DNA of 64,000 bases. Origin: Thermodesulfobacteriota bacterium. GTDB lineage: Bacteria; Desulfobacterota; UBA8473. A program made the position numbers and the translations under genes. This document shows, piece after piece, positions 1 to 64,000 of this stretch (position 1 is the stretch's first letter; the number at the start of each line of letters is the position of its first letter). The notes under the pieces are model-generated. The model ran no database searches. It saw only the letters and a program-made list of their open reading frames with translations, and was not told where the DNA came from. The stretch covers positions 122,917-186,916 of the forward strand of contig JBFLWQ010000001.1 of assembly GCA_040757775.1 (NCBI GenBank), in the 5' to 3' direction.

Positions 1-433
1 CTTCCTTCTCATATTTCCTGAACTCATCAAGATACTTGAAAGGAAATCTCGTATAAGCGTGTCCATAACCCTGTTTGACTATCTCAGCGTTTACAAAAGT
101 GCCATCTGTTAGGAAGACATAGGCAAGCAACCTTCCATATTTATCTCTTTTTTGCCAATTATATTCAAGACGGACTTGCTTGCCTACGACCATGTTTTTT
201 GTGAATTCAGATGCTTCTTTGCCGTAATATTCAACGGGTTTTAATGGATGCACTGTTTCAGGGGTATCAACTCCAATAAGTCTTATTTTCTCATGCGTTC
301 CATCTATCTCGACAACAATAGTGTCACCATCAACGACTCGTGTGCAGGGGTAAAAGTCTTGTGCAATTAAAATCCCTGTTAAAAGAAAAAGAAACGCAAT
401 AATTCCTAAAAAAGACGCATATTTGTGTCCCAT
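1..433 (-). CDS. Secreted thermonuclease-like nuclease (SNase family), C-terminus cut by window edge
   Basis: Staphylococcal-nuclease-fold phosphodiesterase expected to hydrolyse DNA or RNA outside the cytoplasm. Translated from an ATG at 431-433 it begins with a short charged stretch and a hydrophobic segment (about residues 8-24) that looks like a signal peptide or anchor. All SNase active-site positions are visible: the VVDGDT motif (Asp35), Arg51 and Asp56/Glu59 in RLIGVDTPE, and Arg101 in KYGR. The reading frame is open through base 1, so the last part of the domain is missing. It is the most downstream gene in view of the minus-strand accessory module and is followed upstream by two more small exported proteins. 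Confidence 0.88.
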   Translation of the reverse strand, partial: MGHKYASFLGIIAFLFLLTGILIAQDFYPCTRVVDGDTIVVEIDGTHEKIRLIGVDTPETVHPLKPVEYYGKEASEFTKNMVVGKQVRLEYNWQKRDKYGRLLAYVFLTDGTFVNAEIVKQGYGHAYTRFPFKYLDEFRKYEKE

Positions 434-477
434 AAAATACATATCCGTATCTGGTTAATAATACTATTGATTTCCAA

Positions 478-720
478 TCAATCTGTAGTCGGTGGTTTAC
501 AAACCTTGCAGGGTATATATCCCGCTGTTAAAGCCTCTTTTGCAGATTTAAATGTCACTAAATTTTCAGATTTAATCTTTAATGCCCATCTACAACTAGG
601 AAAGTGATACTTATTAGATTTGGCAGAACCGACATACTTATAATCAGCTGCAATGGCTAAGCAGATAACTGAGAAAACCACTAAAACAAGTAAAGATACT
701 GAAATTCTAATTTTCTTCAT
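478..720 (-). CDS. Small exported Ada-type zinc-binding domain protein
   Basis: 80-residue protein with an N-terminal signal peptide (about residues 1-25) followed by a short metal-binding domain of the Ada N-terminal type. The zinc ligands can be seen as His39/Cys43 (YHFPSC) and Cys71/Cys74 (CKVC), with the typical surrounding pattern YVGSxxSNKYH and TFKSAxEA. In bacteria this stand-alone exported form is often found beside SNase-type nucleases, as here. Its biochemical role is not established; it probably binds zinc and possibly nucleic acid outside the cell. It starts at an ATG with a purine-rich ribosome site. Confidence 0.85.
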   Translation of the reverse strand: MKKIRISVSLLVLVVFSVICLAIAADYKYVGSAKSNKYHFPSCRWALKIKSENLVTFKSAKEALTAGYIPCKVCKPPTTD

Positions 721-738
721 AACAAGACCTCCTTAAAT

Positions 739-1071
739 TTATTTAGTTTCCTCAAAAATTGGGGCGTTTTTATTGTATTGCCATCTGTCTAAATCATCAG
801 ATACCCCATCATTGTCATCATCTCTATCCATATAATTAGGAGTGCCGTCCTTATCATAATCTCTGCTCTTGGGATTCATTAACTCATAAGAACTTTTCGA
901 GGGACCATAGTTATCCTGTTTATATTGATTTGGAGCAGACCTTATATGAGGCCGAACATATGTACCATCTTTTCTATAATAGCCTTTTACGTGGACATCT
1001 TTAGCAAACGTAATACCAATAAGTGACACCAGAAATAAAACTAATAACACTGAGACAATTAACTTTCTCAT
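739..1071 (-). CDS. Small exported protein with thrombospondin type 3-like calcium-binding repeats
   Basis: 110-residue protein. Residues 1-23 form a signal peptide (MRKL start, long hydrophobic core). Residues about 29-55 contain the motif GYYRKDGTYVRPHIRS, which often accompanies small secreted nuclease-associated proteins. Residues 71-95 are Asp-rich loops (DYDKDGTPN, DRDDDNDGVSDD) resembling thrombospondin type 3/EF-like calcium sites. It lies 18 bp upstream of the Ada-type gene on the same strand and is probably cotranscribed with it. A leader-like repeat (1095-1252) precedes it. Function is unknown beyond likely calcium binding. Confidence 0.75.
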   Translation of the reverse strand: MRKLIVSVLLVLFLVSLIGITFAKDVHVKGYYRKDGTYVRPHIRSAPNQYKQDNYGPSKSSYELMNPKSRDYDKDGTPNYMDRDDDNDGVSDDLDRWQYNKNAPIFEETK

Positions 1072-1094
1072 AATTTCCTCCTTTAGTTAAAAAT

Positions 1095-1252
1095 AAAAAA
1101 GCGTCCTTCCTTTTAGCCCTGTAATCTCAGGAATTAAGAAAAGACGCCCTCATAATTAGCCCCTTTGTGATTAGGGTTTAGAACCACACCATTTTCGGTG
1201 GTAGGATAAATCTTTACTTGACTCTTTTTGCCTAAAGGTATGATTTGTTGAT
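1095..1252 (-). repeat. Leader-like dispersed repeat, copy A (two modules adjacent)
   Basis: Non-coding stretch upstream of the minus-strand gene at 739-1071. The part at about 1095-1182 (AAGACGCCCTC, then CCCCTTTG and GATTAGGGTTTA) reappears at 58222-58310. The part at about 1186-1250 (GGATAAATCTTTACTTGACT, then CCTAAAGGTA) reappears at 57265-57330. The first module can fold with GCGTC and GACGC arms; the second begins with a short hairpin (ACCAC/GTGGT). Copies A and B each sit upstream of a minus-strand small gene, so a structured leader RNA is possible, but no known riboswitch class fits. Confidence 0.6.
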
Positions 1253-1264
1253 CATAAAGTAAAG

Positions 1265-2212
1265 TCAATCGTCTTCTAATTTTGCATCTTCAGGTAGGCT
1301 GGCTCTTATAGTAATTTTTAATCGTTCTGCAGCCTCGTCTAATTTATCGGGTTCCCATAATACCGTGTGTAAGTGGTTTGTATCAAAATGTGTCCCTTCA
1401 TTTTTAAAATAAGAGCTTTCACATGTATAAATGACAGGCTTACCAAGTCCCTCTGCAAATCCTGCTTCCCAATAAGCTCCATGATTTCTATCTGTAAGTT
1501 CCGCAATTAGAAACCTAGCTGTACGAATTTCAATCCTTAGTCGATCGTCAATTGACCCTGCTTTTGGTTTTTCATCAATTCTAAAGAGATTAAACCCTGT
1601 TTGCTCAACCGCTTTTTTAAAGTAATCTCTATAGACTTTATCAATTAAATCGTTTTCAAACGGCATTGCCATAAAAGCTTTCCGGCTATCTAATGCCCCC
1701 TTTTTTATAAGTTCATAACGCTGCCAACCTTTAAAAGAAAGAGTTACATGACGCTTGACCATGTCGCTCTTGCTAATAAGGAGACCTTGCTCAATTAGGG
1801 AGCTTACAATAAAGTGGAAGTTATGGTTGTTTATGGCTCCAATAATCGCTTTATGCAAATCAGGATTAACGTCTATCTCAAGCCCTGGGGTTTCTATATT
1901 ATCTCCTATCCATAAAACCAGATTATCGGCCTGTTCTGCGGGGGATGGCAAGTAATTGTTTTCCAGTATTTTGTCGAGTATTTTTGAGTCAATCTGAGGC
2001 CGGGAATTTTGCTTTTGCATTCTTCGTATGGCATAGCTAAGAACTGCTGATTTTTTTTCAGTTAAATTTTCTGATCTCAGATTATACAAGGCTTTGCGTG
2101 TAATAGTAAATGGTCCGCATACCGGGCAATTATAGTCATGGAAATCATCATATCCCCTTCCCTTATATTCCGTTACAATTGATGAACATATTGGACATTT
2201 TTGATCACTCAT
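1265..2212 (-). CDS. Zinc-ribbon protein with C-terminal nucleoside deoxyribosyltransferase/TIR-like domain
   Basis: 315-residue protein, taken from the ATG at 2210-2212 because a GAGG ribosome site lies just upstream; an in-frame TTG four codons earlier overlaps that site. Residues 6-9 and 29-32 form two CPxC knuckles (zinc ribbon). The middle (about 45-175) is helical and unrecognised. From residue about 178 the motifs AFMAMPF, a GSIDDRLRIEI segment, ARFLIAELTDRN and AYWEAGFAEGLGKPV are those of the nucleoside 2-deoxyribosyltransferase-like fold related to TIR domains; the Glu of WEAG is in the position of the catalytic residue. Such domains are common in anti-phage systems as NAD or nucleotide hydrolases. 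A defence role beside the TIR gene is inference. Confidence 0.7.
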   Translation of the reverse strand: MSDQKCPICSSIVTEYKGRGYDDFHDYNCPVCGPFTITRKALYNLRSENLTEKKSAVLSYAIRRMQKQNSRPQIDSKILDKILENNYLPSPAEQADNLVLWIGDNIETPGLEIDVNPDLHKAIIGAINNHNFHFIVSSLIEQGLLISKSDMVKRHVTLSFKGWQRYELIKKGALDSRKAFMAMPFENDLIDKVYRDYFKKAVEQTGFNLFRIDEKPKAGSIDDRLRIEIRTARFLIAELTDRNHGAYWEAGFAEGLGKPVIYTCESSYFKNEGTHFDTNHLHTVLWEPDKLDEAAERLKITIRASLPEDAKLEDD

Positions 2213-2389
2213 AAAAAACCTCAAATAATACTCATCTTTATAACGCCGAAGTAAATGGCAACCTAGGTTTAGAAGCCCTTTGCAAAGCCAAGAATTCTCA
2301 AATTGCTGAAAAATCCAAACCGTGAGGCATTAGGCTCGAGGATGCCGAAAAACGGGCGCACAGTTCCTTGGTCCCCTTTGTTGGGCAGC

Positions 2390-2998
2390 CTACCTTTGCT
2401 TCGTCAGATCGAAGTCGTCTGCTTTTTCTGATTTCTCGAAGGCGTTCTCAATGTATTTCTTTGGAACGGCCAAAAACTCTTCAGCATCGATCAATGAGAT
2501 ATACGATCCGTCTAGTTGGCTGTAAGTTTTGCAGTTAGCGCATGCGTATTTGTTCCCTTTGCGCTTATAGCGGTTTTTGTTGATGATGTCATAAAGTTTG
2601 GATGTATCGTAAGACCTGACTGAGCATCCATCGGGCTTCTTCGTAGTTGTGACCAACCAGTCATACCCGCCGTTGACCTTTTGGATAACGCCCACGACGC
2701 CGTTTGCCTTGGATGTGCGTCCCTTTCGAGTGATTTCTTTGACCAAGTACTCGATCTCCCAATCAATCCATTTGCTATCTTTCATATTGGGGGAGATGAC
2801 CACGATGGTGACGGATGTATTGTACATCATGTCCGTTAGATTCTTCTTGATATTCTCCGTCGATGTGTCAGTTAGGTCTGGCGAATCTGCAGTCTCTCCT
2901 TGGTAGTATGTTGCATCATCGCCAAGTGCCTTGATGATCTTATCTCTGAGGCCCTGGGCCTCGCTGTACTTGTAACTAATGAATGTCTTTCTAGCCAT
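2390..2998 (-). CDS. TIR-like (ThsB/MTH538-type) domain protein
   Basis: 202-residue cytosolic protein. The start MARKTFISYKYSE and the segments TSVTIVVISPNMKDS and WIDWEIEYLVKE (candidate catalytic Glu81) match the TIR-like domain found in ThsB proteins of Thoeris systems. These use NAD to make or degrade signalling nucleotides on phage infection. About 80 residues follow, with Cys residues (YACANC) and no recognised domain. Its ATG overlaps the last 8 bases of the upstream membrane-protein gene, so the two are translationally coupled. The pairing resembles a sensor-synthase plus membrane-effector module. No SIR2-type or macro-domain ThsA gene is nearby, so canonical Thoeris is not claimed. 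Confidence 0.75.
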   Translation of the reverse strand: MARKTFISYKYSEAQGLRDKIIKALGDDATYYQGETADSPDLTDTSTENIKKNLTDMMYNTSVTIVVISPNMKDSKWIDWEIEYLVKEITRKGRTSKANGVVGVIQKVNGGYDWLVTTTKKPDGCSVRSYDTSKLYDIINKNRYKRKGNKYACANCKTYSQLDGSYISLIDAEEFLAVPKKYIENAFEKSEKADDFDLTKQR

Positions 2999-3413
2999 TA
3001 GTTCCTCCTATGATCAGACAGAAAACCATAACTACAACAATGGTAAGGATGAGGATGCCGTGGAATAGGAGCATCGTCTTCGAGAGGATACTCTCGGGCC
3101 ACGTTGCATTCCCTTCGCCCTTGAAGGTGGCCGCGTTCATTCCGAAGTCGATATCGTCTTGTTCCCGTGCTCGTATCTGGTCGTAGAGCCATCGGTAGAG
3201 CCGCTCTTGGTATAGGTAATACCCATCGAGTATCCAAAAGGCGATGGCAGGCAGATAAGCAAGGTACACGAAAAGGGGGTTGGTCTCCTTGGCCGCGAGA
3301 GCAAAGAGACCTGAAACCAAAATAACGCTCCAGCCCTTTAGCAAGAAGGAACAATGAGCCATCCGATTAATTATGTCTTGAATCATCTCAAGGTGCTTTA
3401 GTTTCTTCTCCAT
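2991..3413 (-). CDS. Small multi-TM membrane protein paired with the TIR-like gene
   Basis: 140-residue protein with a soluble N-terminus, two closely spaced hydrophobic segments (about 24-45 and 47-66), a charged cytosolic stretch with YYLYQERLYRWLYDQIR, and a C-terminal hydrophobic helix (about 112-136). The motif FLLKGW followed by FALAAKE, WILDGYYLYQER and DFGMN belongs to a widespread uncharacterised membrane family that I associate with TIR-type partners; I do not know an accepted name. Its stop overlaps the TIR start. By analogy with two-gene TIR systems it could be the membrane-disrupting effector, but this is inference. Confidence 0.7.
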   Translation of the reverse strand: MEKKLKHLEMIQDIINRMAHCSFLLKGWSVILVSGLFALAAKETNPLFVYLAYLPAIAFWILDGYYLYQERLYRWLYDQIRAREQDDIDFGMNAATFKGEGNATWPESILSKTMLLFHGILILTIVVVMVFCLIIGGTNG

Positions 3414-3424
3414 ATTCTCTCCTG

Positions 3425-3485
3425 ATTTAACCAGTTCTAATCAGCCGTGCGGCTTTTTGTGTCGGCTGAATTAGCTATGTTATGC
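3425..3485 (-). repeat. Imperfect hairpin resembling an integron attC site
   Basis: On the minus strand this 61-base element runs from GCATAAC to GTTAAAT. Between them lie arms CTAATTCAGCCG and CGGCTGATTAG, which pair along 11 bases with a single unpaired base. A bulged stem flanked by RYYYAAC-like and GTTRRRY-like ends is the layout of attC sites. The right end fits GTTRRRY; the left end differs from the consensus at one position. It sits in the gap between the HEPN gene and the membrane/TIR pair. It could instead be a simple stem-loop or mRNA structure. Confidence 0.4.
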
Positions 3486-3563
3486 AAGTAGTTAATTGGA
3501 CATTCGAGTAGCATCTTAATCATGCTTGATCGTTTCATTTATCGCCTTTTTAACGCTGCTTAC

Positions 3564-4910
3564 TTACATAGCATTGCTTTCATCTCTCATAATTAGCTCA
3601 AGTTCCTTAGTAATAACTCGTCTGCACATCAACTGAAGTACTCTGAAAAGCGCTAGTTCTTCGTAGCTAAGTCTATTCTTGCCTCTATGAACGATCCTCG
3701 ACCTGACGTCGTAGATATCTTTGAAGTTTTTGAGAATTTCCTCTCTCTGGCTATGGCTCTTTCCTATGAGATAGGCACATCTGTTCCCTAACAGTTCCCC
3801 TATACTAAGGAGGTCAGTCTTGTGCTTGTGCTGCTCTCCAAGTAAGATTTCCATTGCTACCATGCTCTGAACAAATGATAGTAGTTGGTTTTTTTCTAAA
3901 TAACTGTCTAAAAGCCACTGCGAAGCCAATAAGATAGGCTTGGCCTTCTCTGGATTTTGAAATGCTGTTGATACGATGAGAAGCCTGCTCTGAATCATCC
4001 CTTTCATTCCCTCTCTGTCAAGGTGACCGTTAAGGTCATCTATTTCAAGCTTGTCAAGTACCCCGGAAAGGTCTGAGGGAAGGTTATATTTAGTCCATAT
4101 CTCCCAGTTTTCTCCCAGTTGGCGATGCACAATCAACCCTCTCACGGCAGGCAATCCCACCCCAAATGGGGAGATGACTGGCTCCTTGCCTATTTTCATC
4201 AAGCGAACCGCTAAGGATAGCCCTATGAATTTTTTTATTTTGGAAATTGCTTCCCGTACAGGTGCGCTTTCCTGGATGTAACCGATGAAGCCTTCAGTAT
4301 TTATATGAAAGTATGAGCTTTGTTTGTTCCACTGATCCGGTACATATCCTGTGTAGACTCCCAATCCTGAAGGAAGACCTCCAGGACCATGTAACCTTTC
4401 ATACCTATTTCTATTACTAGACTGCAACGGATAGGTAGTGTCAAAGGTTTCATCGGGAGAAACGATTCTAAAATCCCTGTCAAACTTATAGTGGCCCACT
4501 GCCTCTCGCATTTGCTGGCTGATGTTACTAGGAAGCTCAAATGAGATCAAGTACGACCACGGGAGACTTTGAAAAGCGCTGATCAATTTGCTTGCGACTG
4601 CATGCAAGTCTTCATACCCAGGAAGCGTATTTAACAGGATTCCCTTGCTATCTGGGTTGTATGTGCCGCTTTCCCCAATGTCCCTAGTTATTGTTTCGTA
4701 GATAAAATCAAAGAGTGGTGATTCTCCGGCATACTGATCTAGTTTATCCCTGAGCTTTCCAGTTTTTGGCAGTATCTCATCAACGGCATCAAGACCTAAT
4801 ATCGTATCGGTATCTAGATAGATACCCTTGTTTACTCGGATGTGGGTGAGATTTTCGGCCACTGACTTGATCAGTTGAGATATGCACCCTTGATGCAACC
4901 CAAGTGCCAT
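3564..4910 (-). CDS. Large protein with C-terminal Apea-like HEPN domain
   Basis: 448-residue protein. The N-terminal ~330 residues are unrecognised and rich in alpha/beta segments. The C-terminal ~110 residues form an Apea-like HEPN domain with the signature Arg403-x4-His408 (VRSRIVHRG), the catalytic pair of many HEPN ribonucleases. HEPN proteins in phage-defence islands generally act as RNA-cleaving effectors, so an abortive-infection role is plausible but inferred. It begins 18 bp downstream of the lipoprotein gene and is probably in the same transcription unit as the repressor and ImmA genes. There is no obvious antitoxin partner next to it. Confidence 0.65.
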   Translation of the reverse strand: MALGLHQGCISQLIKSVAENLTHIRVNKGIYLDTDTILGLDAVDEILPKTGKLRDKLDQYAGESPLFDFIYETITRDIGESGTYNPDSKGILLNTLPGYEDLHAVASKLISAFQSLPWSYLISFELPSNISQQMREAVGHYKFDRDFRIVSPDETFDTTYPLQSSNRNRYERLHGPGGLPSGLGVYTGYVPDQWNKQSSYFHINTEGFIGYIQESAPVREAISKIKKFIGLSLAVRLMKIGKEPVISPFGVGLPAVRGLIVHRQLGENWEIWTKYNLPSDLSGVLDKLEIDDLNGHLDREGMKGMIQSRLLIVSTAFQNPEKAKPILLASQWLLDSYLEKNQLLSFVQSMVAMEILLGEQHKHKTDLLSIGELLGNRCAYLIGKSHSQREEILKNFKDIYDVRSRIVHRGKNRLSYEELALFRVLQLMCRRVITKELELIMRDESNAM

Positions 4911-4928
4911 TGTAAGAAGAATCCTCTA

Positions 4929-5495
4929 CTACTTAATTAGGTTTAGTTCCAGGCTATTGATGGCATTTGAAAAGGCTTCACTAATTGACGCTTCGCCACT
5001 TCTATATCCCCATACATTGAGTTTTGTAGAGTATCCGCGTATTCGTTTGTCAATCAACATCTCCTTTTCCTTGAAGATTTTGACATCATAAATAACGTCT
5101 CCAATCCAATGTCCCTTTTTAAAATCGAGTTTGAAAATGAGGATTGATATATTGAACAGTAATGATGGATTTTGGTCTTTGCCTACAATATCAAAGCCCT
5201 GCAACCTGTCTTCAAAGGCATTGTAAAATAGTCTCGAAAGATTTTTATCTACGTCAACTTCCGGTTTCCCTTGTAGAACCGTTATGACATCAAATCTGCT
5301 TGCATCGTAAGTTTTTTTAAAGTCCGATCCGAATATCTCCTTGTCTTCCCGGAGGTCCTGGATGTTAAAAGCCAATTTTACATGGTCAAGTTTTTGAGTC
5401 TCAATGGCTTTTTTGTACGATACGACTATTCTGCTGTTTAGTGTGGAGCAACCCAAAAGATTTAGTATTATGACCAGGATTGTTATATAGCGCAT
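4929..5495 (-). CDS. Lipoprotein of unknown function
   Basis: 188-residue predicted lipoprotein: MRYITILVIILNLLGC gives a short hydrophobic segment with a lipobox and Cys16 as the lipidation site. The mature part (SYKKAIETQKLDHVKLAFNIQDLREDKEIFGSD by pattern, shown here only in outline) is mixed alpha/beta with no family I recognise. It lies 8 bp downstream of the ImmA-like gene in the repressor operon. Expression from a lysogen would place it in the envelope, where lysogenic-conversion or superinfection-exclusion roles are common, but nothing in the sequence proves this. Confidence 0.65.
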   Translation of the reverse strand: MRYITILVIILNLLGCSTLNSRIVVSYKKAIETQKLDHVKLAFNIQDLREDKEIFGSDFKKTYDASRFDVITVLQGKPEVDVDKNLSRLFYNAFEDRLQGFDIVGKDQNPSLLFNISILIFKLDFKKGHWIGDVIYDVKIFKEKEMLIDKRIRGYSTKLNVWGYRSGEASISEAFSNAINSLELNLIK

Positions 5496-5503
5496 AAGCC
5501 CCC

Positions 5504-5974
5504 CTACCTCCTAAGTTTCAACTGTCTGTATCCATCATAAACATCCAGTCTAAAGTCAACCAGGTACTTGGGTACGCTATATTTTTCCGAAATGTCTTCA
5601 TTGTTTTTAATATCATCGATTAGACAACAGGTAGGAATAATTGCTAGTGCAGCAAGGATACTTGCCTGTCTTTCAATCTTGCTCAGCCAGTTCCTTGCCA
5701 GGTAGAAGTGGGTTGTACCAGGGTGATATTTGAAGTGGAAGTATTCGTGGAATCCTACAAAGGTTTTGTGCCCCTCCATTAACCGTTTCTTGATAATGAT
5801 ACAAGGATGATCGTCTATAACGAGATACCAGCCATTCCATGGGATCTTACACTGATATGTGATGATGCCCTCTTTTTCGCATAAAGATTCAAAGTCGTCA
5901 TAATTCAGAGGAGTCTTATTGTATTTTGGAATCTTTGATTCCAGACTATAGATAATTTCCTCTGTCAGTGACAT
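5504..5974 (-). CDS. ImmA/IrrE-type metallopeptidase
   Basis: Zinc peptidase that in mobile elements cleaves the adjacent XRE repressor after DNA damage and so triggers excision. The HExxH motif is HEYFH, with a third-ligand candidate Glu about 22 residues later (KIERQAS). It immediately follows the XRE gene on the minus strand. Two starts are possible: the ATG at 5972-5974 used here, or a GTG at 5978-5980 that overlaps the repressor stop as GTGA. The pairing with an XRE gene is the classical ImmR/ImmA arrangement. Confidence 0.85.
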   Translation of the reverse strand: MSLTEEIIYSLESKIPKYNKTPLNYDDFESLCEKEGIITYQCKIPWNGWYLVIDDHPCIIIKKRLMEGHKTFVGFHEYFHFKYHPGTTHFYLARNWLSKIERQASILAALAIIPTCCLIDDIKNNEDISEKYSVPKYLVDFRLDVYDGYRQLKLRR

Positions 5975-5976
5975 GG

Positions 5977-6414
5977 TCACCTATTCCGATCACGTTTTCT
6001 TTTGATCACTTCCCTTACGTGTCGTATTGCTAGCCTTACATCCTCTTTATCGTTTTCTGAAAGCTCATCGAAGTCTTTGAAGTCGTTGAATAGACCTTTA
6101 ATTTCTTCATCTTGGTTCATGCGTTTAAGACCCAGGCCTTGTTTGACTTCATTTACTATCTCTGACTTTATAGATTGGAGATACTCTTTCACTTCAGAAG
6201 GTTCTTTCTGTTGCCTTCTTGCTTCGAGTATTTCTCTAGGGTCTGTGTTGAATAGTTTGGCGATGTCTATTATCGTTTTCTCTGAAGGAATAAATTTCCC
6301 CGATTCTATGTTACCGAAATATGCTTCACTTTTTCCTATTGCCTTTGATGCGGAAAACTGAGTATGCCCGGATTGTTCTCTTAGCCGCTTTATGATGTCT
6401 TTGAATTCTTCCAT
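5977..6414 (-). CDS. XRE-family repressor (ImmR/CI-like)
   Basis: About 145 residues. Residues 5-60 form a helix-turn-helix of the XRE/Cro-CI class (LREQSGHTQFSASKAIG then AYFGNIESGKFIPS). The C-terminal part is a charged helical region likely used for dimerisation or ImmA recognition. The ATG at 6412-6414 is preceded by GGAGG; a GTG four codons earlier overlaps that site and was rejected. It is transcribed away from the early operon from the promoter at 6447-6475. It is inferred to repress the divergent early promoter, with the adjacent ImmA-like peptidase relieving repression. Confidence 0.85.
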   Translation of the reverse strand: MEEFKDIIKRLREQSGHTQFSASKAIGKSEAYFGNIESGKFIPSEKTIIDIAKLFNTDPREILEARRQQKEPSEVKEYLQSIKSEIVNEVKQGLGLKRMNQDEEIKGLFNDFKDFDELSENDKEDVRLAIRHVREVIKRKRDRNR

Positions 6415-6446
6415 CCATCCCTCCACTTAAATCGACATGATTGGTT

Positions 6447-6475
6447 ATATTAACTTGATTTTTTTTTAAATTCAA
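6447..6475 (-). promoter_or_regulatory. Promoter for the repressor operon
   Basis: On the minus strand, -35 TTGAAT (6470-6475) and -10 TAATAT (6447-6452) are separated by 17 bp, about 30 bases upstream of the XRE start. The A-tract in the spacer is an additional promoter-like feature. It lies back to back with the early promoter, an arrangement typical of a lysogeny switch. Confidence 0.5.
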
Positions 6476-6487
6476 TGAATTTTTTTC

Positions 6488-6516
6488 TTGACACATAGAT
6501 ATTTACATGTTAGTAT
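6488..6516 (+). promoter_or_regulatory. Early (lytic/excision) promoter
   Basis: A perfect -35 TTGACA (6488-6493), a 17-bp spacer and -10 TAGTAT (6511-6516) lie 31 bases upstream of the Cro-like start. The spacer and -10 overlap the repeated motif at 6501-6518, suggesting that a repressor could occlude the polymerase. It is expected to drive the long plus-strand operon. Confidence 0.65.
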
Positions 6517-6541
6517 TCAAATAAAAACACCAAAAGTTGGT
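6501..6541. promoter_or_regulatory. Candidate operators between divergent regulators
   Basis: Three short patterns occur here. ATTTACATGTTAGTATT at 6501-6517 recurs with one change at 6763-6779, just after the Cro-like gene. GTATTCAAAT near 6513 recurs as GTATTCGAAT near 6540. A 13-bp palindrome ACCAA-AAG-TTGGT spans 6529-6541. Any of these could be binding sites for the XRE or Cro-like proteins. Assignment is by position and symmetry only. Confidence 0.4.
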
Positions 6542-6547
6542 ATTCGA

Positions 6548-6763
6548 ATGAAAAAGAGTGATTTCAATCCTGATAGAATCTACGAAATAAGAATAAAGAG
6601 AGGATTTGTTTTAACGGACCTAGCGACACTCTGTGGTGTCTCCCCTGCTCTTGTTCACTATTGGGAGAAGGGTAAATGTACGCCTACCCCAAAGAGGATC
6701 TATACTCTGGCTAAGAAACTGGGAATTGAACCAGAATATTTTTTTACAAAGGATACTCAGTAA
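6548..6763 (+). CDS. Cro-like small XRE regulator
   Basis: 71-residue helix-turn-helix protein from the ATG at 6548; longer upstream starts would overlap the promoter. Residues about 10-62 form an XRE domain (YEIRIKRGFVLTDLATLCG, VSPALVHYWEKGK). First gene of the early operon and divergent from the ImmR-like repressor, so a Cro-type antirepressor role is likely. A copy of the 6501 motif lies across its stop codon region, which could feed back on the operon. Confidence 0.75.
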   Translation: MKKSDFNPDRIYEIRIKRGFVLTDLATLCGVSPALVHYWEKGKCTPTPKRIYTLAKKLGIEPEYFFTKDTQ

Positions 6764-6857
6764 TTTACATGTTAGCATTATGCTATTCTGGAATAATGAA
6801 ACCACAATAAAATCTCAGTTTCAAGGTAAAAGTAAGGTAAATATTGGAGAGCAAGGA

Positions 6858-7352
6858 ATGAAAACTCTTGCAATTGCCGAGGGCGGTAATGGAAAGCACT
6901 TTGCTCTATCGGCACATGTCCTCTACAGGTGCCTGATTTATGAAAAAAGGTACCGCCTACAAGAAGTCGCCAGGAAGATTCGCCTTCCTGTATCCACCCT
7001 CTACAAGTACTGCCAAGGAATTTACGCTTGCCCGGTAGAAATACTGAAACGAATCTTTACAGTCACGCAGGATATAGAAATTCTGGAGTTGCTCAAACCG
7101 GACGGATATGACTTTATCCGTGCGGAGAAATGTACAGGAGCTCCAATGTCTACTGTTGAGGTTGAGTTCAATGATGACTTTTTGGCTGTGTCAAAGGTAG
7201 TAGATGCCTATCGACTGGCAAAGGAAGATGGAAAGATTGATGAGAGAGAAACTGAGATACTTGACCGCCTTTTGGACATAGCAAAATGTGAGATTGAAGA
7301 GACAAGACAAGTTATCAGCAGTGAGATAGGCAAGGAAGGAAGGGGACGATGA
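6858..7352 (+). CDS. Phage CII-like regulatory protein
   Basis: 164-residue protein starting at ATG 6858 (AGGA-like ribosome site); the frame is open further upstream but that part overlaps the Cro-like gene and is not expected to be translated. The N-terminal half (LYRCLIYEKRYRLQEVARKIRLPVSTLYKYCQG, described here as residues about 20-55) is a helix-turn-helix resembling the phage regulatory CII family. The C-terminal half is acidic and helical. It probably activates or represses lysogeny promoters. Its TGA overlaps the ATG of the next small gene. Confidence 0.65.
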   Translation: MKTLAIAEGGNGKHFALSAHVLYRCLIYEKRYRLQEVARKIRLPVSTLYKYCQGIYACPVEILKRIFTVTQDIEILELLKPDGYDFIRAEKCTGAPMSTVEVEFNDDFLAVSKVVDAYRLAKEDGKIDERETEILDRLLDIAKCEIEETRQVISSEIGKEGRGR

Positions 7353-7480
7353 AAGATGTGTTTATCAGGATGGTCAGGCCGAAGGTGTACAGACGGTCTG
7401 ATGTGATTGCTGACATGATAACAATGTTCGTTTTAGGAGTTATTGCGGGAGGTTTAGGTATACTGATGTTCCTAAGATGA
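7349..7480 (+). CDS. 43-residue single-TM phage protein
   Basis: Tiny gene whose ATG overlaps the CII-like stop (ATGA). The product has a basic N-terminus (MKDVFIRMVRPKVYRR) and one membrane helix (about residues 22-42). Overlap with the upstream gene and a hydrophobic profile support translation. Function unknown. Confidence 0.5.
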   Translation: MKDVFIRMVRPKVYRRSDVIADMITMFVLGVIAGGLGILMFLR

Positions 7481-7501
7481 CGCAGAGAGGAGGTGAGAAG
7501 G

Positions 7502-7642
7502 TTGAGAACGTTAGAAGAGCTTAAAGCATTGGCTTCTAATGGACCCAAACTTGAAGGCTACTATGTAACGTATCTGAAGAAAAAAAGAAGGGATCTACGT
7601 TCCCGGCCAAGAAAAAGTAGATCCCCTAAAAGCAAATCTTAG
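7502..7642 (+). CDS. 46-residue basic protein, TTG start
   Basis: Begins at a TTG preceded by AGGAGG at good spacing. The product is strongly basic at its C-terminus (KKKRRDLRSRPRKSRSPKSKS), suggesting nucleic-acid contact. An exact 9-bp inverted repeat (GGGATCTAC at 7590-7598, GTAGATCCC at 7617-7625) lies inside the gene and would form a stem with an 18-base loop, possibly affecting expression. No family recognised. Confidence 0.45.
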   Translation: MRTLEELKALASNGPKLEGYYVTYLKKKRRDLRSRPRKSRSPKSKS

Positions 7643-7699
7643 GTCTCTTTTAGCATATTGCCGAAGGAGATGTCAAGGAAAAAGTGAGGTGAAGGAATT

Positions 7700-8755
7700 A
7701 TGGGAAAGGAATTGGCTATATTTACTGAACAGATAAGTGAGTACAAGAAAAAGAATTACAACGTATTGCTACCATCTGAAACGATCCAAGAGATAGGAGC
7801 GTTCCAAAAGCCTGTTCTTGAGATTGTCAGGATCAGCCCATACCCAAAAGATGGTGATGTGTACGTCACAGCTGGGGATTCTGAAAAAATCAACGATAAT
7901 ACCGACCTTGCCCTGTCAAAGGTTGGGCATGAGAAGATTGCATATGCCGCAGGTATTGTATGGGATTACAGAAACTCTGGTAGGACAGATGATGGAAGTG
8001 ACCCTTACATGTGTTCGTATAAGGCGGTAGGAGCGGTTAAGAAAGAAGATGGTAGCTGGAGGGTTGTAGTAGGAGAAAAAGAGATTAACATCAAAGTCAT
8101 CGAAGATGAACTTGTCGAACAGTACACGAAGAAGGCGAAGAACTTAAAAGATAATGATGGCAAGCCATATAGTGAAAAGCGCCAGAAGGAGTATGTTGAC
8201 TTTTGTGTCCGAAGAGACGTACTCCAGAAGCGCAAGCACAAACTCGCCCTTGCTCAGACAGGAGCCATGTTGAGGACTATAAGATCCCTGCTTGCATTGA
8301 AATCAACGTACAAGAAAACTGAGCTTGAAAAGCCTTTTGTGGTGCCCAAGATTAGTTTTAACTTTGACCTGTCTGATCCAGTTGTTAAACATGCACTGAT
8401 TGAAGAAGGGGTGCGCGCTACCGGGCTGCTGTTCGGTCAGGATAGAGATGCTACGCTTATGGGGTTGATAAATGGTGGAGAGGTACTTGATGTGCCGCAT
8501 GAAGAGGTTGTGGAGAGCGATACTGAAAAGAATCTCGAAGAGAAGTCCGAAGACGCCATGAGCCATCATAAAGCTGACTTTCTAGCGGCTGACAAAAATG
8601 GACAGATAGGCGTTCTCAAGGCTATGATGAAAAGGAAGGGATACGACGCAGGTAAACTGAAGAAATCTCTTGATGAGTTTGCTGATGAACATCGTGTACT
8701 GTTTTACGAACGGCTTGAGAAAATGGACGACATCGGGGAGTTGCCCTTTGACTAA
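7700..8755 (+). CDS. Phage protein of unknown function, candidate recombination or DNA-metabolism factor
   Basis: 351 residues, no signal or membrane segment. The central part carries the pattern TGAMLRTIRSLLALKSTY followed by ELEKPFVVPKISF, which I have seen in uncharacterised phage early proteins. The C-terminus contains a charged linker and a small helical domain (about 290-351). It heads the segment containing SbcD-like, SbcC-like and SSB genes, where phages usually encode a single-strand annealing protein. That role is therefore possible but not demonstrated by any motif. Confidence 0.6.
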   Translation: MGKELAIFTEQISEYKKKNYNVLLPSETIQEIGAFQKPVLEIVRISPYPKDGDVYVTAGDSEKINDNTDLALSKVGHEKIAYAAGIVWDYRNSGRTDDGSDPYMCSYKAVGAVKKEDGSWRVVVGEKEINIKVIEDELVEQYTKKAKNLKDNDGKPYSEKRQKEYVDFCVRRDVLQKRKHKLALAQTGAMLRTIRSLLALKSTYKKTELEKPFVVPKISFNFDLSDPVVKHALIEEGVRATGLLFGQDRDATLMGLINGGEVLDVPHEEVVESDTEKNLEEKSEDAMSHHKADFLAADKNGQIGVLKAMMKRKGYDAGKLKKSLDEFADEHRVLFYERLEKMDDIGELPFD

Positions 8756-8918
8756 AACCACGTTTCAAAACTTGCTTCTGAACGACAAAAACAGGCGAAA
8801 ATCAGGAGAAAAATATTGTGCCCTTCCCTTCTCACTTCTCCTGGCTACTGCAAACCGTTTGCAGGTAAATGGAGGTAAACGTGAAACTGCTTCATCTTGC
8901 CGATACGCACATTTCTGA
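8748..8918 (+). CDS. Possible 56-residue ORF bridging to the SbcD-like gene
   Basis: A TTG at 8748 lies about 8 bases after GGGGAG and overlaps the end of the upstream gene. The frame continues for 56 codons and overlaps the first 38 bases of the SbcD-like gene. The composition (TKTTFQNLLLNDKNRRKSG) is unremarkable, and an inverted repeat lies within it. It would fill an otherwise unusual 125-bp gap in a tightly packed operon. Weakly supported. Confidence 0.25.
   Translation: MTKTTFQNLLLNDKNRRKSGEKYCALPFSLLLATANRLQVNGGKRETASSCRYAHF
8848..8864. repeat. Short palindrome upstream of the SbcD-like gene
   Basis: CTGCAAA-CCG-TTTGCAG, perfect 7-bp arms with a 3-base centre, 17 bases before the GTG start. 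It could be a regulator site or a stem affecting initiation. Confidence 0.4.
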
Positions 8919-10017
8919 TAGAAGGTCTATTGCTGGTAAAGTAATTGAGAGGCAGGGTCTTAATCTTGCTCTTTTCGATACTGCACGTTGTCTAGACGTT
9001 GTCATAAATTATGTTCGGAACAATGGCATTGATCTTGTCCTCTACGCCGGTGACGTATTCGACTTTTGGAAACCGACACCGGAAGAGTATAGATTAGCAT
9101 TGGAAACTGTGACCGAGATTGCCAAGCATTGTAGGATTGTCATCATTCCAGGCAATCACGACGTTGCAAAGAGTGGTAGAAGTCATGGTCTAATTCCATT
9201 CAAGTATTTAAGGAACCCAAACCTGTTTTTTTCAGACATACCTGAGATTATCGATCTTGATGAATGCCAAGTCTTTACGCTTCCCTATCCTACCCCATCA
9301 CTCTTAAGAACCAACGACCAGTACAAGAATTTGACCATTGAGGAACTGAATGGAGTTGTCTCTTCAATACTACAGAAGGTTCTGAGAGGGTTTGAGGTGC
9401 AGAGAGACGAGGGGAGGATTTCAATAATACTCGGTCATATCACTGTTGCAGGCGCTATGTATAGTGAGTCGCAGATTGTGCCGATGCACGACATATCCAT
9501 TCCGAAGAAGTGTTTGACTTGGGCGGACTATGTTGCCCTGGGGCATCTGCATTTAAGTCAGGAATTCTACCCTGGATCGATTAACCGAGAAGGATTTGGT
9601 GACGAGAAGGATCTGAAAGGATTCAGGGTAGTAACCATCGAGAAAGGAAAGGAGTCTTTGATTGAGTTTATTGAGACCCCTGCCAGGTCATATCGAACGT
9701 TTACCTTAAATGAGTTCGTGGAGTTCATGGCTGAGAAACCTGAAGTGGACAAGGAGACTATTGTACGAATCAAGGATGAGGTTACGAAGGAAGAGTATGA
9801 GAAGGCTAAGGAGTTGTTTACGAGACAGCCGTTTACATATCTCCAAAACTCGGTTGTGATTGCGAGGGAAGCCAGAAGAAGAAGCAAGGAAGCGACTGTT
9901 GATATGACGATTGATAGAGCAATAGAAAATTTTGTGGAGGTGAATGATCAATATCGAGAGATCCTCGGTCCAATGAAGGAGAAAGCTAAACTGTTAGAAG
10001 CACGGCTAGGGGGCTGA
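8881..10017 (+). CDS. SbcD/Mre11-like nuclease subunit (phage-encoded)
   Basis: 378-residue metallophosphoesterase. All binuclear-metal motifs are visible in order: LADTH (Asp8/His10), YAGDVFD, IPGNHD, a GHITVAG and GHLH. It should act as Mn2+-dependent exo/endonuclease with the SbcC-like ATPase encoded just downstream, processing DNA ends or hairpins during phage replication or recombination. The GTG at 8881 was chosen because GGAGGT lies just upstream; an in-frame ATG at 8869 overlaps that site. The C-terminal capping region is short and followed by a helical tail. Confidence 0.85.
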   Translation: MKLLHLADTHISDRRSIAGKVIERQGLNLALFDTARCLDVVINYVRNNGIDLVLYAGDVFDFWKPTPEEYRLALETVTEIAKHCRIVIIPGNHDVAKSGRSHGLIPFKYLRNPNLFFSDIPEIIDLDECQVFTLPYPTPSLLRTNDQYKNLTIEELNGVVSSILQKVLRGFEVQRDEGRISIILGHITVAGAMYSESQIVPMHDISIPKKCLTWADYVALGHLHLSQEFYPGSINREGFGDEKDLKGFRVVTIEKGKESLIEFIETPARSYRTFTLNEFVEFMAEKPEVDKETIVRIKDEVTKEEYEKAKELFTRQPFTYLQNSVVIAREARRRSKEATVDMTIDRAIENFVEVNDQYREILGPMKEKAKLLEARLGG

Positions 10018-10018
10018 A

Positions 10019-10198
10019 ATGATAACAAAAGCACATGAGGATCGAATCAAGAAAGAACTGCGTAAATTCCAAGATCGTCTTTCTGTGCCTGTCCGGGCGA
10101 TTGACCGCCTTCATGCAATTCTTGGCATTCCGTATGATGAGATAGCGGAGTATTGCAGAAAGCTATGGGTAAGAAAGGAGAAGTTAAATGATCGTTGA
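10019..10198 (+). CDS. 59-residue helical protein between the SbcD- and SbcC-like genes
   Basis: Small basic, helical protein starting one base after the SbcD-like stop; its 3' end overlaps the SbcC-like start by 11 bases. The central part (RAIDRLHAILGIPYDEIAEYCRK) looks like a short helix-turn-helix or adaptor. Its position between the two subunits suggests co-expression with the nuclease complex. Family not recognised. Confidence 0.5.
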   Translation: MITKAHEDRIKKELRKFQDRLSVPVRAIDRLHAILGIPYDEIAEYCRKLWVRKEKLNDR

Positions 10199-12428
10199 AG
10201 AGCTAAGACTTGATAATTTTCTTTCCTATAAAGAATTGTCATTGAACTTCGAGCTTGTAGACGCTGTGATAATAACAGGAGAGAATGGGAGCGGGAAAAG
10301 CTCCCTGATAGATGCTTTCCTATGGGCACTGTATGGGAGGGCACGAAGTTCGAGTATAGATGATTTTGTAAAACTTGGTAGTGATGGTGCCACGGTTGAG
10401 CTTCAGTTCTCGCTTAATGGAGATCGTTACCGGGTTATACGTAAGAGGTCTTTAAAAACTGCCAAAGGGAAATCTGAGTTGGGTTTTGCTGTTATGAATG
10501 GCGACGAATGGAAATCGCTCGGAGGGTCCCTGACAGAGACGCAAGAAGCTATTGAAAGGGTTCTCAGGATGGACTACGAGACCCTTATCAGTTCGACTGT
10601 CTTGAGGCAGGGCGAGAGTGGTTTGTTCACCAAAGCGCCCCCAAATAGACGGAAGCAGATTCTGTCAAAGATTTTGAATCTCGAACGGTATGGAGAACTG
10701 GAAAAGCTTGCAAGACGTGATGCCGATGCTCTGAAAGGAAAAGAAGAGACTATTCGCCTTGAAGTTGGTAAGAGCCAGGAGGTCCTTGCTACGAGAGTTG
10801 ATACAGAGAAGGAGCTAAGAGATAGGCGTGAGCATCTTGCCTCAATGAATGAATTGATACAGAGCAAAGAGAAGGAAGGGGATGATCTTGCTGGAGACAT
10901 AAAGGCGCTCGAATTAGAAATTCAGGACCTCGTCTCAAAAAAGCAGAAACGTTCCCTGTTGTCGAATGAGGTCAAGGAACTGTCGGTAAAAAGGAGTGGG
11001 ATACTTGCAAAGATAGAGAGGTTCAAGAAGGTACTCGATAAGGAAAATGATGTCCGTATGGCGGCTGAAGAAGAAAAGAATAGGCTCAAGGACATGGAAT
11101 CACACGAATCGAATCTTACCGTACTCGAAGATAGGCATGGTGAACTTGAAAACGAGTATAAAGAAATAGAGATGGCAAAGCTACAGCTCTCTAAGCTGGA
11201 GAGCCAGGTCAAAATGGACGAAGTGGATCATGCGAATATGGTTGCCAATGCACGCAGGGATGTTGAGAGAGCTAATAGGGACGTTGCGAGATTGGGAGAG
11301 GTGCCATGTTCTGAGAACGCAGAGTACCAAAAAGCTTGTAAGTTCATCAAGGATGCGTTTGAGGTCAAGGCAGCATTGCCTGTTTTAGAAATGAGATTGA
11401 GGAAGCTTGAAGACCCGGCATGGAAACCTCCATCTAAAGAGGCACTCGATAAGCTCAAGGATAAGACGAAGGATTACGACTGGCAGGGTAAAGAGATAGA
11501 GGTATCAAAGACAACGATTTTAGCCATGAAAGGACGTATTGCGACTGCTAGGGAAGGACTGACGAAAATAAGAGAGATTGTTGGAATGATGCCTGAAATC
11601 GAACTGGCTGTTGAGGAACTGCCGTTATTAGAAAACGAGAAGAAACAGGTTGATACCAAAATGCAGACTTCTGAGAAAGAACTGGTAGCACTTGATCAGG
11701 AGATATCCAGGTATTCTGACAAGGTTTTGACTATTGAGAACGCAAAGGATCGTCTGAAAAATATCCATGCTGAGGTTGAGGGTTTCAGCAGACACAGGGA
11801 TACTACCAACCAAGACATCGGTAGGCTTGAACACGTGCTGGCAACGATGGAAGAGTTAAAAAAGAGCATAGAAAAGCTAGAGAGTGAGGTGGTTGGAATC
11901 AGAGACCAGCGGCGTGTATCAGAGGCACTTGAAGAAGCGTTCAGGATGATTCCGGTGCTTATCGTGGAGAATGCGATTCCGTTTATTGAGGATGAGGCTA
12001 ACGAGGTTCTTGGGAAGATTAGTTCCTCAGGAATGCAGGTAAGAATGGAGACGCAGAGAGCACTGAAAACGTCCGATAGATTGGCTGAAACGCTGGATAT
12101 TGTAATCCAGGATAATGATGGTGAAAGAAAGTATGAGATGTATTCTGGAGGTGAAAGCTTCAGAGTTGATATTGCATTAAGGATCGGGCTGTCGAAATTG
12201 CTGGCACATAGGGCGGGAGCATGTCTTGAGATACTGATTATTGATGAGGGTTGGGGCGTACTTGACAACGTTGGAATTGAGCAACTGAAAGAATGCCTAG
12301 TAGGCTTAAGTGGAGAGTTCAAGAAGATACTTGTAATATCGCATATTGACTTGGTTAAGGATATGTTTCCGAACAGGATTGAGGTAACGAAGGGGATTAA
12401 TGGATCAGAGGCTAGATTTTTGAATTGA
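10188..12428 (+). CDS. SbcC/Rad50-like SMC-type ATPase (phage-encoded)
   Basis: 746 residues. The N-terminal Walker A is GENGSGKSS (31-39), followed by a long coiled coil (about 175-600). The C-terminal half has the ABC signature YSGGESFRVDIALRIGLSK and Walker B LEILIIDEGWGVLD. It partners the SbcD-like nuclease. The mid-coil hook is unusual: instead of the Rad50 CPxC it has VPCSENAEYQKACKF, two Cys nine residues apart, a spacing seen in some phage-type versions. It is shorter than cellular SbcC (about 1,000 residues). Start ATG has a good AAGGAG site. Confidence 0.85.
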   Translation: MIVEELRLDNFLSYKELSLNFELVDAVIITGENGSGKSSLIDAFLWALYGRARSSSIDDFVKLGSDGATVELQFSLNGDRYRVIRKRSLKTAKGKSELGFAVMNGDEWKSLGGSLTETQEAIERVLRMDYETLISSTVLRQGESGLFTKAPPNRRKQILSKILNLERYGELEKLARRDADALKGKEETIRLEVGKSQEVLATRVDTEKELRDRREHLASMNELIQSKEKEGDDLAGDIKALELEIQDLVSKKQKRSLLSNEVKELSVKRSGILAKIERFKKVLDKENDVRMAAEEEKNRLKDMESHESNLTVLEDRHGELENEYKEIEMAKLQLSKLESQVKMDEVDHANMVANARRDVERANRDVARLGEVPCSENAEYQKACKFIKDAFEVKAALPVLEMRLRKLEDPAWKPPSKEALDKLKDKTKDYDWQGKEIEVSKTTILAMKGRIATAREGLTKIREIVGMMPEIELAVEELPLLENEKKQVDTKMQTSEKELVALDQEISRYSDKVLTIENAKDRLKNIHAEVEGFSRHRDTTNQDIGRLEHVLATMEELKKSIEKLESEVVGIRDQRRVSEALEEAFRMIPVLIVENAIPFIEDEANEVLGKISSSGMQVRMETQRALKTSDRLAETLDIVIQDNDGERKYEMYSGGESFRVDIALRIGLSKLLAHRAGACLEILIIDEGWGVLDNVGIEQLKECLVGLSGEFKKILVISHIDLVKDMFPNRIEVTKGINGSEARFLN

Positions 12429-12444
12429 AAAAAGGAGAGACTAC

Positions 12445-12837
12445 ATGCAAGGTATAAATCATGTCGTTATAGGTGGGAATCTTGGCGATAAGCCACTCGT
12501 TCGCTATACTCCTGCAGGAACTGCTGTTACGAATTTTGACATCGCTGTTAATAGGAAGTGGAGTGACTCTGAAGGTAATGAAAAAGAGTCAACGGTTTGG
12601 GTAAGGATTAACGCATGGGGAAAGCAAGCCGAAAATATAGGAGAGTACCTAGACAAGGGAAGTCCTGTTTTGGTGCAGGGAGAACTTGTAGAAAATCGTT
12701 GGGAAGATAAAGAGACAGGAAAGATGAGGTCCAAACTGGAAGTAAGGGCAAGGAGCGTTACGTTTCTTGGTAGTAAATCAGGTAGTAATAGAGAAGTACC
12801 ACCATCGCTTGAATCAGATGATGATATCCCCTTTTGA
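12445..12837 (+). CDS. ssb: Single-stranded DNA-binding protein
   Basis: 130 residues. OB-fold typical of bacterial SSB: INHVVIGGNLGDKPLVRYTP, FDIAVNRKW, WVRINAWGKQAENIGEYL, VQGELVENRWEDKETG. The C-terminus ends in the acidic tip DDDIPF that recruits partner enzymes. The linker is short. It coats ssDNA in phage replication and recombination, 16 bp downstream of the SbcC-like gene. Confidence 0.93.
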   Translation: MQGINHVVIGGNLGDKPLVRYTPAGTAVTNFDIAVNRKWSDSEGNEKESTVWVRINAWGKQAENIGEYLDKGSPVLVQGELVENRWEDKETGKMRSKLEVRARSVTFLGSKSGSNREVPPSLESDDDIPF

Positions 12838-12862
12838 TATTTTTGTGAGAGGTAATGAAACC

Positions 12863-13444
12863 ATGAAAGCAGAAATCTTACAGCAGTTTTGCGACATAGA
12901 CAGAGAGGACATGAAAAAACCATATTCTGAAGATGATTTCACCTATGCTACAAACGAGCATATTTTAATCCGAGTACCTCGTATGGATGGAATAGAGGAA
13001 TCACTCAAAGGGCCAGTGATTAAGGAGAAGGCAGTTGCCATCTATTTCAGTAAGGAGCCTACACAGTGGTTTCCGGTATCGCCTATTTATGTCGAGCAGG
13101 AATTATGCCTCAACTGTAAGGGCACTGGCCGTTTGTATACCTGCCATGAATGCGAGGGTGAAGGCCAAGTAATACCATGGACAGACTGGAATGATTATGA
13201 TGAGCAAACATGCAGAACCTGTGACGGTAATGGCCAACTAGAAGCTGCGTGCATAAAATGTGATGGAACAGGAAAGATTTGGAATGACAAATCCGTTCCT
13301 ATCGGAGGCGTTTATTTCAGCGATAGATATTTGTCATGGCTATATCAGTTACCGAATTGCGAAATTGGACCCTTTGGAACAAAAGATCCTGCTCGTTTCC
13401 GTTTTGATGGTGGTGAAGGTTTAATCATGCCACGATCAAAATAA
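12863..13444 (+). CDS. Phage protein with DnaJ-type CxxCxGxG zinc fingers
   Basis: 193 residues from the ATG at 12863 (GAGAGG upstream). After an N-terminal ~85-residue segment there are four CxxC modules of DnaJ type: CLNCKGTG, CHECEGEG, CRTCDGNG and CIKCDGTG, enough for two zinc centres. No J-domain is present, so this is not a co-chaperone of the usual sort. The C-terminal ~60 residues are globular. It may be a zinc-binding scaffold or regulator; role unknown. Confidence 0.7.
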   Translation: MKAEILQQFCDIDREDMKKPYSEDDFTYATNEHILIRVPRMDGIEESLKGPVIKEKAVAIYFSKEPTQWFPVSPIYVEQELCLNCKGTGRLYTCHECEGEGQVIPWTDWNDYDEQTCRTCDGNGQLEAACIKCDGTGKIWNDKSVPIGGVYFSDRYLSWLYQLPNCEIGPFGTKDPARFRFDGGEGLIMPRSK

Positions 13445-13484
13445 ATAAAATTAGCTAAGTATTTGATATTATTGACTTTTTATC

Positions 13485-13513
13485 TTGACACAGGTAACCA
13501 AATACGCTAGAAT
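13485..13513 (+). promoter_or_regulatory. Internal promoter before the resolvase gene
   Basis: TTGACA (13485-13490), a 17-bp spacer and TAGAAT (13508-13513), close to consensus, 18 bases before the ATG. Its -35 context (CTTGACACA) is the same as that of the early promoter at 6488. It would start a second transcript for resolvase to integrase. Confidence 0.65.
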
Positions 13514-13530
13514 AAAGGTAATTAAAAATT

Positions 13531-14013
13531 ATGGTAATCATGGGAATTGACCCAGGGCTTGCTGTGACAGGATGGTTGGTATTGGGTGACAAAATGCTTG
13601 CTCAAGGTACCGTGAGAACTCGCTCCGACATTCCAACCCTTGCAAGGGTAAGAGCTATATATGAGGAGTTACAAACCGTGGCGGATCGCTATGCTGTTGA
13701 TGAGATTGTAATCGAAAACTTTAAGTATTATGGCAAGAATGTGACATCAACGGCAAAGATGAACAGACTGATTGGGGCAATCTATCTTATCGGGAACAAA
13801 AGAAACTTCTGTAAGATCACCGAATACTATGCTGATGAGTGGATGAAGGGAATTGTAGGAAAGGCATATAAGCTGAAAAGTAAGGCAGTTATCCGCTTTG
13901 TTGTAGAGAAAAGACTCGGCGAAAAGGTAGATACTTACCACACTGCTGATGCTTGTGGTGTTGCCTTGTACCATAGAGATATTAAGCGACTGGGGGATAA
14001 ATGCCAACCGTAA
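13531..14013 (+). CDS. RuvC-like Holliday junction resolvase (phage type)
   Basis: 160 residues with the RNase H-fold of RuvC. Motifs: GIDPGLAVTGW (Asp7), IVIENFKYYG (Glu62) and YHTADACGVAL (His137/Asp140), giving the expected acidic active site. It should cleave branched replication or recombination intermediates before excision or packaging. It fits with the SSB and SbcCD-like genes upstream. It overlaps the HNH gene by 13 bases. Confidence 0.85.
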   Translation: MVIMGIDPGLAVTGWLVLGDKMLAQGTVRTRSDIPTLARVRAIYEELQTVADRYAVDEIVIENFKYYGKNVTSTAKMNRLIGAIYLIGNKRNFCKITEYYADEWMKGIVGKAYKLKSKAVIRFVVEKRLGEKVDTYHTADACGVALYHRDIKRLGDKCQP

Positions 14014-14318
14014 TATCTGATGAGCTCAGGTGGACTATCATAAACCGAGATTGTTATAGATGCAGGCATTGTGGTGAAAAAGGAGAATTGTTCTTTGATG
14101 GTAACACGTTAAAAGTAGTAGATAGATACCATAATAGTTATGAGATTGATCATATCGTACCAAGGTCTTATGGTGGTTTGACCGAGGAAGACAACCTGGT
14201 TCTTTCTTGCAGAGAATGCAACCGCAAGAAAGGCGATAGTGTTTGGGAGCCAATATCAATGTGCCTAATTGAATTTGCAGATTTTGTAGAAAAGGAAGCT
14301 GGCAGAGAGAGAATATGA
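14001..14318 (+). CDS. HNH endonuclease
   Basis: 105 residues. CRHCGEKGE forms the first zinc knuckle, YEIDHIVPRSYGG the beta-beta-alpha His metal site, and CRECNRKKG the second knuckle. Small phage HNH proteins nick or cut DNA, sometimes with the terminase, but no terminase is near here. Its stop overlaps the next gene as ATGA. Confidence 0.85.
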   Translation: MPTVISDELRWTIINRDCYRCRHCGEKGELFFDGNTLKVVDRYHNSYEIDHIVPRSYGGLTEEDNLVLSCRECNRKKGDSVWEPISMCLIEFADFVEKEAGRERI

Positions 14319-15259
14319 TTATAGCGGATAGGGGTTACATTGTGTTCCAAAGGTCAGGTATTCGTGGCAAACGAGTTATGAAGTTGCGGAAGGAAGAAAG
14401 GTGGGATTGGTTTGTGCTTCTGAACATGGCTAACTATTTCACTTTCCCAGGATTATTGGCAGATGACGAGTTGGATCCCTATTATGAGAGAGATTTCGCC
14501 TATCTTTTAGGTTTTGATACCCTCGCAGAATGGGAAGAGCTAAAGCAAAAACTCTTAGATGTTGGTTTGATGAAACGTGCTGAAGTTAATGGGTGTGAGT
14601 ACCTATATATGACAGACTACCACATATACCAAGACCGAGGGTCGAACAAAGGACAGGGTAAGAGGGTAAAGGATCGTTTTTCTATCGGGTATATAAAACT
14701 GGATGACGGCAAAAAAGCCATATATGAAAGTCTAGTAAGAATTTTTAAACCAAGAGATATAGAAATCGATGCACTTCAACCTGCACTTTTCCATGCACAA
14801 GAATCGCACCAAGACTGCACCTCTGACAGCACCTCAACCCGCAATAACCATAACCATAACCATAACCATAAGAATAATACCCCCCCTACCCCCCCTAAGA
14901 AGGTAACTGGTCAACTTTCAAGTGAACAAGAGAATCTTTTTGATAAATTTTGGGAAGCATACCCTAAGAAAAAATCTAAGGGACAGGCAAAAAGAACTTG
15001 GTCTAAACTCAATCCGAGCGAGCAGCTCGTAGAGATTATGATCTCCACAATCGAGCGGGCCAAGACCTCAAAGGAGTGGACTGAGCATAATGGAAAATAC
15101 GTCCCACATCCTTCTACATGGCTGAATGCAGAGGGATGGCTTGATGAATTTGAGGAGGAAAAGCATGGAAGAACTGAAGGAGGCACAGCAACGACTTATC
15201 GAAAAACGCAAGCAACAGGCGCAAGAAGTGACGGCAGGCCTTACAGAGTTGACCTATGA
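14315..15259 (+). CDS. Phage replisome organiser / helicase-loader partner
   Basis: 314 residues. The N-terminal ~115 residues (MKLRKEERWDWFVLLNMANYF and following) resemble the winged-helix initiator domain of phage replication proteins. A low-complexity Asn/His linker (NNHNHNHNHKNN, about 177-188) and Pro run follow. The C-terminal ~75 residues (FDKFWEAYPKKKSKGQA, then YVPHPSTWLNAEGW) match the DnaT/DnaD-like domain that contacts the helicase or loader. The next gene is a DnaC-like loader, so the two probably start replication. The repetitive linker coincides with DNA repeats that may be the origin. Confidence 0.75.
   Translation: MIIADRGYIVFQRSGIRGKRVMKLRKEERWDWFVLLNMANYFTFPGLLADDELDPYYERDFAYLLGFDTLAEWEELKQKLLDVGLMKRAEVNGCEYLYMTDYHIYQDRGSNKGQGKRVKDRFSIGYIKLDDGKKAIYESLVRIFKPRDIEIDALQPALFHAQESHQDCTSDSTSTRNNHNHNHNHKNNTPPTPPKKVTGQLSSEQENLFDKFWEAYPKKKSKGQAKRTWSKLNPSEQLVEIMISTIERAKTSKEWTEHNGKYVPHPSTWLNAEGWLDEFEEEKHGRTEGGTATTYRKTQATGARSDGRPYRVDL
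14843..14871 (+). repeat. Hexamer tandem repeat inside the replisome-organiser gene
   Basis: More than four copies of ATAACC in tandem, followed by C-rich tracts at 14880-14896. They encode the Asn/His linker. Lambda-type origins lie inside the initiator gene with iterons at the linker, so this is a candidate origin. Confidence 0.6.
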
Positions 15260-15989
15260 TTATCCATGGCTGGATCGTAGTAAAATCAAGTTTAGGAAAT
15301 GTGGTTGTGGAAGGGACCTAGACGAGGTCGTAGGTGGAGAACCCTACTGCTCTGTTTGTTCTAAAGAGACTAGAGAGAAAATTAGAGAAAAGCAACGTAG
15401 AGAGGAAATTGAAAGACGAGTTTGTGAGGTAAAAAAGGACGTATTTGGGAGCATGGAAAAAGCAGGGGTTTCCCCACATTATACTAAATGCTCGTTTGAT
15501 AATTTTCAAAAGACAGGAACAAATGAGAAGTATCTTCGATTTTGTCAAAAGTATGTAGAAGATCCTGTTAGGAACCTTTTCTTTAGCGGAACTTGTGGAA
15601 GTGGAAAAACACACCTTGTTGCTGCTATTGTGAGAGAACTGCTACTAAAAGGTAAGAAGGTAAAATTTATATCAGTGCCAGACCTTCTGCTACAGATAAG
15701 AAAGACGTTCAATGGAAAGAGTGAGCTTAGCGATATTGACTATATTGAAAGATATGGTCGGTACGAGTATGTGGTTCTGGATGATTTTGGTGCAGAGAAG
15801 ACAACGGATTGGGCAAGAATGATTCTGTATATGATAGTCGATATGAGAATAAGGTCTGTAAGACCAACAATTGTTACCTCAAACCTGAGCCTTGAACAGA
15901 TTGAAGAAGATGTTGATGCAAGGTTGGCTTCAAGGCTTGGAGGGTTTCAAGTTATTATTTTTGCCTGTGAGGACTGGAGGAAAAGATAG
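15165..15989 (+). CDS. DnaC/IstB-like AAA+ helicase loader
   Basis: 274 residues from the ATG at 15165, preceded by AGGAGG; this start makes it overlap the organiser gene by 95 bases. A small zinc-finger-like N-terminal region (CGCG at 46-49, CSVC at 62-65) is followed by the AAA+ core: Walker A GTCGSGKT (142-149), Walker B YVVLDDFGAEK and the sensor TSN motif. It should load the replicative helicase onto the phage origin with the upstream organiser. Confidence 0.85.
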   Translation: MEELKEAQQRLIEKRKQQAQEVTAGLTELTYDYPWLDRSKIKFRKCGCGRDLDEVVGGEPYCSVCSKETREKIREKQRREEIERRVCEVKKDVFGSMEKAGVSPHYTKCSFDNFQKTGTNEKYLRFCQKYVEDPVRNLFFSGTCGSGKTHLVAAIVRELLLKGKKVKFISVPDLLLQIRKTFNGKSELSDIDYIERYGRYEYVVLDDFGAEKTTDWARMILYMIVDMRIRSVRPTIVTSNLSLEQIEEDVDARLASRLGGFQVIIFACEDWRKR

Positions 15990-16526
15990 ATGAGAATAGG
16001 CAGGAAGTCACTTCTGTTTGGATGTCACCAGTTTATTTTGCATCCGATATTTGTTCTTATCGCCTGGATACGGCTTTATGGATGGCCACGGAATAAATGG
16101 ATTTATGTCGGGATTCTGATACACGATTGGGGATATTGGTTTTCGAGCGGGTATAACAGCGTATTCGATTCGGATTTTGATATACATACTGTTTGGGCAT
16201 ATAGCAAATTGTTGTCTCAGGACAGAAAAGCGGCTGAGGAATGTTTATACCATAGTAGGTTTTTAGCTATACAACGTAAGAAAACGCCTTCCAGACTATG
16301 TTGGGCTGACAAAATGGCAAGTGCTATCATGCCTAGCTGGTTATGGGCTTTGCTTGCGTGGTTAAGCGGGGAAGGGGACATTTATAGGAATAACCGCAAG
16401 TATGAAACGTACCGAGACGAGAAGATAAGCCTTAAAGAATGGCATAAAGAATACGCCAAATTCATCTTGCCTGTAGTCGAAAAAAATGGAGGTAGGCAAA
16501 ATGTTTGGTCTAAAGAAGTTTTGTGA
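15990..16526 (+). CDS. HD-like phage protein
   Basis: 178 residues. The arrangement HP (18), HD in ILIHDWGY (45-46), YHSR (88) and WADK (107) resembles HD-superfamily metal-dependent phosphohydrolases, including a conserved phage family with LYGWP and PSRLCWADK motifs. Substrate unknown, possibly a nucleotide. Its start follows the loader gene stop directly and its end overlaps the next small gene. Confidence 0.55.
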   Translation: MRIGRKSLLFGCHQFILHPIFVLIAWIRLYGWPRNKWIYVGILIHDWGYWFSSGYNSVFDSDFDIHTVWAYSKLLSQDRKAAEECLYHSRFLAIQRKKTPSRLCWADKMASAIMPSWLWALLAWLSGEGDIYRNNRKYETYRDEKISLKEWHKEYAKFILPVVEKNGGRQNVWSKEVL

Positions 16527-16650
16527 GATGTATTTCAGTAATGACGTAGGATGGTTAATTGTAGCACTGTTGTTTATGCCCTTCGTAGTGTCATGGTTGC
16601 TTAGATCTAGGGCAACAGCATGGTTATTGAGGAAATTGGATATAAGATAG
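16501..16650 (+). CDS. 49-residue single-TM phage protein
   Basis: ATG preceded by GGAGGT within the end of the HD-like gene. The product has one membrane helix (about residues 17-34) followed by Arg-rich residues. Ribosome site and overlap support translation; function unknown. Confidence 0.5.
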   Translation: MFGLKKFCEMYFSNDVGWLIVALLFMPFVVSWLLRSRATAWLLRKLDIR

Positions 16651-16666
16651 GAGGTAGATACATAGC

Positions 16667-16858
16667 ATGGTGGAAACATACAGACTAAAGACTGGAGACA
16701 GGATTTATTCAACCGGTGTGTATTTAAGATGGGATGATGAGAGCAGGAAATTTACCGCAAGGGAAAGTGATTTTGAGGATGATTCGTTTCTTGTCGGCAC
16801 TGGTGAGCATGTAAATATCAGTCAGTTGAGCGATGAAAGACCCTATGTAGAAAGATAA
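16667..16858 (+). CDS. 63-residue phage protein
   Basis: Small acidic soluble protein with a GGAGG site about 12 bases upstream. The beginning (YRLKTGDRIYSTGVYLRWD) suggests a beta-rich fold. No family recognised. Confidence 0.5.
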   Translation: MVETYRLKTGDRIYSTGVYLRWDDESRKFTARESDFEDDSFLVGTGEHVNISQLSDERPYVER

Positions 16859-16869
16859 AGAGGTGGAAG

Positions 16870-17091
16870 TTGGACAGTAATGATAAGATAGTACCGAAAG
16901 AACAGGTTGTAGAAGGAGAAGTTAAGTATAAGACGTTTAGAGCAAATGGGAGGGTAGGAATAGTTTTTAGTAGACCTGTTCAACGTATTGATATGGATCC
17001 GAATGTGGCAATATCGATAGGAAATGAACTGCTGAAACATGGCAGGAAGGTACGAAAGGAAGAGAGAAAGAATAATGCTGGAGATTCTTAG
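16870..17091 (+). CDS. 73-residue phage protein, TTG start
   Basis: Starts at TTG 16870 after AGAGGTGG. The product is mixed alpha/beta with a basic C-terminus (HGRKVRKEERKNN). No family recognised. Belongs to the same tightly packed early operon. Confidence 0.5.
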   Translation: MDSNDKIVPKEQVVEGEVKYKTFRANGRVGIVFSRPVQRIDMDPNVAISIGNELLKHGRKVRKEERKNNAGDS

Positions 17092-17105
17092 AGTGGAGAT
17101 GTGAG

Positions 17106-17675
17106 ATGGAATTTGTTCCGAAACAGGAAAAGGAGAAAGCCCAGGACGTTCCCTATTTTGATGATGTAACCAGTGAAGGAGGCTGGCAGGGGCAGTCAAC
17201 CAGTAAGTCTTTAGAGACGCTCAAGGCGGAAATCGTATCGGCAGTAGGAAGGCTTGGTGGTTTAGTTACAGGGTTTCAGCAAGGAATGTTCATGGTTGGA
17301 GATAAAGAGCGTGAGGGTTATCGAATGTTGTATGTGATTGAACAGCCAAATGGCAATATGATTCGTGGTCGTATGGATATCGCTGCTCTACCGGTAAAGC
17401 AAACCTATAGCCTGAGACGATCCCTTGAAACCAGAAAGGAAAGATCGCTTAAAATGGCTTTGTATATGCTTCGGAACGCTCTGGAAGGAACATGGTTCTT
17501 GCAACAGTTGTCGCCGGGTTACGCTCCCCTTATGCCGTGGATATTGACGTATACAAAGGATGGGGACAAAACCATCACCCAATTGTGGAGCGAAAGTGCC
17601 ACTCTAGGTAAACTACTTCCGCCTGGTGAGAGTGAGTTTATTGAAGGAGTCTTGCTCGAGGAGGGTACTGAATGA
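17106..17675 (+). CDS. Phage protein of unknown function
   Basis: 189 residues, soluble. It has a flexible acidic N-terminus and a central alpha/beta region (MLYVIEQPNGNMIRGRMDIAAL) with KMALYMLRNALEG and PLMPWIL following. No catalytic motif or known family is evident. Its stop overlaps the next start (ATGATG). Confidence 0.5.
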   Translation: MEFVPKQEKEKAQDVPYFDDVTSEGGWQGQSTSKSLETLKAEIVSAVGRLGGLVTGFQQGMFMVGDKEREGYRMLYVIEQPNGNMIRGRMDIAALPVKQTYSLRRSLETRKERSLKMALYMLRNALEGTWFLQQLSPGYAPLMPWILTYTKDGDKTITQLWSESATLGKLLPPGESEFIEGVLLEEGTE

Positions 17676-17983
17676 TGAAATACTTTTGTGAGGAATGTGA
17701 CATCGGTCTTGACAAGCTGATTGATGCAGTTGCTATGGAAATGAAGAAGAAGCTACGGAGAAAGCATGACGAGGGATACCATGGATGGGATGATATCCAC
17801 TTTGTTCAGGAACTATGGGAGAAATTTGAAGAGCATGTGGACCGAGGACTCGAAAAGGACAACATGATAGACATTATGAATCTGGCAGCTTTTCTATGGA
17901 ACATGGCTGACGACGCAAAGGAAATGAACATGCTACCGGCAGTAACGATGAGAGGATTTTCTGAGGAAATCCATGGCGAATGA
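17672..17983 (+). CDS. Phage protein of unknown function, all-helical
   Basis: 103 residues, helical. The pattern KKKLRRKHDEGYHGWDD and IDIMNLAAFLWNMADD is common among phage early proteins annotated only as hypothetical and faintly recalls MazG-like helical folds, but the Glu-rich motif is absent. Overlaps both neighbours. Confidence 0.5.
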   Translation: MMKYFCEECDIGLDKLIDAVAMEMKKKLRRKHDEGYHGWDDIHFVQELWEKFEEHVDRGLEKDNMIDIMNLAAFLWNMADDAKEMNMLPAVTMRGFSEEIHGE

Positions 17984-18170
17984 CGAATTAAAGATCGGAG
18001 ACGAAGTAAAGGTGCCGTATGTTCTTGGAAATATCTCTGCCCTTTGCAGAAGTGGTATTCTAGTAGGACTAATGGAGCCATATGCAAAAGTATTTATCAG
18101 ATACGGTAGTCGCCAAACCGGCTATTGGATAGGGAAAATTGCTGAGGTGCGGAAGATACATCGCAAATAA
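17973..18170 (+). CDS. 65-residue phage protein, SH3-like
   Basis: Short protein beginning MANDELKIGDEVKVPYV, with alternating hydrophobic strands suggesting a small beta-barrel. The start lies 11 bases inside the upstream gene. Function unknown. Confidence 0.45.
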   Translation: MANDELKIGDEVKVPYVLGNISALCRSGILVGLMEPYAKVFIRYGSRQTGYWIGKIAEVRKIHRK

Positions 18171-18180
18171 GAGGATAATT

Positions 18181-18849
18181 ATGAATCGAACCAAGATTGA
18201 ATATGCTGATTGGACTTGGAATCCGATAGTGGGCTGTAAACATGGATGTTTCTACTGTTATGGTGAAAGACTTAACGATCGTTTTAAATGGATCCCAAAT
18301 TGGAATATACCAGGCTATTATGATGAAAGGTTGGAAGATCCGTTAAAAGAGAAAACTCCATCAAGAATATTGGTCGGGTCTATGTGTGATTTGCTTGGTG
18401 ATTGGGTTGTTACGGCATATATCCAGTACATTATAGATGTAACTGGCAAGTGTCCTCACCATACCTTTCTTTTTCTGACCAAAAACCCAAAGAGATACCA
18501 AGAGTTTGAGTTCCCCGAAAATTGCTGGTTGGGAATGACCGTTTCTAGCTATTGTCCGGCATTTGGTGTATTCCATCCATTTTATTCCAGAAACCAAGAA
18601 AATAAGAAATGGATTTCTTTCGAGCCGTTATTGTATGATCCCTATCCTTTATTAGAAGATTTCGTTTTTAAACCTTGTGATTGGATAGTAATCGGAGCAA
18701 TGACAGGACGATATCGAAAAGATTATCCTGTAAAAAAAGAATGGATTGAGAAGATTTTAATGCAAGCAGACAAATGGAGTATTCCTGTTTTTATGAAAGA
18801 TAACCTTAACCCTTATTGGGATGAAGAATGGAGGAGTGAGTTACCATGA
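18181..18849 (+). CDS. DUF5131 / phage Gp37-Gp68-family protein
   Basis: 222 residues from ATG 18181 (GAGGA upstream). The motifs KIEYADWTWNP, GCKHGCFYCYGERL (Cys19/23/26, radical-SAM-like spacing), LVGSMCDLLGDWV, FLTKNPKRY, WISFEPLL and VIGAMTG are diagnostic of this phage family. It probably binds an iron-sulphur cluster; its reaction is not known. Its stop codon overlaps the ATG of a 30-residue gene. Confidence 0.85.
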   Translation: MNRTKIEYADWTWNPIVGCKHGCFYCYGERLNDRFKWIPNWNIPGYYDERLEDPLKEKTPSRILVGSMCDLLGDWVVTAYIQYIIDVTGKCPHHTFLFLTKNPKRYQEFEFPENCWLGMTVSSYCPAFGVFHPFYSRNQENKKWISFEPLLYDPYPLLEDFVFKPCDWIVIGAMTGRYRKDYPVKKEWIEKILMQADKWSIPVFMKDNLNPYWDEEWRSELP

Positions 18850-18938
18850 AAAAGGCAATAATCAAATGGCTGATTAAGCATTGGTTGAAGGGGTATCACT
18901 TGGCAAGAAACCCCAAAAGGAAGGAAAAGGAAACATGA
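18846..18938 (+). CDS. 30-residue basic peptide
   Basis: ATGA-type overlaps at both ends with DUF5131 and ASCH genes. The product is strongly basic (KKAIIKWLIKHWLKG, RNPKRKEKET). It may be translated by coupling; could equally be a linker serving reinitiation of the ASCH gene. Confidence 0.35.
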   Translation: MKKAIIKWLIKHWLKGYHLARNPKRKEKET

Positions 18939-19315
18939 AAGCTCTGTCAATCAAGCAACCTTGGGCATGGGCAATTATCCACGGAGGCAAGGACATAGAA
19001 AACAGAACTTGGCCGACAAGGTTTAGGGGGAGGTTTCTCGTCCATGCCTCAAAGACCTTCGACATGGAAGGCTGGAAATGGATTGCCAGGATGGAGGGTA
19101 GGCTATGCATCCAACAGTCAATAGCGGAGTTGCCACATTACAAAGATTTTCTGATGGGAGGAATCATCGGGAGCGTGGAGATTGTAGGGTGTGTTAGGCA
19201 TCATGGTTCTCTATGGTTTGAGGGGCCTTATGGTTTTGTTCTTGCGGATCCTAGGCCGATGGAATTCATGCTATGCAAAGGGAGCCTTGGATTTTTTGAT
19301 GTATCTGCCTTTTAA
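18935..19315 (+). CDS. ASCH-domain protein
   Basis: 126 residues from ATG 18935. KALSIKQPWAWAIIHGGKDIENR is the ASCH N-terminal signature, followed by GRFLVHASKTF and GGIIGSVEIVGCV. The fold is related to PUA and YT521-B RNA-binding domains; ASCH proteins bind RNA or modified nucleotides and some hydrolyse N4-acetylcytidine. Common in phage early regions. Longer upstream starts would overlap the basic peptide gene and lack a better ribosome site. Confidence 0.85.
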   Translation: MKALSIKQPWAWAIIHGGKDIENRTWPTRFRGRFLVHASKTFDMEGWKWIARMEGRLCIQQSIAELPHYKDFLMGGIIGSVEIVGCVRHHGSLWFEGPYGFVLADPRPMEFMLCKGSLGFFDVSAF

Positions 19316-19334
19316 ACAGAGGACAGGAATACAA

Positions 19335-19448
19335 GTGGTTTTTGAAATGCTGGACTGCAAACGGATTGCACTGTGCAAGGAGACTAAGGAATGTTGGAAG
19401 GCTGTTGGGCTTGATTGGATGAACCCAGGATGTAATTGCAGTCTATAA
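19335..19448 (+). CDS. Possible 37-residue cysteine-rich peptide
   Basis: GTG start after AGGA; product has five Cys (LDCKR, LCKE, ECWK, GCNC), enough for a small metal site. It occupies most of the gap between the ASCH and nuclease genes. Supported only by position and Cys pattern. Confidence 0.35.
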   Translation: MVFEMLDCKRIALCKETKECWKAVGLDWMNPGCNCSL

Positions 19449-19465
19449 CTATAAAAGTGTGAAGA

Positions 19466-19804
19466 ATGATAGCAAAGATGTCTGAAGTTGAGATTGCGAA
19501 AGTTGTAATAGGATGGTTACAAGACCTTCGATGGGAGGTATATCAGGAGGTTCAAATAGGAGCGTGTGGGCCAATAGCTGATATTGTTGCTGTGCAAGAC
19601 AAGCTATTATGGATTATTGAAGTTAAACGTAGCCTTGGATTATCTGTTATTGGACAGGCACTCCACTGGAAAACATTTTGCCACTATGTTTCTGTAGCTG
19701 TACCGTATAAACGATGGACGAAGGAACATGACACTGCTGTCTATTTTATGAAAAGAGATGGGATTGGATTGTTAAAAGTACAATTACCTTCTGAGTACCG
19801 GTAG
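19466..19804 (+). CDS. PD-(D/E)XK-like nuclease domain protein
   Basis: 112 residues, the size of a minimal nuclease domain. GPIADIVAVQDKLLWIIEVKRS supplies the PD-(D/E)XK core (Asp39, Glu52-x-Lys54) after a helix, with IGQALHWK following as in restriction-type folds. It may cut DNA or recognise junctions. An internal Met at codon 5 is an alternative start. Confidence 0.65.
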   Translation: MIAKMSEVEIAKVVIGWLQDLRWEVYQEVQIGACGPIADIVAVQDKLLWIIEVKRSLGLSVIGQALHWKTFCHYVSVAVPYKRWTKEHDTAVYFMKRDGIGLLKVQLPSEYR

Positions 19805-19837
19805 AATGGGAACATATCTGAGGTATGTAGGCCCAAG

Positions 19838-20152
19838 TTGAGGAGAAAAGCACTCGTAAGTAAGATCATGGCTATACTGACCAAAGAGCACCGGACATTC
19901 GCCGAGGCGGGTAATTGTGACGGTAAAAGGTTCACGCCGTTTCAGGCTACATGTATGAAGGTAGCTGCAACTGTAAAGGCAAGCCCCGGGATAATACTAA
20001 AAGATCTCATTGAAAGTGTTGATACACATTATACAAGCACTTCTATCGCTAGGACAAGTATTTTAAAGTGGACTCAGCAAGGAATAATTAAGGGTATACA
20101 TATCGAATATGAAGATGAAGGAAAAACAATTAGATTTTATCCAAATGGCTAA
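19838..20152 (+). CDS. Small DNA-binding-like protein (winged helix?)
   Basis: About 104 residues, start uncertain: TTG 19838 or ATG 19868. The region FQATCMKVAATVKASPGIILKDLIESVDT through ARTSILKWTQQGIIKGI, residues about 35-90, has the helix pattern of a winged helix. No family name; could regulate late genes or excision. Confidence 0.4.
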   Translation: MRRKALVSKIMAILTKEHRTFAEAGNCDGKRFTPFQATCMKVAATVKASPGIILKDLIESVDTHYTSTSIARTSILKWTQQGIIKGIHIEYEDEGKTIRFYPNG

Positions 20153-20223
20153 CGAGGGAAGGCGATTTTTAAGTGTTCCTATTGACAGGCTGGCAAACCG
20201 AGAAATATTGTGGTGTGAAAAAT

Positions 20224-20619
20224 ATGGACCAAGTATGGCTATTTAATCAGAAAGAAACCTGCAAAATGCTAGGTATTTCTCCAACCACCCTGATTAGCCT
20301 ACAGAGGGAAGGTTGGATAGAATTTGTTAGAATCCCTGGGCAAAAAGTGATAAAGTACTCCGCAGATTCAATATCAGAATTTATAAGGAGGAATAGTTAT
20401 GTCTGTACGAAAGAGGGGGAAAAATCGCTGGCAGATTCGATTCACTCCGCCCAGGGGGGACAGAGTAGAGATAACGGTGAAGGCAAGGAACAGGCGAGAG
20501 GCGGAGCAATTGGAGATGGAAGTAAAGATGGAGCTTCAAAGAAAAGATTTGGGCCTCAAGTCAATAAGGCTCACGTTCGGAGAATTGTCCGAGAAGTATG
20601 CGAGAGGCATCAAGGATAG
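20224..20619 (+). CDS. Excisionase-like MerR/HTH_17 protein overlapping the integrase
   Basis: The first ~58 residues (QKETCKMLGISPTTLISL, then VIKYSADSISEFIRRN) are a winged helix of the excisionase/MerR-like HTH_17 type. The frame continues 73 codons past the integrase start in a different frame, giving a Gly/Lys-rich tail with no domain look. The functional part ends near 20399. It should bend DNA at the attachment site and steer the integrase to excision. Confidence 0.65.
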   Translation: MDQVWLFNQKETCKMLGISPTTLISLQREGWIEFVRIPGQKVIKYSADSISEFIRRNSYVCTKEGEKSLADSIHSAQGGQSRDNGEGKEQARGGAIGDGSKDGASKKRFGPQVNKAHVRRIVREVCERHQG

Positions 20620-21400
20620 GTCTGTTCTTTACAGATTGAACATTTTGACCAAGTATTTTGGGAAGGAAAAGGTTAGTTCTATATCAAAAGGAGAGATAAT
20701 AGACTGCATTGAGTATCTAAAGCAGGAAAGAGGTGTCAAGCCAGCAACGGCTAACCGATACATTGCCGTTATGTCAAGAATGTGGAATTGGTATGGAATA
20801 TCTCCTAACCCCTGTGAGGGGATAGACCGGGAATGCGAAGAAGAAAGGCTGAGATACTTAGAGATAGACGAAATTGAAAGACTTGTTAAATGTTTCGGCT
20901 ATCCCTACAGGTGGATAGTAGAGCTTGCGGTGTATTCGGGGCTACGAAAGGGCAATATCATCGATTTACGTCGGGATTGGGTAGATGGGAAAGATATGGT
21001 GTTCAGGATACCGAAGGCGTCTCACAAGAGCAGGAAATTCCTCGAGATCCCGTACACCGAAAGAGTACAGACAATCCTAAACGATATTCCTTTGAGCATT
21101 GATGGAAGATACTTTCATGTTGCAGATATACGTAAGGTATGGTATAAAGGTTTAAATAAAGCAGGACTCTATAAGTTGAATGATCCTGAACGATTACGGG
21201 ATTTTCGGTTTCACGATTTACGACATACATTTGCTACCCATATGTGGAAGGCAGGTTTCCGGCTTGATCAGATAATGGTCATGCTAGGAGTGAGCGATAT
21301 ATCCGTTGTACAGAGATACGCTCATGTGCATAGAGACATGAGGAGCAGGATGGTAATTCAGGCAGATAAGTATTTTAAAGACTCTGCATTTTCTCGGTAA
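20399..21400 (+). CDS. int: Tyrosine-recombinase integrase
   Basis: 333 residues from an ATG with AAGGAGG. N-terminal AP2-like arm-binding segment (RKRGKNRWQIRFTPP), SAM-like core-binding domain (about 65-150), and catalytic domain with Arg in YSGLRKGN, Lys in IPKASHKSRK, HDLRHTFATH and the Tyr nucleophile in VVQRYAHVH. The usual second His (LGH) is Val here (MLGVSDIS), a tolerated but less common variant. It lies at the end of the element beside the tRNA-Arg scar, its inferred target. Confidence 0.92.
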   Translation: MSVRKRGKNRWQIRFTPPRGDRVEITVKARNRREAEQLEMEVKMELQRKDLGLKSIRLTFGELSEKYARGIKDRSVLYRLNILTKYFGKEKVSSISKGEIIDCIEYLKQERGVKPATANRYIAVMSRMWNWYGISPNPCEGIDRECEEERLRYLEIDEIERLVKCFGYPYRWIVELAVYSGLRKGNIIDLRRDWVDGKDMVFRIPKASHKSRKFLEIPYTERVQTILNDIPLSIDGRYFHVADIRKVWYKGLNKAGLYKLNDPERLRDFRFHDLRHTFATHMWKAGFRLDQIMVMLGVSDISVVQRYAHVHRDMRSRMVIQADKYFKDSAFSR

Positions 21401-21467
21401 ATTGACAAGCTGTGGGTCAGGAATGGGTCAAAGATTGTGTAACTATTTGAAATTATTAGATGGTGTG

Positions 21468-21514
21468 AGGGATTCCTAATCCCTGTGCCGCGTGTTCGAG
21501 TCACGCCGGGGGCA
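21468..21514 (+). other. attR-like scar: 3' half of tRNA-Arg(CCT)
   Basis: Anticodon arm AGGGA-TTCCTAA-TCCCT (anticodon CCT), variable loop, T-arm GCGTG-TTCGAGT-CACGC, acceptor strand CGGGGGC and discriminator A. No 5' half or D-arm precedes it, so this is a partial tRNA, not a gene. Integration in a tRNA 3' end duplicates just this part at the integrase-proximal end. The intact tRNA-Arg should therefore sit at the left end, outside the window. Confidence 0.8.
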
Positions 21515-21575
21515 CTTCTTCTATTCGGAAGCTTTTATATATATTCTTAGATTTTATAAAAAAGGAGGTACTGAA

Positions 21576-21695
21576 ATGAAAAAACGTGTAGTTATTCTCT
21601 GTATGGTAATTTCACTACTGGTCACTTTTTCTCTCGGTTGTGCGAGACCATCACCGTCTCCAGAGAAGAAAGTCAACATAGTTGACATCAAGTGA
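21576..21695 (+). CDS. 39-residue small lipoprotein
   Basis: Starts at an ATG with a perfect AAGGAGGT site. A signal peptide ends in SLGC (Cys22 lipidation); the mature part is only 18 residues (ARPSPSPEKK...). First host-side gene after the attachment scar. Entericidin-like in size, but no family claimed. Confidence 0.6.
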   Translation: MKKRVVILCMVISLLVTFSLGCARPSPSPEKKVNIVDIK

Positions 21696-21701
21696 TAGGA
21701 A

Positions 21702-21772
21702 AAGGTGAAAGCCGGCAAGACAAATAAAATGAAAGAGACGCCGAACAGTTAAGTGTTCATCGGCTTTACCTT
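21702..21772. repeat. Stem-loop-forming intergenic sequence
   Basis: AAGGTGAAAGCCG at 21702-21714 pairs with CGGCTTTACCTT at 21761-21772 with one bulge; a second stem GCCG/CGGC lies inside. No T-tract follows, so it is not a clear terminator. It may be a leader or small RNA before the caspase-like gene. Confidence 0.35.
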
Positions 21773-21905
21773 AACCTAGCTAACCAACAAATACAACAGT
21801 GTCATCAATAATACTCGAACCCCGTATTCGAAAGAGGGTGGTGATTTGTTTTCCCCACAGTACCTCCTGCAAACGACTATTATCCTGCATAAATGGAGAT
21901 CTATT

Positions 21906-23264
21906 ATGAAACGATTATACACATTCATTTTTACCTTTATTATGCTTGTAATGCTTGCGGGGTGTGCTCAACCATTGATGGAAGCAATAGAGCGTGATGA
22001 CATGAATGCTGTTAAAAAGATTCTGGATGAGGGAGCCGGTACTAAAAAAGAGGATATCAATATGGCTTTGCATGAGGCAGCATATAATGGTCGTTACGAG
22101 ATTGTAAAATTCCTGCTGGATAGGGGGGCTAATGTAAATAGCAGTTACTGGGGCAATAATACAGCCCTATTCACTGCAATAGATCATGGCCATATCAAAA
22201 CGGTTGGAGTTTTACTCGATCGTGGAGCTGACATTAATATAAAAAGTACTATTTATTTGACTGTTGGAGGCGTTCTGCTCGGTAGCATGAAGCAATTCCA
22301 GATCAGCCCATTGGCGGCAGCAGCATGGAAGGGACATACCGGCGTTACAGCTCTCTTACTGGACAGAGCAACGGATCCAGATCTGGTTTTGGATGTGGCG
22401 AAGGCCGATCTGGAGATACTCTCATCAGCCTCACCGCAGGCTAAGAGCGGTATTGTGTTACTGGAACGGTTAGCAAAAAGGCGTGAAACGGCAAAACAAC
22501 CGATAGCAACTGCACCAGAAAAAGAAACGGGTGAGCAAATGTCTTCTTTAAGCCCGGCCCCGGCATCAGCAATGCAAGGGCAGCGTCTCGCACTGGTTAT
22601 CGGTAACGACAGTTATGACCTTGCCCGCCTTAAGAACCCTGTCAACGATGCCATGGATATGGCTTTGACCCTTAAAAATCTCGGTTTCATTGTAGAGTTT
22701 AGGAAAAACGCAAATCTTCAGGAAATGGAAGATGCGATCGAAAACTTTGGTAATCACCTTAAGCGGGGCGGCGTTGGGCTCTTTTACTTTGCAGGACACG
22801 GAGCCCAGATCAGCGGCACCAATTATCTCATCCCGATTGGAGCCAGGATAAACAAGGAATCCGACGTCAAATACAAGGCCGTTGATGCCAACAGAATCCT
22901 TGATGAGATGGCTAATGCCAATAACGGACTGAACATTGTAATCCTTGATGCCTGCCGAGATAATCCTTACGCAAAGAGTTTTCGTTCAGCAAGTCGGGGA
23001 CTGGCAATTATCAGCACTGCACCGAAAGGAACCTTCATTTCCTATTCAACTGGTCCGGGTCAGGTGGCAAGGGATGGCGATGGGAGGAATAGCCCCTACA
23101 CAGCGGCACTCTTGGAAAGCATTGTAAAACCCGGGCTTCCCATTGAACAGGTCTTCAAAAGGGTTCGCCAGCGTCTGGATGCAGAGACAAACGGCCAGCA
23201 AATCCCCTGGGAGCTATCTTCATTAAAGGGTGATTTCTACTTTGCGATGGATAAAAATCAGTAA
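21906..23264 (+). CDS. Lipoprotein with ankyrin repeats and a caspase-like (C14) peptidase domain
   Basis: 452 residues from ATG 21906. Signal peptide with lipobox LAGC (Cys20). Residues about 25-175 are ankyrin repeats (DMNAVKKILDEGA, YEIVKFLLDRGANVN, IKTVGVLLDRGADIN). After a Pro/Ala linker the C-terminal ~230 residues are a caspase/metacaspase domain: RLALVIGNDSY, catalytic His in YFAGHGAQ, catalytic Cys in ILDACRDNP. It should be tethered to a membrane with a cytosol-excluded protease, an unusual placement. Substrate unknown. The linked ankyrin repeats probably bind protein. Confidence 0.85.
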   Translation: MKRLYTFIFTFIMLVMLAGCAQPLMEAIERDDMNAVKKILDEGAGTKKEDINMALHEAAYNGRYEIVKFLLDRGANVNSSYWGNNTALFTAIDHGHIKTVGVLLDRGADINIKSTIYLTVGGVLLGSMKQFQISPLAAAAWKGHTGVTALLLDRATDPDLVLDVAKADLEILSSASPQAKSGIVLLERLAKRRETAKQPIATAPEKETGEQMSSLSPAPASAMQGQRLALVIGNDSYDLARLKNPVNDAMDMALTLKNLGFIVEFRKNANLQEMEDAIENFGNHLKRGGVGLFYFAGHGAQISGTNYLIPIGARINKESDVKYKAVDANRILDEMANANNGLNIVILDACRDNPYAKSFRSASRGLAIISTAPKGTFISYSTGPGQVARDGDGRNSPYTAALLESIVKPGLPIEQVFKRVRQRLDAETNGQQIPWELSSLKGDFYFAMDKNQ

Positions 23265-23367
23265 AGGTTGCAACGCACAGACCTGAATCATTTCTTTCGA
23301 TTTAATGATGTCATACCACTGGATATCGAGCCCTGGAAATATGGGAGTTGTCCCACATTTTCCTCTC

Positions 23368-24741
23368 CTATTCATACCTCTTTTCAAAGAACGGTGTCTT
23401 AAATCTTGTTCGATCCAATGTATCAGATGGTACAAATTCTATCTCCGATGGAATGTTATTATCTTTCAAAAGTTTTTCTTTTACTTCATGTTCCAGTTGT
23501 TTTAGCTGGCTTTCCTGTATGTCCTTTCCGTATTCCAATTTTATTTTCAACGGCGGTGCCACATCTGGAGGTGCTTCGGTCAGTACGATTCTCATTGCCC
23601 CTGTTAAACGTGGAACAAAGAGGCTAATAGAATTTTTTATCTCTGTTGGAAATGTTATAACGTCACCCACTCTTAGTATATCTTCAACTCTACCCAATAC
23701 CCTTTTCCTGTATCCGGGGCCTGGGTAACCACAAGAACACTTTTTTGTGAATACCTGTACTACATCTCCCAAAGCGTACTTAATATAAGGGACCCCTTCT
23801 CTATCCAAGGATGTAATTGCTGGCTCTCCAATAGCACCATCTTTCAGGGCAACAGGTTTCTTTGTTACCGGGTCTATCAGGTCTTCACAGCATATACTGA
23901 GTTCAGGGGCAACCTCGTGGACGCCAGCATATTCATTCAGATCACACGAACCGGAAAATCCCTCACCGTTAGGGGCTAGCCAGTCACACCATTTACCCCC
24001 AAACAGGCTCTCTATTCTACTCCTAACTGCCGGAATCCCTATCCCTGGTTCCCCAGTAAGAAGAAGCTTTTTAAAACCCAGTTCTATTATGTCTTTTCCG
24101 GCCATCTCTCTGCACTTTTCTATCATACCCTCCGCAAACGAAGGGCTTGCAGCTAGCGCATTGGTATTAGTCCATAACGCAAATTGAAATGTCTTTTCCA
24201 AAGGCGATTCCATGCCCATGTCTATGGGGAGAACCCCTATATGGGTTAATATACCAGAAATAATACCACCACTGCTGCCATAAGAGCCTGTTAAAGGGAA
24301 ACATAAAAGGGTGCGATCACCTGGTCTGAAACCAGTCAGCCAGAGGGCCCTGGCGTTTCCTTCATTCCACCTGCCAACATCGTTTCTCGTATACGAATAA
24401 CTGAATGTAGGAATGCCAGATGTTCCCCCTGTAGTCTTTGCAACAACTATCTTCTCGGGAGGAACGCATAGGCTCTTTCCAAAGGTATGCCCCATGCTCT
24501 CTCTAGTCTCCGCCTGTCCCTGTCTTTCTTCCTCTTTTGTCATTAAAACAGGGATATTTCTGAACTCTTCCCATGTTTTCAGGTCTTCCGGATTGAGTCC
24601 AATATTATCAAATTTGCCCTTATAAAACATTGAATTGGTATAGCAGTATTTCAATTGTTTTTTTAGTTTTTCAAACCTGGCAGCCTCCATCTCATCTCTC
24701 GACATTGTCTCTGCCCGCTCATTCCAGAGTCCTTTTGCCAT
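23368..24741 (-). CDS. Phenylacetate-CoA ligase-like adenylate-forming enzyme
   Basis: 457 residues from ATG 24739-24741, preceded by GGGAGG; a start 12 codons earlier was rejected. AMP-binding enzyme of PaaK type: AARFEKLKKQLKYCYTNS start pattern, nucleotide motif TTGGTSGIP, NGEGFSG, the YxxGD-like YALGDVV and the CSCGYPGPGY region, C-terminal hinge GRVEDILRVGD. It activates an aryl or organic acid as CoA thioester. Neighbouring LivK-like binding proteins suggest catabolism of an imported aromatic or branched acid. Substrate not deducible. Confidence 0.85.
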   Translation of the reverse strand: MAKGLWNERAETMSRDEMEAARFEKLKKQLKYCYTNSMFYKGKFDNIGLNPEDLKTWEEFRNIPVLMTKEEERQGQAETRESMGHTFGKSLCVPPEKIVVAKTTGGTSGIPTFSYSYTRNDVGRWNEGNARALWLTGFRPGDRTLLCFPLTGSYGSSGGIISGILTHIGVLPIDMGMESPLEKTFQFALWTNTNALAASPSFAEGMIEKCREMAGKDIIELGFKKLLLTGEPGIGIPAVRSRIESLFGGKWCDWLAPNGEGFSGSCDLNEYAGVHEVAPELSICCEDLIDPVTKKPVALKDGAIGEPAITSLDREGVPYIKYALGDVVQVFTKKCSCGYPGPGYRKRVLGRVEDILRVGDVITFPTEIKNSISLFVPRLTGAMRIVLTEAPPDVAPPLKIKLEYGKDIQESQLKQLEHEVKEKLLKDNNIPSEIEFVPSDTLDRTRFKTPFFEKRYE

Positions 24742-24874
24742 ATCAATTTCCTCCCTTATAGAAATACCTTTTTTCACTCATCCTATACCATAAATTCCCC
24801 GGAATCTCCACTAACATAAGGCGCTAACTTCCCCAATCCTGCCTCTTGGCTATAGCTTTTATCTTTCAGGACGA

Positions 24875-26080
24875 CTATTTGGAAACCTTCCATCCGGTCA
24901 CAGGTACAAGTTTTCCGCTGCTCGAATCAGCTTTAAAGATCTTTGTCGAATTCATCCCCTTATGATTACTGGAACTAAAGCTTACCGGACCTGATAACCC
25001 TTTCATGTCAAAGTTCTTTATACTCTCCAGTGCCGTTACCAGTCTTTCTCCGTCTATGTCCTTACCAGCTCTTAAGAGTCCTTCCTTCAAAACTGTTGCA
25101 ATTATCCAGCCGTCTGTGTAGATTTTCCCCCTATATGGTTTTTCTGTGCCAGGTGCATACTTGAGGGTTACATCCCTCATGAGGGCTACATATTCACCAT
25201 CATCATACCATGAGGCGAAACAGCTTACTGCATAGTATTTCTCTGCTGCCGACCCGGCCAACTGTATAACCTCTTCCGACGCCGCGGCCATATTTCCAAA
25301 AACGGATACATCCATACCAAATTTCTTTAATTCCCGGAGCAGTACACCAGCAGGTTGAGCAATAAAACCACACAATATAATGTTGTTTACATGATGCCTT
25401 TTCATAGTCATCACCTGGGATGTGGCATCAAAAGAACCAGGGTTTAATACCTCTCTTGTTACGGGAGTCAGTTTATGGAATTTTAATCTCTCAATTGCAG
25501 GTTCGAGATCAAGTTTCCCTGTTTCATTATCAGGGTAAACCAGGGCAACCCTGGGGTCCTGAGGCTTCAGATCCTCTACCATGTAGTCAATGATGGTCCT
25601 CATCGCATTGGGGTAGGTTTCAAGTACACCAAAGACATATCTTTTGACAGGTGAGACACACCGTTCCACTGCCGGGCAAATCATGGTTGGGATTTTTTCC
25701 TTTTCCATATGTCGGGAGAGGATGACGGTTGATGCTGAAGATGAGGTGCCGATCAGCACCAATATTTTATCCTTGTAAAGGAGTTTTTTAAAAGAAGCTA
25801 TGGCCGTGGGGATTGAATATCTGTCATCCTCAACTATGAGGGCTACCTTCCTGCCGTTAATTCCACCATGTTCGTTGGTATGCCTGAAATAGGTTTTTAT
25901 AGCATTGGTCAGGGGTACAGTGATACTAGATGCAGGACCGGTTTGATCGAGTATAACCCCTACCTTTAATGCATCACTGGTTACTCCTCTTGCATCGCCA
26001 GCATATCCACTGTTCACAAAAGTTAAAACACAGGTCAAAACTACACAAACGGCACAAAACAATCTAAAATTCATCTTCAT
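24875..26080 (-). CDS. ABC-transporter substrate-binding protein, branched-chain amino acid (LivK) type
   Basis: 401 residues with signal peptide (about 1-27). Periplasmic type I binding fold: ARGVTSDALKVGVILDQTGP, RKVALIVEDDRYS, FKKLLYKDKILVLIGTSSS. Binds an amino acid or aromatic acid in the periplasm for an importer; no permease or ATPase for it is in the window. It is paralogous to the next gene upstream, 103 bp away, sharing the DDTIKLG-like and GRKxxLIxEDDRY motifs. Likely cotranscribed with the ligase. Confidence 0.88.
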   Translation of the reverse strand: MKMNFRLFCAVCVVLTCVLTFVNSGYAGDARGVTSDALKVGVILDQTGPASSITVPLTNAIKTYFRHTNEHGGINGRKVALIVEDDRYSIPTAIASFKKLLYKDKILVLIGTSSSASTVILSRHMEKEKIPTMICPAVERCVSPVKRYVFGVLETYPNAMRTIIDYMVEDLKPQDPRVALVYPDNETGKLDLEPAIERLKFHKLTPVTREVLNPGSFDATSQVMTMKRHHVNNIILCGFIAQPAGVLLRELKKFGMDVSVFGNMAAASEEVIQLAGSAAEKYYAVSCFASWYDDGEYVALMRDVTLKYAPGTEKPYRGKIYTDGWIIATVLKEGLLRAGKDIDGERLVTALESIKNFDMKGLSGPVSFSSSNHKGMNSTKIFKADSSSGKLVPVTGWKVSK

Positions 26081-26183
26081 TACCCTACCTCCTTTACTTA
26101 ATGGTTAATAATAGTGGTTCTTCTCCCATTTAGTTGGTGGAAAGGATTCCAGGATTCAAGGGTTCAAGTTGCTTCCCTGCGTG

Positions 26184-27392
26184 TCATTTTTTTGAAGGTG
26201 GCAGTCTCCAGCCCTTAATAGGTATGAATCTTCCGTTTTGTGGATCGCTTTTGAATACCTTAACGTGTCTCAACATGTAATGGATGGTGGGGGTATAAGT
26301 CACGGAACCACATAAACCCTCAGTATCGAAATCTCTTATCGTCTCCAATGCATTTACAAATGCTTCACCATTTAACTCCTTGCCTGTCCTCTTGATGCCT
26401 TCATAAAGTAGCATCGTCCCAAGCCATCCGATACTATAGAATTTATTACCATGCAGGTTCAGGGCATTTGGATTGTATTTGTTGCTTATCTCTGTCATCT
26501 TCTTTGTCCCAGGTGTATCTTCGTACCATGAAGAAAAGGAACAAAATCCCAAAAAATTTTTTGATGCCTTGCCAGCTCCTCTAACGGTATCCTCGAGAGT
26601 GCAGCCAGTAGTCCCAAGGTAAGGCAGATTTAAACCAAACTTCTCTACCGTCTTAAGAAAGAGAACCGCTCCAGACGTAGCATGATGGAAAATCACATGG
26701 GTGGCCTTCGCCCTTTTTAACGAAAGAACCGTCGATGTAAGGTCAATGGTAGTTATAGGAATAACCTCTTTATGAAGCTCCACCCCAAAGAATTTAGCCC
26801 AAGCCTCAGCGGCTTCCCTTACGACTTTTCCTGATTCCACATCTGGATAAACAATGGCAATCTTTGGGTCTTTAGGCTTCATTTCATTTAGGATATAGTC
26901 AAAGATTACGCCCAATTCAGACTCATAGTTACCAGTTGTGGGAAATACATACCTCTTGTACGGCTCCATCATTTCCTTGTCAAGGCCAATTGATATATTG
27001 GGAAGTTTATCCTTTTCTACATGACGGAACAAGGTCTTGGCAAAGCCTGTGGAAACCGGACCTAAAAGAGCGAATACCTGGTCTTTATATACCAGTTTCT
27101 TGTAAGCTGCCATACCTAAGGGAATAGTGTAACGGTCATCCTCTATGATCAGTTTAATCTTTCTTCCATGTATGCCCCTTTGATCGTTGATATATTGGAT
27201 GTAGTTTCTCTGGGCTTCAACAACCCCAAGCCCAAGGTTGGAAATAGGACCCGTAAGGTCAGATATTGAGCCTAGCTTTATGGTGTCATCTGTAACTCCC
27301 CTCGTATCTTTTGCATGACCATTAGAACAATAAACAAATAATATAACCCCTAACATTACAATTAATACAAATAATCTGCTTTTTGCCATCAT
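26184..27392 (-). CDS. ABC-transporter substrate-binding protein, LivK type (paralogue)
   Basis: 402 residues, signal peptide (about 1-27), same layout as the gene downstream: TRGVTDDTIKLGSISDLTGP, GRKIKLIIEDDRYT, LVYKDQVFALLGPVST. Two initiating ATGs in tandem (27390-27392 and the next codon). The tandem duplication suggests two related ligands. The intergenic stretch upstream holds a MITE-like repeat and no gene. Confidence 0.88.
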   Translation of the reverse strand: MMAKSRLFVLIVMLGVILFVYCSNGHAKDTRGVTDDTIKLGSISDLTGPISNLGLGVVEAQRNYIQYINDQRGIHGRKIKLIIEDDRYTIPLGMAAYKKLVYKDQVFALLGPVSTGFAKTLFRHVEKDKLPNISIGLDKEMMEPYKRYVFPTTGNYESELGVIFDYILNEMKPKDPKIAIVYPDVESGKVVREAAEAWAKFFGVELHKEVIPITTIDLTSTVLSLKRAKATHVIFHHATSGAVLFLKTVEKFGLNLPYLGTTGCTLEDTVRGAGKASKNFLGFCSFSSWYEDTPGTKKMTEISNKYNPNALNLHGNKFYSIGWLGTMLLYEGIKRTGKELNGEAFVNALETIRDFDTEGLCGSVTYTPTIHYMLRHVKVFKSDPQNGRFIPIKGWRLPPSKK

Positions 27393-27458
27393 ATTTCATA
27401 CCCCTTTCATTTATTTGTGGTACTTGCTTCTACCATAATTCTGTGCTTAAAAATTTAT

Positions 27459-27608
27459 GGACTCGTAAAAAGTCAAAATTGGGATGGCAAAGTAAAAAGC
27501 TCCAGATGCAAGGCGCGCAAATCCTGAGGAGTGAGGCATAGTTAGAGGTACGCTGCAATGACTAAGGATGCAGTGCAACGTAGCAGATGGACTTTTTACG
27601 AAGCAATC
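27459..27608 (-). repeat. MITE-like repeat, copy 1 (reverse orientation)
   Basis: About 150 bp with terminal inverted ends (GCTTCGTAAAAAGTCC and GACTTTTTACGAG). Its core matches the copies at 40403 and 56637, including GGATTTGCGCGCCTTGCATC. AATTTT flanks both ends as a possible target duplication. It occupies most of the 392-bp gene-free stretch 27393-27784. Confidence 0.8.
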
Positions 27609-27784
27609 AAAATTATAGTCAATATACATAAACTAATAAATAAAATCCAGTCCTTTATTTACAAACTTAAAAACTCCGCTTTTTAACCAAACCTCCTAAT
27701 ATCCCTTGACTAAACGCCTATGGGGTTGTATCTTTAAGGGTACTTTTTCAAAGCCCTTGTTAAGGTTAGGTTACAGTCAATACA

Positions 27785-30700
27785 ATGAAACTAAACGAAA
27801 ATCAACTGAAGGCAGTTACCCACACAGATGGTCCTCTTCTGATTATTGCCGGAGCAGGTACGGGTAAAACCAGCGTAATAGCCTATCGGATAGCCAATTT
27901 GATTGAAAACGAAGGGGTAAATCCCGCTAATATCCTGGCCCTGACCTTTTCCAATAAGGCTGCTGAAGAGATGAGGAGCAGGGTCGAGGAACTCCTTACA
28001 TCAAGTCATGACGATATATGGATCAGCACATTCCATTCCTTCTGTGCAGAAGTCTTAAGAGAGAACGCCCTGGAATTCGGCTTAAGTCCTTTTTTCAAAC
28101 TCATCACCGAGGCAGAGCAACTGTCTATGATGGTTGCAAATATCGACAGGCTGGATTTGAAATATTATGAAATCAAAGGAGACCCCCATGGTTTACTGAA
28201 ACAGATGCTGGACATTATCTCCCGTGCCAAAGATGAGATGATAACAGCAGAGGATTATACCGAGTTTGCCAAAATGTTAGCTTTGGATGGAAAAAAGGGG
28301 TTGGATCCTCTCAAAGTCGGTGAGATAGCCAACGTTTATTCCACATATCAAAGGCTTCTCTTAGAGCATGACTGTGTGGATTTCGGCGACCTCATCCTGT
28401 ATACCTTTCAGGGTTTCGAGGAAAAACCCCATCTCCTCCTTCAATATCAGGAGAGATTTCAGTACATACTGGTGGACGAATTTCAGGATACCAATTTTGT
28501 CCAGGGTCAGTTGTTGGATATTCTGGCAGCCTTCCATAGAAATATCTGTGTCGTAGGCGACGATGACCAGAGTATCTACAGATTCCGGGGGGCATCCATA
28601 AAAAACATTCTGGATTTTGAAAGCAGGTACCCGGATGCCACAATAATAACCCTGGATGAGAATTACAGGTCGCCCCAAAAGATACTCGATGCCTCACATG
28701 CCCTCATAGCCCATAATCTCTCCAGACTGGATAAAAAGCTAAAGGCTGCTGCTGATACCAACCTGCACAACAACGACCCTATCAGGTACCTCTCCTTTAG
28801 CAATGATAAGGAGCAGGCAGATTGTCTCGTATGGGAGATACAAAACCTTTTAGCCCAGGATGAAACCCTCAGTCTCTCTGACATAGCAGTCCTTATGAGA
28901 AGCATCAAAACCCAATCAAAACCTATAGTTACTGCCCTGGAAAGGGCAGGAATTCCCTATAATCTCATTGGCGGTTCAGGGTTCTTTGAAAGAAAAGAGG
29001 TAAGGGATATCCTCTCATGGATGAATGCCATAAACAACCCCTTTGACACCGAAAACCTTATAAGGGCTATCCACACCTCACCATTCAATATAGCACCCAT
29101 TCATGTGTGCCGTATATCAAATTGGGGGAAAAACAACTCGGACATAAACCTCTTTGATGCGTTGAAGGAGGTGGATTCTGTTCCAAATCTGAATAATGGG
29201 GTAATCGAAGAAGTTCACTCTTTTCAATCTTTGCTTCAGTGCCTGATTGACCAAAAAGAGGATTTGACGGCAGGAGAAATAACCAGACAGATTATCGATA
29301 AAATTGGGTACAGGGAGAGACTGCTCGAGACAGGCGCAAGGGAATACATGACCGGTTTGACCAACCTCCAGAAGCTGGAAAGTATGGCAGAGGATTACTC
29401 TTCTATTGAGGGTTATTCTAACCTGAGAGCTTTTCTCAAATACCTGACCTATCTTATACTTTCAAGTGAAAAGTCTCCCGATCTCCAGCTATTCGATGCA
29501 GTCAACGTGATGACCATTCACCAGGCAAAGGGTCTTGAGTTCAGGGTTGTGTTTATGACAGACCTTGCCCAGTCCAGGTTCCCCGGCAGAAGACGTCCCT
29601 TGCCCATTGACCTTCCTGATGAGCTTCTCAAAGAAGAGTTGCCCGATGCTTCATCCAGAGAGCTCCATCTGAATGAAGAGAGGCGACTGTTTTATGTTGG
29701 AATGACCAGAGCCAAAGATAAGCTTCGCCTCTTTCATGTGAAAAGGCATAAAGAAGAGCAAAAGGAGAATAAACCCTCTCAGTTTCTGGGAGAGGCAATG
29801 GGAGAAAACGCTGAAAAAGGGCATGAACCGGACAGGAGTAAGATATTAAACAAGGAGCTACCATCCGGGTTTAATCTTGCAAAATCAATCCTTGACATTG
29901 CCAGAGAGATAAAATTCAGGAATGCTGAAAAGATAGATTTTAAAGCCCTTTTAAAGGACGGTCTGCGGTCTCAGATTGAGTTCCTTAAGGCTCAGTTATT
30001 AACTGAAAGGGATATGGACAGATTTGAATTTAAGCTGAAGATGATAAACCAATCTATAAAAGACCTGTTAATCCATGATGTTTCCAGTGACCTCTTAAGC
30101 CAAAGCATAGATGAAGAATTAAGGGACACCTTTCTGAGCAAGGAGGATAAAAGCACAAAGCCTGCTCCCAAAGAGTCCGCCAGAGGCGGATCCTACCTGG
30201 AATTCCTGCCTATCACAGATGGGGGTCTGGATATTGCTTTTTCTGCACTGAATACTTACGGGAAATGCCCTCTCCAGTTCAAGTATTCATTTATTTATAA
30301 AATCCCTCGAAAACCTGCCATCAATATGAGGGTTGGGAATCTGCTGCATAAGGTTTTAGAATACTTTCACAAAAACTATACAAGAAAAGATGCTTCTCTG
30401 GGAGACCTCTTGAGATTGCTTGAAGAGGCATGGAAAATGGCACGGCTCCCTGGCTCGATTCAATGGAGACAATTCAAGGAAAAGGCAATAACAGGATTAA
30501 CCAACTATTTTGACGATTTCAAGCTGGAGAGCAATAAACCGGCGTACTTTGAAAGGTCATTTACCCTGAAGGTGGAAAAACACAGGGTTAAAGGCCGGGT
30601 GGACAGGGTAGACATTACTCCAACCGGTGGTTATGAATTGATAGACTACAAAACCGGCAGAACGAGGACTCAAAGAGAGTTAGACACAGACCTCCAGCTC

Positions 30701-30946
30701 TCTGTTTACAGCCTTGGGGCAATGGAGGCATGGAACATTAAACCGGAAAAGGCAACTTACTACTTTTTGATTGAGAATAAACGGCTCTCTATAAGTCACC
30801 ATGATGAGCAGTTAGGGGAAGCAAAGGAAAAGATATTGGAGTTGGCTGAGGGTATATTAGCTGAAAATTTTGGACCGAAACCAGATTATCAAAACTGTAG
30901 GTACTGCGACTACCAGATTCTCTGTGGAGTGGGAGAGATCGCGTAG
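27785..30946 (+). CDS. UvrD/Rep-type helicase fused to an iron-sulphur PD-(D/E)XK nuclease
   Basis: 1,053 residues. SF1A helicase motifs: GAGTGKT (Walker A), LTFSNKAAEEMRSR, LVDEFQDTN, GDDDQSIYRFRGA, TLDENYRS, MTIHQAKGLEFRVVFM and VGMTRAKDKLRL. From about residue 825 a RecB/AddB-type nuclease follows: GKCPLQFKY, MRVGNLLHKVLEY, GRVDRVD, LIDYKTGR and a Cys cluster CRYCDYQILC. The Cys at KCPLQ plus these three match the 4Fe-4S staple of AddB/Cas4 nucleases. It probably unwinds and resects DNA ends as a one-chain AddAB analogue. A palindrome (30176-30190) is inserted in frame in the linker. Confidence 0.88.
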   Translation: MKLNENQLKAVTHTDGPLLIIAGAGTGKTSVIAYRIANLIENEGVNPANILALTFSNKAAEEMRSRVEELLTSSHDDIWISTFHSFCAEVLRENALEFGLSPFFKLITEAEQLSMMVANIDRLDLKYYEIKGDPHGLLKQMLDIISRAKDEMITAEDYTEFAKMLALDGKKGLDPLKVGEIANVYSTYQRLLLEHDCVDFGDLILYTFQGFEEKPHLLLQYQERFQYILVDEFQDTNFVQGQLLDILAAFHRNICVVGDDDQSIYRFRGASIKNILDFESRYPDATIITLDENYRSPQKILDASHALIAHNLSRLDKKLKAAADTNLHNNDPIRYLSFSNDKEQADCLVWEIQNLLAQDETLSLSDIAVLMRSIKTQSKPIVTALERAGIPYNLIGGSGFFERKEVRDILSWMNAINNPFDTENLIRAIHTSPFNIAPIHVCRISNWGKNNSDINLFDALKEVDSVPNLNNGVIEEVHSFQSLLQCLIDQKEDLTAGEITRQIIDKIGYRERLLETGAREYMTGLTNLQKLESMAEDYSSIEGYSNLRAFLKYLTYLILSSEKSPDLQLFDAVNVMTIHQAKGLEFRVVFMTDLAQSRFPGRRRPLPIDLPDELLKEELPDASSRELHLNEERRLFYVGMTRAKDKLRLFHVKRHKEEQKENKPSQFLGEAMGENAEKGHEPDRSKILNKELPSGFNLAKSILDIAREIKFRNAEKIDFKALLKDGLRSQIEFLKAQLLTERDMDRFEFKLKMINQSIKDLLIHDVSSDLLSQSIDEELRDTFLSKEDKSTKPAPKESARGGSYLEFLPITDGGLDIAFSALNTYGKCPLQFKYSFIYKIPRKPAINMRVGNLLHKVLEYFHKNYTRKDASLGDLLRLLEEAWKMARLPGSIQWRQFKEKAITGLTNYFDDFKLESNKPAYFERSFTLKVEKHRVKGRVDRVDITPTGGYELIDYKTGRTRTQRELDTDLQLSVYSLGAMEAWNIKPEKATYYFLIENKRLSISHHDEQLGEAKEKILELAEGILAENFGPKPDYQNCRYCDYQILCGVGEIA
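30176..30190. repeat. TCCGCC-AGA-GGCGGA palindrome inside the helicase gene
   Basis: Perfect 6-bp arms in frame within the linker between helicase and nuclease parts, coding for SARGG. Related palindromes occur at 56662-56677 and, decayed, at 52561-52575. Looks like a small dispersed insertion tolerated in a linker. Confidence 0.6.
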
Positions 30947-30966
30947 AAAAATCAAGAGGAGGCAAG

Positions 30967-31479
30967 ATGATTGTAGAGTTTAATGGGAAGAAACCCCGGA
31001 TAGACGATAGTTCTTTTGTTGCCCCAAACTCGACCATAATTGGAGATACTCTTATTTCTGAAAATACATTGATACTCTATGGGGCTATTTGCAGGGCTGA
31101 TTTTAACCACATATTTATAGGTCCTGGATCATGCGTACAGGAAAATGTTGTTTTAAATCCTATGCCGGATGAACCAATAATAATAGAGGGAGAATCCATC
31201 ATAGGATATGGCAGTATAATACATGGGGGAACAATTGAGAAAAACTCCTTTATAGGAGCAGGGTCAATAATCCTCCATGATGTAGTTATAGGAACTGAAT
31301 CTATTGTCGCGGCAGGTTCTATGGTAACTGCCGGAACCAAAGTGCCCCCGCGATCTCTGGTTGTTGGAGTGCCCGGTAAGGTCGTCAGAAAGCTGGAAGA
31401 CCCTGACGTGGCATGGATAAAGAAAGGGGTTAATGGTTACCAAAAGCTGCTGCCTGAATATAAAAATATTCATAGTTGA
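30967..31479 (+). CDS. Gamma-carbonic-anhydrase-like left-handed beta-helix protein
   Basis: 170 residues of hexapeptide repeats (FVAPNSTIIGD, FIGAGSIILHDVVIG) ending in VPPRSLVVGVPGKVVRKL, the gamma-CA/PaaY/YrdA family. Of the three zinc His residues expected, only the one in SIIHGG is evident; the first region reads VVLNPMP and the second GYGS. So it is probably not an active carbonic anhydrase; it may be structural or an acyltransferase-like protein. Ribosome site GAGGAGG. Follows the helicase gene by 20 bp, perhaps cotranscribed. Confidence 0.8.
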   Translation: MIVEFNGKKPRIDDSSFVAPNSTIIGDTLISENTLILYGAICRADFNHIFIGPGSCVQENVVLNPMPDEPIIIEGESIIGYGSIIHGGTIEKNSFIGAGSIILHDVVIGTESIVAAGSMVTAGTKVPPRSLVVGVPGKVVRKLEDPDVAWIKKGVNGYQKLLPEYKNIHS

Positions 31480-31597
31480 GCATAATTAAAAGCTACCAAA
31501 GCCCTCCCTGTTGGCTACCTATGAGATGCCGCCTAATGAGTAAAGCGGAGGTAACCCTAAGAGAACAAAGAGGAATATGCCCTTTCTTGTTTCAAAA

Positions 31598-31620
31598 ACT
31601 GTTTTAAAGGATAAAACAGT
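31598..31620. repeat. Hairpin in the gene-free stretch 31480-31976
   Basis: ACTGTTTTA-AAGGA-TAAAACAGT, perfect 9-bp arms; not followed by a T-tract. The 497-bp gap otherwise holds an isolated 13-base match to a loxP arm (31671-31683) and the left boundary of the cassette at 31836. I see no ORF or RNA gene in it. Confidence 0.5.
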
Positions 31621-31835
31621 AAGTTGAAAAGAAGAGTGGAAGGGTGATATAGTTTTGGGAAAGGGTTGTCTATACGAAGTTATACGGATATATCTCGAAA
31701 ATGTGAGTATATCGGGATTGGTCTGGATATGAATGAAACCTTAAAATGTCACTTCGGCTATCAATCGTATGGACGGCTGAAGCCCAAATGCTCTTATTGA
31801 AGCACCTTGCTCATACGCCAGCCCGTTACGTGAAA

Positions 31836-31888
31836 TTGGTCGCTTTAATAGGGGATGTTTTTTTGTTAAAGATATTATTGGCAAAATT
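31836..31888 (+). repeat. Left inverted boundary sequence of the ParB/PAPS cassette
   Basis: TTGGTCGCTTT (31836-31846) and TTATTGGCAAAATT (31875-31888). Both occur in reverse complement, in mirror order, at 35092-35120 after the last cassette gene. Similarity also extends about 15 bases further out (GTTA..TGAA.TTGG). Confidence 0.7.
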
Positions 31889-31976
31889 TTAACAGAGTAT
31901 TCTTAAATAATTAGAAAAGCGAGAAATACAATGAGAGATAAGTATGAGTTCTTTTTAAGGAAAAGGAGATAAGAAA

Positions 31977-32795
31977 ATGGTAGAAAAAGGTATAAACAAT
32001 AGTAATATACCGACATTACCTGTTAATAAAATTAATATTGGTAGGTGGAATGTAAGAACTTTAGATAGAGAAAAAGGAGTTGATGAACTTGCTGAAAGCA
32101 TAGAAAAGTATGGATTGCTTCAGCCTATTGTAGTTTTTCAAGAAGGAGATAGGTACAATCTAATAATAGGCCAACGGCGGGTGCAAGCTTTCAAGAAATT
32201 AAAAAAGAAAGAGATACCTGCGGTTATTCTGCCAGAGAAGCCTGATGAGGAACACTTAAAAATACTGTCCTTGAGTGAAAATATTCACAGAGTTGAGTTA
32301 AACAGAGCAGATATAGTTGAGGTTATTAGTTATCTTTATGAGAAGTATAATAAATCTGCTAAAAAAGTTGCTCAAATTCTAGGTAAAAGTGCTCCTTATA
32401 TATATGAGCACCTCAAAATTCAGAATGCACCGGAAGAAGTCAAGCAAATGCTATCCAGGAAAGAGATTAGTAAGGAAGATGTAAAAAGGGTGATGGAGAT
32501 TGCAGCAGATGATAAAGCTACAATGATAGAATTAGCCAGAGAAATGAAAAAACTCACACCTTATGAAAGGAAAAGATTAGCCGATGTTGTGAAGATTAAG
32601 CCTAACGCGAAAGTGAAAGAATTAATTGAAGAGGCAAAGAACCCTCGTATAGAAGAAAAGATTATTATCCCACTAACACCTAAATTGCTAAAGGCATTAG
32701 ATAGTGCAGTAAAAGAGATAGGTTTGAGTCGAGAAGAAATTGCCAAGAAAGCCTTAGAAGATTGGCTCGGCAATAAAGGATATTATAAGGGATAA
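31977..32795 (+). CDS. ParB/Spo0J-like protein with nuclease-fold and HTH domains
   Basis: 272 residues. ParB N-terminal domain: VDELAESIEKYGLLQPIVVF and GQRRVQAF (box II, canonical GERR), then LSENIHRVELN. The KorB/Spo0J-type HTH follows (SAKKVAQILGKSAPYIYEHLKI). A C-terminal RHH-like tail (LLKALDSAVKEIGLSREEIAKKAL) ends the protein. No ParA is nearby, so chromosome or plasmid segregation is unlikely. ParB-fold proteins beside PAPS-reductase-like enzymes (as in IbrB/IbrA) may bind CTP or DNA in modification systems. First gene of the AT-rich cassette; GGAGAT ribosome site. Confidence 0.8.
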   Translation: MVEKGINNSNIPTLPVNKINIGRWNVRTLDREKGVDELAESIEKYGLLQPIVVFQEGDRYNLIIGQRRVQAFKKLKKKEIPAVILPEKPDEEHLKILSLSENIHRVELNRADIVEVISYLYEKYNKSAKKVAQILGKSAPYIYEHLKIQNAPEEVKQMLSRKEISKEDVKRVMEIAADDKATMIELAREMKKLTPYERKRLADVVKIKPNAKVKELIEEAKNPRIEEKIIIPLTPKLLKALDSAVKEIGLSREEIAKKALEDWLGNKGYYKG

Positions 32796-32797
32796 TT

Positions 32798-33475
32798 ATG
32801 GATTTTAAGATCTTAGCAAAAATTGGTAAAGGAACTAAAAGAAAAAAAAGGGATATAAATCTTCTTGAAGTAGCCGAAGAAATGAAATCTCTTTACACTA
32901 TCCATCAGTCATTAGACAAGGTGGCAAAAATTGTAAAACTTTCTCCTGAAATGGTAAGGCAATTTTTGAAAATTAATGAGTTAGATGAAAGCGTTAAGGA
33001 ATTGATAAAGAATGATTTAATCAAAGGAGTTGATATTGGTTATAGAGTTTCAAAACTTTCTAAAAAAGATCAAATTATATTTGCAAAGCATATTATAGAG
33101 AAGAATATTTCTTCTAAAGATGTAAGAGCCATTGTAAGGTATAAAATTGATAACTCTAAAATGCCTGTAGAAAAAGCCATCAACGAAGTTATCCAGTCAA
33201 AAGATAAAAAGATTTATGTTGCTTACCTTGGGATTGAAGAGGATACTTATGAAAAATTATTAGAGAAAAACAGAGAACATATTCTAATGTCTATCTTTAA
33301 TAATGTTATTCCAAGAGAATCCATTATCTCTTTTGAAATAAATGGGAGGGTAGTAATAGCTAAGGTTCTAAAAGAAGGCTTACAGGAAATGAGAAACAAG
33401 GCAAAAAATTTAAACGTCCCTCTTGCTAAATTAGCCGATGCTTTAGTGAAAGAACATCTGGGAGGTAATAAATAA
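32798..33475 (+). CDS. ParB-related HTH protein lacking the ParB nuclease-fold domain
   Basis: 225 residues. The central HTH (SLDKVAKIVKLSPEMVRQFLKINEL) resembles the second domain of ParB, but no GERR-type box precedes it. C-terminal ~90 residues include a beta-strand region and an RHH-like end (NVPLAKLADALVKEHLG) echoing the tail of the gene upstream. It starts 2 bp after the first ParB gene, so the pair is translationally coupled. It may be a DNA-specificity subunit, which is inference. Confidence 0.6.
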   Translation: MDFKILAKIGKGTKRKKRDINLLEVAEEMKSLYTIHQSLDKVAKIVKLSPEMVRQFLKINELDESVKELIKNDLIKGVDIGYRVSKLSKKDQIIFAKHIIEKNISSKDVRAIVRYKIDNSKMPVEKAINEVIQSKDKKIYVAYLGIEEDTYEKLLEKNREHILMSIFNNVIPRESIISFEINGRVVIAKVLKEGLQEMRNKAKNLNVPLAKLADALVKEHLGGNK

Positions 33476-33477
33476 TC

Positions 33478-34089
33478 ATGCGGACAAGAGCCGATTCTGC
33501 TATTGCCCAAGAATTGGATGAATTACTTGCTAAATCTACACCATATGCTTTATCAAGCCCCTCATTTGGAAGTCCTACCATTCATGATTTTGTTAAAGGG
33601 CTTATACTTTCAACCAATATCATAGAGGTAATTGGTGGTAAAGATAAACATCTCCCAAATGGATTTAGAGCAGACTGGGGACAGGTGATAGATGAAAAAG
33701 ATGGAAACACTTTATCTAAAGAATGCGACATCATAATATATAAAGACAAGCCTCTCAAACTCATTGAAAACAAGTCTATTAGATTTGTACTGGTTGGTAA
33801 GAAACAGACAAAAATAGTCATTGAGGTTAAAAGTAGCATTCAGAGTGTAACCGCTGATATTAGAAATTATTGTAAGGAGTTAAAAAAATCTGTATCTGAT
33901 ATCTGGTTTATTGCTGAGTGTTGCTGGGCAAAGAGTAAAAATAGAGCAGACACTATAGAGCAAGACTTGAAAAATGCAGGATACAAGCATTTTTTCTATT
34001 TTTATAGGATGAATGACAAGACATTAATTAAAACGATTGATTATGAACCATTTATCAAATTTATTAAATTGATTAGAAGAATCAAATGA
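33478..34089 (+). CDS. PD-(D/E)XK-like restriction nuclease
   Basis: 203 residues. The core ECDIIIYKD (Asp84) and KIVIEVKSS (Glu116-x-Lys118) follow the restriction-endonuclease pattern, with preceding helices in HDFVKGLILSTNI. Similar DUF-type nucleases accompany phage-defence cassettes. It starts 2 bp after the preceding stop. Its presence next to a PP-loop enzyme suggests a modification/restriction logic. Target unknown. Confidence 0.65.
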   Translation: MRTRADSAIAQELDELLAKSTPYALSSPSFGSPTIHDFVKGLILSTNIIEVIGGKDKHLPNGFRADWGQVIDEKDGNTLSKECDIIIYKDKPLKLIENKSIRFVLVGKKQTKIVIEVKSSIQSVTADIRNYCKELKKSVSDIWFIAECCWAKSKNRADTIEQDLKNAGYKHFFYFYRMNDKTLIKTIDYEPFIKFIKLIRRIK

Positions 34090-34099
34090 GGCTAAATTC

Positions 34100-35065
34100 A
34101 TGAAAAGTTCTAAAAATAATAATCAATGGTGGCAACCAATAGAGGAAACTTTTGCTGGGATTAGTTTAAAGGGGCTTAAGGTTATATGTCCTCAGTGTGG
34201 AGAACATGGTTTGGTTATTACCAGATGGATAAAAGGTCCTGTATTGAAACCCATTTACATCCTCCATATTAAATGGAGAAAAGCAAGAAAAGTATGTGAA
34301 CTTAGTGAAGAACAGTCTAAGGGTGTTAGGAGTGAAGTTTCTATCTTCAAAAGTGATATTAAGAGACTTTTAGATTCAAGAAAATCGTTTATTCTGTTTA
34401 GTGGAGGGAATGATAGTCTTGCTACTTTGTCTTACCTAAAAGACATTACCAAGGGGGTAAAAAGTGATTTAACTGCAATTTATGTTGATACAACCGCAGG
34501 ACTTCCTGAAAATGCAAAATATGTAAAGGAAGTCTGTAAATATTTGGGTATTAATCTTAAAATAGTAGGCCCCAAGGTGGATTATTTTACTTTGGCTAAA
34601 AAGTGGGGTATCCCAAGCTTTAAATATAGATGGTGCTGTCGTGAGTTGAAAATCAAACCTATTGAAGAATTTCTGAGTACTATAAAAGAACCTAAAGTGG
34701 TTTTTGATGGAATAAGAGCTGCGGAGTCTAATGCAAGAAGACAATATATACCAGTATGGTATCACCCAACTTTTAAGTGCCTTTCTGTTAGCCCCATTTT
34801 CTATTGGTCTAATGAACAGGTAATTTCGTATGTAAATAGTAATGGAATCCCTAAAACCTTTTTGCACTCTTTAGGAACTTCTACAGAATGTTGGTGTGGA
34901 GCATACAAAACAAAATCTGATTTTGAAAAGTTATTTAATTTAGACAGAGATATGTTTTATAAATTAGTTGAAGTAGAAGAAGAAAATAAAGGTAGATATA
35001 CTTTTATTTACGAAAATGGTCAAAAGATTTCGTTAAAAGAATTGGCAAAAACTCTAAAGAAATAA
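34100..35065 (+). CDS. PAPS-reductase/DndC-family PP-loop enzyme
   Basis: 321 residues. N-terminal zinc knuckle CPQCG (Cys30/33). The ATP-pyrophosphatase PP-loop is ILFSGGNDS (101-106). Further family features: YVDTTAGLPE, YRWCCRELKIKP (Cys179/180), GIRAAESNAR and ECWCGAYKTKSDF (Cys264/266). A CC...CxC set could hold an iron-sulphur cluster, as in APS reductases and DndC. Members activate sulphate esters or insert sulphur; in Dnd systems they act in DNA phosphorothioation. The canonical C-terminal ECGLH of assimilatory enzymes is absent, arguing against sulphate assimilation. Confidence 0.8.
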   Translation: MKSSKNNNQWWQPIEETFAGISLKGLKVICPQCGEHGLVITRWIKGPVLKPIYILHIKWRKARKVCELSEEQSKGVRSEVSIFKSDIKRLLDSRKSFILFSGGNDSLATLSYLKDITKGVKSDLTAIYVDTTAGLPENAKYVKEVCKYLGINLKIVGPKVDYFTLAKKWGIPSFKYRWCCRELKIKPIEEFLSTIKEPKVVFDGIRAAESNARRQYIPVWYHPTFKCLSVSPIFYWSNEQVISYVNSNGIPKTFLHSLGTSTECWCGAYKTKSDFEKLFNLDRDMFYKLVEVEEENKGRYTFIYENGQKISLKELAKTLKK

Positions 35066-35088
35066 CAATTGATAGTCAGTTGTCTTTT
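35064..35088 (+). terminator. Terminator after the PAPS-family gene
   Basis: ACAATTGA-TAG-TCAGTTGT stem (eight pairs including one G-T) overlapping the stop codon, followed by TTTT. It closes the four-gene transcript before the right boundary. Confidence 0.5.
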
Positions 35089-35091
35089 GAT

Positions 35092-35120
35092 AATTTTGCC
35101 AATAAAAGAAAAGCGACCAA
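35092..35120 (-). repeat. Right inverted boundary sequence of the ParB/PAPS cassette
   Basis: AATTTTGCCAATAA (35092-35105) and AAAGCGACCAA (35110-35120) are exact reverse complements of the two blocks at 31875-31888 and 31836-31846. Spacing between blocks is shorter (4 versus 28 bases). Confidence 0.7.
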
Positions 35121-35211
35121 GTTCAGCTAACACGGTTTTGTGGTAAGCTACGCTTCCTTAAATTTTGCTCCATAAAACTTCACAACCACCTGATAGTTTA
35201 AAGGAAAACAA

Positions 35212-35379
35212 GTGAACAAAAAGGGAAAAGATAAACTTGAAAAAGCCCTTAAAGCTTACTTTAGAGAAATTCATGGAATTTATATGGGGGGTAATTTCCG
35301 GGAGGAAAGCTTTTATCCCTCGTTAAAGGGGCTTATGGAAGACTATTCTCAACTTTTCTCCCTGAAAGGTGGTTTGTGA
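35212..35379 (+). pseudogene. Truncated N-terminus of a type ISP/IIG-like DNA methylase
   Basis: 55 codons from GTG: LEKALKAYFREIHGIYMGGN and REESFYPSLKGLMED match the N-terminal start of large N6-adenine methylase/restriction fusions, which normally run beyond 1,000 residues. The frame stops after SLKGGL with no methylase motif anywhere downstream. It looks like the relic of a restriction gene deleted when the adjacent cassette arrived. It could still be translated as a peptide. The rest of the 35066-35461 gap shows no gene. Confidence 0.6.
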
Positions 35380-35461
35380 ACTGCCCCTACAATTTTAAGG
35401 AAGGGGAATTATCCGGTAAAGACCTTCTGGAAAGTAGCCGAAAAAACATAAAAGGAAATCT

Positions 35462-36304
35462 ATGGACCAGGAAACAAAGCCTAAATTTAAGATAGCCATC
35501 CTGCTTTTTGTTGCAACTTTAGCCACAACAATAATTGCCGGGGCGATTCAACAGGGGGTAAATCCCATAGAAACCCCTTTTAAAATCGTGAAGGGCATGC
35601 CCTTTGCTTTGACATTGATATTTATTCTGCTGTCCCATGAATTGGGTCATTATATCATGTCCAAAAGACACAATATCAATGTTACCCTACCCTATTTTAT
35701 CCCAGCCCCATCGTTTATTGGAACCTTCGGGGCATTTATAAAGATGAAATCACCCTTAGTGGACAGAAAGACCCTATTGGATATAGGTGCTAGCGGCCCA
35801 TTGGTTGGAACTATCGTTTCCATCCCCTTTCTCATCATGGGCTTGAAGTTGTCTGAAGTAAAAATAGCAACTGAGCCTGGTGGTGCAGCCCTGGGTTCTT
35901 CGATACTTTTCTCCCTTCTTGCCAAACTCACCCTGGGTTCTCTTCCGGAAAGTTACGATATTATCTTACATCCCATAGGGTTTGCCGGATGGATAGGGTT
36001 ATTGGTTACTTCACTGAACCTTCTGCCTGTAGGACAGCTTGATGGGGGACACGTAGCCTATGCAATCATGGGAGAAAAACAAAAAAGGCTTTCCATAATC
36101 ACCGTTTTCTTCCTCTTTGCCCTGGGTTTCTTTGGCTGGAAGGGATGGTTTATCTGGGGGTTTTTGCTCCTGTTAATGGGGATAAGACACCCTCGTCCAC
36201 TTGACCAGTGGACACCGCTGGACAGAAGAAGGAAAATTATCGGGTGGATAACCCTCATTACATTTGTTTTAACCTTTACCCCCATGCCGTTTAGGTATAT
36301 TTAG
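35462..36304 (+). CDS. Site-2-protease-type M50 membrane metalloprotease
   Basis: 280 residues with about six membrane helices. HELGH (His59-Glu60-x2-His63) gives the first zinc site; the third ligand Asp lies in LLPVGQLDGGHVAYA. An internal PDZ is absent, as in the short plant EGY/archaeal-type members. It cleaves membrane-spanning substrates within the bilayer. Substrate unknown. It may be cotranscribed with downstream envelope genes. Confidence 0.88.
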   Translation: MDQETKPKFKIAILLFVATLATTIIAGAIQQGVNPIETPFKIVKGMPFALTLIFILLSHELGHYIMSKRHNINVTLPYFIPAPSFIGTFGAFIKMKSPLVDRKTLLDIGASGPLVGTIVSIPFLIMGLKLSEVKIATEPGGAALGSSILFSLLAKLTLGSLPESYDIILHPIGFAGWIGLLVTSLNLLPVGQLDGGHVAYAIMGEKQKRLSIITVFFLFALGFFGWKGWFIWGFLLLLMGIRHPRPLDQWTPLDRRRKIIGWITLITFVLTFTPMPFRYI

Positions 36305-36345
36305 ATTCTTACACATTCAATCTGAGAATTTGTCTCTAAGAATTT

Positions 36346-36438
36346 AGGATTCGAGGGGTCAAGGATTCGAGGGGTCAAGAAGAGTAGAAAGACCAGGTTT
36401 TCACTTGACCCCTTGAATCCTCGAATCCTTGAATCCTT
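36346..36438. repeat. Direct and inverted 16-bp repeats before the transglutaminase-like gene
   Basis: AGGATTCGAGGGGTCA occurs twice in tandem (36346-36377). Its reverse complement occurs as TTGACCCCTTGAATCCTCGA and following at 36404-36438, so a long hairpin can form. A related decayed sequence lies near 26147-26170. Confidence 0.65.
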
Positions 36439-36450
36439 TCAATCTGAAAA

Positions 36451-37938
36451 ATGAAAATATTAAAAGGATACTCTAAGATACTGGCCATCTCCATCATTGC
36501 CTTCTGGTTGGTAATGATGGGGCTGCTGGTCAAAAGGACATACTTTAATATCCCGGAATTCTCCCAGCCCCCGGCTCTGGCAGATATTGATAAAGCCGAC
36601 CTTATCTTAGGAGAAGAATGGATGGGCATCTATATGGGTAAGGATAAGATCGGATACAGTGTCACAAATATCCAGAAGGGGAACGACATCTATCTGGTCT
36701 CAGAGAGAACCTTAATGAGGCTAAATGTGATGGGTACCCCTCAGGAGATAACAATTCTTACAAACGCTATCCTTGGCAGGGATTTTTCTATAAAATCGTT
36801 TCGTTTCGATCTTCAATCCGGCGTGGTTAAATTCCATGCCCAGGCAAAGGTTAATGAAACTGAGATGGAACTGTATATACATTCAGGAGGACGTAATATT
36901 AGAAAGGAAATCCCATTAAAAACAACCCCTTATTTGCCGGGCAGCTTAAGGCTCATGTTATTACAGCAGGGACTGACTGTCGGAAAGGAGTTTAGAGTCC
37001 CGATATTCGACCCTTCAACGATGAGCAATGAAGATATAGTTGTCAAGATTGAGGGAAAAGAAAGGCTCAAAATTGGCAATGAGAGCATTTTAGCATATCG
37101 CCTGAAAGAGTCTTTCAGAGGTTTAGTGGTTAGGTCATGGATCAGTGAAGAAGGCAAGACACTGAAAGAGGAAAGTCCTATGGGAATGGTAATGGTAAAG
37201 GAGACGAAAGAAGAGGCATTAACAAAGAACTGGGGTAGAGGCACCGGTACTGATATTATCCTGTCTACTGCCGTACCGGTAAATATCCGTATCGAAAACC
37301 CCAAACTTGTTAAGTACCTGAAGGTAAGACTCAGGGGTATTCCCCTGAGTGATTTCAACCTTACAAGTGGCAGACAGGTATTGAAAGGGGATATTCTCGA
37401 AATAACCCGAGAAGAGACCAAGACCATCAAAACATATTTTTTACCTCTAAAGGAAAGGGGATTTGAGGAGCATCTCAAACCATCCCATTTAGTTCAGAGC
37501 AACGATGCAAAGATAATAGAAGAAGCAAAGAGAATAGTTGGAAATGAGAAAGATGCCTTAAAGGCAGCAAAAAGAATAATGGAGTGGGTCTATCAAAGCA
37601 TAGATAAGAAACCTACCATAAGTATCCCGAGCGCTCTTGAGGTACTGGAATCAAAGGTTGGAGATTGTAACGAACATACAACCCTTTTCACAGCATTGAC
37701 CAGAGCAGTGGGGATACCAACCAGGATCATTACAGGCATTGTTTTATCCGATAATAATTTTTATTATCACGCATGGGCAGAAGTATATGTAGGAAAGTGG
37801 CTGTCCCTTGACCCAACTATGGACCAATTCCCTGCAGATGCCACCCATATAGGATTTGTAGAGGGTGAACTCGATAAACAGGTTGAGATGATGAAGGTGA
37901 TCGGGCATCTAAAGGCAGAAATTCTGGAGCACAAATGA
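36451..37938 (+). CDS. Membrane-anchored transglutaminase-like protease-fold protein
   Basis: 495 residues. N-terminal signal anchor (about 8-28). The C-terminal ~130 residues form a transglutaminase-like domain with the triad Cys406 (VGDCNEHTT), His440 (YYHAWAEVY) and Asp454 (LSLDPT). The ~330-residue middle is beta-rich. It should lie outside the inner membrane. Its stop overlaps the next ABC gene by 4 bases, so function with that exporter is likely. Such proteins act as peptidases or crosslinkers; the substrate is unknown. Confidence 0.85.
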   Translation: MKILKGYSKILAISIIAFWLVMMGLLVKRTYFNIPEFSQPPALADIDKADLILGEEWMGIYMGKDKIGYSVTNIQKGNDIYLVSERTLMRLNVMGTPQEITILTNAILGRDFSIKSFRFDLQSGVVKFHAQAKVNETEMELYIHSGGRNIRKEIPLKTTPYLPGSLRLMLLQQGLTVGKEFRVPIFDPSTMSNEDIVVKIEGKERLKIGNESILAYRLKESFRGLVVRSWISEEGKTLKEESPMGMVMVKETKEEALTKNWGRGTGTDIILSTAVPVNIRIENPKLVKYLKVRLRGIPLSDFNLTSGRQVLKGDILEITREETKTIKTYFLPLKERGFEEHLKPSHLVQSNDAKIIEEAKRIVGNEKDALKAAKRIMEWVYQSIDKKPTISIPSALEVLESKVGDCNEHTTLFTALTRAVGIPTRIITGIVLSDNNFYYHAWAEVYVGKWLSLDPTMDQFPADATHIGFVEGELDKQVEMMKVIGHLKAEILEHK

Positions 37939-38696
37939 TTCAACTCATTGACCTAACAAAGAGATACAGTAAGGTAAAAGCACTAGACAATATCAATCTG
38001 GAGGTGAAATCGGGGGAGATATTCGGGTTTCTTGGGCCTAATGGTGCAGGGAAGACTACTGCTATTAAGATAATGGTAGGGCTGCTTAAACCGACCTCCG
38101 GGAGAGTTATAATCGATGGGTACGACATTATTACAAATCCAATGGAAGCAAAGAAAGTAGTTGGTTTTATTCCAGACCGTCCCTTCCTCTATGAAAAACT
38201 GACAGGTAAAGAGTTTCTTCGCTTTATGGCAGGTCTATACAGTATTGACACAAATAGCTATGAAAGTAAAATCTCTGAACTTCTGGAACTCTTTGAACTT
38301 ACTCCCTGGGGTAACGAACTGATAGAAGGGTATTCTCATGGAATGCAGCAGCGACTGGTAATGTCATCAGCCTTGATCCATAACCCTAAAGTGATAATAG
38401 TGGATGAACCTATGGTGGGGTTAGACCCTAAAGGTGCCAGATTGGTTAAAGAGATTTTCAAGATGATGTCCTCCCGGGGTACTACCATTTTTATGTCTAC
38501 CCACACTCTGGAGATTGCTGAAGAGATGTGTAACAGGATAGCAATCATTCAGGAGGGTAAGGTAATTGCATTGGGGACAATGGATGAGCTTAGAAATAAA
38601 GCAGAGTATACCAAGGATCAGAGGCTGGAATCTGTCTTTCTGTCACTTACTGGTGGCGAAGAGATGAAGGGAATCATCGATGTTCTTAAGAGATAG
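37935..38696 (+). CDS. ABC transporter ATP-binding protein
   Basis: 253 residues, ABC-2-type exporter ATPase. Walker A GPNGAGKT (34-41), signature YSHGMQQRL, Walker B VIIVDEPMVGLDPKG, H-loop MSTHTLEIAE. Overlaps the transglutaminase-like gene (ATGA) and is followed 10 bp later by the permease; the three form an operon. Confidence 0.93.
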   Translation: MIQLIDLTKRYSKVKALDNINLEVKSGEIFGFLGPNGAGKTTAIKIMVGLLKPTSGRVIIDGYDIITNPMEAKKVVGFIPDRPFLYEKLTGKEFLRFMAGLYSIDTNSYESKISELLELFELTPWGNELIEGYSHGMQQRLVMSSALIHNPKVIIVDEPMVGLDPKGARLVKEIFKMMSSRGTTIFMSTHTLEIAEEMCNRIAIIQEGKVIALGTMDELRNKAEYTKDQRLESVFLSLTGGEEMKGIIDVLKR

Positions 38697-38706
38697 TTAA
38701 AGAAAA

Positions 38707-40404
38707 ATGGAAAACGTCACTCTACTGTTAACCCCACGGCTAATCTCCTTAAAAAACCGGATAAACAGCCGGGATAAATGGGAAATGGCAAAGGCAACCA
38801 TGCTTCTGTTGCTGGCTGTCTTTTTCTGGATCGGGGTATTTATCGGGGTTTACAGGGTCTTAACATACTTTCAGGGTATTGAGGTCATAGGGGACCTGCT
38901 GGCAAGAAGATTGCTTTCCATGCTATTCCTTACCTTCTTTTCCATCTTACTCTTCAGTAATGTAATAACCTCCTTATCCACCTTTTATCTTTCAGATGAC
39001 CTCAATCTGATACATTCAGCCCCTGTCTCCCTTAGCAAGATATATCTGGCAAGATTTATTGAGACAATTGTCGATAGTTCGTGGATGATACTCCTCTTTG
39101 GACTGCCGGTGTTTATCGCGTATGGATTTGTGTACGGTGCATCTTTAACATACTATTTGTGGCTGATCAGTGTAATAATCCCCTTCCTTATCATTCCGGC
39201 AGGACTGGGTATAATCCTGACAATGGTTTTGGTAAACGCATTTCCTGCAAAGAGGACTAAAGATATATTTCTGCTGCTTTCTATTGTAGTTGTAGTAATA
39301 CTGTATTTCCTTTTCCGCTTCCTCAGACCAGAGAAGCTTGTTGATCCTGACACATTTTCTGCTGTAGCAGCTTACCTTACTGCACTAAAGACACCTTCGT
39401 CTCCTTTTCTCCCAAGCCATTGGGCAACTGAGGCGATTCTCCCCCTTCTTCAAAACTCCCCGGGCAGTCCTGTCTTCTTTTTACTCCTCCTTTTAAGTAC
39501 AGGATTGGCATTGATTGTAATTGGAAATTACCTTTCCTCCTATCTGTACTATGACGGGTGGTCAAAAGCACAAGAGGCTAAAAAATCCACCATATCAAAG
39601 ACCAGGGTAATAGATAGACTTATCACCTTTTTTACCAGACACTTCTCTCCTCAAACCAGGGCTTTAATAATAAAGGATATAAAGACTTTCCTCAGAGATA
39701 CTACACAATGGTCACAGTTGTTCCTATTGGCTGCCCTGGTTGTCGTGTATCTATACAACTTCAGTGTTCTCCCCCTGGACAGGTCACCTATCCCTACCTT
39801 TTATCTGCAAAACCTGATTTCTTTCTTAAACATGGGGCTGGCTGGATTTGTCCTTTCTGCTATAGCAGCAAGGTTTGCATTCCCCGCTGTAAGCCTGGAG
39901 GGACCATCATTCTGGATAATCGGAACCTCACCCATAACCATAAGAAGTTTCCTCTGGAGCAAGTTCTTTATCAACCTCCTGCCTTTGCTGGTAGTAGCGG
40001 AGATCCTTATAATCCTGTCAAATTACCTTCTGAAGGTCAGCAATTTCATGATGCTCCTCTCATCGATTACCGTATTCTGTATGACCTTTGGCATAATAAG
40101 CCTGGCTATTGGAATTGGGGCTTCTTATCCAAGATTCAATGTAGAAAATGTAGCAAAAATGGCAACCAGCTTTGGCGGAGTGGTCTACATGATATGCAGT
40201 ATGATCTTTATTGGTCTGATAGTTATGTTGGAGGCATGGCCGGTATACATAATATTTATGTCCCAGATAACCCATCACCAACTTCATCTTTCGCAATGGA
40301 TAGCAATATGGCTATCATTCTTTGCTGTAGGTGTTATAAACGTTCTTGCTGTTTTCCTGCCGATGAAAATTGGGGTAAGGAAGCTGTCTGAGATGGAAAA
40401 GTGA
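38707..40404 (+). CDS. ABC exporter permease
   Basis: 565 residues with about twelve hydrophobic segments, hydrophilic N-terminus and a central soluble loop (around 285-320). Layout fits putative ABC exporter permeases of the ABC-2 type. Forms the membrane part for the ATPase upstream. Its stop codon lies at the start of a MITE-like repeat, suggesting insertion directly at the gene end. Confidence 0.85.
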   Translation: MENVTLLLTPRLISLKNRINSRDKWEMAKATMLLLLAVFFWIGVFIGVYRVLTYFQGIEVIGDLLARRLLSMLFLTFFSILLFSNVITSLSTFYLSDDLNLIHSAPVSLSKIYLARFIETIVDSSWMILLFGLPVFIAYGFVYGASLTYYLWLISVIIPFLIIPAGLGIILTMVLVNAFPAKRTKDIFLLLSIVVVVILYFLFRFLRPEKLVDPDTFSAVAAYLTALKTPSSPFLPSHWATEAILPLLQNSPGSPVFFLLLLLSTGLALIVIGNYLSSYLYYDGWSKAQEAKKSTISKTRVIDRLITFFTRHFSPQTRALIIKDIKTFLRDTTQWSQLFLLAALVVVYLYNFSVLPLDRSPIPTFYLQNLISFLNMGLAGFVLSAIAARFAFPAVSLEGPSFWIIGTSPITIRSFLWSKFFINLLPLLVVAEILIILSNYLLKVSNFMMLLSSITVFCMTFGIISLAIGIGASYPRFNVENVAKMATSFGGVVYMICSMIFIGLIVMLEAWPVYIIFMSQITHHQLHLSQWIAIWLSFFAVGVINVLAVFLPMKIGVRKLSEMEK

Positions 40405-40556
40405 CGGCTTCGTAAAAAGTCCATCTGCGGCGTTGCGCTGCATCCCTCGTCGTTACAGCGTAACTATAAGTACGCTTCACTCCTCGTGATTTGCGCGCCT
40501 TGCATCTGGAGCTTTTTACTGTGCCGTCCGATTTTTGACTTTTTACGACTTCATCA
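40403..40556 (+). repeat. MITE-like repeat, copy 2
   Basis: Begins GACGGCTTCGTAAAAAGTC and ends GACTTTTTACGACTTCAT. AAAAGT flanks both sides as a possible target duplication. Internal segment TTTGCGCGCCTTGCATC is shared with the other copies. It separates the exporter operon from the MazEF-type pair. Confidence 0.85.
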
Positions 40557-40563
40557 AAAGTAG

Positions 40564-40616
40564 TTGACGAAGGTGTATAATTCTGCTATAAAATGATGTA
40601 TAAAAATGGTGTATAA
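40564..40616 (+). promoter_or_regulatory. Promoter and repeated operator of the MazEF-type pair
   Basis: TTGACG (40564-40569), 17-bp spacer, TATAAA (40587-40592). Three copies of GRTGTATAA (40572, 40595, 40608) overlap or follow the promoter. Ribbon-helix-helix antitoxins autorepress through such direct repeats, so these are likely operator half-sites. Confidence 0.6.
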
Positions 40617-40631
40617 TGGAGGTGCAGAAAT

Positions 40632-40892
40632 ATGACTTTAGCAGTGCAAAGAAAACATGTCAGAATTAATATCCAGGTTCCGGGCGAAACAAGGGATAAA
40701 CTGGCTGAAGTAGCGTCTCTGCAGGGGAAAAAGATCTCGGCACTGGTTCGGGAGTCGATTGATGAAAAAATCAGCCGGATTGAAAGAGAATTATTTGAGG
40801 AGAAGATGAAGACGGCGTACGAGGGGCTGAGCGAGGAGAACGCCTGCATATCCGAAGATTTCAAATATGTTGACTCAGAAAACCTGGCATGA
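40632..40892 (+). CDS. Ribbon-helix-helix antitoxin of a MazF-type pair
   Basis: 86 residues. RHH DNA-binding start (KHVRINIQVPGETRDKLAEVASLQGK, residues about 8-33) followed by an acidic helical tail that should wrap the toxin. The toxin gene follows by 14 bp. It is expected to repress its own promoter. Confidence 0.8.
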   Translation: MTLAVQRKHVRINIQVPGETRDKLAEVASLQGKKISALVRESIDEKISRIERELFEEKMKTAYEGLSEENACISEDFKYVDSENLA

Positions 40893-40906
40893 AAGGAGCA
40901 TAAAAC

Positions 40907-41260
40907 ATGACACCGATAGAAGTTAAACGCGGTGAAATCTACTATGCCAACCTCGACCCGGTTCTGGGAAGCGAAACAGGCAAAACCCGACCTGTGCTCA
41001 TCATTCAAAATGACATAGGCAACACATACTCCCCAACCACAATCGTGGCAATTATTACCGAATATTCGCAAAAGAAGGCGTCGTATCCGATCTGTGTGGC
41101 CGTTCCCAAATCCGAAAACCTGAGAAAAGATTCTATAGTGAATTTGTCCCAGATCAGGACCATTGATAAAAACCGCCTGTCGGCGACAAGGCTTGCTGTT
41201 CTTTCCCCCAAGTTGATGGAAAGAGTCGATGACGCATTGAGGCACAGTCTTGCCCTCTGA
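40907..41260 (+). CDS. mazF: MazF/PemK-family mRNA interferase
   Basis: 117 residues: VKRGEIYYANLDPVLGSETGK, RPVLIIQNDIGN, and SIVNLSQIRTIDKNRL are MazF hallmarks, including the catalytic Arg of TRPV and the Ser/Thr region. Cleaves mRNA at short sequences when free of its antitoxin. Translationally close to the RHH antitoxin gene. Confidence 0.92.
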   Translation: MTPIEVKRGEIYYANLDPVLGSETGKTRPVLIIQNDIGNTYSPTTIVAIITEYSQKKASYPICVAVPKSENLRKDSIVNLSQIRTIDKNRLSATRLAVLSPKLMERVDDALRHSLAL

Positions 41261-41283
41261 AAAATAGATGCGCGGTAAAAGAG

Positions 41284-41940
41284 ATGAAAGAGGAAAAGGT
41301 ATTCTTCAATTCAGGAGGCATAAAGTTAGAGGGCATCCTCACCTTGACAAAAACCCATAACCCCTCTCCTGCGGTGGTGGTATGCCATCCTCACCCTCAA
41401 TACGGTGGGAACATGCATAATAATGTCGTCACAGGCATAACAGATACCCTCTCTGAACAGGGTTTTATTACACTAAGGTTTAATTTCCGGGGGGTTGGCA
41501 ATAGTGAGGGAACCTATGGTGGGGGCGTAGAAGAAGTAAAAGATGTAGAAGGGGCAATTGATTTTCTTTCTGAAGGGGTTCAAAATTTTGAACCCCTATC
41601 GGAAACCAACGGTATCTTTCTCGTAGGATATTCCTTTGGGGCAATGGTGGGCCTTCAGGTTGCTGATAAGGATGATAGAATCAGGGCTTGGGTTGGGATA
41701 TCCCCTCCTGTTGCCATGTATGACTTCAGCTTGCTCAAAGGGTCTTTTAAACCTAAACTGCTACTTTTTGGAGATTCGGATTTTGCATGTCCAAAGAAAG
41801 AAATGGAAAAACTCTTTGATTCTCTACAAGAGCCAAAATCTATGAGTGTTATCCCTGGCGCTGACCACTTCTACTGGGGGAAGGAAAGGACCGTTGCGGA
41901 GCATGTATTGAATTTTCTTGGTACATCTTTTCTTAAATAA
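41284..41940 (+). CDS. Alpha/beta hydrolase (dienelactone hydrolase/YcjY-like)
   Basis: 218 residues. CHPHPQYGGNMHN, RFNFRGVGNSEG, nucleophile Ser in VGYSFGAMVG, acid Asp in LFGDSDFACP, and His in GADHFYWG. Matches the small cytosolic hydrolase family annotated as alpha/beta hydrolases with unknown ester substrates. Confidence 0.88.
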   Translation: MKEEKVFFNSGGIKLEGILTLTKTHNPSPAVVVCHPHPQYGGNMHNNVVTGITDTLSEQGFITLRFNFRGVGNSEGTYGGGVEEVKDVEGAIDFLSEGVQNFEPLSETNGIFLVGYSFGAMVGLQVADKDDRIRAWVGISPPVAMYDFSLLKGSFKPKLLLFGDSDFACPKKEMEKLFDSLQEPKSMSVIPGADHFYWGKERTVAEHVLNFLGTSFLK

Positions 41941-42022
41941 AGTTACAATAATGTCATTTCGAGTAAAACGAGAAATCCTTTGAATCACGGTGAATCAGTT
42001 TTCTACAAGAAAGGATAAGTAA

Positions 42023-42229
42023 ATGAAAGAGTTTAGTGTTGTTATTGAAAAAGATGAGGATGGTTATTTCGTTGCCTCTGTGCCAACTCTTCGAGGCTGC
42101 CATACTCAGGCAAAATCGCTTGATGTCCTGATGAAGAGGATTAAAGAAGCTATCGAACTCTGCCTTGAAGTAGAGAAGCCAACATCGAATGAGTTTATCG
42201 GCATCCAAAAAGTAGCGGTAACCGTATGA
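42023..42229 (+). CDS. hicB: HicB-family antitoxin
   Basis: 68 residues. The HicB RNase H-like fold appears as FSVVIEKDEDGYFVASVPTLRGCHTQ and the helix LDVLMKRIKEAIEL. It is short and lacks an HTH tail. It precedes the toxin gene and overlaps it by 4 bases (ATGA), the reverse of the classical hicA-hicB order. Confidence 0.88.
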   Translation: MKEFSVVIEKDEDGYFVASVPTLRGCHTQAKSLDVLMKRIKEAIELCLEVEKPTSNEFIGIQKVAVTV

Positions 42230-42450
42230 CTACATTCCCATCTGTTACGGGCGTCCGGCTCATTAGCGCATTAAGAAAAATGGGGTTTGAAGTTTTACGA
42301 ACCAAAGGAAGTCATCACTTTCTGCAACATCCTGATGGTCGGTGCACAGTGGTTCCTGTCCATCGTGGAGAAACCATAGGAAGGGGACTTCTTGCCCAAA
42401 TTTTAAGGGATTGTGATATTACACGGGAAGAATTACAAAAAATGCTTTGA
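42226..42450 (+). CDS. hicA: HicA-family mRNA interferase toxin
   Basis: 74 residues, dsRBD-like: VRLISALRKMGFEVLRTKGSHHFL with catalytic His in GSHH, and TVVPVHRGETIGRGLLAQIL. Cleaves mRNA when not bound by HicB. Its ATG overlaps the antitoxin stop. Confidence 0.9.
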   Translation: MTTFPSVTGVRLISALRKMGFEVLRTKGSHHFLQHPDGRCTVVPVHRGETIGRGLLAQILRDCDITREELQKML

Positions 42451-42576
42451 GCGAACAACGGCATACACCTGATTCCAAAAGTCTTGCGGATTTTGGTCAA
42501 GGTGATGGTTCGACGCTAGAATGTTAATCGAAACAATAAGTTGGCCCTTACTGTAATTGTACAAGAGGATTGAGTA

Positions 42577-43227
42577 ATGAGAAAAATCATTTTTGTTATT
42601 ATTGGTTTGATCCTCCTCTACGGCGCTTATGTAGTATATCGAACTGCATGTACGTCCAACATGGATATTTTGGATGTCGGAACATTTATTGTTATTACCC
42701 TCACTTTGGTTGCCCTTATTATTTATGCCAATGATACAAACCTAATTGCTTCGATCACTCGATCGAGGTGGGAACGAGAAAGCATTTTGCAAGCCTATTA
42801 TATGATGGAGGTTCTGACTCAAGATAAAAGCGATAAAGGGCGCACAATGTTTCGGATCGGAAACCCATCTAGTCTAATACTCAGAGCTAAAGTCTGGTGT
42901 AATTTTCAACTTTATGGTCAGTCCGTTGGATACCATGATGACTTTAATGGAAAGAAGACGTGGTATATGTTTCCTCAACAGGTAAATCAAGGATGGTTTG
43001 AGATTGCTCCGCTTCTAGACAAGAAAGGAAAAACAATGGGGCAAATAATAGAAGAAGCTACTGATGATAATTATCGCGAACAACTGACGATGGATCTGCA
43101 AATCGAGTTTAGAGACGAATTAGGAAATCAAAGGAAGTTGCCGAAAAGAAGGCATTTCTTCGACTTCAAAGAATGGCAATGGATTCCACAGTTTACTCAG
43201 AGGGATGACTGGATTGATAAATCTTAG
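42577..43227 (+). CDS. Membrane-anchored protein of unknown function
   Basis: 216 residues with two membrane helices (about 3-20 and 33-52), then a soluble beta-rich domain (IGNPSSLILRAKVWCNF, GWFEIAPLL). No family recognised. Sits between the HicBA pair and the restriction locus. Its type recalls accessory-region membrane proteins, but no function can be given. Confidence 0.55.
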   Translation: MRKIIFVIIGLILLYGAYVVYRTACTSNMDILDVGTFIVITLTLVALIIYANDTNLIASITRSRWERESILQAYYMMEVLTQDKSDKGRTMFRIGNPSSLILRAKVWCNFQLYGQSVGYHDDFNGKKTWYMFPQQVNQGWFEIAPLLDKKGKTMGQIIEEATDDNYREQLTMDLQIEFRDELGNQRKLPKRRHFFDFKEWQWIPQFTQRDDWIDKS

Positions 43228-43333
43228 AGAAGATGCTTACAAAGCTAGTGGGTGTCCCCCTATAACAACACAAGATTCTTTTATGACCATTAATAATGAT
43301 TCGATAGAAAAAATGAATTAGAAGAAATAGAAT

Positions 43334-46021
43334 ATGAACCAATTCCCACAAAACCCATATCAGATTCTTGACCCCAATATCCGCTGGGCGCCTTCGCAGG
43401 AAGACTTACAAGAAAAAGCCTATGAGCAATTAATCCCGCCGTTGGTTTATAAAATACGCTTAGCTGTGAAAGAATGGTGGGACAGCAATTATTCAGGGGC
43501 ATCAGATACAACAAAGGCATTATTGCAATTCTGGTTCAAGCCGGACGGCCATCTGCCTGCGCCGGGCAGGGCGCGGCAGGCAGGCAAGAAAAACGGCGAT
43601 GTTTTCCAGTACTATTTTGCTCAGCGGGAAGCCATTGAATCTATCATCTATTTGTATGAAATCGCCAAAGCCAGAGACAAGTACGACCTCATGCGTTTCG
43701 ATTCTTCCAATCGTATCAGCACAGGTCATTTCTCCGAAACCTGGCCTCGATACGTGATCAAAATGGCAACGGGTTCGGGAAAAACAAAGGTGTTAACTCT
43801 TGCCCTTGTCTGGTCATATTTTCATAAACTCTATGAACCCGAATCTGATCTTTCCCGCAATTTTCTAATTATTGCCCCTAACATAATTGTGCTGAACAGG
43901 CTACGTAAGGATTTTGACAACTTTAAGATTTTCAGAGAAGACCCTTTAATTCCGGAAAACGGTTATGCTGACCGTGACTGGCAGAACGACTTTTTTCATC
44001 TGACCCTGCATATTCAGGACAAATTAAAACCGATCACCGAAGAAGGCAATCTATTCCTGACCAATATCCATCGCGTTTATCTGAATGATGACAGAGAGTT
44101 GTCTCTGGAAGAAGAATTCTTAGGTAAAAAACCACCTGCCGATGCCGATACTTCCAAAGGGATGGATTTAGGGAAAGTGCTACGCAGTGCTAAAATAAAA
44201 GACCTGGTGGTGATGAACGATGAAGCGCATCATATCCATGATCCTGAAATGCAGTGGTTCAAAAACATTGAAGATATCAACAATCATTTAAAACTGAAAC
44301 AGGGCAAGGGAATCTCTCTGCAAATTGACAATACCGCAACGCCCAAACACAATGACGGCGCCATATTTGTTCAGACCATTTGTGATTACCCACTTGTGGA
44401 AGCCATCAAACAGCGAATTGTCAAATCGCCTGTGCTGCCTGATGAGGCTTCGAGAGGGAAATTGAACGAAAAGACGTCGTCTGAATTTGTGGAACGCTAT
44501 AAAGATTTTATCCATCTTGGTTATATCGAATGGAAAAAACAGTTTGATGAATTAAAAAGCCAGAAAACCCCTGTTCTGTTTGCAATGACGCTGGACACCA
44601 AGGAAGCCAATCAGACTAAAGATTATCTCGAATCCCATTATCCCGAATTCAAAGATTCCGTGTTGCTCATACACACCAAGAAAAGCGGTGAAATATCAGA
44701 AACCACAAAAACCAAAAGGGATAAAGATGAACTGGAACAATTGCGCAAAGCAGCGGATACCGTGGATGAAGACACATCGCCCTACAAAGCTGTTGTATCG
44801 GTGATGATGCTCAGGGAAGGATGGGATGTCCGTAATGTGATGACCATTGTGGGGCTGCGTCCTTATGGCTCCCCTGCTAAAATTCTGCCTGAACAAACCC
44901 TGGGTAGGGGCTTGCGCAAGATGTTCGGCATGGAGGTGAAGGAAGAACTGGTGGTAGTTGGCACGTCTGCCTTTATCGAATTTGTGGAATCCATTAAAAC
45001 CGAAGGTGTGGAATTCAGCTACAGACCCATGGGGGAGACGGCCAAATCCCGCAACCCGATTATTGTGGAAATAGACAGTGACAATACAAAAAAAGATTTG
45101 GAGAAACTGGATATTCCAATTCCTGTTTTATCCCCACGCATCCATCGGGATTATAAAAATCTGGAGGATATTCAGGTGGATGCCATGCACGCCGCCCCCG
45201 TTCCCATGAAACAATTCAGCGAAAATGAATTGAAAGAAATTGTGTTTACCGATATTGACGGTGAATTTTCCCATAAAATTGAGTTTACCGATACCCTGCC
45301 TGATTATCGAAACGTGGTCGGTTTTTTTACGCAGGCCATTCTCAAGGAAAGCCGTCTGGTGAGCGGATTTAATCTTCTCTATCCCAAAGTGGAGCAGTTT
45401 ATTCGGCAAAAATTATTCGGTAAAAGCGTAAACATTGAAGCCCCTGTCATTTTACGAAATCTCTCTGAAATCGAGGCAAAACAGACCATATACGGTGCAT
45501 TCAAAAAAGCCATTGATGAGTTAACTATAAAAGATAAAGGTTCCGCACAAATAAAAAATTATATTTCGCTGCGGAAAACCAAGCCTCTGGTGGTAGATAA
45601 CCAGCCCTACCTTGTTCCACAAAGAAGTGTTTACAACAAAATTATCGGTGACAACCAGTTTGAACTGGAATTTGCCGCCTTTCTGGAAAACTGCGTTGAT
45701 ATTATCTCCTTTGCCAAAAATTACCAAACGCTCAATTTTAAAATCGAATATCAGGGTGAGGACAGCAACATCCACGATTTTCATCCTGACTTTCTCATCA
45801 AGAAAGCTGAACAGGAAACCTACATTGCCGAGACTAAAGGCAGAGAAGATCTGGACGATGTGAGAAAAATCAAGCGCCTGCAAGTCTGGTGCAATGATGT
45901 CAATGCCGCGCAGAATGAACGCTGCTATGTTCCACTGTATGTGAAGCAGGAAACGTGGGAGAAATACGAAAAGGATTTGAAGGTGTTTAAAGACGTTGCG
46001 AAATTATTTAAATACTCATAG
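43334..46021 (+). CDS. res: Type III-like restriction enzyme, helicase/nuclease subunit
   Basis: 895 residues. SF2 helicase: Walker A MATGSGKTK, DEAH box NDEAHH, motif VI region PEQTLGRGLRKMF. The C-terminal part has a nuclease-like core (DFHPDFLIK, then YIAETKGREDLDD). Partner of the methylase gene at 46626. It translocates from methylase sites and cuts unmodified DNA. A GC-rich in-frame palindrome (43553-43583) adds the residues HLPAPGRARQAGKK. Gene order (res before mod) is opposite to the usual. Confidence 0.88.
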   Translation: MNQFPQNPYQILDPNIRWAPSQEDLQEKAYEQLIPPLVYKIRLAVKEWWDSNYSGASDTTKALLQFWFKPDGHLPAPGRARQAGKKNGDVFQYYFAQREAIESIIYLYEIAKARDKYDLMRFDSSNRISTGHFSETWPRYVIKMATGSGKTKVLTLALVWSYFHKLYEPESDLSRNFLIIAPNIIVLNRLRKDFDNFKIFREDPLIPENGYADRDWQNDFFHLTLHIQDKLKPITEEGNLFLTNIHRVYLNDDRELSLEEEFLGKKPPADADTSKGMDLGKVLRSAKIKDLVVMNDEAHHIHDPEMQWFKNIEDINNHLKLKQGKGISLQIDNTATPKHNDGAIFVQTICDYPLVEAIKQRIVKSPVLPDEASRGKLNEKTSSEFVERYKDFIHLGYIEWKKQFDELKSQKTPVLFAMTLDTKEANQTKDYLESHYPEFKDSVLLIHTKKSGEISETTKTKRDKDELEQLRKAADTVDEDTSPYKAVVSVMMLREGWDVRNVMTIVGLRPYGSPAKILPEQTLGRGLRKMFGMEVKEELVVVGTSAFIEFVESIKTEGVEFSYRPMGETAKSRNPIIVEIDSDNTKKDLEKLDIPIPVLSPRIHRDYKNLEDIQVDAMHAAPVPMKQFSENELKEIVFTDIDGEFSHKIEFTDTLPDYRNVVGFFTQAILKESRLVSGFNLLYPKVEQFIRQKLFGKSVNIEAPVILRNLSEIEAKQTIYGAFKKAIDELTIKDKGSAQIKNYISLRKTKPLVVDNQPYLVPQRSVYNKIIGDNQFELEFAAFLENCVDIISFAKNYQTLNFKIEYQGEDSNIHDFHPDFLIKKAEQETYIAETKGREDLDDVRKIKRLQVWCNDVNAAQNERCYVPLYVKQETWEKYEKDLKVFKDVAKLFKYS
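43553..43583. repeat. GC-rich palindrome inserted in the res reading frame
   Basis: CTGCCTGCGCC (43553-43563) and GGCGCGGCAGGCAG (43570-43583) pair with a three-base offset. It stands out against the AT-richer gene and encodes an odd Pro/Gly/Ala/Arg insert. A weaker one in mod lies at 48368-48388. Confidence 0.65.
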
Positions 46022-46059
46022 TTGAAAAAAGCACCTTTAAATGAGAAGGAATAATTATA

Positions 46060-46368
46060 ATGGCGGACATTGCTTTATCCATTAACAATGTACCGATAAG
46101 GCTCACTGATGAACGATGGAAACATATCGTCGAAAACCATGATGATATAGCAGGTTATTATGATACAGTTCTCCGAGCGGTCGAAGAAGCAGATTATATT
46201 ATCAAAGGTTACGGAGGTGCTTTTATTGCTTTACAGGAAATTGACAAAATGAAATTTTTAGCCGTCGTTTATAAGGAATTTATCAATGATGGATTTATCA
46301 TCACTGCATACTTTACCAGGAAAATTAAACTCGAAAACGAGGTGATAGTATGGAAAAAGAAATCTTAA
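46060..46368 (+). CDS. BECR-fold (RelE/barnase-like) putative toxin
   Basis: 102 residues. IRLTDERWKHIVENHDDI, then LAVVYKEFINDGFIITAYF, follow the pattern of BECR-fold nucleases and DUF4258-type proteins that pair with DUF2283 partners. It probably cuts RNA. It lies between res and mod with its 3' end overlapping the DUF2283 gene by 19 bases, consistent with a toxin-antitoxin pair embedded in the R-M locus. Confidence 0.65.
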   Translation: MADIALSINNVPIRLTDERWKHIVENHDDIAGYYDTVLRAVEEADYIIKGYGGAFIALQEIDKMKFLAVVYKEFINDGFIITAYFTRKIKLENEVIVWKKKS

Positions 46369-46595
46369 AGCAAGAGACATTAGCAGAAGTATTCAAAGCT
46401 ACGCCACATCTGTTAAAATTTCCTGTCACCAAAATGTGGATAGACTATGACAAGGAAGCAGACGCGCTTTATATCAGTTTTGATCGTCCACAGAAGGCTA
46501 CGGATTCCGAAATGTCGCAAGACGGTATTTTGCATAGATATCGGGGCGAAAAACTTGTTGGAATAACCATACTCGAAGCATCAAAAAGACATTGA
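46350..46595 (+). CDS. DUF2283 protein, putative antitoxin
   Basis: 81 residues. MWIDYDKEADALYISF and DGILHRYRGEKLVGITILEAS are DUF2283 signatures. The N-terminal ~28 residues form an extra helix. It overlaps the BECR-like gene; DUF2283 partners are regarded as antitoxins, not proven here. Confidence 0.8.
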   Translation: MEKEILKQETLAEVFKATPHLLKFPVTKMWIDYDKEADALYISFDRPQKATDSEMSQDGILHRYRGEKLVGITILEASKRH

Positions 46596-46625
46596 ACACC
46601 TGGGCATAAACAATATTGATACTTC

Positions 46626-48845
46626 ATGATGACCGAGGGGAAAAAGAGCATATTAATGGGTGAAATTCATTTATCTGAAAAAGAAAAACAGGAAATAATT
46701 GATCAAATCCAGCACGGTAAACCCCTGTCCAAAGAATACATTTACAAATTATACGCCGATGATGAAGACGTTTTTCTGTTCTGGAACGGGCGCAATGAAT
46801 CCGTGACCAATGCTGTACTACCCTTTCATTCCATTGAACATATTGACGAACCCAGAAAAGAAACCAAGCCGGAACAGATGAACTGGCTTGATACAACAGG
46901 CAGACAGTTAAAAGGCTGGACAAATAAACTAATCTGGGGCGATAACAAACTCATTCTCTCATCGCTGGTGAACGGACCAATGAGGGAAGAGATTGAAAAA
47001 GAGGGTGGACTGAAACTGATTTACATTGACCCGCCCTTTGCCGTAGGTGCGGATTTTTCCTACAACATTGCCGTGAACGGCGAGGATGTAACCAAACAGC
47101 AGTCCATCATCGAAGAGATCGCCTACCGTGACACTTGGGGCAGAGGCATTTCATCCTACCTTTCCATGATGTATGAACGGCTGAAACTGATGCATCAGTT
47201 GCTGGCAGAGGATGGCAATATTTATGTGCATTGTGATTGGAGATTAAATAGTGTTTTGAAATTTTTGTTAGACGAAATATTTGGAATAACAAATTTTAAG
47301 AATGAAGTAATTTGGCATTATAGACGATGGACAGCTGGTAGTGGTTCTTTCCAAAAAATGCACGATGATTTATTATTTTATGCCAAGAGTAATAAATATT
47401 GCTTAAATACCATTTATATCGAGGCTACAGAAGGTCAAAAACAAAAGCATGAAAAAGGCTGGGATAGGAATTCTGTTTTAATAGATGGTAAAAGGCAACC
47501 ACAATTAATAGTATATAACAAAGAAAAAGTTGATGAGGCTGTTAATCAAGGTAGAATTGATTTATCAGAATATGCAAGGATAGTTGAAGTTAATATCGAA
47601 GAAACAATAGCCCCAGATGTATGGGAAATCAACTTCATCAACTCACAAGCAAAAGAACGATTAGACTACCCCACCCAAAAACCCGAAGCCCTTTTAGAGC
47701 GCATCATCAAAGCCAGCAGTAACGAGGGCGATCTGGTTGCCGATTTCTTCTGCGGCAGCGGAACCACCGCCGCGGTGGCGGAAAAACTTGGTAGGAAATG
47801 GATCGCCTGTGATCTGGGCAGATTTGCCGTTCACACCACCCGCAAACGTATGATTCAGGTGCAGCGGGAATTGAAATATCAGGTCAAATCCTACCGTGCC
47901 TTTGAGGTGCTCAATCTGGGCAAATACGAACGCCAGTTTTTCTTCGGTGTGCCTGCCAATATCCCGCCCGGACAGCAGGAAAAACTACTGGAAGCCAAAC
48001 ACGAGAAATATGTCAATCTGATATTGGAAGGCTACTCGGCGCAACGCATAGAAGGACATCGCCTTCTGCACGGCAAAAAGGCAGGAAGGTTTGTGCATGT
48101 GGGTCCGCTCAATGTGCCTGTCACCAAAACGCTGGTGGAAGAGGTGTTTGAGGAGTGCCGCCAGAACCTGATTACACAGGTGGATATTTTGGGTTTTGAA
48201 TTTGAAATGGGGCTGGTGCCCTACATAAAAGACGAACTGCGCCAGCAGGGAGTGGACATCCGTCTGCGTTACATTCCCAGGGAAGTGTTTGACAAACGGG
48301 CAGTGGAAAAAGGACAGGTTAAGTTTTATGACGTTGCTTATATGCAGGTCAAACCGTATATTGAAGGCCTGCCTGGCGGACAGACAGGGAAAACCGTCAA
48401 AATTGAACTCACCAATTTCACCACCTACTACACGCAGGACGATCTGGAAGAACTGGAGCAGTCGCTGAAAAAAGGCGGCTACAAGGTAGTCATTGAAAAC
48501 GGGCAAATTACTAAACTGACCAAAGACGAGCACGGCATTTTAAAGCGGGAACTGCTCACCAAAAACTGGCTGGACTGGATCGATTACTGGGCAGTGGATT
48601 TCGATTATGAAGATAAAAAGGAAATGATTCGGGTTGAAGAAGATGGTCATGTGAAAGAAATCTGGACGGGTAATTATATCTTTGAGAATTTGTGGCAGTC
48701 ATTCCGAACAAAAAAGAACTCATCTCTTGAACTTATTACCGTCCCGCATACTTACACGAAAGCGGGCAAATATAAAATCATGGTTAAAGTGGTTGATATT
48801 GTGGGAGTAGATACGTCGCATGTCATTGAAGTAGAGATAGAATAA
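46626..48845 (+). CDS. mod: Type III-like adenine-specific DNA methyltransferase
   Basis: 739 residues, beta-class N6-adenine or N4-cytosine methylase. Catalytic motif IV LIYIDPPFAV precedes the SAM motif I ADFFCGSGTTAAVAEK, with motif X DYPTQKPEALLERII and GRKWIACDLGRFAV. The ~250-residue target-recognition segment lies between. The C-terminal ~300 residues are an accessory domain. It protects host sites from the res subunit. ATGATG start; an ATG at 46656 is possible. The middle (about 47210-47640) is visibly AT-richer than its flanks, suggesting an exchanged recognition domain. Confidence 0.88.
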   Translation: MMTEGKKSILMGEIHLSEKEKQEIIDQIQHGKPLSKEYIYKLYADDEDVFLFWNGRNESVTNAVLPFHSIEHIDEPRKETKPEQMNWLDTTGRQLKGWTNKLIWGDNKLILSSLVNGPMREEIEKEGGLKLIYIDPPFAVGADFSYNIAVNGEDVTKQQSIIEEIAYRDTWGRGISSYLSMMYERLKLMHQLLAEDGNIYVHCDWRLNSVLKFLLDEIFGITNFKNEVIWHYRRWTAGSGSFQKMHDDLLFYAKSNKYCLNTIYIEATEGQKQKHEKGWDRNSVLIDGKRQPQLIVYNKEKVDEAVNQGRIDLSEYARIVEVNIEETIAPDVWEINFINSQAKERLDYPTQKPEALLERIIKASSNEGDLVADFFCGSGTTAAVAEKLGRKWIACDLGRFAVHTTRKRMIQVQRELKYQVKSYRAFEVLNLGKYERQFFFGVPANIPPGQQEKLLEAKHEKYVNLILEGYSAQRIEGHRLLHGKKAGRFVHVGPLNVPVTKTLVEEVFEECRQNLITQVDILGFEFEMGLVPYIKDELRQQGVDIRLRYIPREVFDKRAVEKGQVKFYDVAYMQVKPYIEGLPGGQTGKTVKIELTNFTTYYTQDDLEELEQSLKKGGYKVVIENGQITKLTKDEHGILKRELLTKNWLDWIDYWAVDFDYEDKKEMIRVEEDGHVKEIWTGNYIFENLWQSFRTKKNSSLELITVPHTYTKAGKYKIMVKVVDIVGVDTSHVIEVEIE

Positions 48846-49126
48846 ACAAAATGAAATACAACCCTGAAAAACACCACCGCCGTTCCATCCGCTTAAAGGG
48901 ATACGATTATTTACAGGCAGGTTGTTATTATATGACTCTCATTACCCAAAACCAGGAATGTTTATTTGGGGATGTTGTGGATGGGGAAATGGTGTTGAAT
49001 GAATTGGGGGAAATTGTACAGGATGAATGGTTAAAAACCGCCCAAATTCGAAAAAACATTAAATTGGATATATTTGTGGTTATGCCCAATCATGTGCATG
49101 GAATTATTATCATTGATGCCAATCCT

Positions 49127-49155
49127 GTAGGGGTGATCCATCGGATCACCCTTAC
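49127..49155. repeat. REP-like palindrome within the RAYT gene (first)
   Basis: GTAGGGGTGATCC-ATC-GGATCACCCTTAC, 13-base arms with one mismatch. Fits the class of GTAGGGGYGR palindromes often mobilised by RAYTs. Confidence 0.8.
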
Positions 49156-49372
49156 AAAACCACGGTTGTTTTCCAATTCATTAGGATCCATCATTGGTCA
49201 ATTCAAATCGGTTGTTACAAAACGAATCCACAAAATGGGGATTCAACATTTTAAATGGCAACGCAATTATTGGGAACATGCCATTCGTGATGAAAATGAA
49301 TTAAACCACATTCAGGAGTATATTATAGACAATCCATTAAAATGGGATTTGGACGACGAAAATCCGAATTCA

Positions 49373-49393
49373 GGGCGACCCATCGGGTCGCCC
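49373..49393. repeat. REP-like palindrome within the RAYT gene (second)
   Basis: GGGCGACCC-ATC-GGGTCGCCC, perfect 9-bp arms, same ATC centre as the first. Encodes the GRPIGSP tail segment. Confidence 0.8.
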
Positions 49394-49406
49394 CAACAGG
49401 AAGATT

Positions 49407-50453
49407 ATGATCCCACATTCAAAACCAACCCTTGACAAGAAAGATTATGATGCTGTCCTTGGGGTATTGCGATCGGGCCAGATCTCTCAGGGAAAGTATG
49501 TGAAGAGGTTTGAAGCCAACCTCTCTGAATTTGTCGGGGTTAAGGGAGGGGTTGCTACAAATTCAGGGACTTCTGCCCTACACTTGGCCTTGCTGTCTTT
49601 AGAGGTAGGCAAAGGAGATGAAATAATCCTTCCAGGTTATGTCTGCACTGCCTTGTTGAATGCGATAAACTATGTAGGGGCAACCCCAGTCCTTGTTGAT
49701 ATTGAGCCAGACAGCTTTAACATTGATGCAAAAAGGGTAAAAGAATCCCTTACTGAAAAAACCAGGGCAATTATTGTCCCTCATCTTTTTGGCCTGCCTG
49801 CCAATCTGGAGGAACTACTGTCCTTTGGAGTTCCATTGATAGAAGACTGTGCTCAATCTCTTGGTGCCACATACAAGGGAAAACAAACTGGCAGTTTTGG
49901 AACGCTGTCGATATTCTCCTTTTATGCTACTAAGGTAATAGCCTCGGGAGAAGGCGGGATGGTTCTTTCAGATTCTCCCCATCTACTGGAAAGGGTGAGA
50001 GACCTCCGGGATTATGATAACAGAGATGACTATAAAATCCGCTTCAACTATAGGATGACCGACCTTCAGGCTGCCCTGGGCATCAGTCAGATGGAAAAAT
50101 TGCCATCTTTTTTAGAAAGAAGAAGAGCTATTGCAAAGAGATACTCCAGGGAGCTGGCAAATATACCTGCTCTTTTGCCAAGAGGATACCCTGAGAGGGA
50201 GCATATCTTTTACCGTTATGTTATAAGAGTTAAAGGAGACCTTGAAAGACTTTTAGAACAAATTAAAAAAGAAGGTATCTGCTGTGAACGCCCTGTGTAC
50301 CGTCCATTACACTATTATCTGGGATTATCCGATCTTCCTGAGACAGAAAGGATATGGAGCAGTGCCCTGTCCATCCCTATTTACCCTTCCCTTGCCTCTG
50401 GTGAAGTGACAGAGGTTATCAAAGGGGTAAAGAGGTTAATTGAAGAAAGGTAA
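49407..50453 (+). CDS. DegT/DnrJ/EryC1-family aminotransferase
   Basis: 348 residues. PLP-dependent sugar aminotransferase: GGVATNSGTSALHLALL, PHLFGLP, IEDCAQSLGATYKG, the Schiff-base Lys in FSFYATKVIASGEGG, and YRMTDLQAALG. It makes amino sugars for surface glycans, in keeping with the WecA-like transferase gene 5 bp later. The start overlaps the RAYT gene, so the transposase may have inserted immediately upstream. Confidence 0.92.
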   Translation: MIPHSKPTLDKKDYDAVLGVLRSGQISQGKYVKRFEANLSEFVGVKGGVATNSGTSALHLALLSLEVGKGDEIILPGYVCTALLNAINYVGATPVLVDIEPDSFNIDAKRVKESLTEKTRAIIVPHLFGLPANLEELLSFGVPLIEDCAQSLGATYKGKQTGSFGTLSIFSFYATKVIASGEGGMVLSDSPHLLERVRDLRDYDNRDDYKIRFNYRMTDLQAALGISQMEKLPSFLERRRAIAKRYSRELANIPALLPRGYPEREHIFYRYVIRVKGDLERLLEQIKKEGICCERPVYRPLHYYLGLSDLPETERIWSSALSIPIYPSLASGEVTEVIKGVKRLIEER

Positions 50454-50458
50454 AGGAT

Positions 50459-51622
50459 TTGAAAAATTCTAAGAGAAACTTCAACTTAGGTAATGCTTTA
50501 TATTTCTTAATTCTATTAGTTTTTGTAATACTTTTTGTGAACATATTGGTTCCCTATACAAGGACATTTTTACACGAACAGGGTCATAGATGGCTCTTTA
50601 TACTTCTTTTTTCTTCTTCCCTTTCCTTTACTGTGACCCCCTGGGTAAGATACCTTGCAAAAAAAGTAAATATCTTAGACCATCCAGACGATAGAAAAGT
50701 TCATCACCAGGCTACACCCCTGCTTGGAGGCATTGCTATATATATTGCCTTCGTCAGTTCTATTTTTATTAACAACATCTATACAAAACCATTGCTTGGC
50801 ATTTTGATAGGTGGAACCATAGTATTCTTAATAAGTGTAGTAGACGATATAATAGAGATTCCGGCAGGACTCAAGCTTCTGGTTCAGTTTCTGGCTACAT
50901 CTATCATAATCGGTTCAGGGATAGTATTAGACCTTTTCCCTGAAACACCACTTGGGCTTGCAGGAAATATATTTTTAACGTTTTTATGGGTGATTGGAAT
51001 TACCAATTCCTTTAACTTTTTCGATGGGATGGATGGTTTAGCTTCGGGTCTGGGTATAATCACAGCCTTTTTCATTGGGATTGTCGCCTTTCAAACAGAT
51101 CAGCCTTTCCTGGGATGGATAGCTATTGCCGTAATGGGCAGCTGCATTGGGTTCTTACCTTATAACTTCAGGCTGCATAAACCTGCCACCATCTTCCTTG
51201 GAGATGCCGGCAGTAACTTTCTGGGATTTACACTCGCATCTCTTGCCATATTCGGTGATTGGGCTGATAATAACCCAATAGTTTCTCTGGCTACCCCTCT
51301 GCTTATCTTCTGGATCTTTGTCTTTGATATGACACATATAACTTTAACAAGGATTATTTCAGGAAAGGTTACTAATTTAAAGGAGTGGATTAACTATGTG
51401 GGAAAAGACCACCTTCACCACCGTCTGGAGTTCTTATTAAAGAGCAAAAAACAAAGCGTCCTGTTCATCTTCTTTCTCTGTGCATGTATGGGTATAAGCG
51501 CCATTGTACTACGCTATGCCCGAACCGTTGACGCAATTCTTCTGGTAATCCAGGCAGCAATAATAGTCATCCTTGTAACTATCCTGGAAGCCATAGCAAA
51601 AAAACAGGCAAACAAAGGGTAG
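50459..51622 (+). CDS. WecA/MraY-type undecaprenyl-phosphate sugar-1-phosphate transferase
   Basis: 387 residues with about eleven membrane helices. Motifs: DHPDDRKVHHQATPLLGG, VDDIIEI, the Asp-rich NFFDGMDGLASG, FLGDAGSNFLGF and the cytosolic HLHHRL. It transfers a sugar-phosphate to the lipid carrier, starting O-antigen or capsule synthesis. TTG start with an AAAGG site. Coupled to the aminotransferase gene. The TTG is used because it is close behind the previous stop. Confidence 0.9.
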   Translation: MKNSKRNFNLGNALYFLILLVFVILFVNILVPYTRTFLHEQGHRWLFILLFSSSLSFTVTPWVRYLAKKVNILDHPDDRKVHHQATPLLGGIAIYIAFVSSIFINNIYTKPLLGILIGGTIVFLISVVDDIIEIPAGLKLLVQFLATSIIIGSGIVLDLFPETPLGLAGNIFLTFLWVIGITNSFNFFDGMDGLASGLGIITAFFIGIVAFQTDQPFLGWIAIAVMGSCIGFLPYNFRLHKPATIFLGDAGSNFLGFTLASLAIFGDWADNNPIVSLATPLLIFWIFVFDMTHITLTRIISGKVTNLKEWINYVGKDHLHHRLEFLLKSKKQSVLFIFFLCACMGISAIVLRYARTVDAILLVIQAAIIVILVTILEAIAKKQANKG

Positions 51623-51627
51623 TAAAA

Positions 51628-52536
51628 ATGGGGTTAAATAAGATGACCATGGTGAACCTGCTCGATGAATTTTTAAACTACCTTGTCGTTGAAAGAGGAT
51701 TATCTAAAAACACCCTGGAATCATACAACAGAGATTTAAACAAATACCTTGATTATCTGGAAAAAAACAATATCACAGATATTAAAGAGACCTCCAGTTC
51801 TCGTATAATGGCTTTCATTTCTACACTAAAGCAAAAGGGGCTCGCAACCAAGACCACTGCAAGAAACCTGGTGGCTGTCAAAATGTTTTATAAGTTTCTG
51901 GTTAATGAAAATTACCTTGAGAAAAACCCTGCCACAAAAATTGACTCTCCAAAAACATGGATCAAATTGCCCAGTACCCTGGCACTGGACGAGGTGGAGA
52001 GGTTACTTGATCAACCTGATACAAACAATCATTTAGGCATAAGGGATTCTGCCATGTTAGAACTGCTGTATGCCACCGGGTTAAGGGTTTCTGAGCTCGT
52101 TTCTCTATCCCTAAACAGTATTAATTTAGAAGTGGGTTACCTCATTGCCTTTGGAAAAGGTAACAAGGAGAGAATTGTTCCCATAGGGAGTCAGGCAACA
52201 CAAAAGCTAAAGGAGTATCTGGTGTCTGCCAGAAAAAAACTACTTAAAAACTCAAACAGTCCTTATCTTTTTGTAAATCGTTCAGGAAATTCTCTATCCC
52301 GACAGGGCTTTTGGAAGATTATTAAAAAGTATACCTTTAAGGCAGGGATAAAGAAGAATATAACACCTCACACCTTAAGGCATTCTTTTGCCACCCATCT
52401 CCTGGAAAGGGGAGCAGACCTGCGTTCAGTGCAGACTATGCTGGGCCATGTTGATATTTCTACCACCCAGATATATACCCATGTGACAAGAGAAAGATTA
52501 AAAAAGCTCCATAATCAATTACATCCCAGGGCTTAG
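51628..52536 (+). CDS. xerD: Xer-type site-specific tyrosine recombinase
   Basis: 302 residues, XerC/XerD family. SAM-like core-binding domain (FLNYLVVERGLSKNTLESYNRDL pattern, residues about 10-35) and catalytic domain with Arg (YATGLRVSELV), Lys (GKGNKERIVP), HTLRHSFATHLLERG, LGHVDISTTQ and Tyr in IYTHV. Housekeeping resolution of chromosome dimers; assignment to XerD rather than XerC is tentative. No dif site recognised. Confidence 0.85.
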   Translation: MGLNKMTMVNLLDEFLNYLVVERGLSKNTLESYNRDLNKYLDYLEKNNITDIKETSSSRIMAFISTLKQKGLATKTTARNLVAVKMFYKFLVNENYLEKNPATKIDSPKTWIKLPSTLALDEVERLLDQPDTNNHLGIRDSAMLELLYATGLRVSELVSLSLNSINLEVGYLIAFGKGNKERIVPIGSQATQKLKEYLVSARKKLLKNSNSPYLFVNRSGNSLSRQGFWKIIKKYTFKAGIKKNITPHTLRHSFATHLLERGADLRSVQTMLGHVDISTTQIYTHVTRERLKKLHNQLHPRA

Positions 52537-52560
52537 ACTGTATCAGTGGGTCCGGGTCAG

Positions 52561-52610
52561 TCCGCCTCTGGAGGAAACACCGATCAGTACGGGCGAGGTT
52601 ATTCTCGCCC
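52561..52610. repeat. Palindromes in the xer to CCA-enzyme gap
   Basis: TCCGCC-TCT-GGAGGA (52561-52575) is a decayed member of the TCCGCC/GGCGGA family. GGGCGAG-GTTATT-CTCGCCC (52591-52610) is a REP-like hairpin. Either could act as a terminator-like element; no T-tract follows. Confidence 0.55.
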
Positions 52611-52659
52611 CTGCGTAACACTGACACTGAATTTCTATGATTTGCGGTGACCTGCTACA

Positions 52660-55296
52660 ATGGAAGTAATTATCACACATGTAAATGCCGATTTTGATTC
52701 TCTCGCTTCGATGCTGGCGGCAAAAAAGCTGTATCCAGAGGCTCGTCTTGCCTTTCCTGGTTCTCAGGAAAAAAGCATGAGGGATTTTTTTATCCAGTCA
52801 ACGATTTACGTCTTTCAGGTAGAAAAGCTAAAGAACATAGACCTTGAAAACATCCATCGTCTTATCCTGGTTGATACAAGACAGGCAAGTCGAATAGGGA
52901 AATTCGCGGAGATTAAAGACAGGACGAATTTGGATATCCATATATATGATCATCATCCGCCTTCATCTGACGACATCTCAGGCTCTCTGGAAGTAATAAA
53001 AGAGGTAGGGTCCACTGCGACTATTTTAACCCAGATTTTAAAAGACCGGAATATCGAAATCAGTCCTGATGAGGCTACAATCATGACCCTCGGGATATAC
53101 GAAGACACAGGTTCGTTCACCTTCTCTTCAACCACAAGCGATGATCATCTGGCTGCAAGTTATCTCCTTTCCAAAGGGGCAAATCTGAATACTGTTTCAG
53201 ATATGCTTATCAAAGAATTAACAGCCGAAGAGGTCTCACTACTGAATGATCTTGTCCTTTCTGCCACCACTCACAATATAAACGGTATTGACGTTGTAAT
53301 AGCCAAGGTCTCCACCAATAAATATATAGGGGATTTCGCAGTATTAGTCCATAAACTAAAAGACATGAAAAATATCAATGTACTCTTTGCATTGGCTAGA
53401 ATGGAGGATCGGATATATCTAATTTGCAGAAGCAGGGTTGACTATATAAACGTCAGTGAGATCGCTATAGAATTTGGAGGAGGGGGACACTCGACTGCCG
53501 CATCTGCAACTATCAGGGACCTGACGCTTATTCAAGTCGAAGAAAAACTGCTGAGTGTTCTTCGTAACAAGATAGGAATACGGATACATGCAAAGGACAT
53601 AATGGCTTTTCCGGTAAAGGTGATAGACTCTGCAGAATCGCTGCAAAGAGCAGGGAAGCTTTTGACAAGGTACAATATAAATGTATTACCAGTGATTAAA
53701 GAGAATAAACTTGTGGGTCTAATCTCCAGACAAATAATTGAAAAAGCAACTTACCATGGATTAAAGGATCTGCCCACTGAGGAGTATATGTCTACAGATT
53801 TTTCATCAGTAAGCCCGGATGCTCCCTTCATTACCGTCCAAAAAATTATCATAGAAAACAATCAAAGGTTCCTTCCGGTTGTGGAAAACGACTGTATAGT
53901 GGGGGCAATCACCAGAACAGATCTGCTGAGAACAATACAAAGTGACCTTTTAAAAGACCCTTCTTATCCGTATGCCTTTGATCGTGACACCCGTCTCACA
54001 AGAAAAAAATCCGTTGCAAAACTGATGAAAGAACGGTTGAACCAAAGAATCCTTGAAGTATTACAAAACATAGGTAAAAAGGCCGAAGATCTCAATTACA
54101 ATGCCTATCTTGTAGGAGGGATCGTCAGAGACATTATCCTTCGGCATGAGACCCTTGACATTGATATTGTAATAGAAGGGGATGGAATTGAACTGGCAAA
54201 GCGATTTGCCACGGATTATACCTGTAAAGTAACATCTCACGAGAAATTCGGCACCGCTACATTGATCTTCCCTGACAACCTCAGGATAGATGTAGCCACA
54301 GCCAGACTCGAATACTATAAATCCCCTGCAGCGCTCCCTACCGTTGAATTGAGCTCGATAAAACTGGACCTTTACCGCAGGGATTTCACAATGAACACAT
54401 TGGCAATAAGATTAAATCCCGCAGGTTTTGGTGAACTGATAGATTTCTTCGGTGCTCAGAAAGATATCAAGGAAAAGACAATCAGGGTAATACATAACCT
54501 GAGCTTTGTTGAAGACCCGACAAGGATATTCAGGGCTATCCGTTTCGAGCAGAGATTCGGCTTTCAGATAGGGAAGCACACCGCTAATCTTATAAACAAC
54601 GCTGTCAAGATGAATTTTTTCGATCAACTGGATGGCTACAGGTTTTTCTCTGAATTGAAACTTATATTTCAAGAAGAAGAACCCGTACTGGTAATAAAGA
54701 GATTAGCTGAATTCGACATTCTGAGGTTTATCCATCCAAAGATAAAATTCAACGAGAAAATGAAGAAACACTTACAAAACATTAAAGGAATTATTTCCTG
54801 GTTCAATCTTCTGTACTTAGAAGAAAAATATGAAAAGTGGCGAATCTACTTCCTTGGATTGATAGATCCCCTGAATAAACAGGAGGTTCTTCAACTCTGT
54901 CAAAGGTTATCCATAACTGAAAAAAATAGGCAGAAGATTATCCTCGGTATTGAACAGTCGGAGGCTATCCTTAAACAGATCGGAGAAAGAGACATAGCAG
55001 AGAGAAGCAAAATCTATAATATTCTTAGGCACACATCCACAGAGTCTCTGCTTTTCGCCATGGCAAAAACTGATAAAAACTATATAAAGAGGAATATATC
55101 CCTTTATTTTACTCAACTGAAAAGGACTCATATCCTTTTAAACGGTGAAGATATCAAAAATCTGGGAATAGCACCAGGGAAGATATTTAAAAGGATACTG
55201 GACGATCTTCTCGAAGCCAAATTGGATGGAAGGGTTAAAACCAGAAAGGAAGAAATCAATTTTATAAAAGAAAATTATATGGATAGCGTAAGTTGA
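52660..55296 (+). CDS. DHH phosphoesterase-CBS-CBS-tRNA nucleotidyltransferase fusion
   Basis: 878 residues in three parts. DHH/DHHA1 domain (1-305): THVNADFDSLAS, DTRQ, YDHHPP, GSTATI, GGGGHSTAAS. Two CBS motifs (about 310-430): AKDIMAFPVKV and TEEYMSTDFSSVSPDA. Class II poly(A) polymerase/CCA head (about 455 on): YLVGGIVRDIIL, TLDIDIVIEGDG, the RRDFTMNTLA motif and DPTRIFRAIRF. It adds C and/or A to tRNA 3' ends. This architecture is known in Aquificae and Deltaproteobacteria, sometimes split into A- and CC-adding enzymes. It follows that tRNA-maturation specificity needs testing. Confidence 0.88.
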   Translation: MEVIITHVNADFDSLASMLAAKKLYPEARLAFPGSQEKSMRDFFIQSTIYVFQVEKLKNIDLENIHRLILVDTRQASRIGKFAEIKDRTNLDIHIYDHHPPSSDDISGSLEVIKEVGSTATILTQILKDRNIEISPDEATIMTLGIYEDTGSFTFSSTTSDDHLAASYLLSKGANLNTVSDMLIKELTAEEVSLLNDLVLSATTHNINGIDVVIAKVSTNKYIGDFAVLVHKLKDMKNINVLFALARMEDRIYLICRSRVDYINVSEIAIEFGGGGHSTAASATIRDLTLIQVEEKLLSVLRNKIGIRIHAKDIMAFPVKVIDSAESLQRAGKLLTRYNINVLPVIKENKLVGLISRQIIEKATYHGLKDLPTEEYMSTDFSSVSPDAPFITVQKIIIENNQRFLPVVENDCIVGAITRTDLLRTIQSDLLKDPSYPYAFDRDTRLTRKKSVAKLMKERLNQRILEVLQNIGKKAEDLNYNAYLVGGIVRDIILRHETLDIDIVIEGDGIELAKRFATDYTCKVTSHEKFGTATLIFPDNLRIDVATARLEYYKSPAALPTVELSSIKLDLYRRDFTMNTLAIRLNPAGFGELIDFFGAQKDIKEKTIRVIHNLSFVEDPTRIFRAIRFEQRFGFQIGKHTANLINNAVKMNFFDQLDGYRFFSELKLIFQEEEPVLVIKRLAEFDILRFIHPKIKFNEKMKKHLQNIKGIISWFNLLYLEEKYEKWRIYFLGLIDPLNKQEVLQLCQRLSITEKNRQKIILGIEQSEAILKQIGERDIAERSKIYNILRHTSTESLLFAMAKTDKNYIKRNISLYFTQLKRTHILLNGEDIKNLGIAPGKIFKRILDDLLEAKLDGRVKTRKEEINFIKENYMDSVS

Positions 55297-55398
55297 CAAC
55301 AGATGCCCTCTTTGATATATAGCAAGGGCAGAAAAGGATGCTACGGAGACCTGAAAAACTCTCTCTGCTAACGTGGAACAGAAAAGGAGAAGCACTAT

Positions 55399-56382
55399 AT
55401 GTCTAAGAATAGAATATTGAGTGGTATGCGACCTTCTGGTAAATTGCACCTTGGAAACTTCTTCGGAGCTTTAGACAGCTGGGTAAAACTTCAAGATGAG
55501 TATGAATGTTTTTACTTTGCTGCTGATTGGCATGCCCTGACCAGTGAGTACGAAAATACAGAGATAATAAAAGAGAGCATTACAGATATGTTCATCGATT
55601 GGTTGAGTGCAGGTATTGATCCCGAAAAAAGCACCATCTTCATACAGTCGAAGATACCAGAACATGCTGAGCTCCATATCCTACTCTCAATGATCACTCC
55701 TTTGTCCTGGCTGGAGCGCAATCCAACCTATAAAGAGCAACAACAAGAATTAACAAACAGGGATATTTCTACCTATGGTTTTTTAGGCTATCCTGTCTTA
55801 CAGGCGGCGGACATAATTATCTATAAAGCTCATAAGGTTCCTGTTGGGATAGACCAGGTACCTCATCTTGAATTAACCCGGGAGATTGCCCGTCGTTTTA
55901 ATTTTCTTTATAAGGAAATCTTTCCTCTCCCGGAGCCTATTTTGACCGAGATGCCTAAACTGCTGGGTATAGATGGGAGAAAAATGAGCAAAGCATACAA
56001 CAACGCTATATACCTATCAGACCCTTCAGAGGTAATCAGGGAAAAGATAGAGGAGATGTTCACAGATCCCCAAAGGGCAAGAAAATCTGATCCAGGAGAC
56101 CCGGAAGTTTGTAATGTCTTTTCCTTCCATAAGCTGTTTAGCCCCTCTGAGGAGGTTAGTGAAATATCCCACAGTTGTCGATCTGCAGGTATTGGATGTG
56201 TTGACTGCAAGAAAAGAATTGCATCCAGAGTAATTACTTTTCTATCGCCGCTTCAGGTAAAAAGGGAATACTTATTAAACCACCTTGAAAGGGTAGAAGA
56301 AATCATAGAAACAGGGATTAAGAAGGCTCAGGGTATAGCAAAGGAGACTATGAAGGAGGTAAGAGAGGCAATAAGAATTTGA
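55399..56382 (+). CDS. trpS: Tryptophanyl-tRNA synthetase
   Basis: 327 residues. Class I synthetase: SGMRPSGKLHLGNFFGAL (HIGH-like), ERNPTYKEQ, GYPVLQAADIIIYKA, VPVGIDQ, and KMSKAYNN (KMSKS). Charges tRNA-Trp in the cytosol. AAAGGAG site upstream; terminator follows at 56391. Confidence 0.95.
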   Translation: MSKNRILSGMRPSGKLHLGNFFGALDSWVKLQDEYECFYFAADWHALTSEYENTEIIKESITDMFIDWLSAGIDPEKSTIFIQSKIPEHAELHILLSMITPLSWLERNPTYKEQQQELTNRDISTYGFLGYPVLQAADIIIYKAHKVPVGIDQVPHLELTREIARRFNFLYKEIFPLPEPILTEMPKLLGIDGRKMSKAYNNAIYLSDPSEVIREKIEEMFTDPQRARKSDPGDPEVCNVFSFHKLFSPSEEVSEISHSCRSAGIGCVDCKKRIASRVITFLSPLQVKREYLLNHLERVEEIIETGIKKAQGIAKETMKEVREAIRI

Positions 56383-56390
56383 TGAAATAA

Positions 56391-56419
56391 AAAGGGGCTA
56401 GTGCCATTCACTAACCCCT
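56391..56419 (+). terminator. Terminator-like hairpin after trpS
   Basis: AGGGGCTAGTG and CACTAACCCCT pair with one mismatch around a CCATT loop, followed by GATTTTCTT. It lies between convergent trpS and tRNA-Ala and may serve both. Confidence 0.6.
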
Positions 56420-56428
56420 TGATTTTCT

Positions 56429-56504
<76 letters not shown>

Positions 56505-56636
56505 TTCATTTTTCTAATAAAAACCAAAAATTGATTGGGTTTTTTTATGTTTTATGGCATACCATAAAAGAAATTTTGCGTCAAGGTTTTTGTTGACAGT
56601 CAGGTTGGGTTTTGCTTATAATTCAAATTCAATATT

Positions 56637-56803
56637 GACGGCTTCGTAAAAAGTCCATGTGTCCGCCTTTTGGCGGATAGCACTGCATCCTTCGTAATTG
56701 CAGTGTACTCTCAAGTACGCCTCATTCCTCAGGATTTGCGCGCCTTGCATCTGAAGCTTTTTACTGTGTCGTCTGATTTTTAACTTTTTACAGCTTCATC
56801 AAT
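56637..56803 (+). repeat. MITE-like repeat, copy 3
   Basis: Starts GACGGCTTCGTAAAAAGTC as in copy 2, ends TAACTTTTTACAGCTTCAT. CAATATT flanks both sides as a direct repeat. Differs from copies 1 and 2 by an extra TCCGCC-TTTT-GGCGGA palindrome at 56662-56677. It fills the middle of the 335-bp gap between the two tRNAs. Confidence 0.85.
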
Positions 56804-56839
56804 ATTGAGATGTAGCATTAATATTTCAATAAGCTAAAT

Positions 56840-56927
56840 GCCGGAGTGGTGAAACTGGTAGACGCAGGGGACTCAAAATCCCCCGGGGCTCGCCTCCGTG
56901 TCGGTTCGAGTCCGACCTCCGGCACCA
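56840..56927 (+). tRNA. tRNA-Leu(CAA)
   Basis: 88 bases including CCA, class II with long variable arm. Acceptor GCCGGAG/CTCCGGC, anticodon loop CTCAAAA (anticodon CAA), T-arm TCGGTTCGAGTCCGA. The short ORFs running through it on both strands are accidental. Confidence 0.95.
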
Positions 56928-56934
56928 ATAAAAG

Positions 56935-56970
56935 AGGGTTAGCCCGCCTATGGCGGGTTAGCCCTTTTTT
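56935..56970 (+). terminator. Rho-independent terminator after tRNA-Leu
   Basis: AGGGTTAGCCCGCC-TAT-GGCGGGTTAGCCCT with two G-U type positions, then TTTTTT. Strong canonical terminator. Confidence 0.85.
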
Positions 56971-57264
56971 AATAGAATATGAGAATCGGTCACAGATACA
57001 GCAGCTCCGCGAATTACAGAATTCCTTATAGCTTTCCATTCAGATTTGATTGCCTCTATTCATCCTCAGAGTGTCGCTGAATGGAGGAAATGTGTGATTG
57101 CGAAACCTGATCCAATACCTCCTCCGCGGCATAAAATAATTACTTTGTATCTATCTGTTATTTAAAAAGAATGCGAGAACCGTCCCCTTTTCCTTTTCTT
57201 CTTACAGTTACCAAAGGACTTGAAAGGAAATTTTATAGAACGTTCTTAAGGAGAAGCTATATCC

Positions 57265-57330
57265 CCACACCAATTTATTGGTATTGGGGATAAATCTTTA
57301 CTTGACTCTTTTTACCTAAAGGTAGTGATT
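57265..57330 (-). repeat. Leader-like dispersed repeat, copy C (second module only)
   Basis: GGATAAATCTTTACTTGACT with TTTTTACCTAAAGGTA matches 1203-1240 closely, and is preceded by a hairpin (CCCCA..ACCAAT / ATTGGT..TGGGG) as in copy A. The surrounding gap 56971-57471 holds no gene. Confidence 0.6.
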
Positions 57331-57471
57331 TGTTGTGCCGCTCCCCTAGACTGCTGAAAGTTCGTGTACCATCAGATCTACCCCTTCAAGTACCTGCTTG
57401 AGTAAAGGCAAAACTGGCTCATTGTTAGTCGAGAAATGGAATGACACCCAGGTGATTACCTCTTTCTTGAA

Positions 57472-57720
57472 CTACAAGGTTAACAAAATCGCTAACGGTG
57501 CTACCAATAGGACCCACCCAATAATTTGCAGAACGCGATTCCCGAGCCAGATCATCGCAATCGGGATTAAAAGGATTGCGAAAAGTATTGTTGTGTTTTT
57601 TATTCTTTCATCGGCATGCCAGGATGGAAGAACGGCGGCAAAGATCAACAACGGAACGAAAAGTGATAGTATCCGCCCCAATGTGACGATCTTTCTGTTT
57701 TTTTCGCTTTTGTTCTTCAT
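57472..57720 (-). CDS. Small three-helix membrane protein
   Basis: 82 residues from the ATG at 57718-57720: a basic N-terminus (MKNKSEKNRK) then hydrophobic segments at about 15-31, 42-58 and 62-81. No family recognised. A 68-codon frame upstream on the same strand (ending in another frame) overlaps its start and may be the 5' part of a frameshifted gene. The opposite-strand reading is judged a shadow. Confidence 0.45.
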   Translation of the reverse strand: MKNKSEKNRKIVTLGRILSLFVPLLIFAAVLPSWHADERIKNTTILFAILLIPIAMIWLGNRVLQIIGWVLLVAPLAILLTL

Positions 57721-57969
57721 CGTCAATAAATCGCGCTACTTCGCGCGTAAGGCTGTTAATTTGATTCAGGGAATACTCAAATTGCCGAGTAATCTTTGTA
57801 CCGGGCCATTGCAATCCCCTTATGTAAAGGTTAAAAGTCTGAGTTCATATTACTACCCATCGGTATGAATACTCCCTGCATAACGAGTCTGTAGAAAAAC
57901 CCATAAATCAGGAATTGGAGGGTTGAAGGGGACGTTGTTGAATTCTTTCACTTATTTTTTTGAGAAATC

Positions 57970-58149
57970 TCATCCTCCTTCCCCTTTCAATTGCTCCGGA
58001 CTTCTCTCTTCCAGCCACAGCTTGCAGACATTCTTCCAACCTATCCTGCGCCATTTCTTAAATACCGCCTTTAACTCATTCAAGTCCTTCGCTTCCAGAA
58101 GATCTTTCTGGGCAGCTTTCAAATCTTCAAGAGATGCAATTGTCGGCAT
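57970..58149 (-). CDS. 59-residue helical protein
   Basis: ATG preceded by GGAG at 6-base spacing. The product (MPTIASLEDLKAAQKDLLEAK..., ending in EERSPEQLKGEGG) is charged and helical with a Trp-rich middle (KKWRRIGWKNVCKLWLEE). Lies downstream of leader-like repeat copy B on the same strand, as the gene at 739 lies downstream of copy A. Family unknown. Confidence 0.5.
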   Translation of the reverse strand: MPTIASLEDLKAAQKDLLEAKDLNELKAVFKKWRRIGWKNVCKLWLEERSPEQLKGEGG

Positions 58150-58221
58150 AATTTACTCCGTCTTTGGAAATTGAAATTCAATAATAAGAGAAAAGAGGAC
58201 AGATACGCTTCATCTTAAATA

Positions 58222-58310
58222 AAAAAAGGCGATCTCCCTCTTCGCTCCTATAATTAAAAAGTAGAGAAAGACGCCCTCGTGATTGCCCCTTTGCGATTAG
58301 GGTTTATAAA
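58222..58310 (-). repeat. Leader-like dispersed repeat, copy B (first module only)
   Basis: GGCGATCTCC..., AAAGACGCCCTC, then CCCCTTTGCGATTAGGGTTTA as in 1095-1182. Arms GGCG and CGCC allow a hairpin. Occupies part of the 58150-58458 gap, which shows no other feature except an AT-rich stretch before the next gene. Confidence 0.6.
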
Positions 58311-58458
58311 CTCATTATCATCATTTAACCATACACTTTCTTATATCTCAACTTTCAGAAAGAATCCAGTGTTTTTTACATTGTGTCATCGAACGACTTT
58401 ATGTATAATTATAAGAATAAAAACCAGTAGTTTTTATAACCCTAAAAAGGAGGCAAAA

Positions 58459-59025
58459 ATGGAAGGATGGACCGAAGAAGAAATTAGAAACAAGGATTTA
58501 ATGGCACCATGCGGGTTATACTGTGGTGTATGCGGAGTTTACCTTTCAACAAGGGATGGAAATGAAAAATTCAGGGCCACTATGGGGAACCTTTATGGAA
58601 CAAAACCCGAAGAAACAGCATGTTTAGGGTGTATGCAGCCTGATCCACCGAAAAAGCTCTACGGTATATGTAATGTATGCAAAGTAAGGGATTGTGTAAA
58701 ATCAAAGGGATATTACTCTTGCCATCAATGCAAGGAATGGCCGTGCAGCATGATTCAGAATTTCCCCCTTGCCACTGGCGCAAGAGTTATGAAAAGAACG
58801 ATCCCAATATGGCGGGCAAAGGTAGCCGAGTGTGGTGATGAGAGAGGCAGTGTGGAATGGGTCCGATCAGAATGCGAACGTTATCATTGTTCTTCATGCG
58901 GCAAACCGCTTTTCAGAGGTGCACAACGTTGTAGAGTATGCAAAAAACCAGTAGCCGATGAACTGGACGGGTCCCTTCAAGCTGATGTTGATATGAAGAA
59001 AATGCACCAATGGCTCATTGAGTAG
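58459..59025 (+). CDS. DUF3795-family cysteine-rich protein
   Basis: 188 residues from an ATG with AAAGGAGG. Many Cys pairs: MAPCGLYCGVCGVY, CLGCMQPDPP, GICNVCKVRDC, YSCHQCKEWPC, CSSCGKPLFRG and CRVCKK. The N-terminal part is the DUF3795 signature; a zinc ribbon closes the protein. Probably metal- or iron-sulphur-binding. Function unknown. Upstream in-frame codons to 58279 are rejected because they cross the repeat copy B. Confidence 0.8.
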   Translation: MEGWTEEEIRNKDLMAPCGLYCGVCGVYLSTRDGNEKFRATMGNLYGTKPEETACLGCMQPDPPKKLYGICNVCKVRDCVKSKGYYSCHQCKEWPCSMIQNFPLATGARVMKRTIPIWRAKVAECGDERGSVEWVRSECERYHCSSCGKPLFRGAQRCRVCKKPVADELDGSLQADVDMKKMHQWLIE

Positions 59026-59102
59026 GATAGGGATGGCTGTACTAGCTCAATAATTCACTATGATATGAAAATCTAAGGTAATTCCTTACATCAAGAAAAT
59101 TC

Positions 59103-59131
59103 TTGACTTTTTTTAGAAAAATTTATAGATT
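59103..59131 (+). promoter_or_regulatory. Promoter of the zapB-like/zapA unit
   Basis: TTGACT (59103-59108), 17-bp spacer, TAGATT (59126-59131), 62 bases upstream of the zapB-like start. AT-rich flanks. Confidence 0.45.
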
Positions 59132-59193
59132 AAGGGTTATCTTAAGAACAATAATCATAAATAAGTTTCTAATAAAGAACTGGTTAGGGGATA

Positions 59194-59418
59194 ATGATGG
59201 CAGATCTGAGTAATTTTGAAAAACTAGAAGGCAGAATAGATAACTTAATCAAACAAAGCACTTTTTTAAAAGAAGAAAATAAGATTTTGTTAGAAAAGCT
59301 AAATCAAAAGGATCAAGACATACATAAACTAACCGATAATATAGAAGAACTCCATAAGGAAAGGACATTAGTATTTGACAAGGTTGTTGGTCTGATTGAC
59401 AAACTAGAAGATATATAA
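59194..59418 (+). CDS. ZapB-like coiled-coil cell-division protein
   Basis: 74 residues that are almost entirely coiled coil (LEGRIDNLIKQSTFLKEENKILLEKL). Short coiled-coil proteins just before zapA are ZapB-like partners of the FtsZ ring. Starts with two Met codons. Overlaps nothing; zapA follows by 13 bp. Confidence 0.65.
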   Translation: MMADLSNFEKLEGRIDNLIKQSTFLKEENKILLEKLNQKDQDIHKLTDNIEELHKERTLVFDKVVGLIDKLEDI

Positions 59419-59431
59419 TTAGAGAGGAGCT

Positions 59432-59740
59432 TTGAAAAAAAATATAGATATTGAAATACTGGGCCAGAAATATACAATTAAAAGCGATGAAGAAGAAGTT
59501 TTTGTTTATAACATAGTAGATTATTTAAATAAAAAAATAGAGGAGGTATTACGAACCACCACAACTGTTGACACCCTTAATGCAATCGTCGTAGTGGCTT
59601 TAAATATTACTAGCGATCTCTTCCGGATAAAAAATGAAGAGGGATATCTTAGGCAGCAAATTGAAAACAAATCAGGACATTTGATTAGTTTAATTGACTC
59701 CTATGTTGATAATGAAGGAAACATCTCAAGTAATAATTAA
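59432..59740 (+). CDS. zapA: Cell-division protein ZapA
   Basis: 102 residues, TTG start with GAGAGGAG. IEILGQKYTIKSDEEEVFVYNIVDYLNKKI and TLNAIVVVALNITSDLF are ZapA signatures; a coiled-coil tail follows. Bundles FtsZ at mid-cell. Followed directly by 6S RNA, a conserved proteobacterial order. Confidence 0.88.
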   Translation: MKKNIDIEILGQKYTIKSDEEEVFVYNIVDYLNKKIEEVLRTTTTVDTLNAIVVVALNITSDLFRIKNEEGYLRQQIENKSGHLISLIDSYVDNEGNISSNN

Positions 59741-59749
59741 AACCCAATT

Positions 59750-59927
59750 CCCCCTGCTATGTTCGTGATAAACATATAATTTTGAGCCAACATATCTAAA
59801 AAGGGAACCGTCCCTTATTGTGGCAGGCATGCCCTCCTGAGGGGACGTCTAAAGCAGTAATATGGTGCCCACCTGGTAGTTAACTAGGTTCAAAATAAAC
59901 TGTTTACACGGCATTACGTGGGGGGGT
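59750..59927 (+). ncRNA. ssrS: 6S RNA
   Basis: 178 bases, the normal length. The 5' CCCCC (59750-59754) pairs with GGGGGGG (59921-59927) in the closing stem. Internal TTTTGAGCC pairs with GGTTCAAAA around the central bubble, and the end carries TGTTCGTGATAAAC / GTTTACACGGCA features seen in deltaproteobacterial 6S RNAs. It mimics an open promoter and binds sigma-70 polymerase. Location after zapA is the conserved one. The following 59928-60460 shows no convincing gene. Confidence 0.75.
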
Positions 59928-60460
59928 ATTAAGTGCTTTCTCATTTTTATTAAAAGTTTAAATTTTAAAGACAGGAGATATTTTTAGGATAGGGAGACAG
60001 AGTTAACTTACTGATGATAATAGAATAAGAGTTGGATAATACAGGTGAAAGGATAACGTTTTTAATATTTGAAAAGAATATGATTCGTTTTACAATAACA
60101 CCATATAACTAACACGGATTGAACAACTAAAGAAAATTATTATTTTAGGTCGATTAAATGACCGTACAAATAAAGTTTTTATGGCTAAACAGCTATACAA
60201 TAGAGGACGCCTTTTATGGTTATCTATCGGTCATACAATACGGGAAAAATCGCAACAATTATGAGTTATATGGGCTAGATATTTAAACTTAAAAACTTTT
60301 CAAACGATTTAAATTAATCTTCCATTTCACCTATCATTAATCATTCCAACCTTTGCTTTCATCAAATACAGAAATCATCGGCTAAATCCTAAAATAGGAT
60401 AATTATCTCCTGTTAGAAGCTTTTTTAATAAGTTAACCGTATAGGGAGGTGTTATATAAA

Positions 60461-62026
60461 TTGGGTATCTCTATAGAACTGTTTATATACTTTTTACTGA
60501 CTTTGGGCATTGGTGCTTTAATCGGTTTTATCCTTAGCAAGAGGTTTACCGAGGGTAGGATAAAACTTGCAGAAAATGCTGCAAAAAAGATAGTCGACGA
60601 TGCTAAAAAAGAGGCTGAAAACATTAAAAAGGAGGCTATGCTCCAAGCCAAAGATTACCTTTACCAAGCAAAGGGAGAATTTGAAAAAGAAACCAAAGAA
60701 AGAAAGAGTGAACTACAAAAGCTAGAGAGAAGATTCTTACAAAAAGAAGAACACCTTGATAAAAAAGTAAACTTGCTTGACCAGAAAGAGATTAATATCT
60801 CTAAAAGGGAAAAGAATCTGGTTCAACTAGAAAAAGAAATCTTGGAGAAGGAAAGAAAATATAGCACGTTAGTAAAAGAGCAAATGGAACAACTGGAAAA
60901 AATAGCTGAGATGTCATCTGAAAATGCCAAAAAACGTTTAATGGAGTTGATGGAAAATGATGCCAAGCATGAAGCAGCTAAAAAGATTAAGAAAATTGAG
61001 GATGAAACTAGAGAAATGGCAGACAAGATAGCAAAAGACATAATTTCTCTATCAATTGAAAGATATGCTGCTGATTGTGTTGCTGAAAAGACGGTTTCTG
61101 TGGTGAACCTTCCAAATGATGAGATGAAAGGACGAATCATAGGAAGAGAAGGAAGAAATATCCGTGCGATCGAGGCAGCTACCGGCGTTGACTTGATTAT
61201 TGATGATACACCTGAGGCAGTTATACTCTCAGGTCATAACCCTATAAGACGGGAAATAGCCAAAACCTCTCTGGAAAGGCTTATAAACAATGGAAGGATT
61301 CATCCTGCCAGGATAGAAGAGATTGTTGGAAAAGTTCAAGAAGAAATGGAGGTAACCCTTCGTGAAGCAGGAGAACAAGCTGCTTTTGACGTTGGAGTAC
61401 ATGGTATTCATTCCGAATTAATAAAACTTATAGGTAAACTTAAATTTCGAACCAGTTTTGCTCAAAATGTATTCCAACATTCCTTAGAAGTGGCATTTAT
61501 TTCTGGCATTCTTGCATCTGAATTGAAAGTGGGGGTTAAACAAGCAAAGAGAGCCGGGCTTCTTCACGACATTGGTAAAGCGGTAGATCATGAAGTAGAA
61601 GGGTCTCATGCAATTATTGGTGCTAACTTAGCGAAGAAATATGGAGAGTCTCCAGAGATTATACATGCTATCTCAGCCCACCACAATGATGAATCCCCCA
61701 AATCCGTTTTAGCCGTTTTAGTACAAGCAGCAGACACTCTATCTGCCGCCAGACCAGGTGCCCGAAGAGAAATGTTAGAGACCTATGTTAAACGCCTCGA
61801 AGACTTGGAAAGAATAGCAAATTCCTTCCAAGGAGTCAGTAAATCATATGCAGTCCAAGCGGGAAGAGAACTGAGAGTAATTGTAGAAAGCTCGGTAACA
61901 TCGGATGAAGACTCAATTATGACAGCTAGGGATATAGCAAAAAAGATAGAGGATGAATTGAGCTATCCGGGCCAGATTAAAATTACGGTTATCAGAGAAA
62001 CCAGAGCTATTGAATATGCAAAATGA
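60461..62026 (+). CDS. rny: Ribonuclease Y
   Basis: 521 residues. N-terminal membrane helix ([18 protein letters not shown]), long coiled coil (about 30-190), KH domain ([23 protein letters not shown]) and HD domain ([26 protein letters not shown]). Endoribonuclease that starts mRNA decay at the membrane. TTG 60461 chosen because GGGAGG precedes it; the GTG at 60449 is inside that site. Confidence 0.93.
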
Positions 62027-62038
62027 GGAGAATATCTT

Positions 62039-62824
62039 TTGAGGGTTCTGTTCATTGGAGATATAGTTGGAAAACCAGGCAGACGAGCTATTTTCGAGCT
62101 TTTAAATAATATCAAGGATTCCTACAAGGTCGACTTGGTTATTGCTAATGCAGAGAATGCGTCGGGAGGGTTCGGTGTTACTCTAAAGATTATTAGGGAA
62201 TTGTTGGACAATGGTATAGATTTATTAACTTCAGGCAACCACATCTGGGATAAAAAGGAGATTATTGAGTGGTTCGATGAGGAAAAATACTTGCTACGTC
62301 CAGCTAATTACCCTACAGAAAACCCTGGTACCGGTAGTGCCGTTCTTAAGACACCTTTCGGAGAAAATATAGGAGTTTTAAATGTTCTGGGCAGGGTATT
62401 TATGAATACTGTAGACTGCCCTTTTAAAACTGCTGTAGAGGAAGTCAACAAATTAAAAGAGAAAACTAAAGTCATCCTTATAGACATTCACGCCGAGGCT
62501 ACCTCTGAAAAAATAGCAATGGGCTGGTTTCTCGATGGAAAAGTAAGTGCTGTTATTGGAACACATACCCATATCCAAACAGCAGACGAAAAGATTTTGC
62601 CAAAAGGGACTGCATATATTACCGATGTAGGCATGACAGGTGCTATGGATTCAGTAATAGGCATAGAAAAGGAAATTGTTATAGAACGTTTTTTAACTCA
62701 AAGACCTCAAAGGTTTAAAGTAGCAAAAAGAGATATACAACTTAATGCTGTATTAATAGATATTGACCCACAAACTGGCAAAAGCAACAGTATTAAAAGA
62801 TTAAAAATGGATTTAAATATTTAA
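62039..62824 (+). CDS. YmdB-like metallophosphoesterase (TIGR00282)
   Basis: 261 residues, TTG start with GAGGAG. RVLFIGDIVGKPGRR, NAENASGGFGV, SGNHIWDKKE, IDIHAEATSEK, GTHTHIQTADE form the binuclear metal site. YmdB hydrolyses cyclic nucleotides (cAMP) in Bacillus. Located directly after rny, as in many genomes. Confidence 0.92.
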   Translation: MRVLFIGDIVGKPGRRAIFELLNNIKDSYKVDLVIANAENASGGFGVTLKIIRELLDNGIDLLTSGNHIWDKKEIIEWFDEEKYLLRPANYPTENPGTGSAVLKTPFGENIGVLNVLGRVFMNTVDCPFKTAVEEVNKLKEKTKVILIDIHAEATSEKIAMGWFLDGKVSAVIGTHTHIQTADEKILPKGTAYITDVGMTGAMDSVIGIEKEIVIERFLTQRPQRFKVAKRDIQLNAVLIDIDPQTGKSNSIKRLKMDLNI

Positions 62825-62836
62825 AAAGGTATTAAG

Positions 62837-64000
62837 ATGAATGTAGAACAACAATTGGAAATCATAAAAAGAGGAACAGTGGAAATACTCATTGAAGATG
62901 AGTTGGCAAAGAAACTATGTGATTCTGAAAAAAATAGATCCCCCCTTAGGATAAAGGCTGGTTTTGACCCCACTGCTCCTGACCTTCATTTAGGCCATAC
63001 TGTGCTTATTCAAAAGCTCAAACAGTTTCAAGATCTAGGGCATCATGTCATATTTTTAATTGGAGATTTTACAGGAATGATCGGGGATCCCTCAGGAAAA
63101 TCTGAGACTAGAAAAGCTCTCTCTAAAAAAGATATTCTTATAAATGCTAAAACCTATCAAAGACAAATATTTAAGATACTTGATCCCCAAAAGACTCAAA
63201 TCGTTTACAACAGTCAGTGGATGGAAAAAATGTCTGGAATTGAATTAATAACACTATGTGCCCAATATACAGTTGCAAGAATGTTGGAAAGGGATGATTT
63301 CTATAAAAGATATTCAAATCAGCAACCTATTAGCATCCATGAATTTATCTATCCTCTTATTCAGGGTTATGACTCTGTGGCATTGAAAGCCGATGTAGAA
63401 TTAGGGGGAACGGATCAAAAATTTAATTTGCTTGTGGGGCGAGAGATTCAAAAGGCATATCACTTGAACCCTCAGGTTATAATTACTATGCCTATCCTAG
63501 AAGGACTCGATGGGGTAAATAAAATGAGTAAATCACTTAACAATTATATTGGTATCGACGAACCGCCCCAAGAGATTTTTGGGAAGGTTATGTCAATTTC
63601 TGACGACCTTATGATGAGATACTATGAACTAATTAGTGATATTTCCATAAAAGACCTTAAAGCACTTAAGGAAAATATTCGAATGGGTAAAGAACACCCA
63701 AAGGAGACAAAAAAGAAGCTGGCTATAGAAATAGTTGGGCGTTTTTATAATAGTGAGGAAGCCTTAAAGGCATCTGAAGAATTTGATCTTATATTCAAGC
63801 ATAAAGAAACCCCAGACCAAATACAAGAAAAACAAATTTATTGGAATGAAAAAAATATCTGGCTGCCCCGTCTTATAACAATGTGCTCTGAGGTTGCTAA
63901 AAGTAACTCTGAATCAAAACGACTAATAAAACAAGGTGGTGTTAGCATCAATAGAGAAAAGGTTGTTGATGAAAATATAGAAATACCTGCTAAAGGAGAA
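62837..64000 (+). CDS. tyrS: Tyrosyl-tRNA synthetase, 3' end beyond window
   Basis: Opened at ATG 62837, open to the window edge (388 codons). Class [17 protein letters not shown] (HIGH), [49 protein letters not shown] (KMSKS), and the start of an S4 RNA-binding domain. TyrRS of the shorter bacterial type with the C-terminal S4 truncated by the edge. Activates tyrosine and charges tRNA-Tyr. Confidence 0.93.

Follow-up and report, generated by a model that had tools for sequence, protein, structure and literature searches.

A mobile ParB–ParB–nuclease–PP-loop gene cassette as a possible restriction-modification-like defence system

Gene organization and insertion site

The 64,000-nucleotide stretch analysed here (the window) carries a cassette of four genes, about 3.1 kb in size, all on the plus strand and separated by 2, 2 and 10 bp in the ORF map. 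The first gene (31977-32795) encodes a 272-amino-acid protein, ParB1, made of a ParB NTPase fold, a ParB helix-turn-helix (HTH) and a weak RHH-like C-terminus (Pfam ParB_N, 1.7e-15, and HTH_ParB). The second (32798-33475) encodes ParB2, a ParB-type HTH protein of 225 amino acids without the NTPase domain (HTH_ParB only, 1.6e-7). They are followed by the gene for a 203-amino-acid PD-(D/E)XK protein of the DUF6602 family (33478-34089; Pfam 4.3e-8) and by that for a 321-amino-acid PP-loop protein that belongs to the PAPS-reductase superfamily and has an N-terminal CxxC, Zn-ribbon-like region (34100-35065; PAPS_reduct, PF01507, 2.9e-24). The GC content of the four genes is 0.30-0.35 and their GC3 0.25-0.29, against a GC content of 0.40-0.45 in most of the neighbouring genes sampled, so that the preliminary description of an AT-rich, tightly packed cassette holds.

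The cassette is flanked on the left by a hexapeptide-repeat (gamma-carbonic-anhydrase-like) gene (30967-31479) and on the right by an M50 peptidase gene (35462-36304), both on the plus strand and, from domain content and sibling comparison, common to sibling genomes. Homology with the sibling loci L048 and L051 ends at 31488-31490 and restarts at 35198; the intervening segment (31491-35197), which comprises the cassette and its surrounds, is missing from the siblings. A 55-amino-acid ORF downstream of the cassette (35212-35379, plus strand) was rejected as a separate gene; it is the stub of a type ISP/IIG restriction-modification (R-M) enzyme, whose full-length counterpart (1031 amino acids) lies at the same site in sibling G039. 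In the window's genus, the place of the cassette is taken by a DUF1016 nuclease or a type ISP/IIG R-M enzyme, which makes this a defence exchange site. Elsewhere, the cassette of locus L006 adjoins a type IIG R-M enzyme. The arrangement differs from ParABS partition in that no ParA adjoins ParB: the motif KGGxGK[TS] is absent from the window and from the cassette loci, as had been noted at the outset, and the host's canonical ParB (GERR) adjoins a ParA-type ORF on another contig (C7).

Properties of the four proteins

The ParB1 family profile matches Noc/ParB structures with an E value of 1e-30, and the features of the ParB NTP clamp, GxRR and ENxxR together with an HTH, are present in the family. 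In the window the phosphate-binding motif reads GQRR (32169-32180, plus strand) instead of the canonical GERR. The glycine, both arginines and the later ENxxR are invariant in 12 of 12 sequences; the glutamate is replaced by glutamine in 11 of them and by histidine in L013. CTP hydrolysis needs this glutamate, and B. subtilis ParB E78Q shows no appreciable hydrolysis (PMC8494293). ParB1 resembles the ParA-less ParB CTPases Noc and KorB in domain order and motifs but differs from them in its GQRR sequence and in sharing an operon with a nuclease and a PP-loop enzyme. Positions 108-265 of the ParB1 profile match the ParB2 proteins of two relatives; ParB2 probably arose as a paralogue of ParB1's C-terminal portion. 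No shared parS-like palindrome was found upstream of ParB1, where weak matches occur in the window, L012 and L013.

For the third protein, an AlphaFold model (pLDDT 86.8) predicts a NucC-like fold, all 14 top PDB matches being NucC (E values down to 2.4e-8). Its catalytic-type residues, D84 (33727-33729) and E116 and K118 (33823-33831, plus strand), make up a complete D...ExK motif in the window copy. Among the eight copies compared, D84 is invariant and K118 is kept in seven, while E116, the glutamate of the PD-(D/E)XK motif, survives only in the window and is S or Q in the seven other distinct copies. DNA cutting by the DUF6602 type is doubtful because this glutamate is missing in 7/8 copies. 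The gene identities proposed in the preliminary description thus stand for the ParB with HTH, the second ParB-type HTH protein and the PP-loop protein, and need qualifying for the nuclease. A literature search returned no paper mentioning DUF6602.

Not all cassettes carry this family: the third slot is DUF6602 in 8/8 copies of one type and RE_AlwI in 6/6 of the other. The AlwI-type copies retain E31, D79, E92, E105 and H112 in all six, and the 13/13/7 spacing of the D/E/E/H residues is that of the small subunit of R.BspD6I (2p14), column for column, in a match that is itself weak (E 0.022). Judged by these residues, the AlwI/BspD6I-type protein is a restriction nuclease with an intact active site. 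It shares its catalytic domain with the type IIS enzymes AlwI and R.BspD6I; the cassette differs from their systems in having ParB-type partners and no methyltransferase.

In the PP-loop protein, a CPQC sequence in the ribbon-like region (34187-34198; CPxC in 14/14 family members) precedes an intact ATP PP-loop motif, SGGNDS (34400-34417), the cysteine pair C179-C180 (34634-34639) and a CWC sequence (C264, C266; 34889-34897), all on the plus strand. SGGxDS is found in all 14 family members, and the CC...CxC cysteines pointed out in the preliminary description are invariant among them. These cysteines are candidate Fe-S ligands: in an alignment the pair coincides with the CC of the APS reductase from M. 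tuberculosis, and of the APS-reductase-type signature, CC plus CxxC, the CC is there and the second pair reads CxC. No family member (0/14) has ECGxH, the motif that bears the catalytic cysteine near the C-terminus of CysH; the E. coli CysH control carries ECGLH and lacks SGGxDS. Because SGGxDS is intact and ECGxH is missing, the protein is, by its motifs, not a sulfonucleotide reductase, which agrees with the earlier view that it does not serve sulphate assimilation. By score it lies nearer DndC (41 bits) than E. coli CysH (26 bits), the likeness to DndC being one of core motifs only; against the DndC equivalog profile, with a cut-off of 290, it reaches 26 bits. Its best PADLOC matches are SspD and BrxP. 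Foldseek matches of its model (pLDDT 83.4) include PAPS/APS reductases and tRNA thiolases; with the thiolases TtuA/NcsA, alignment is nearly full-length (E 8e-7 to 1e-5) but superposition is poor (rmsd 12-18 A). Given these thiolase matches, the enzyme might act on tRNA or another target.

Recurrence of the cassette and exchange of its parts

Co-occurrence of the four genes in other genomes, set beforehand as the test that could refute the proposal, was found. The order ParB1–ParB2–X–PP-loop, where X is DUF6602 or the AlwI/BspD6I-type restriction nuclease, is repeated at eleven other distinct loci in bacteria and archaea of many phyla, and two further loci, interrupted by contig ends, agree with it. 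These homologous cassettes rule out a chance association. ParB2 is present in 2 of 395 genomes of the phylum, the same two that have the cassette PP-loop gene. Locus L014 was set aside, its ParB plus radical-SAM/PP-loop fusion being a different arrangement; the ParB has a HEPN-like RxxxxH without Pfam support. Scans of viral contigs gave no cassette and a single distant PP-loop match, plasmids yielded no tblastn matches to the AlwI-type, DUF6602 and ParB2 proteins, and none of the PAPS-like relatives examined, three from viruses and two from archaeal plasmids, had an annotated ParB partner.

The ParB1 and ParB2 trees separate exactly by nuclease type (100/100 and 99/99). The PP-loop tree is not so divided (AU p 9e-6), from which it follows that the PP-loop gene moves between modules. 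Without L016, one clade holding all AlwI-type PP-loop genes is compatible with the data (AU p 0.35), so that by itself the tree test speaks for no more than one exchange. The identity table points to further ones: between the window and L005, identity is 37% for ParB1, 32% for ParB2 and 76% for the PP-loop protein. Such exchange fits a generic catalytic subunit but also a non-DNA substrate. Outside the cassette, L011 and L012 have only about 0.3 and 0.1 kb in common. Some cassette loci have toxin-antitoxin genes nearby. The cassette is compact, rare and transferable.

Possible function and relation to known systems

Like Dnd (DndABCDE with DndFGH), the cassette combines an SGGxDS PP-loop enzyme bearing RWCxxxLKIxP and GxRxxES with a ParB-superfamily partner (DndB in Dnd) and a restriction nuclease. 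Unlike Dnd, it has no DndD/DndE-like gene, nor any ABC ATPase, among its four genes; ParB1 has the canonical ParB+HTH architecture, and the 41-bit PP-loop family is set apart by its Zn-ribbon-like N-terminus and CC/CWC. DndC is absent from all 14 cassette-host genomes, the window's included. The SspD and BrxP matches recall SspABCD-SspE and type 4 BREX, but ORF maps and PADLOC analysis of the cassette proteins reveal no adjacent SspB/SspC/SspE, BrxC or PglZ, only four small genes. The IbrA/IbrB-type pair, a ParB-fold protein adjoining a PAPS-reductase-family protein, is similar by description; the cassette has two ParB-type proteins and a nuclease besides. Key-term searches of the literature on Dnd, BREX and the diversity of ParB found the four-gene combination in none, as the preliminary description had supposed.

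The cassette probably protects cells against foreign DNA in a mode not yet described. Our best reading, held tentatively, is a mobile set of four genes directed against invaders and working in the manner of an R-M system, with a ParB clamp in place of the Dnd/Ssp ATPase. ParB1 would load onto DNA as an NTP-dependent clamp, with ParB2 assisting site choice; the PP-loop enzyme would activate DNA with ATP and insert sulphur through its Cys/Fe-S site, the sulphur coming from a housekeeping cysteine desulfurase; and the third protein, DUF6602 or AlwI-type, would cut DNA lacking the mark or wrongly marked. Aminotransferase-V genes (cysteine-desulfurase superfamily) are present in 14/14 host genomes. 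Of the phosphorothioation-like modification with restriction first proposed, the restriction side is upheld by the defence-type nuclease, the swap of the nuclease slot for a restriction-enzyme family and the defence exchange site; the insertion of sulphur into DNA is something we infer. It is conceivable, though doubtful, that this is a new class of DNA-modifying defence, where the place of an ABC or AAA+ ATPase is taken by a ParB NTP clamp, which brings a generic ATP-dependent sulfurtransferase to DNA; specificity would then lie with the ParB1–ParB2–nuclease module, and modules would exchange the sulfurtransferase among themselves. Partition and gene control are the known roles of ParB clamps; in this conserved operon the clamp stands with a restriction-type nuclease and a PP-loop enzyme that depends on ATP. 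Such an operon would give the ParB clamp a defence role and rank among the smallest sulphur-linked modification systems; it is directly testable because it spans only about 3.1 kb and has natural variants with swapped parts. Several points count against this best reading: the cassette has no ATPase/translocase or known modification-reading domain, the PP-loop fold also resembles tRNA thiolases, most DUF6602 copies have lost the glutamate, and the exchange of the PP-loop gene would suit a non-DNA substrate too.

The thiolase resemblance would suit abortive infection: ParB1/ParB2 would sense invading DNA and thereby release the nuclease as an effector, and the PP-loop enzyme, instead of marking DNA, would thiolate or adenylate another target such as tRNA, a nucleotide or a protein. 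NucC, the closest match to the predicted DUF6602 fold, is an abortive-infection effector, and the effector nuclease of a long-B Argonaute system is structurally similar to BspD6I (PMC10620215). We consider this account rather unlikely: the TtuA/NcsA superpositions have large rmsd values, the cassette holds no signalling enzyme, and the AlwI-type nuclease suggests restriction. NucC systems also differ in having a cyclase, and the DUF6602 protein is shorter than NucC and has lost the ExK glutamate in most members. An improbable alternative would be an anti-plasmid or anti-replicon module, with ParB1/ParB2 recognising partition-like sites on incoming replicons and recruiting the nuclease while the PP-loop enzyme acts as regulator or immunity factor. 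With no ParA beside it, ParB1 still has its HTH and the motifs by which ParB binds NTP, the ParB pair sorts with nuclease type, and a passage of PMC12839542 cites plasmid conflict mediated by ParB/Srx proteins; yet no parS-like palindrome recurs upstream of ParB1, and the constant retention of the PP-loop enzyme is left unexplained.

A selfish or addiction cassette without a defence role, pairing a toxin nuclease with a PP-loop/ParB antitoxin, would agree with the compactness and mobility seen in L011/L012 and with the nearby toxin-antitoxin genes. We think it quite improbable, as four components, three of them DNA-related, are unusual for an addiction pair and R-M genes occupy the same exchange site. 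That the genes are leftovers of partition or sulphate metabolism with no joint function is suggested by the family names alone (ParB, PAPS reductase) and is scarcely credible: the host has its own ParAB elsewhere, the PP-loop protein lacks the reductase catalytic motif, the gene order is conserved in many phyla, and ParB2 co-occurs with the PP-loop gene.

Organisation, recurrence and rarity of the cassette

The cassette comprises four plus-strand genes encoding ParB1 (31977-32795; Pfam ParB_N and HTH_ParB), ParB2 (32798-33475; HTH_ParB), a nuclease-type third gene product, X (33478-34089; DUF6602), and a PP-loop protein (34100-35065; PAPS_reduct). The close spacing and AT-richness ascribed to these genes in the preliminary description were confirmed: the intergenic gaps are 2, 2 and 10 bp and GC content is 0.30-0.35 (GC3 0.25-0.29), versus 0.40-0.45 in most of the neighbours sampled. 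A search of 84,980 prokaryote species (one genome per species) with the PP-loop protein as query retrieved 16 loci. As a check on the proposed co-occurrence, the order ParB1-ParB2-X-PP-loop was found in 11 distinct loci besides the window (L004, L005, L006, L007, L010, L011, L012, L013, L015, L016 and L017). This count treats L018, the same record as L004, as one locus and includes L007, whose ParB1 start is lost at a contig end; L019 and L020 were left out as too short. Contig ends remove more of L008 and L009, whose remaining genes are consistent with the cassette order; the arrangement of L014 differs.

Record titles name Aminicenantes, Methanophagales, Planctomycetota, Lokiarchaeota, Bacteroidetes, WOR-3, Woesearchaeota, Desulfobacterales, Zipacnadia and Syntrophaceae; the records are metagenome-assembled, so the host given for an individual locus could be incorrect. 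The cassette is rare among the prokaryote genomes sampled, occurring in 2 of 395 from the window's phylum and in 2/343, 1/197, 1/199 and 3/397 of other samples, each of which contains its own seed genome. Within the 395 phylum genomes, ParB2 was found in exactly the same two as the PP-loop gene. A third match in the phylum (E 4e-18) was rejected as a different PAPS-type protein.

Properties of the PP-loop and ParB proteins

Like the Dnd and Ssp systems, the cassette combines a PP-loop enzyme with a predicted NTP-driven DNA-binding partner and a nuclease-type protein; the defining partners of both systems are all missing from it. We file it as a putative modification/restriction-type defence system, in a form with its own parts list. 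The combination had been put forward as unrecognised, and no description of it was found in the open-access literature searched (subscription papers and preprints fell mostly outside the search).

All 14 PP-loop family members carry SGGxDS, CPxC, CC and CWC, and none of the 14 has ECGxH; the control, the sulfonucleotide reductase CysH of E. coli, has ECGLH and lacks SGGxDS. Against the family model, Rhizobium DndC scored 41 bits and CysH 26 bits. PAPS/APS reductases are the best structural matches, followed by tRNA thiolases with [4Fe-4S] clusters. From the motifs, family scores and structural matches, the protein is therefore most likely an enzyme that uses ATP for sulphur transfer or a related reaction, and not a sulfonucleotide reductase. 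That DNA is its substrate is a guess from gene context. DndC was found in 0/14 host genomes and aminotransferase-V genes in 14/14; this superfamily includes cysteine desulfurases and other enzymes. The nearest non-cassette sequence among those tested (170 bits) is gp88 of Acidianus tailed spindle virus (L038:2968-3750), an archaeal virus PAPS-like protein with SGGRDS and CWC and without CC.

The ParB1 profile hits structures of Noc and ParB (E 1e-30), and GxRR and ENxxR are retained. At position 66, 11 of 12 proteins have Q and the other has H; since in B. subtilis ParB the E78Q change abolishes appreciable CTP hydrolysis but not clamp closure (PMC8494293), ParB1 may act as a clamp that hydrolyses slowly or not at all. 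Nucleotide choice is not predictable from sequence (PMC12704722). In two loci ParB2 aligns with the HTH and the C-terminal region of the ParB1 profile, which makes a shortened paralogue the probable reading of ParB2. The host has its own ParB, with ParA, away from the cassette. At L014:3392-6942, a 486-aa ParB-type protein with an RxxxxH motif close to its end is followed by a radical-SAM/PP-loop fusion, possibly a further variant of the ParB plus PP-loop theme, seen in this single example.

Two nuclease types and exchange of the PP-loop gene

X is a DUF6602 protein in the window, L004, L007, L011, L012, L013, L015 and L017, and an AlwI restriction-endonuclease-family protein in L005, L006, L008, L009, L010 and L016. 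Residues E31, D79, E92, E105 and H112 are kept in 6/6 AlwI-type proteins, the last four matching positions in the R.BspD6I small subunit. Nt.BspD6I mutants D456A and E418A are catalytically deficient (PMC6261011); we infer that D79 and E31 correspond to D456 and E418. For the DUF6602 type, the 14 best PDB matches of the predicted model (pLDDT 86.8) are all NucC, and D84 is invariant. Because the ExK glutamate is E in the window copy alone (Q in L007, S in six others), this type may or may not cut DNA.

ParB1 and ParB2 sequences each group by nuclease type in their trees, with strong support. Three changes of nuclease type are required on the PP-loop tree, for which a single AlwI clade is rejected (AU p 9e-6); with L016 left out, this rejection disappears (p 0.35). 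Pairwise identities show the same pattern: the window and L007 share 68-74% across all four genes, and the window and L005 37% in ParB1, 32% in ParB2 and 76% in the PP-loop protein; the corresponding values for L016 are 60%, 52% and 47% with L005, and 33%, 30% and 63% with L004. Trees and identities thus indicate that ParB1, ParB2 and the nuclease move as one module and that the PP-loop gene is swapped between modules.

Mobility and genomic setting

L011 and L012 have 3.5 kb in common (82% DNA identity), comprising the four genes with about 300 bp before and about 90 bp after them, between unrelated flanks. The common DNA before ParB1 (L011:3555-3857; L012:210-513) contains inverted repeats TTAGGTTA-N9-TAACCTAA and a second inverted repeat, GCACTTCC...GGAAGTGC, possibly binding or end sites. 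Just after the PP-loop gene, the segment breaks off in the first part of a short reading frame (MNDILSKIASIKSVLGGYRPFP), apparently the beginning of a further protein that has been truncated.

Three genomes that are siblings of the window's lack the cassette at the corresponding site. There, G137 has a DUF1016/YhcG nuclease, G039 has such a nuclease together with a type ISP/IIG R-M enzyme of 1031 aa, and G108 carries a fragment of a different protein; of the type ISP/IIG enzyme, the window retains a 55-aa stub. This site, between a hexapeptide-repeat gene and an M50 peptidase gene (spans: window 35198-35379; sibling records L051:3304-6399 and L048:3656-4801), is a defence-gene exchange site in the window's genus, holding a DUF1016 nuclease, a type ISP/IIG R-M enzyme or R-M remnants. 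L006 adjoins genes for a type IIG R-M enzyme and for nucleotidyltransferase/HEPN proteins. The sibling-site and L006 settings are suggestive of a defence role. Two more AT-rich stretches (GC 0.32-0.37) lie at 59001-61000 and 62001-64000 of the window, and the gene at 60449-62026 appears RNase Y-like by eye.
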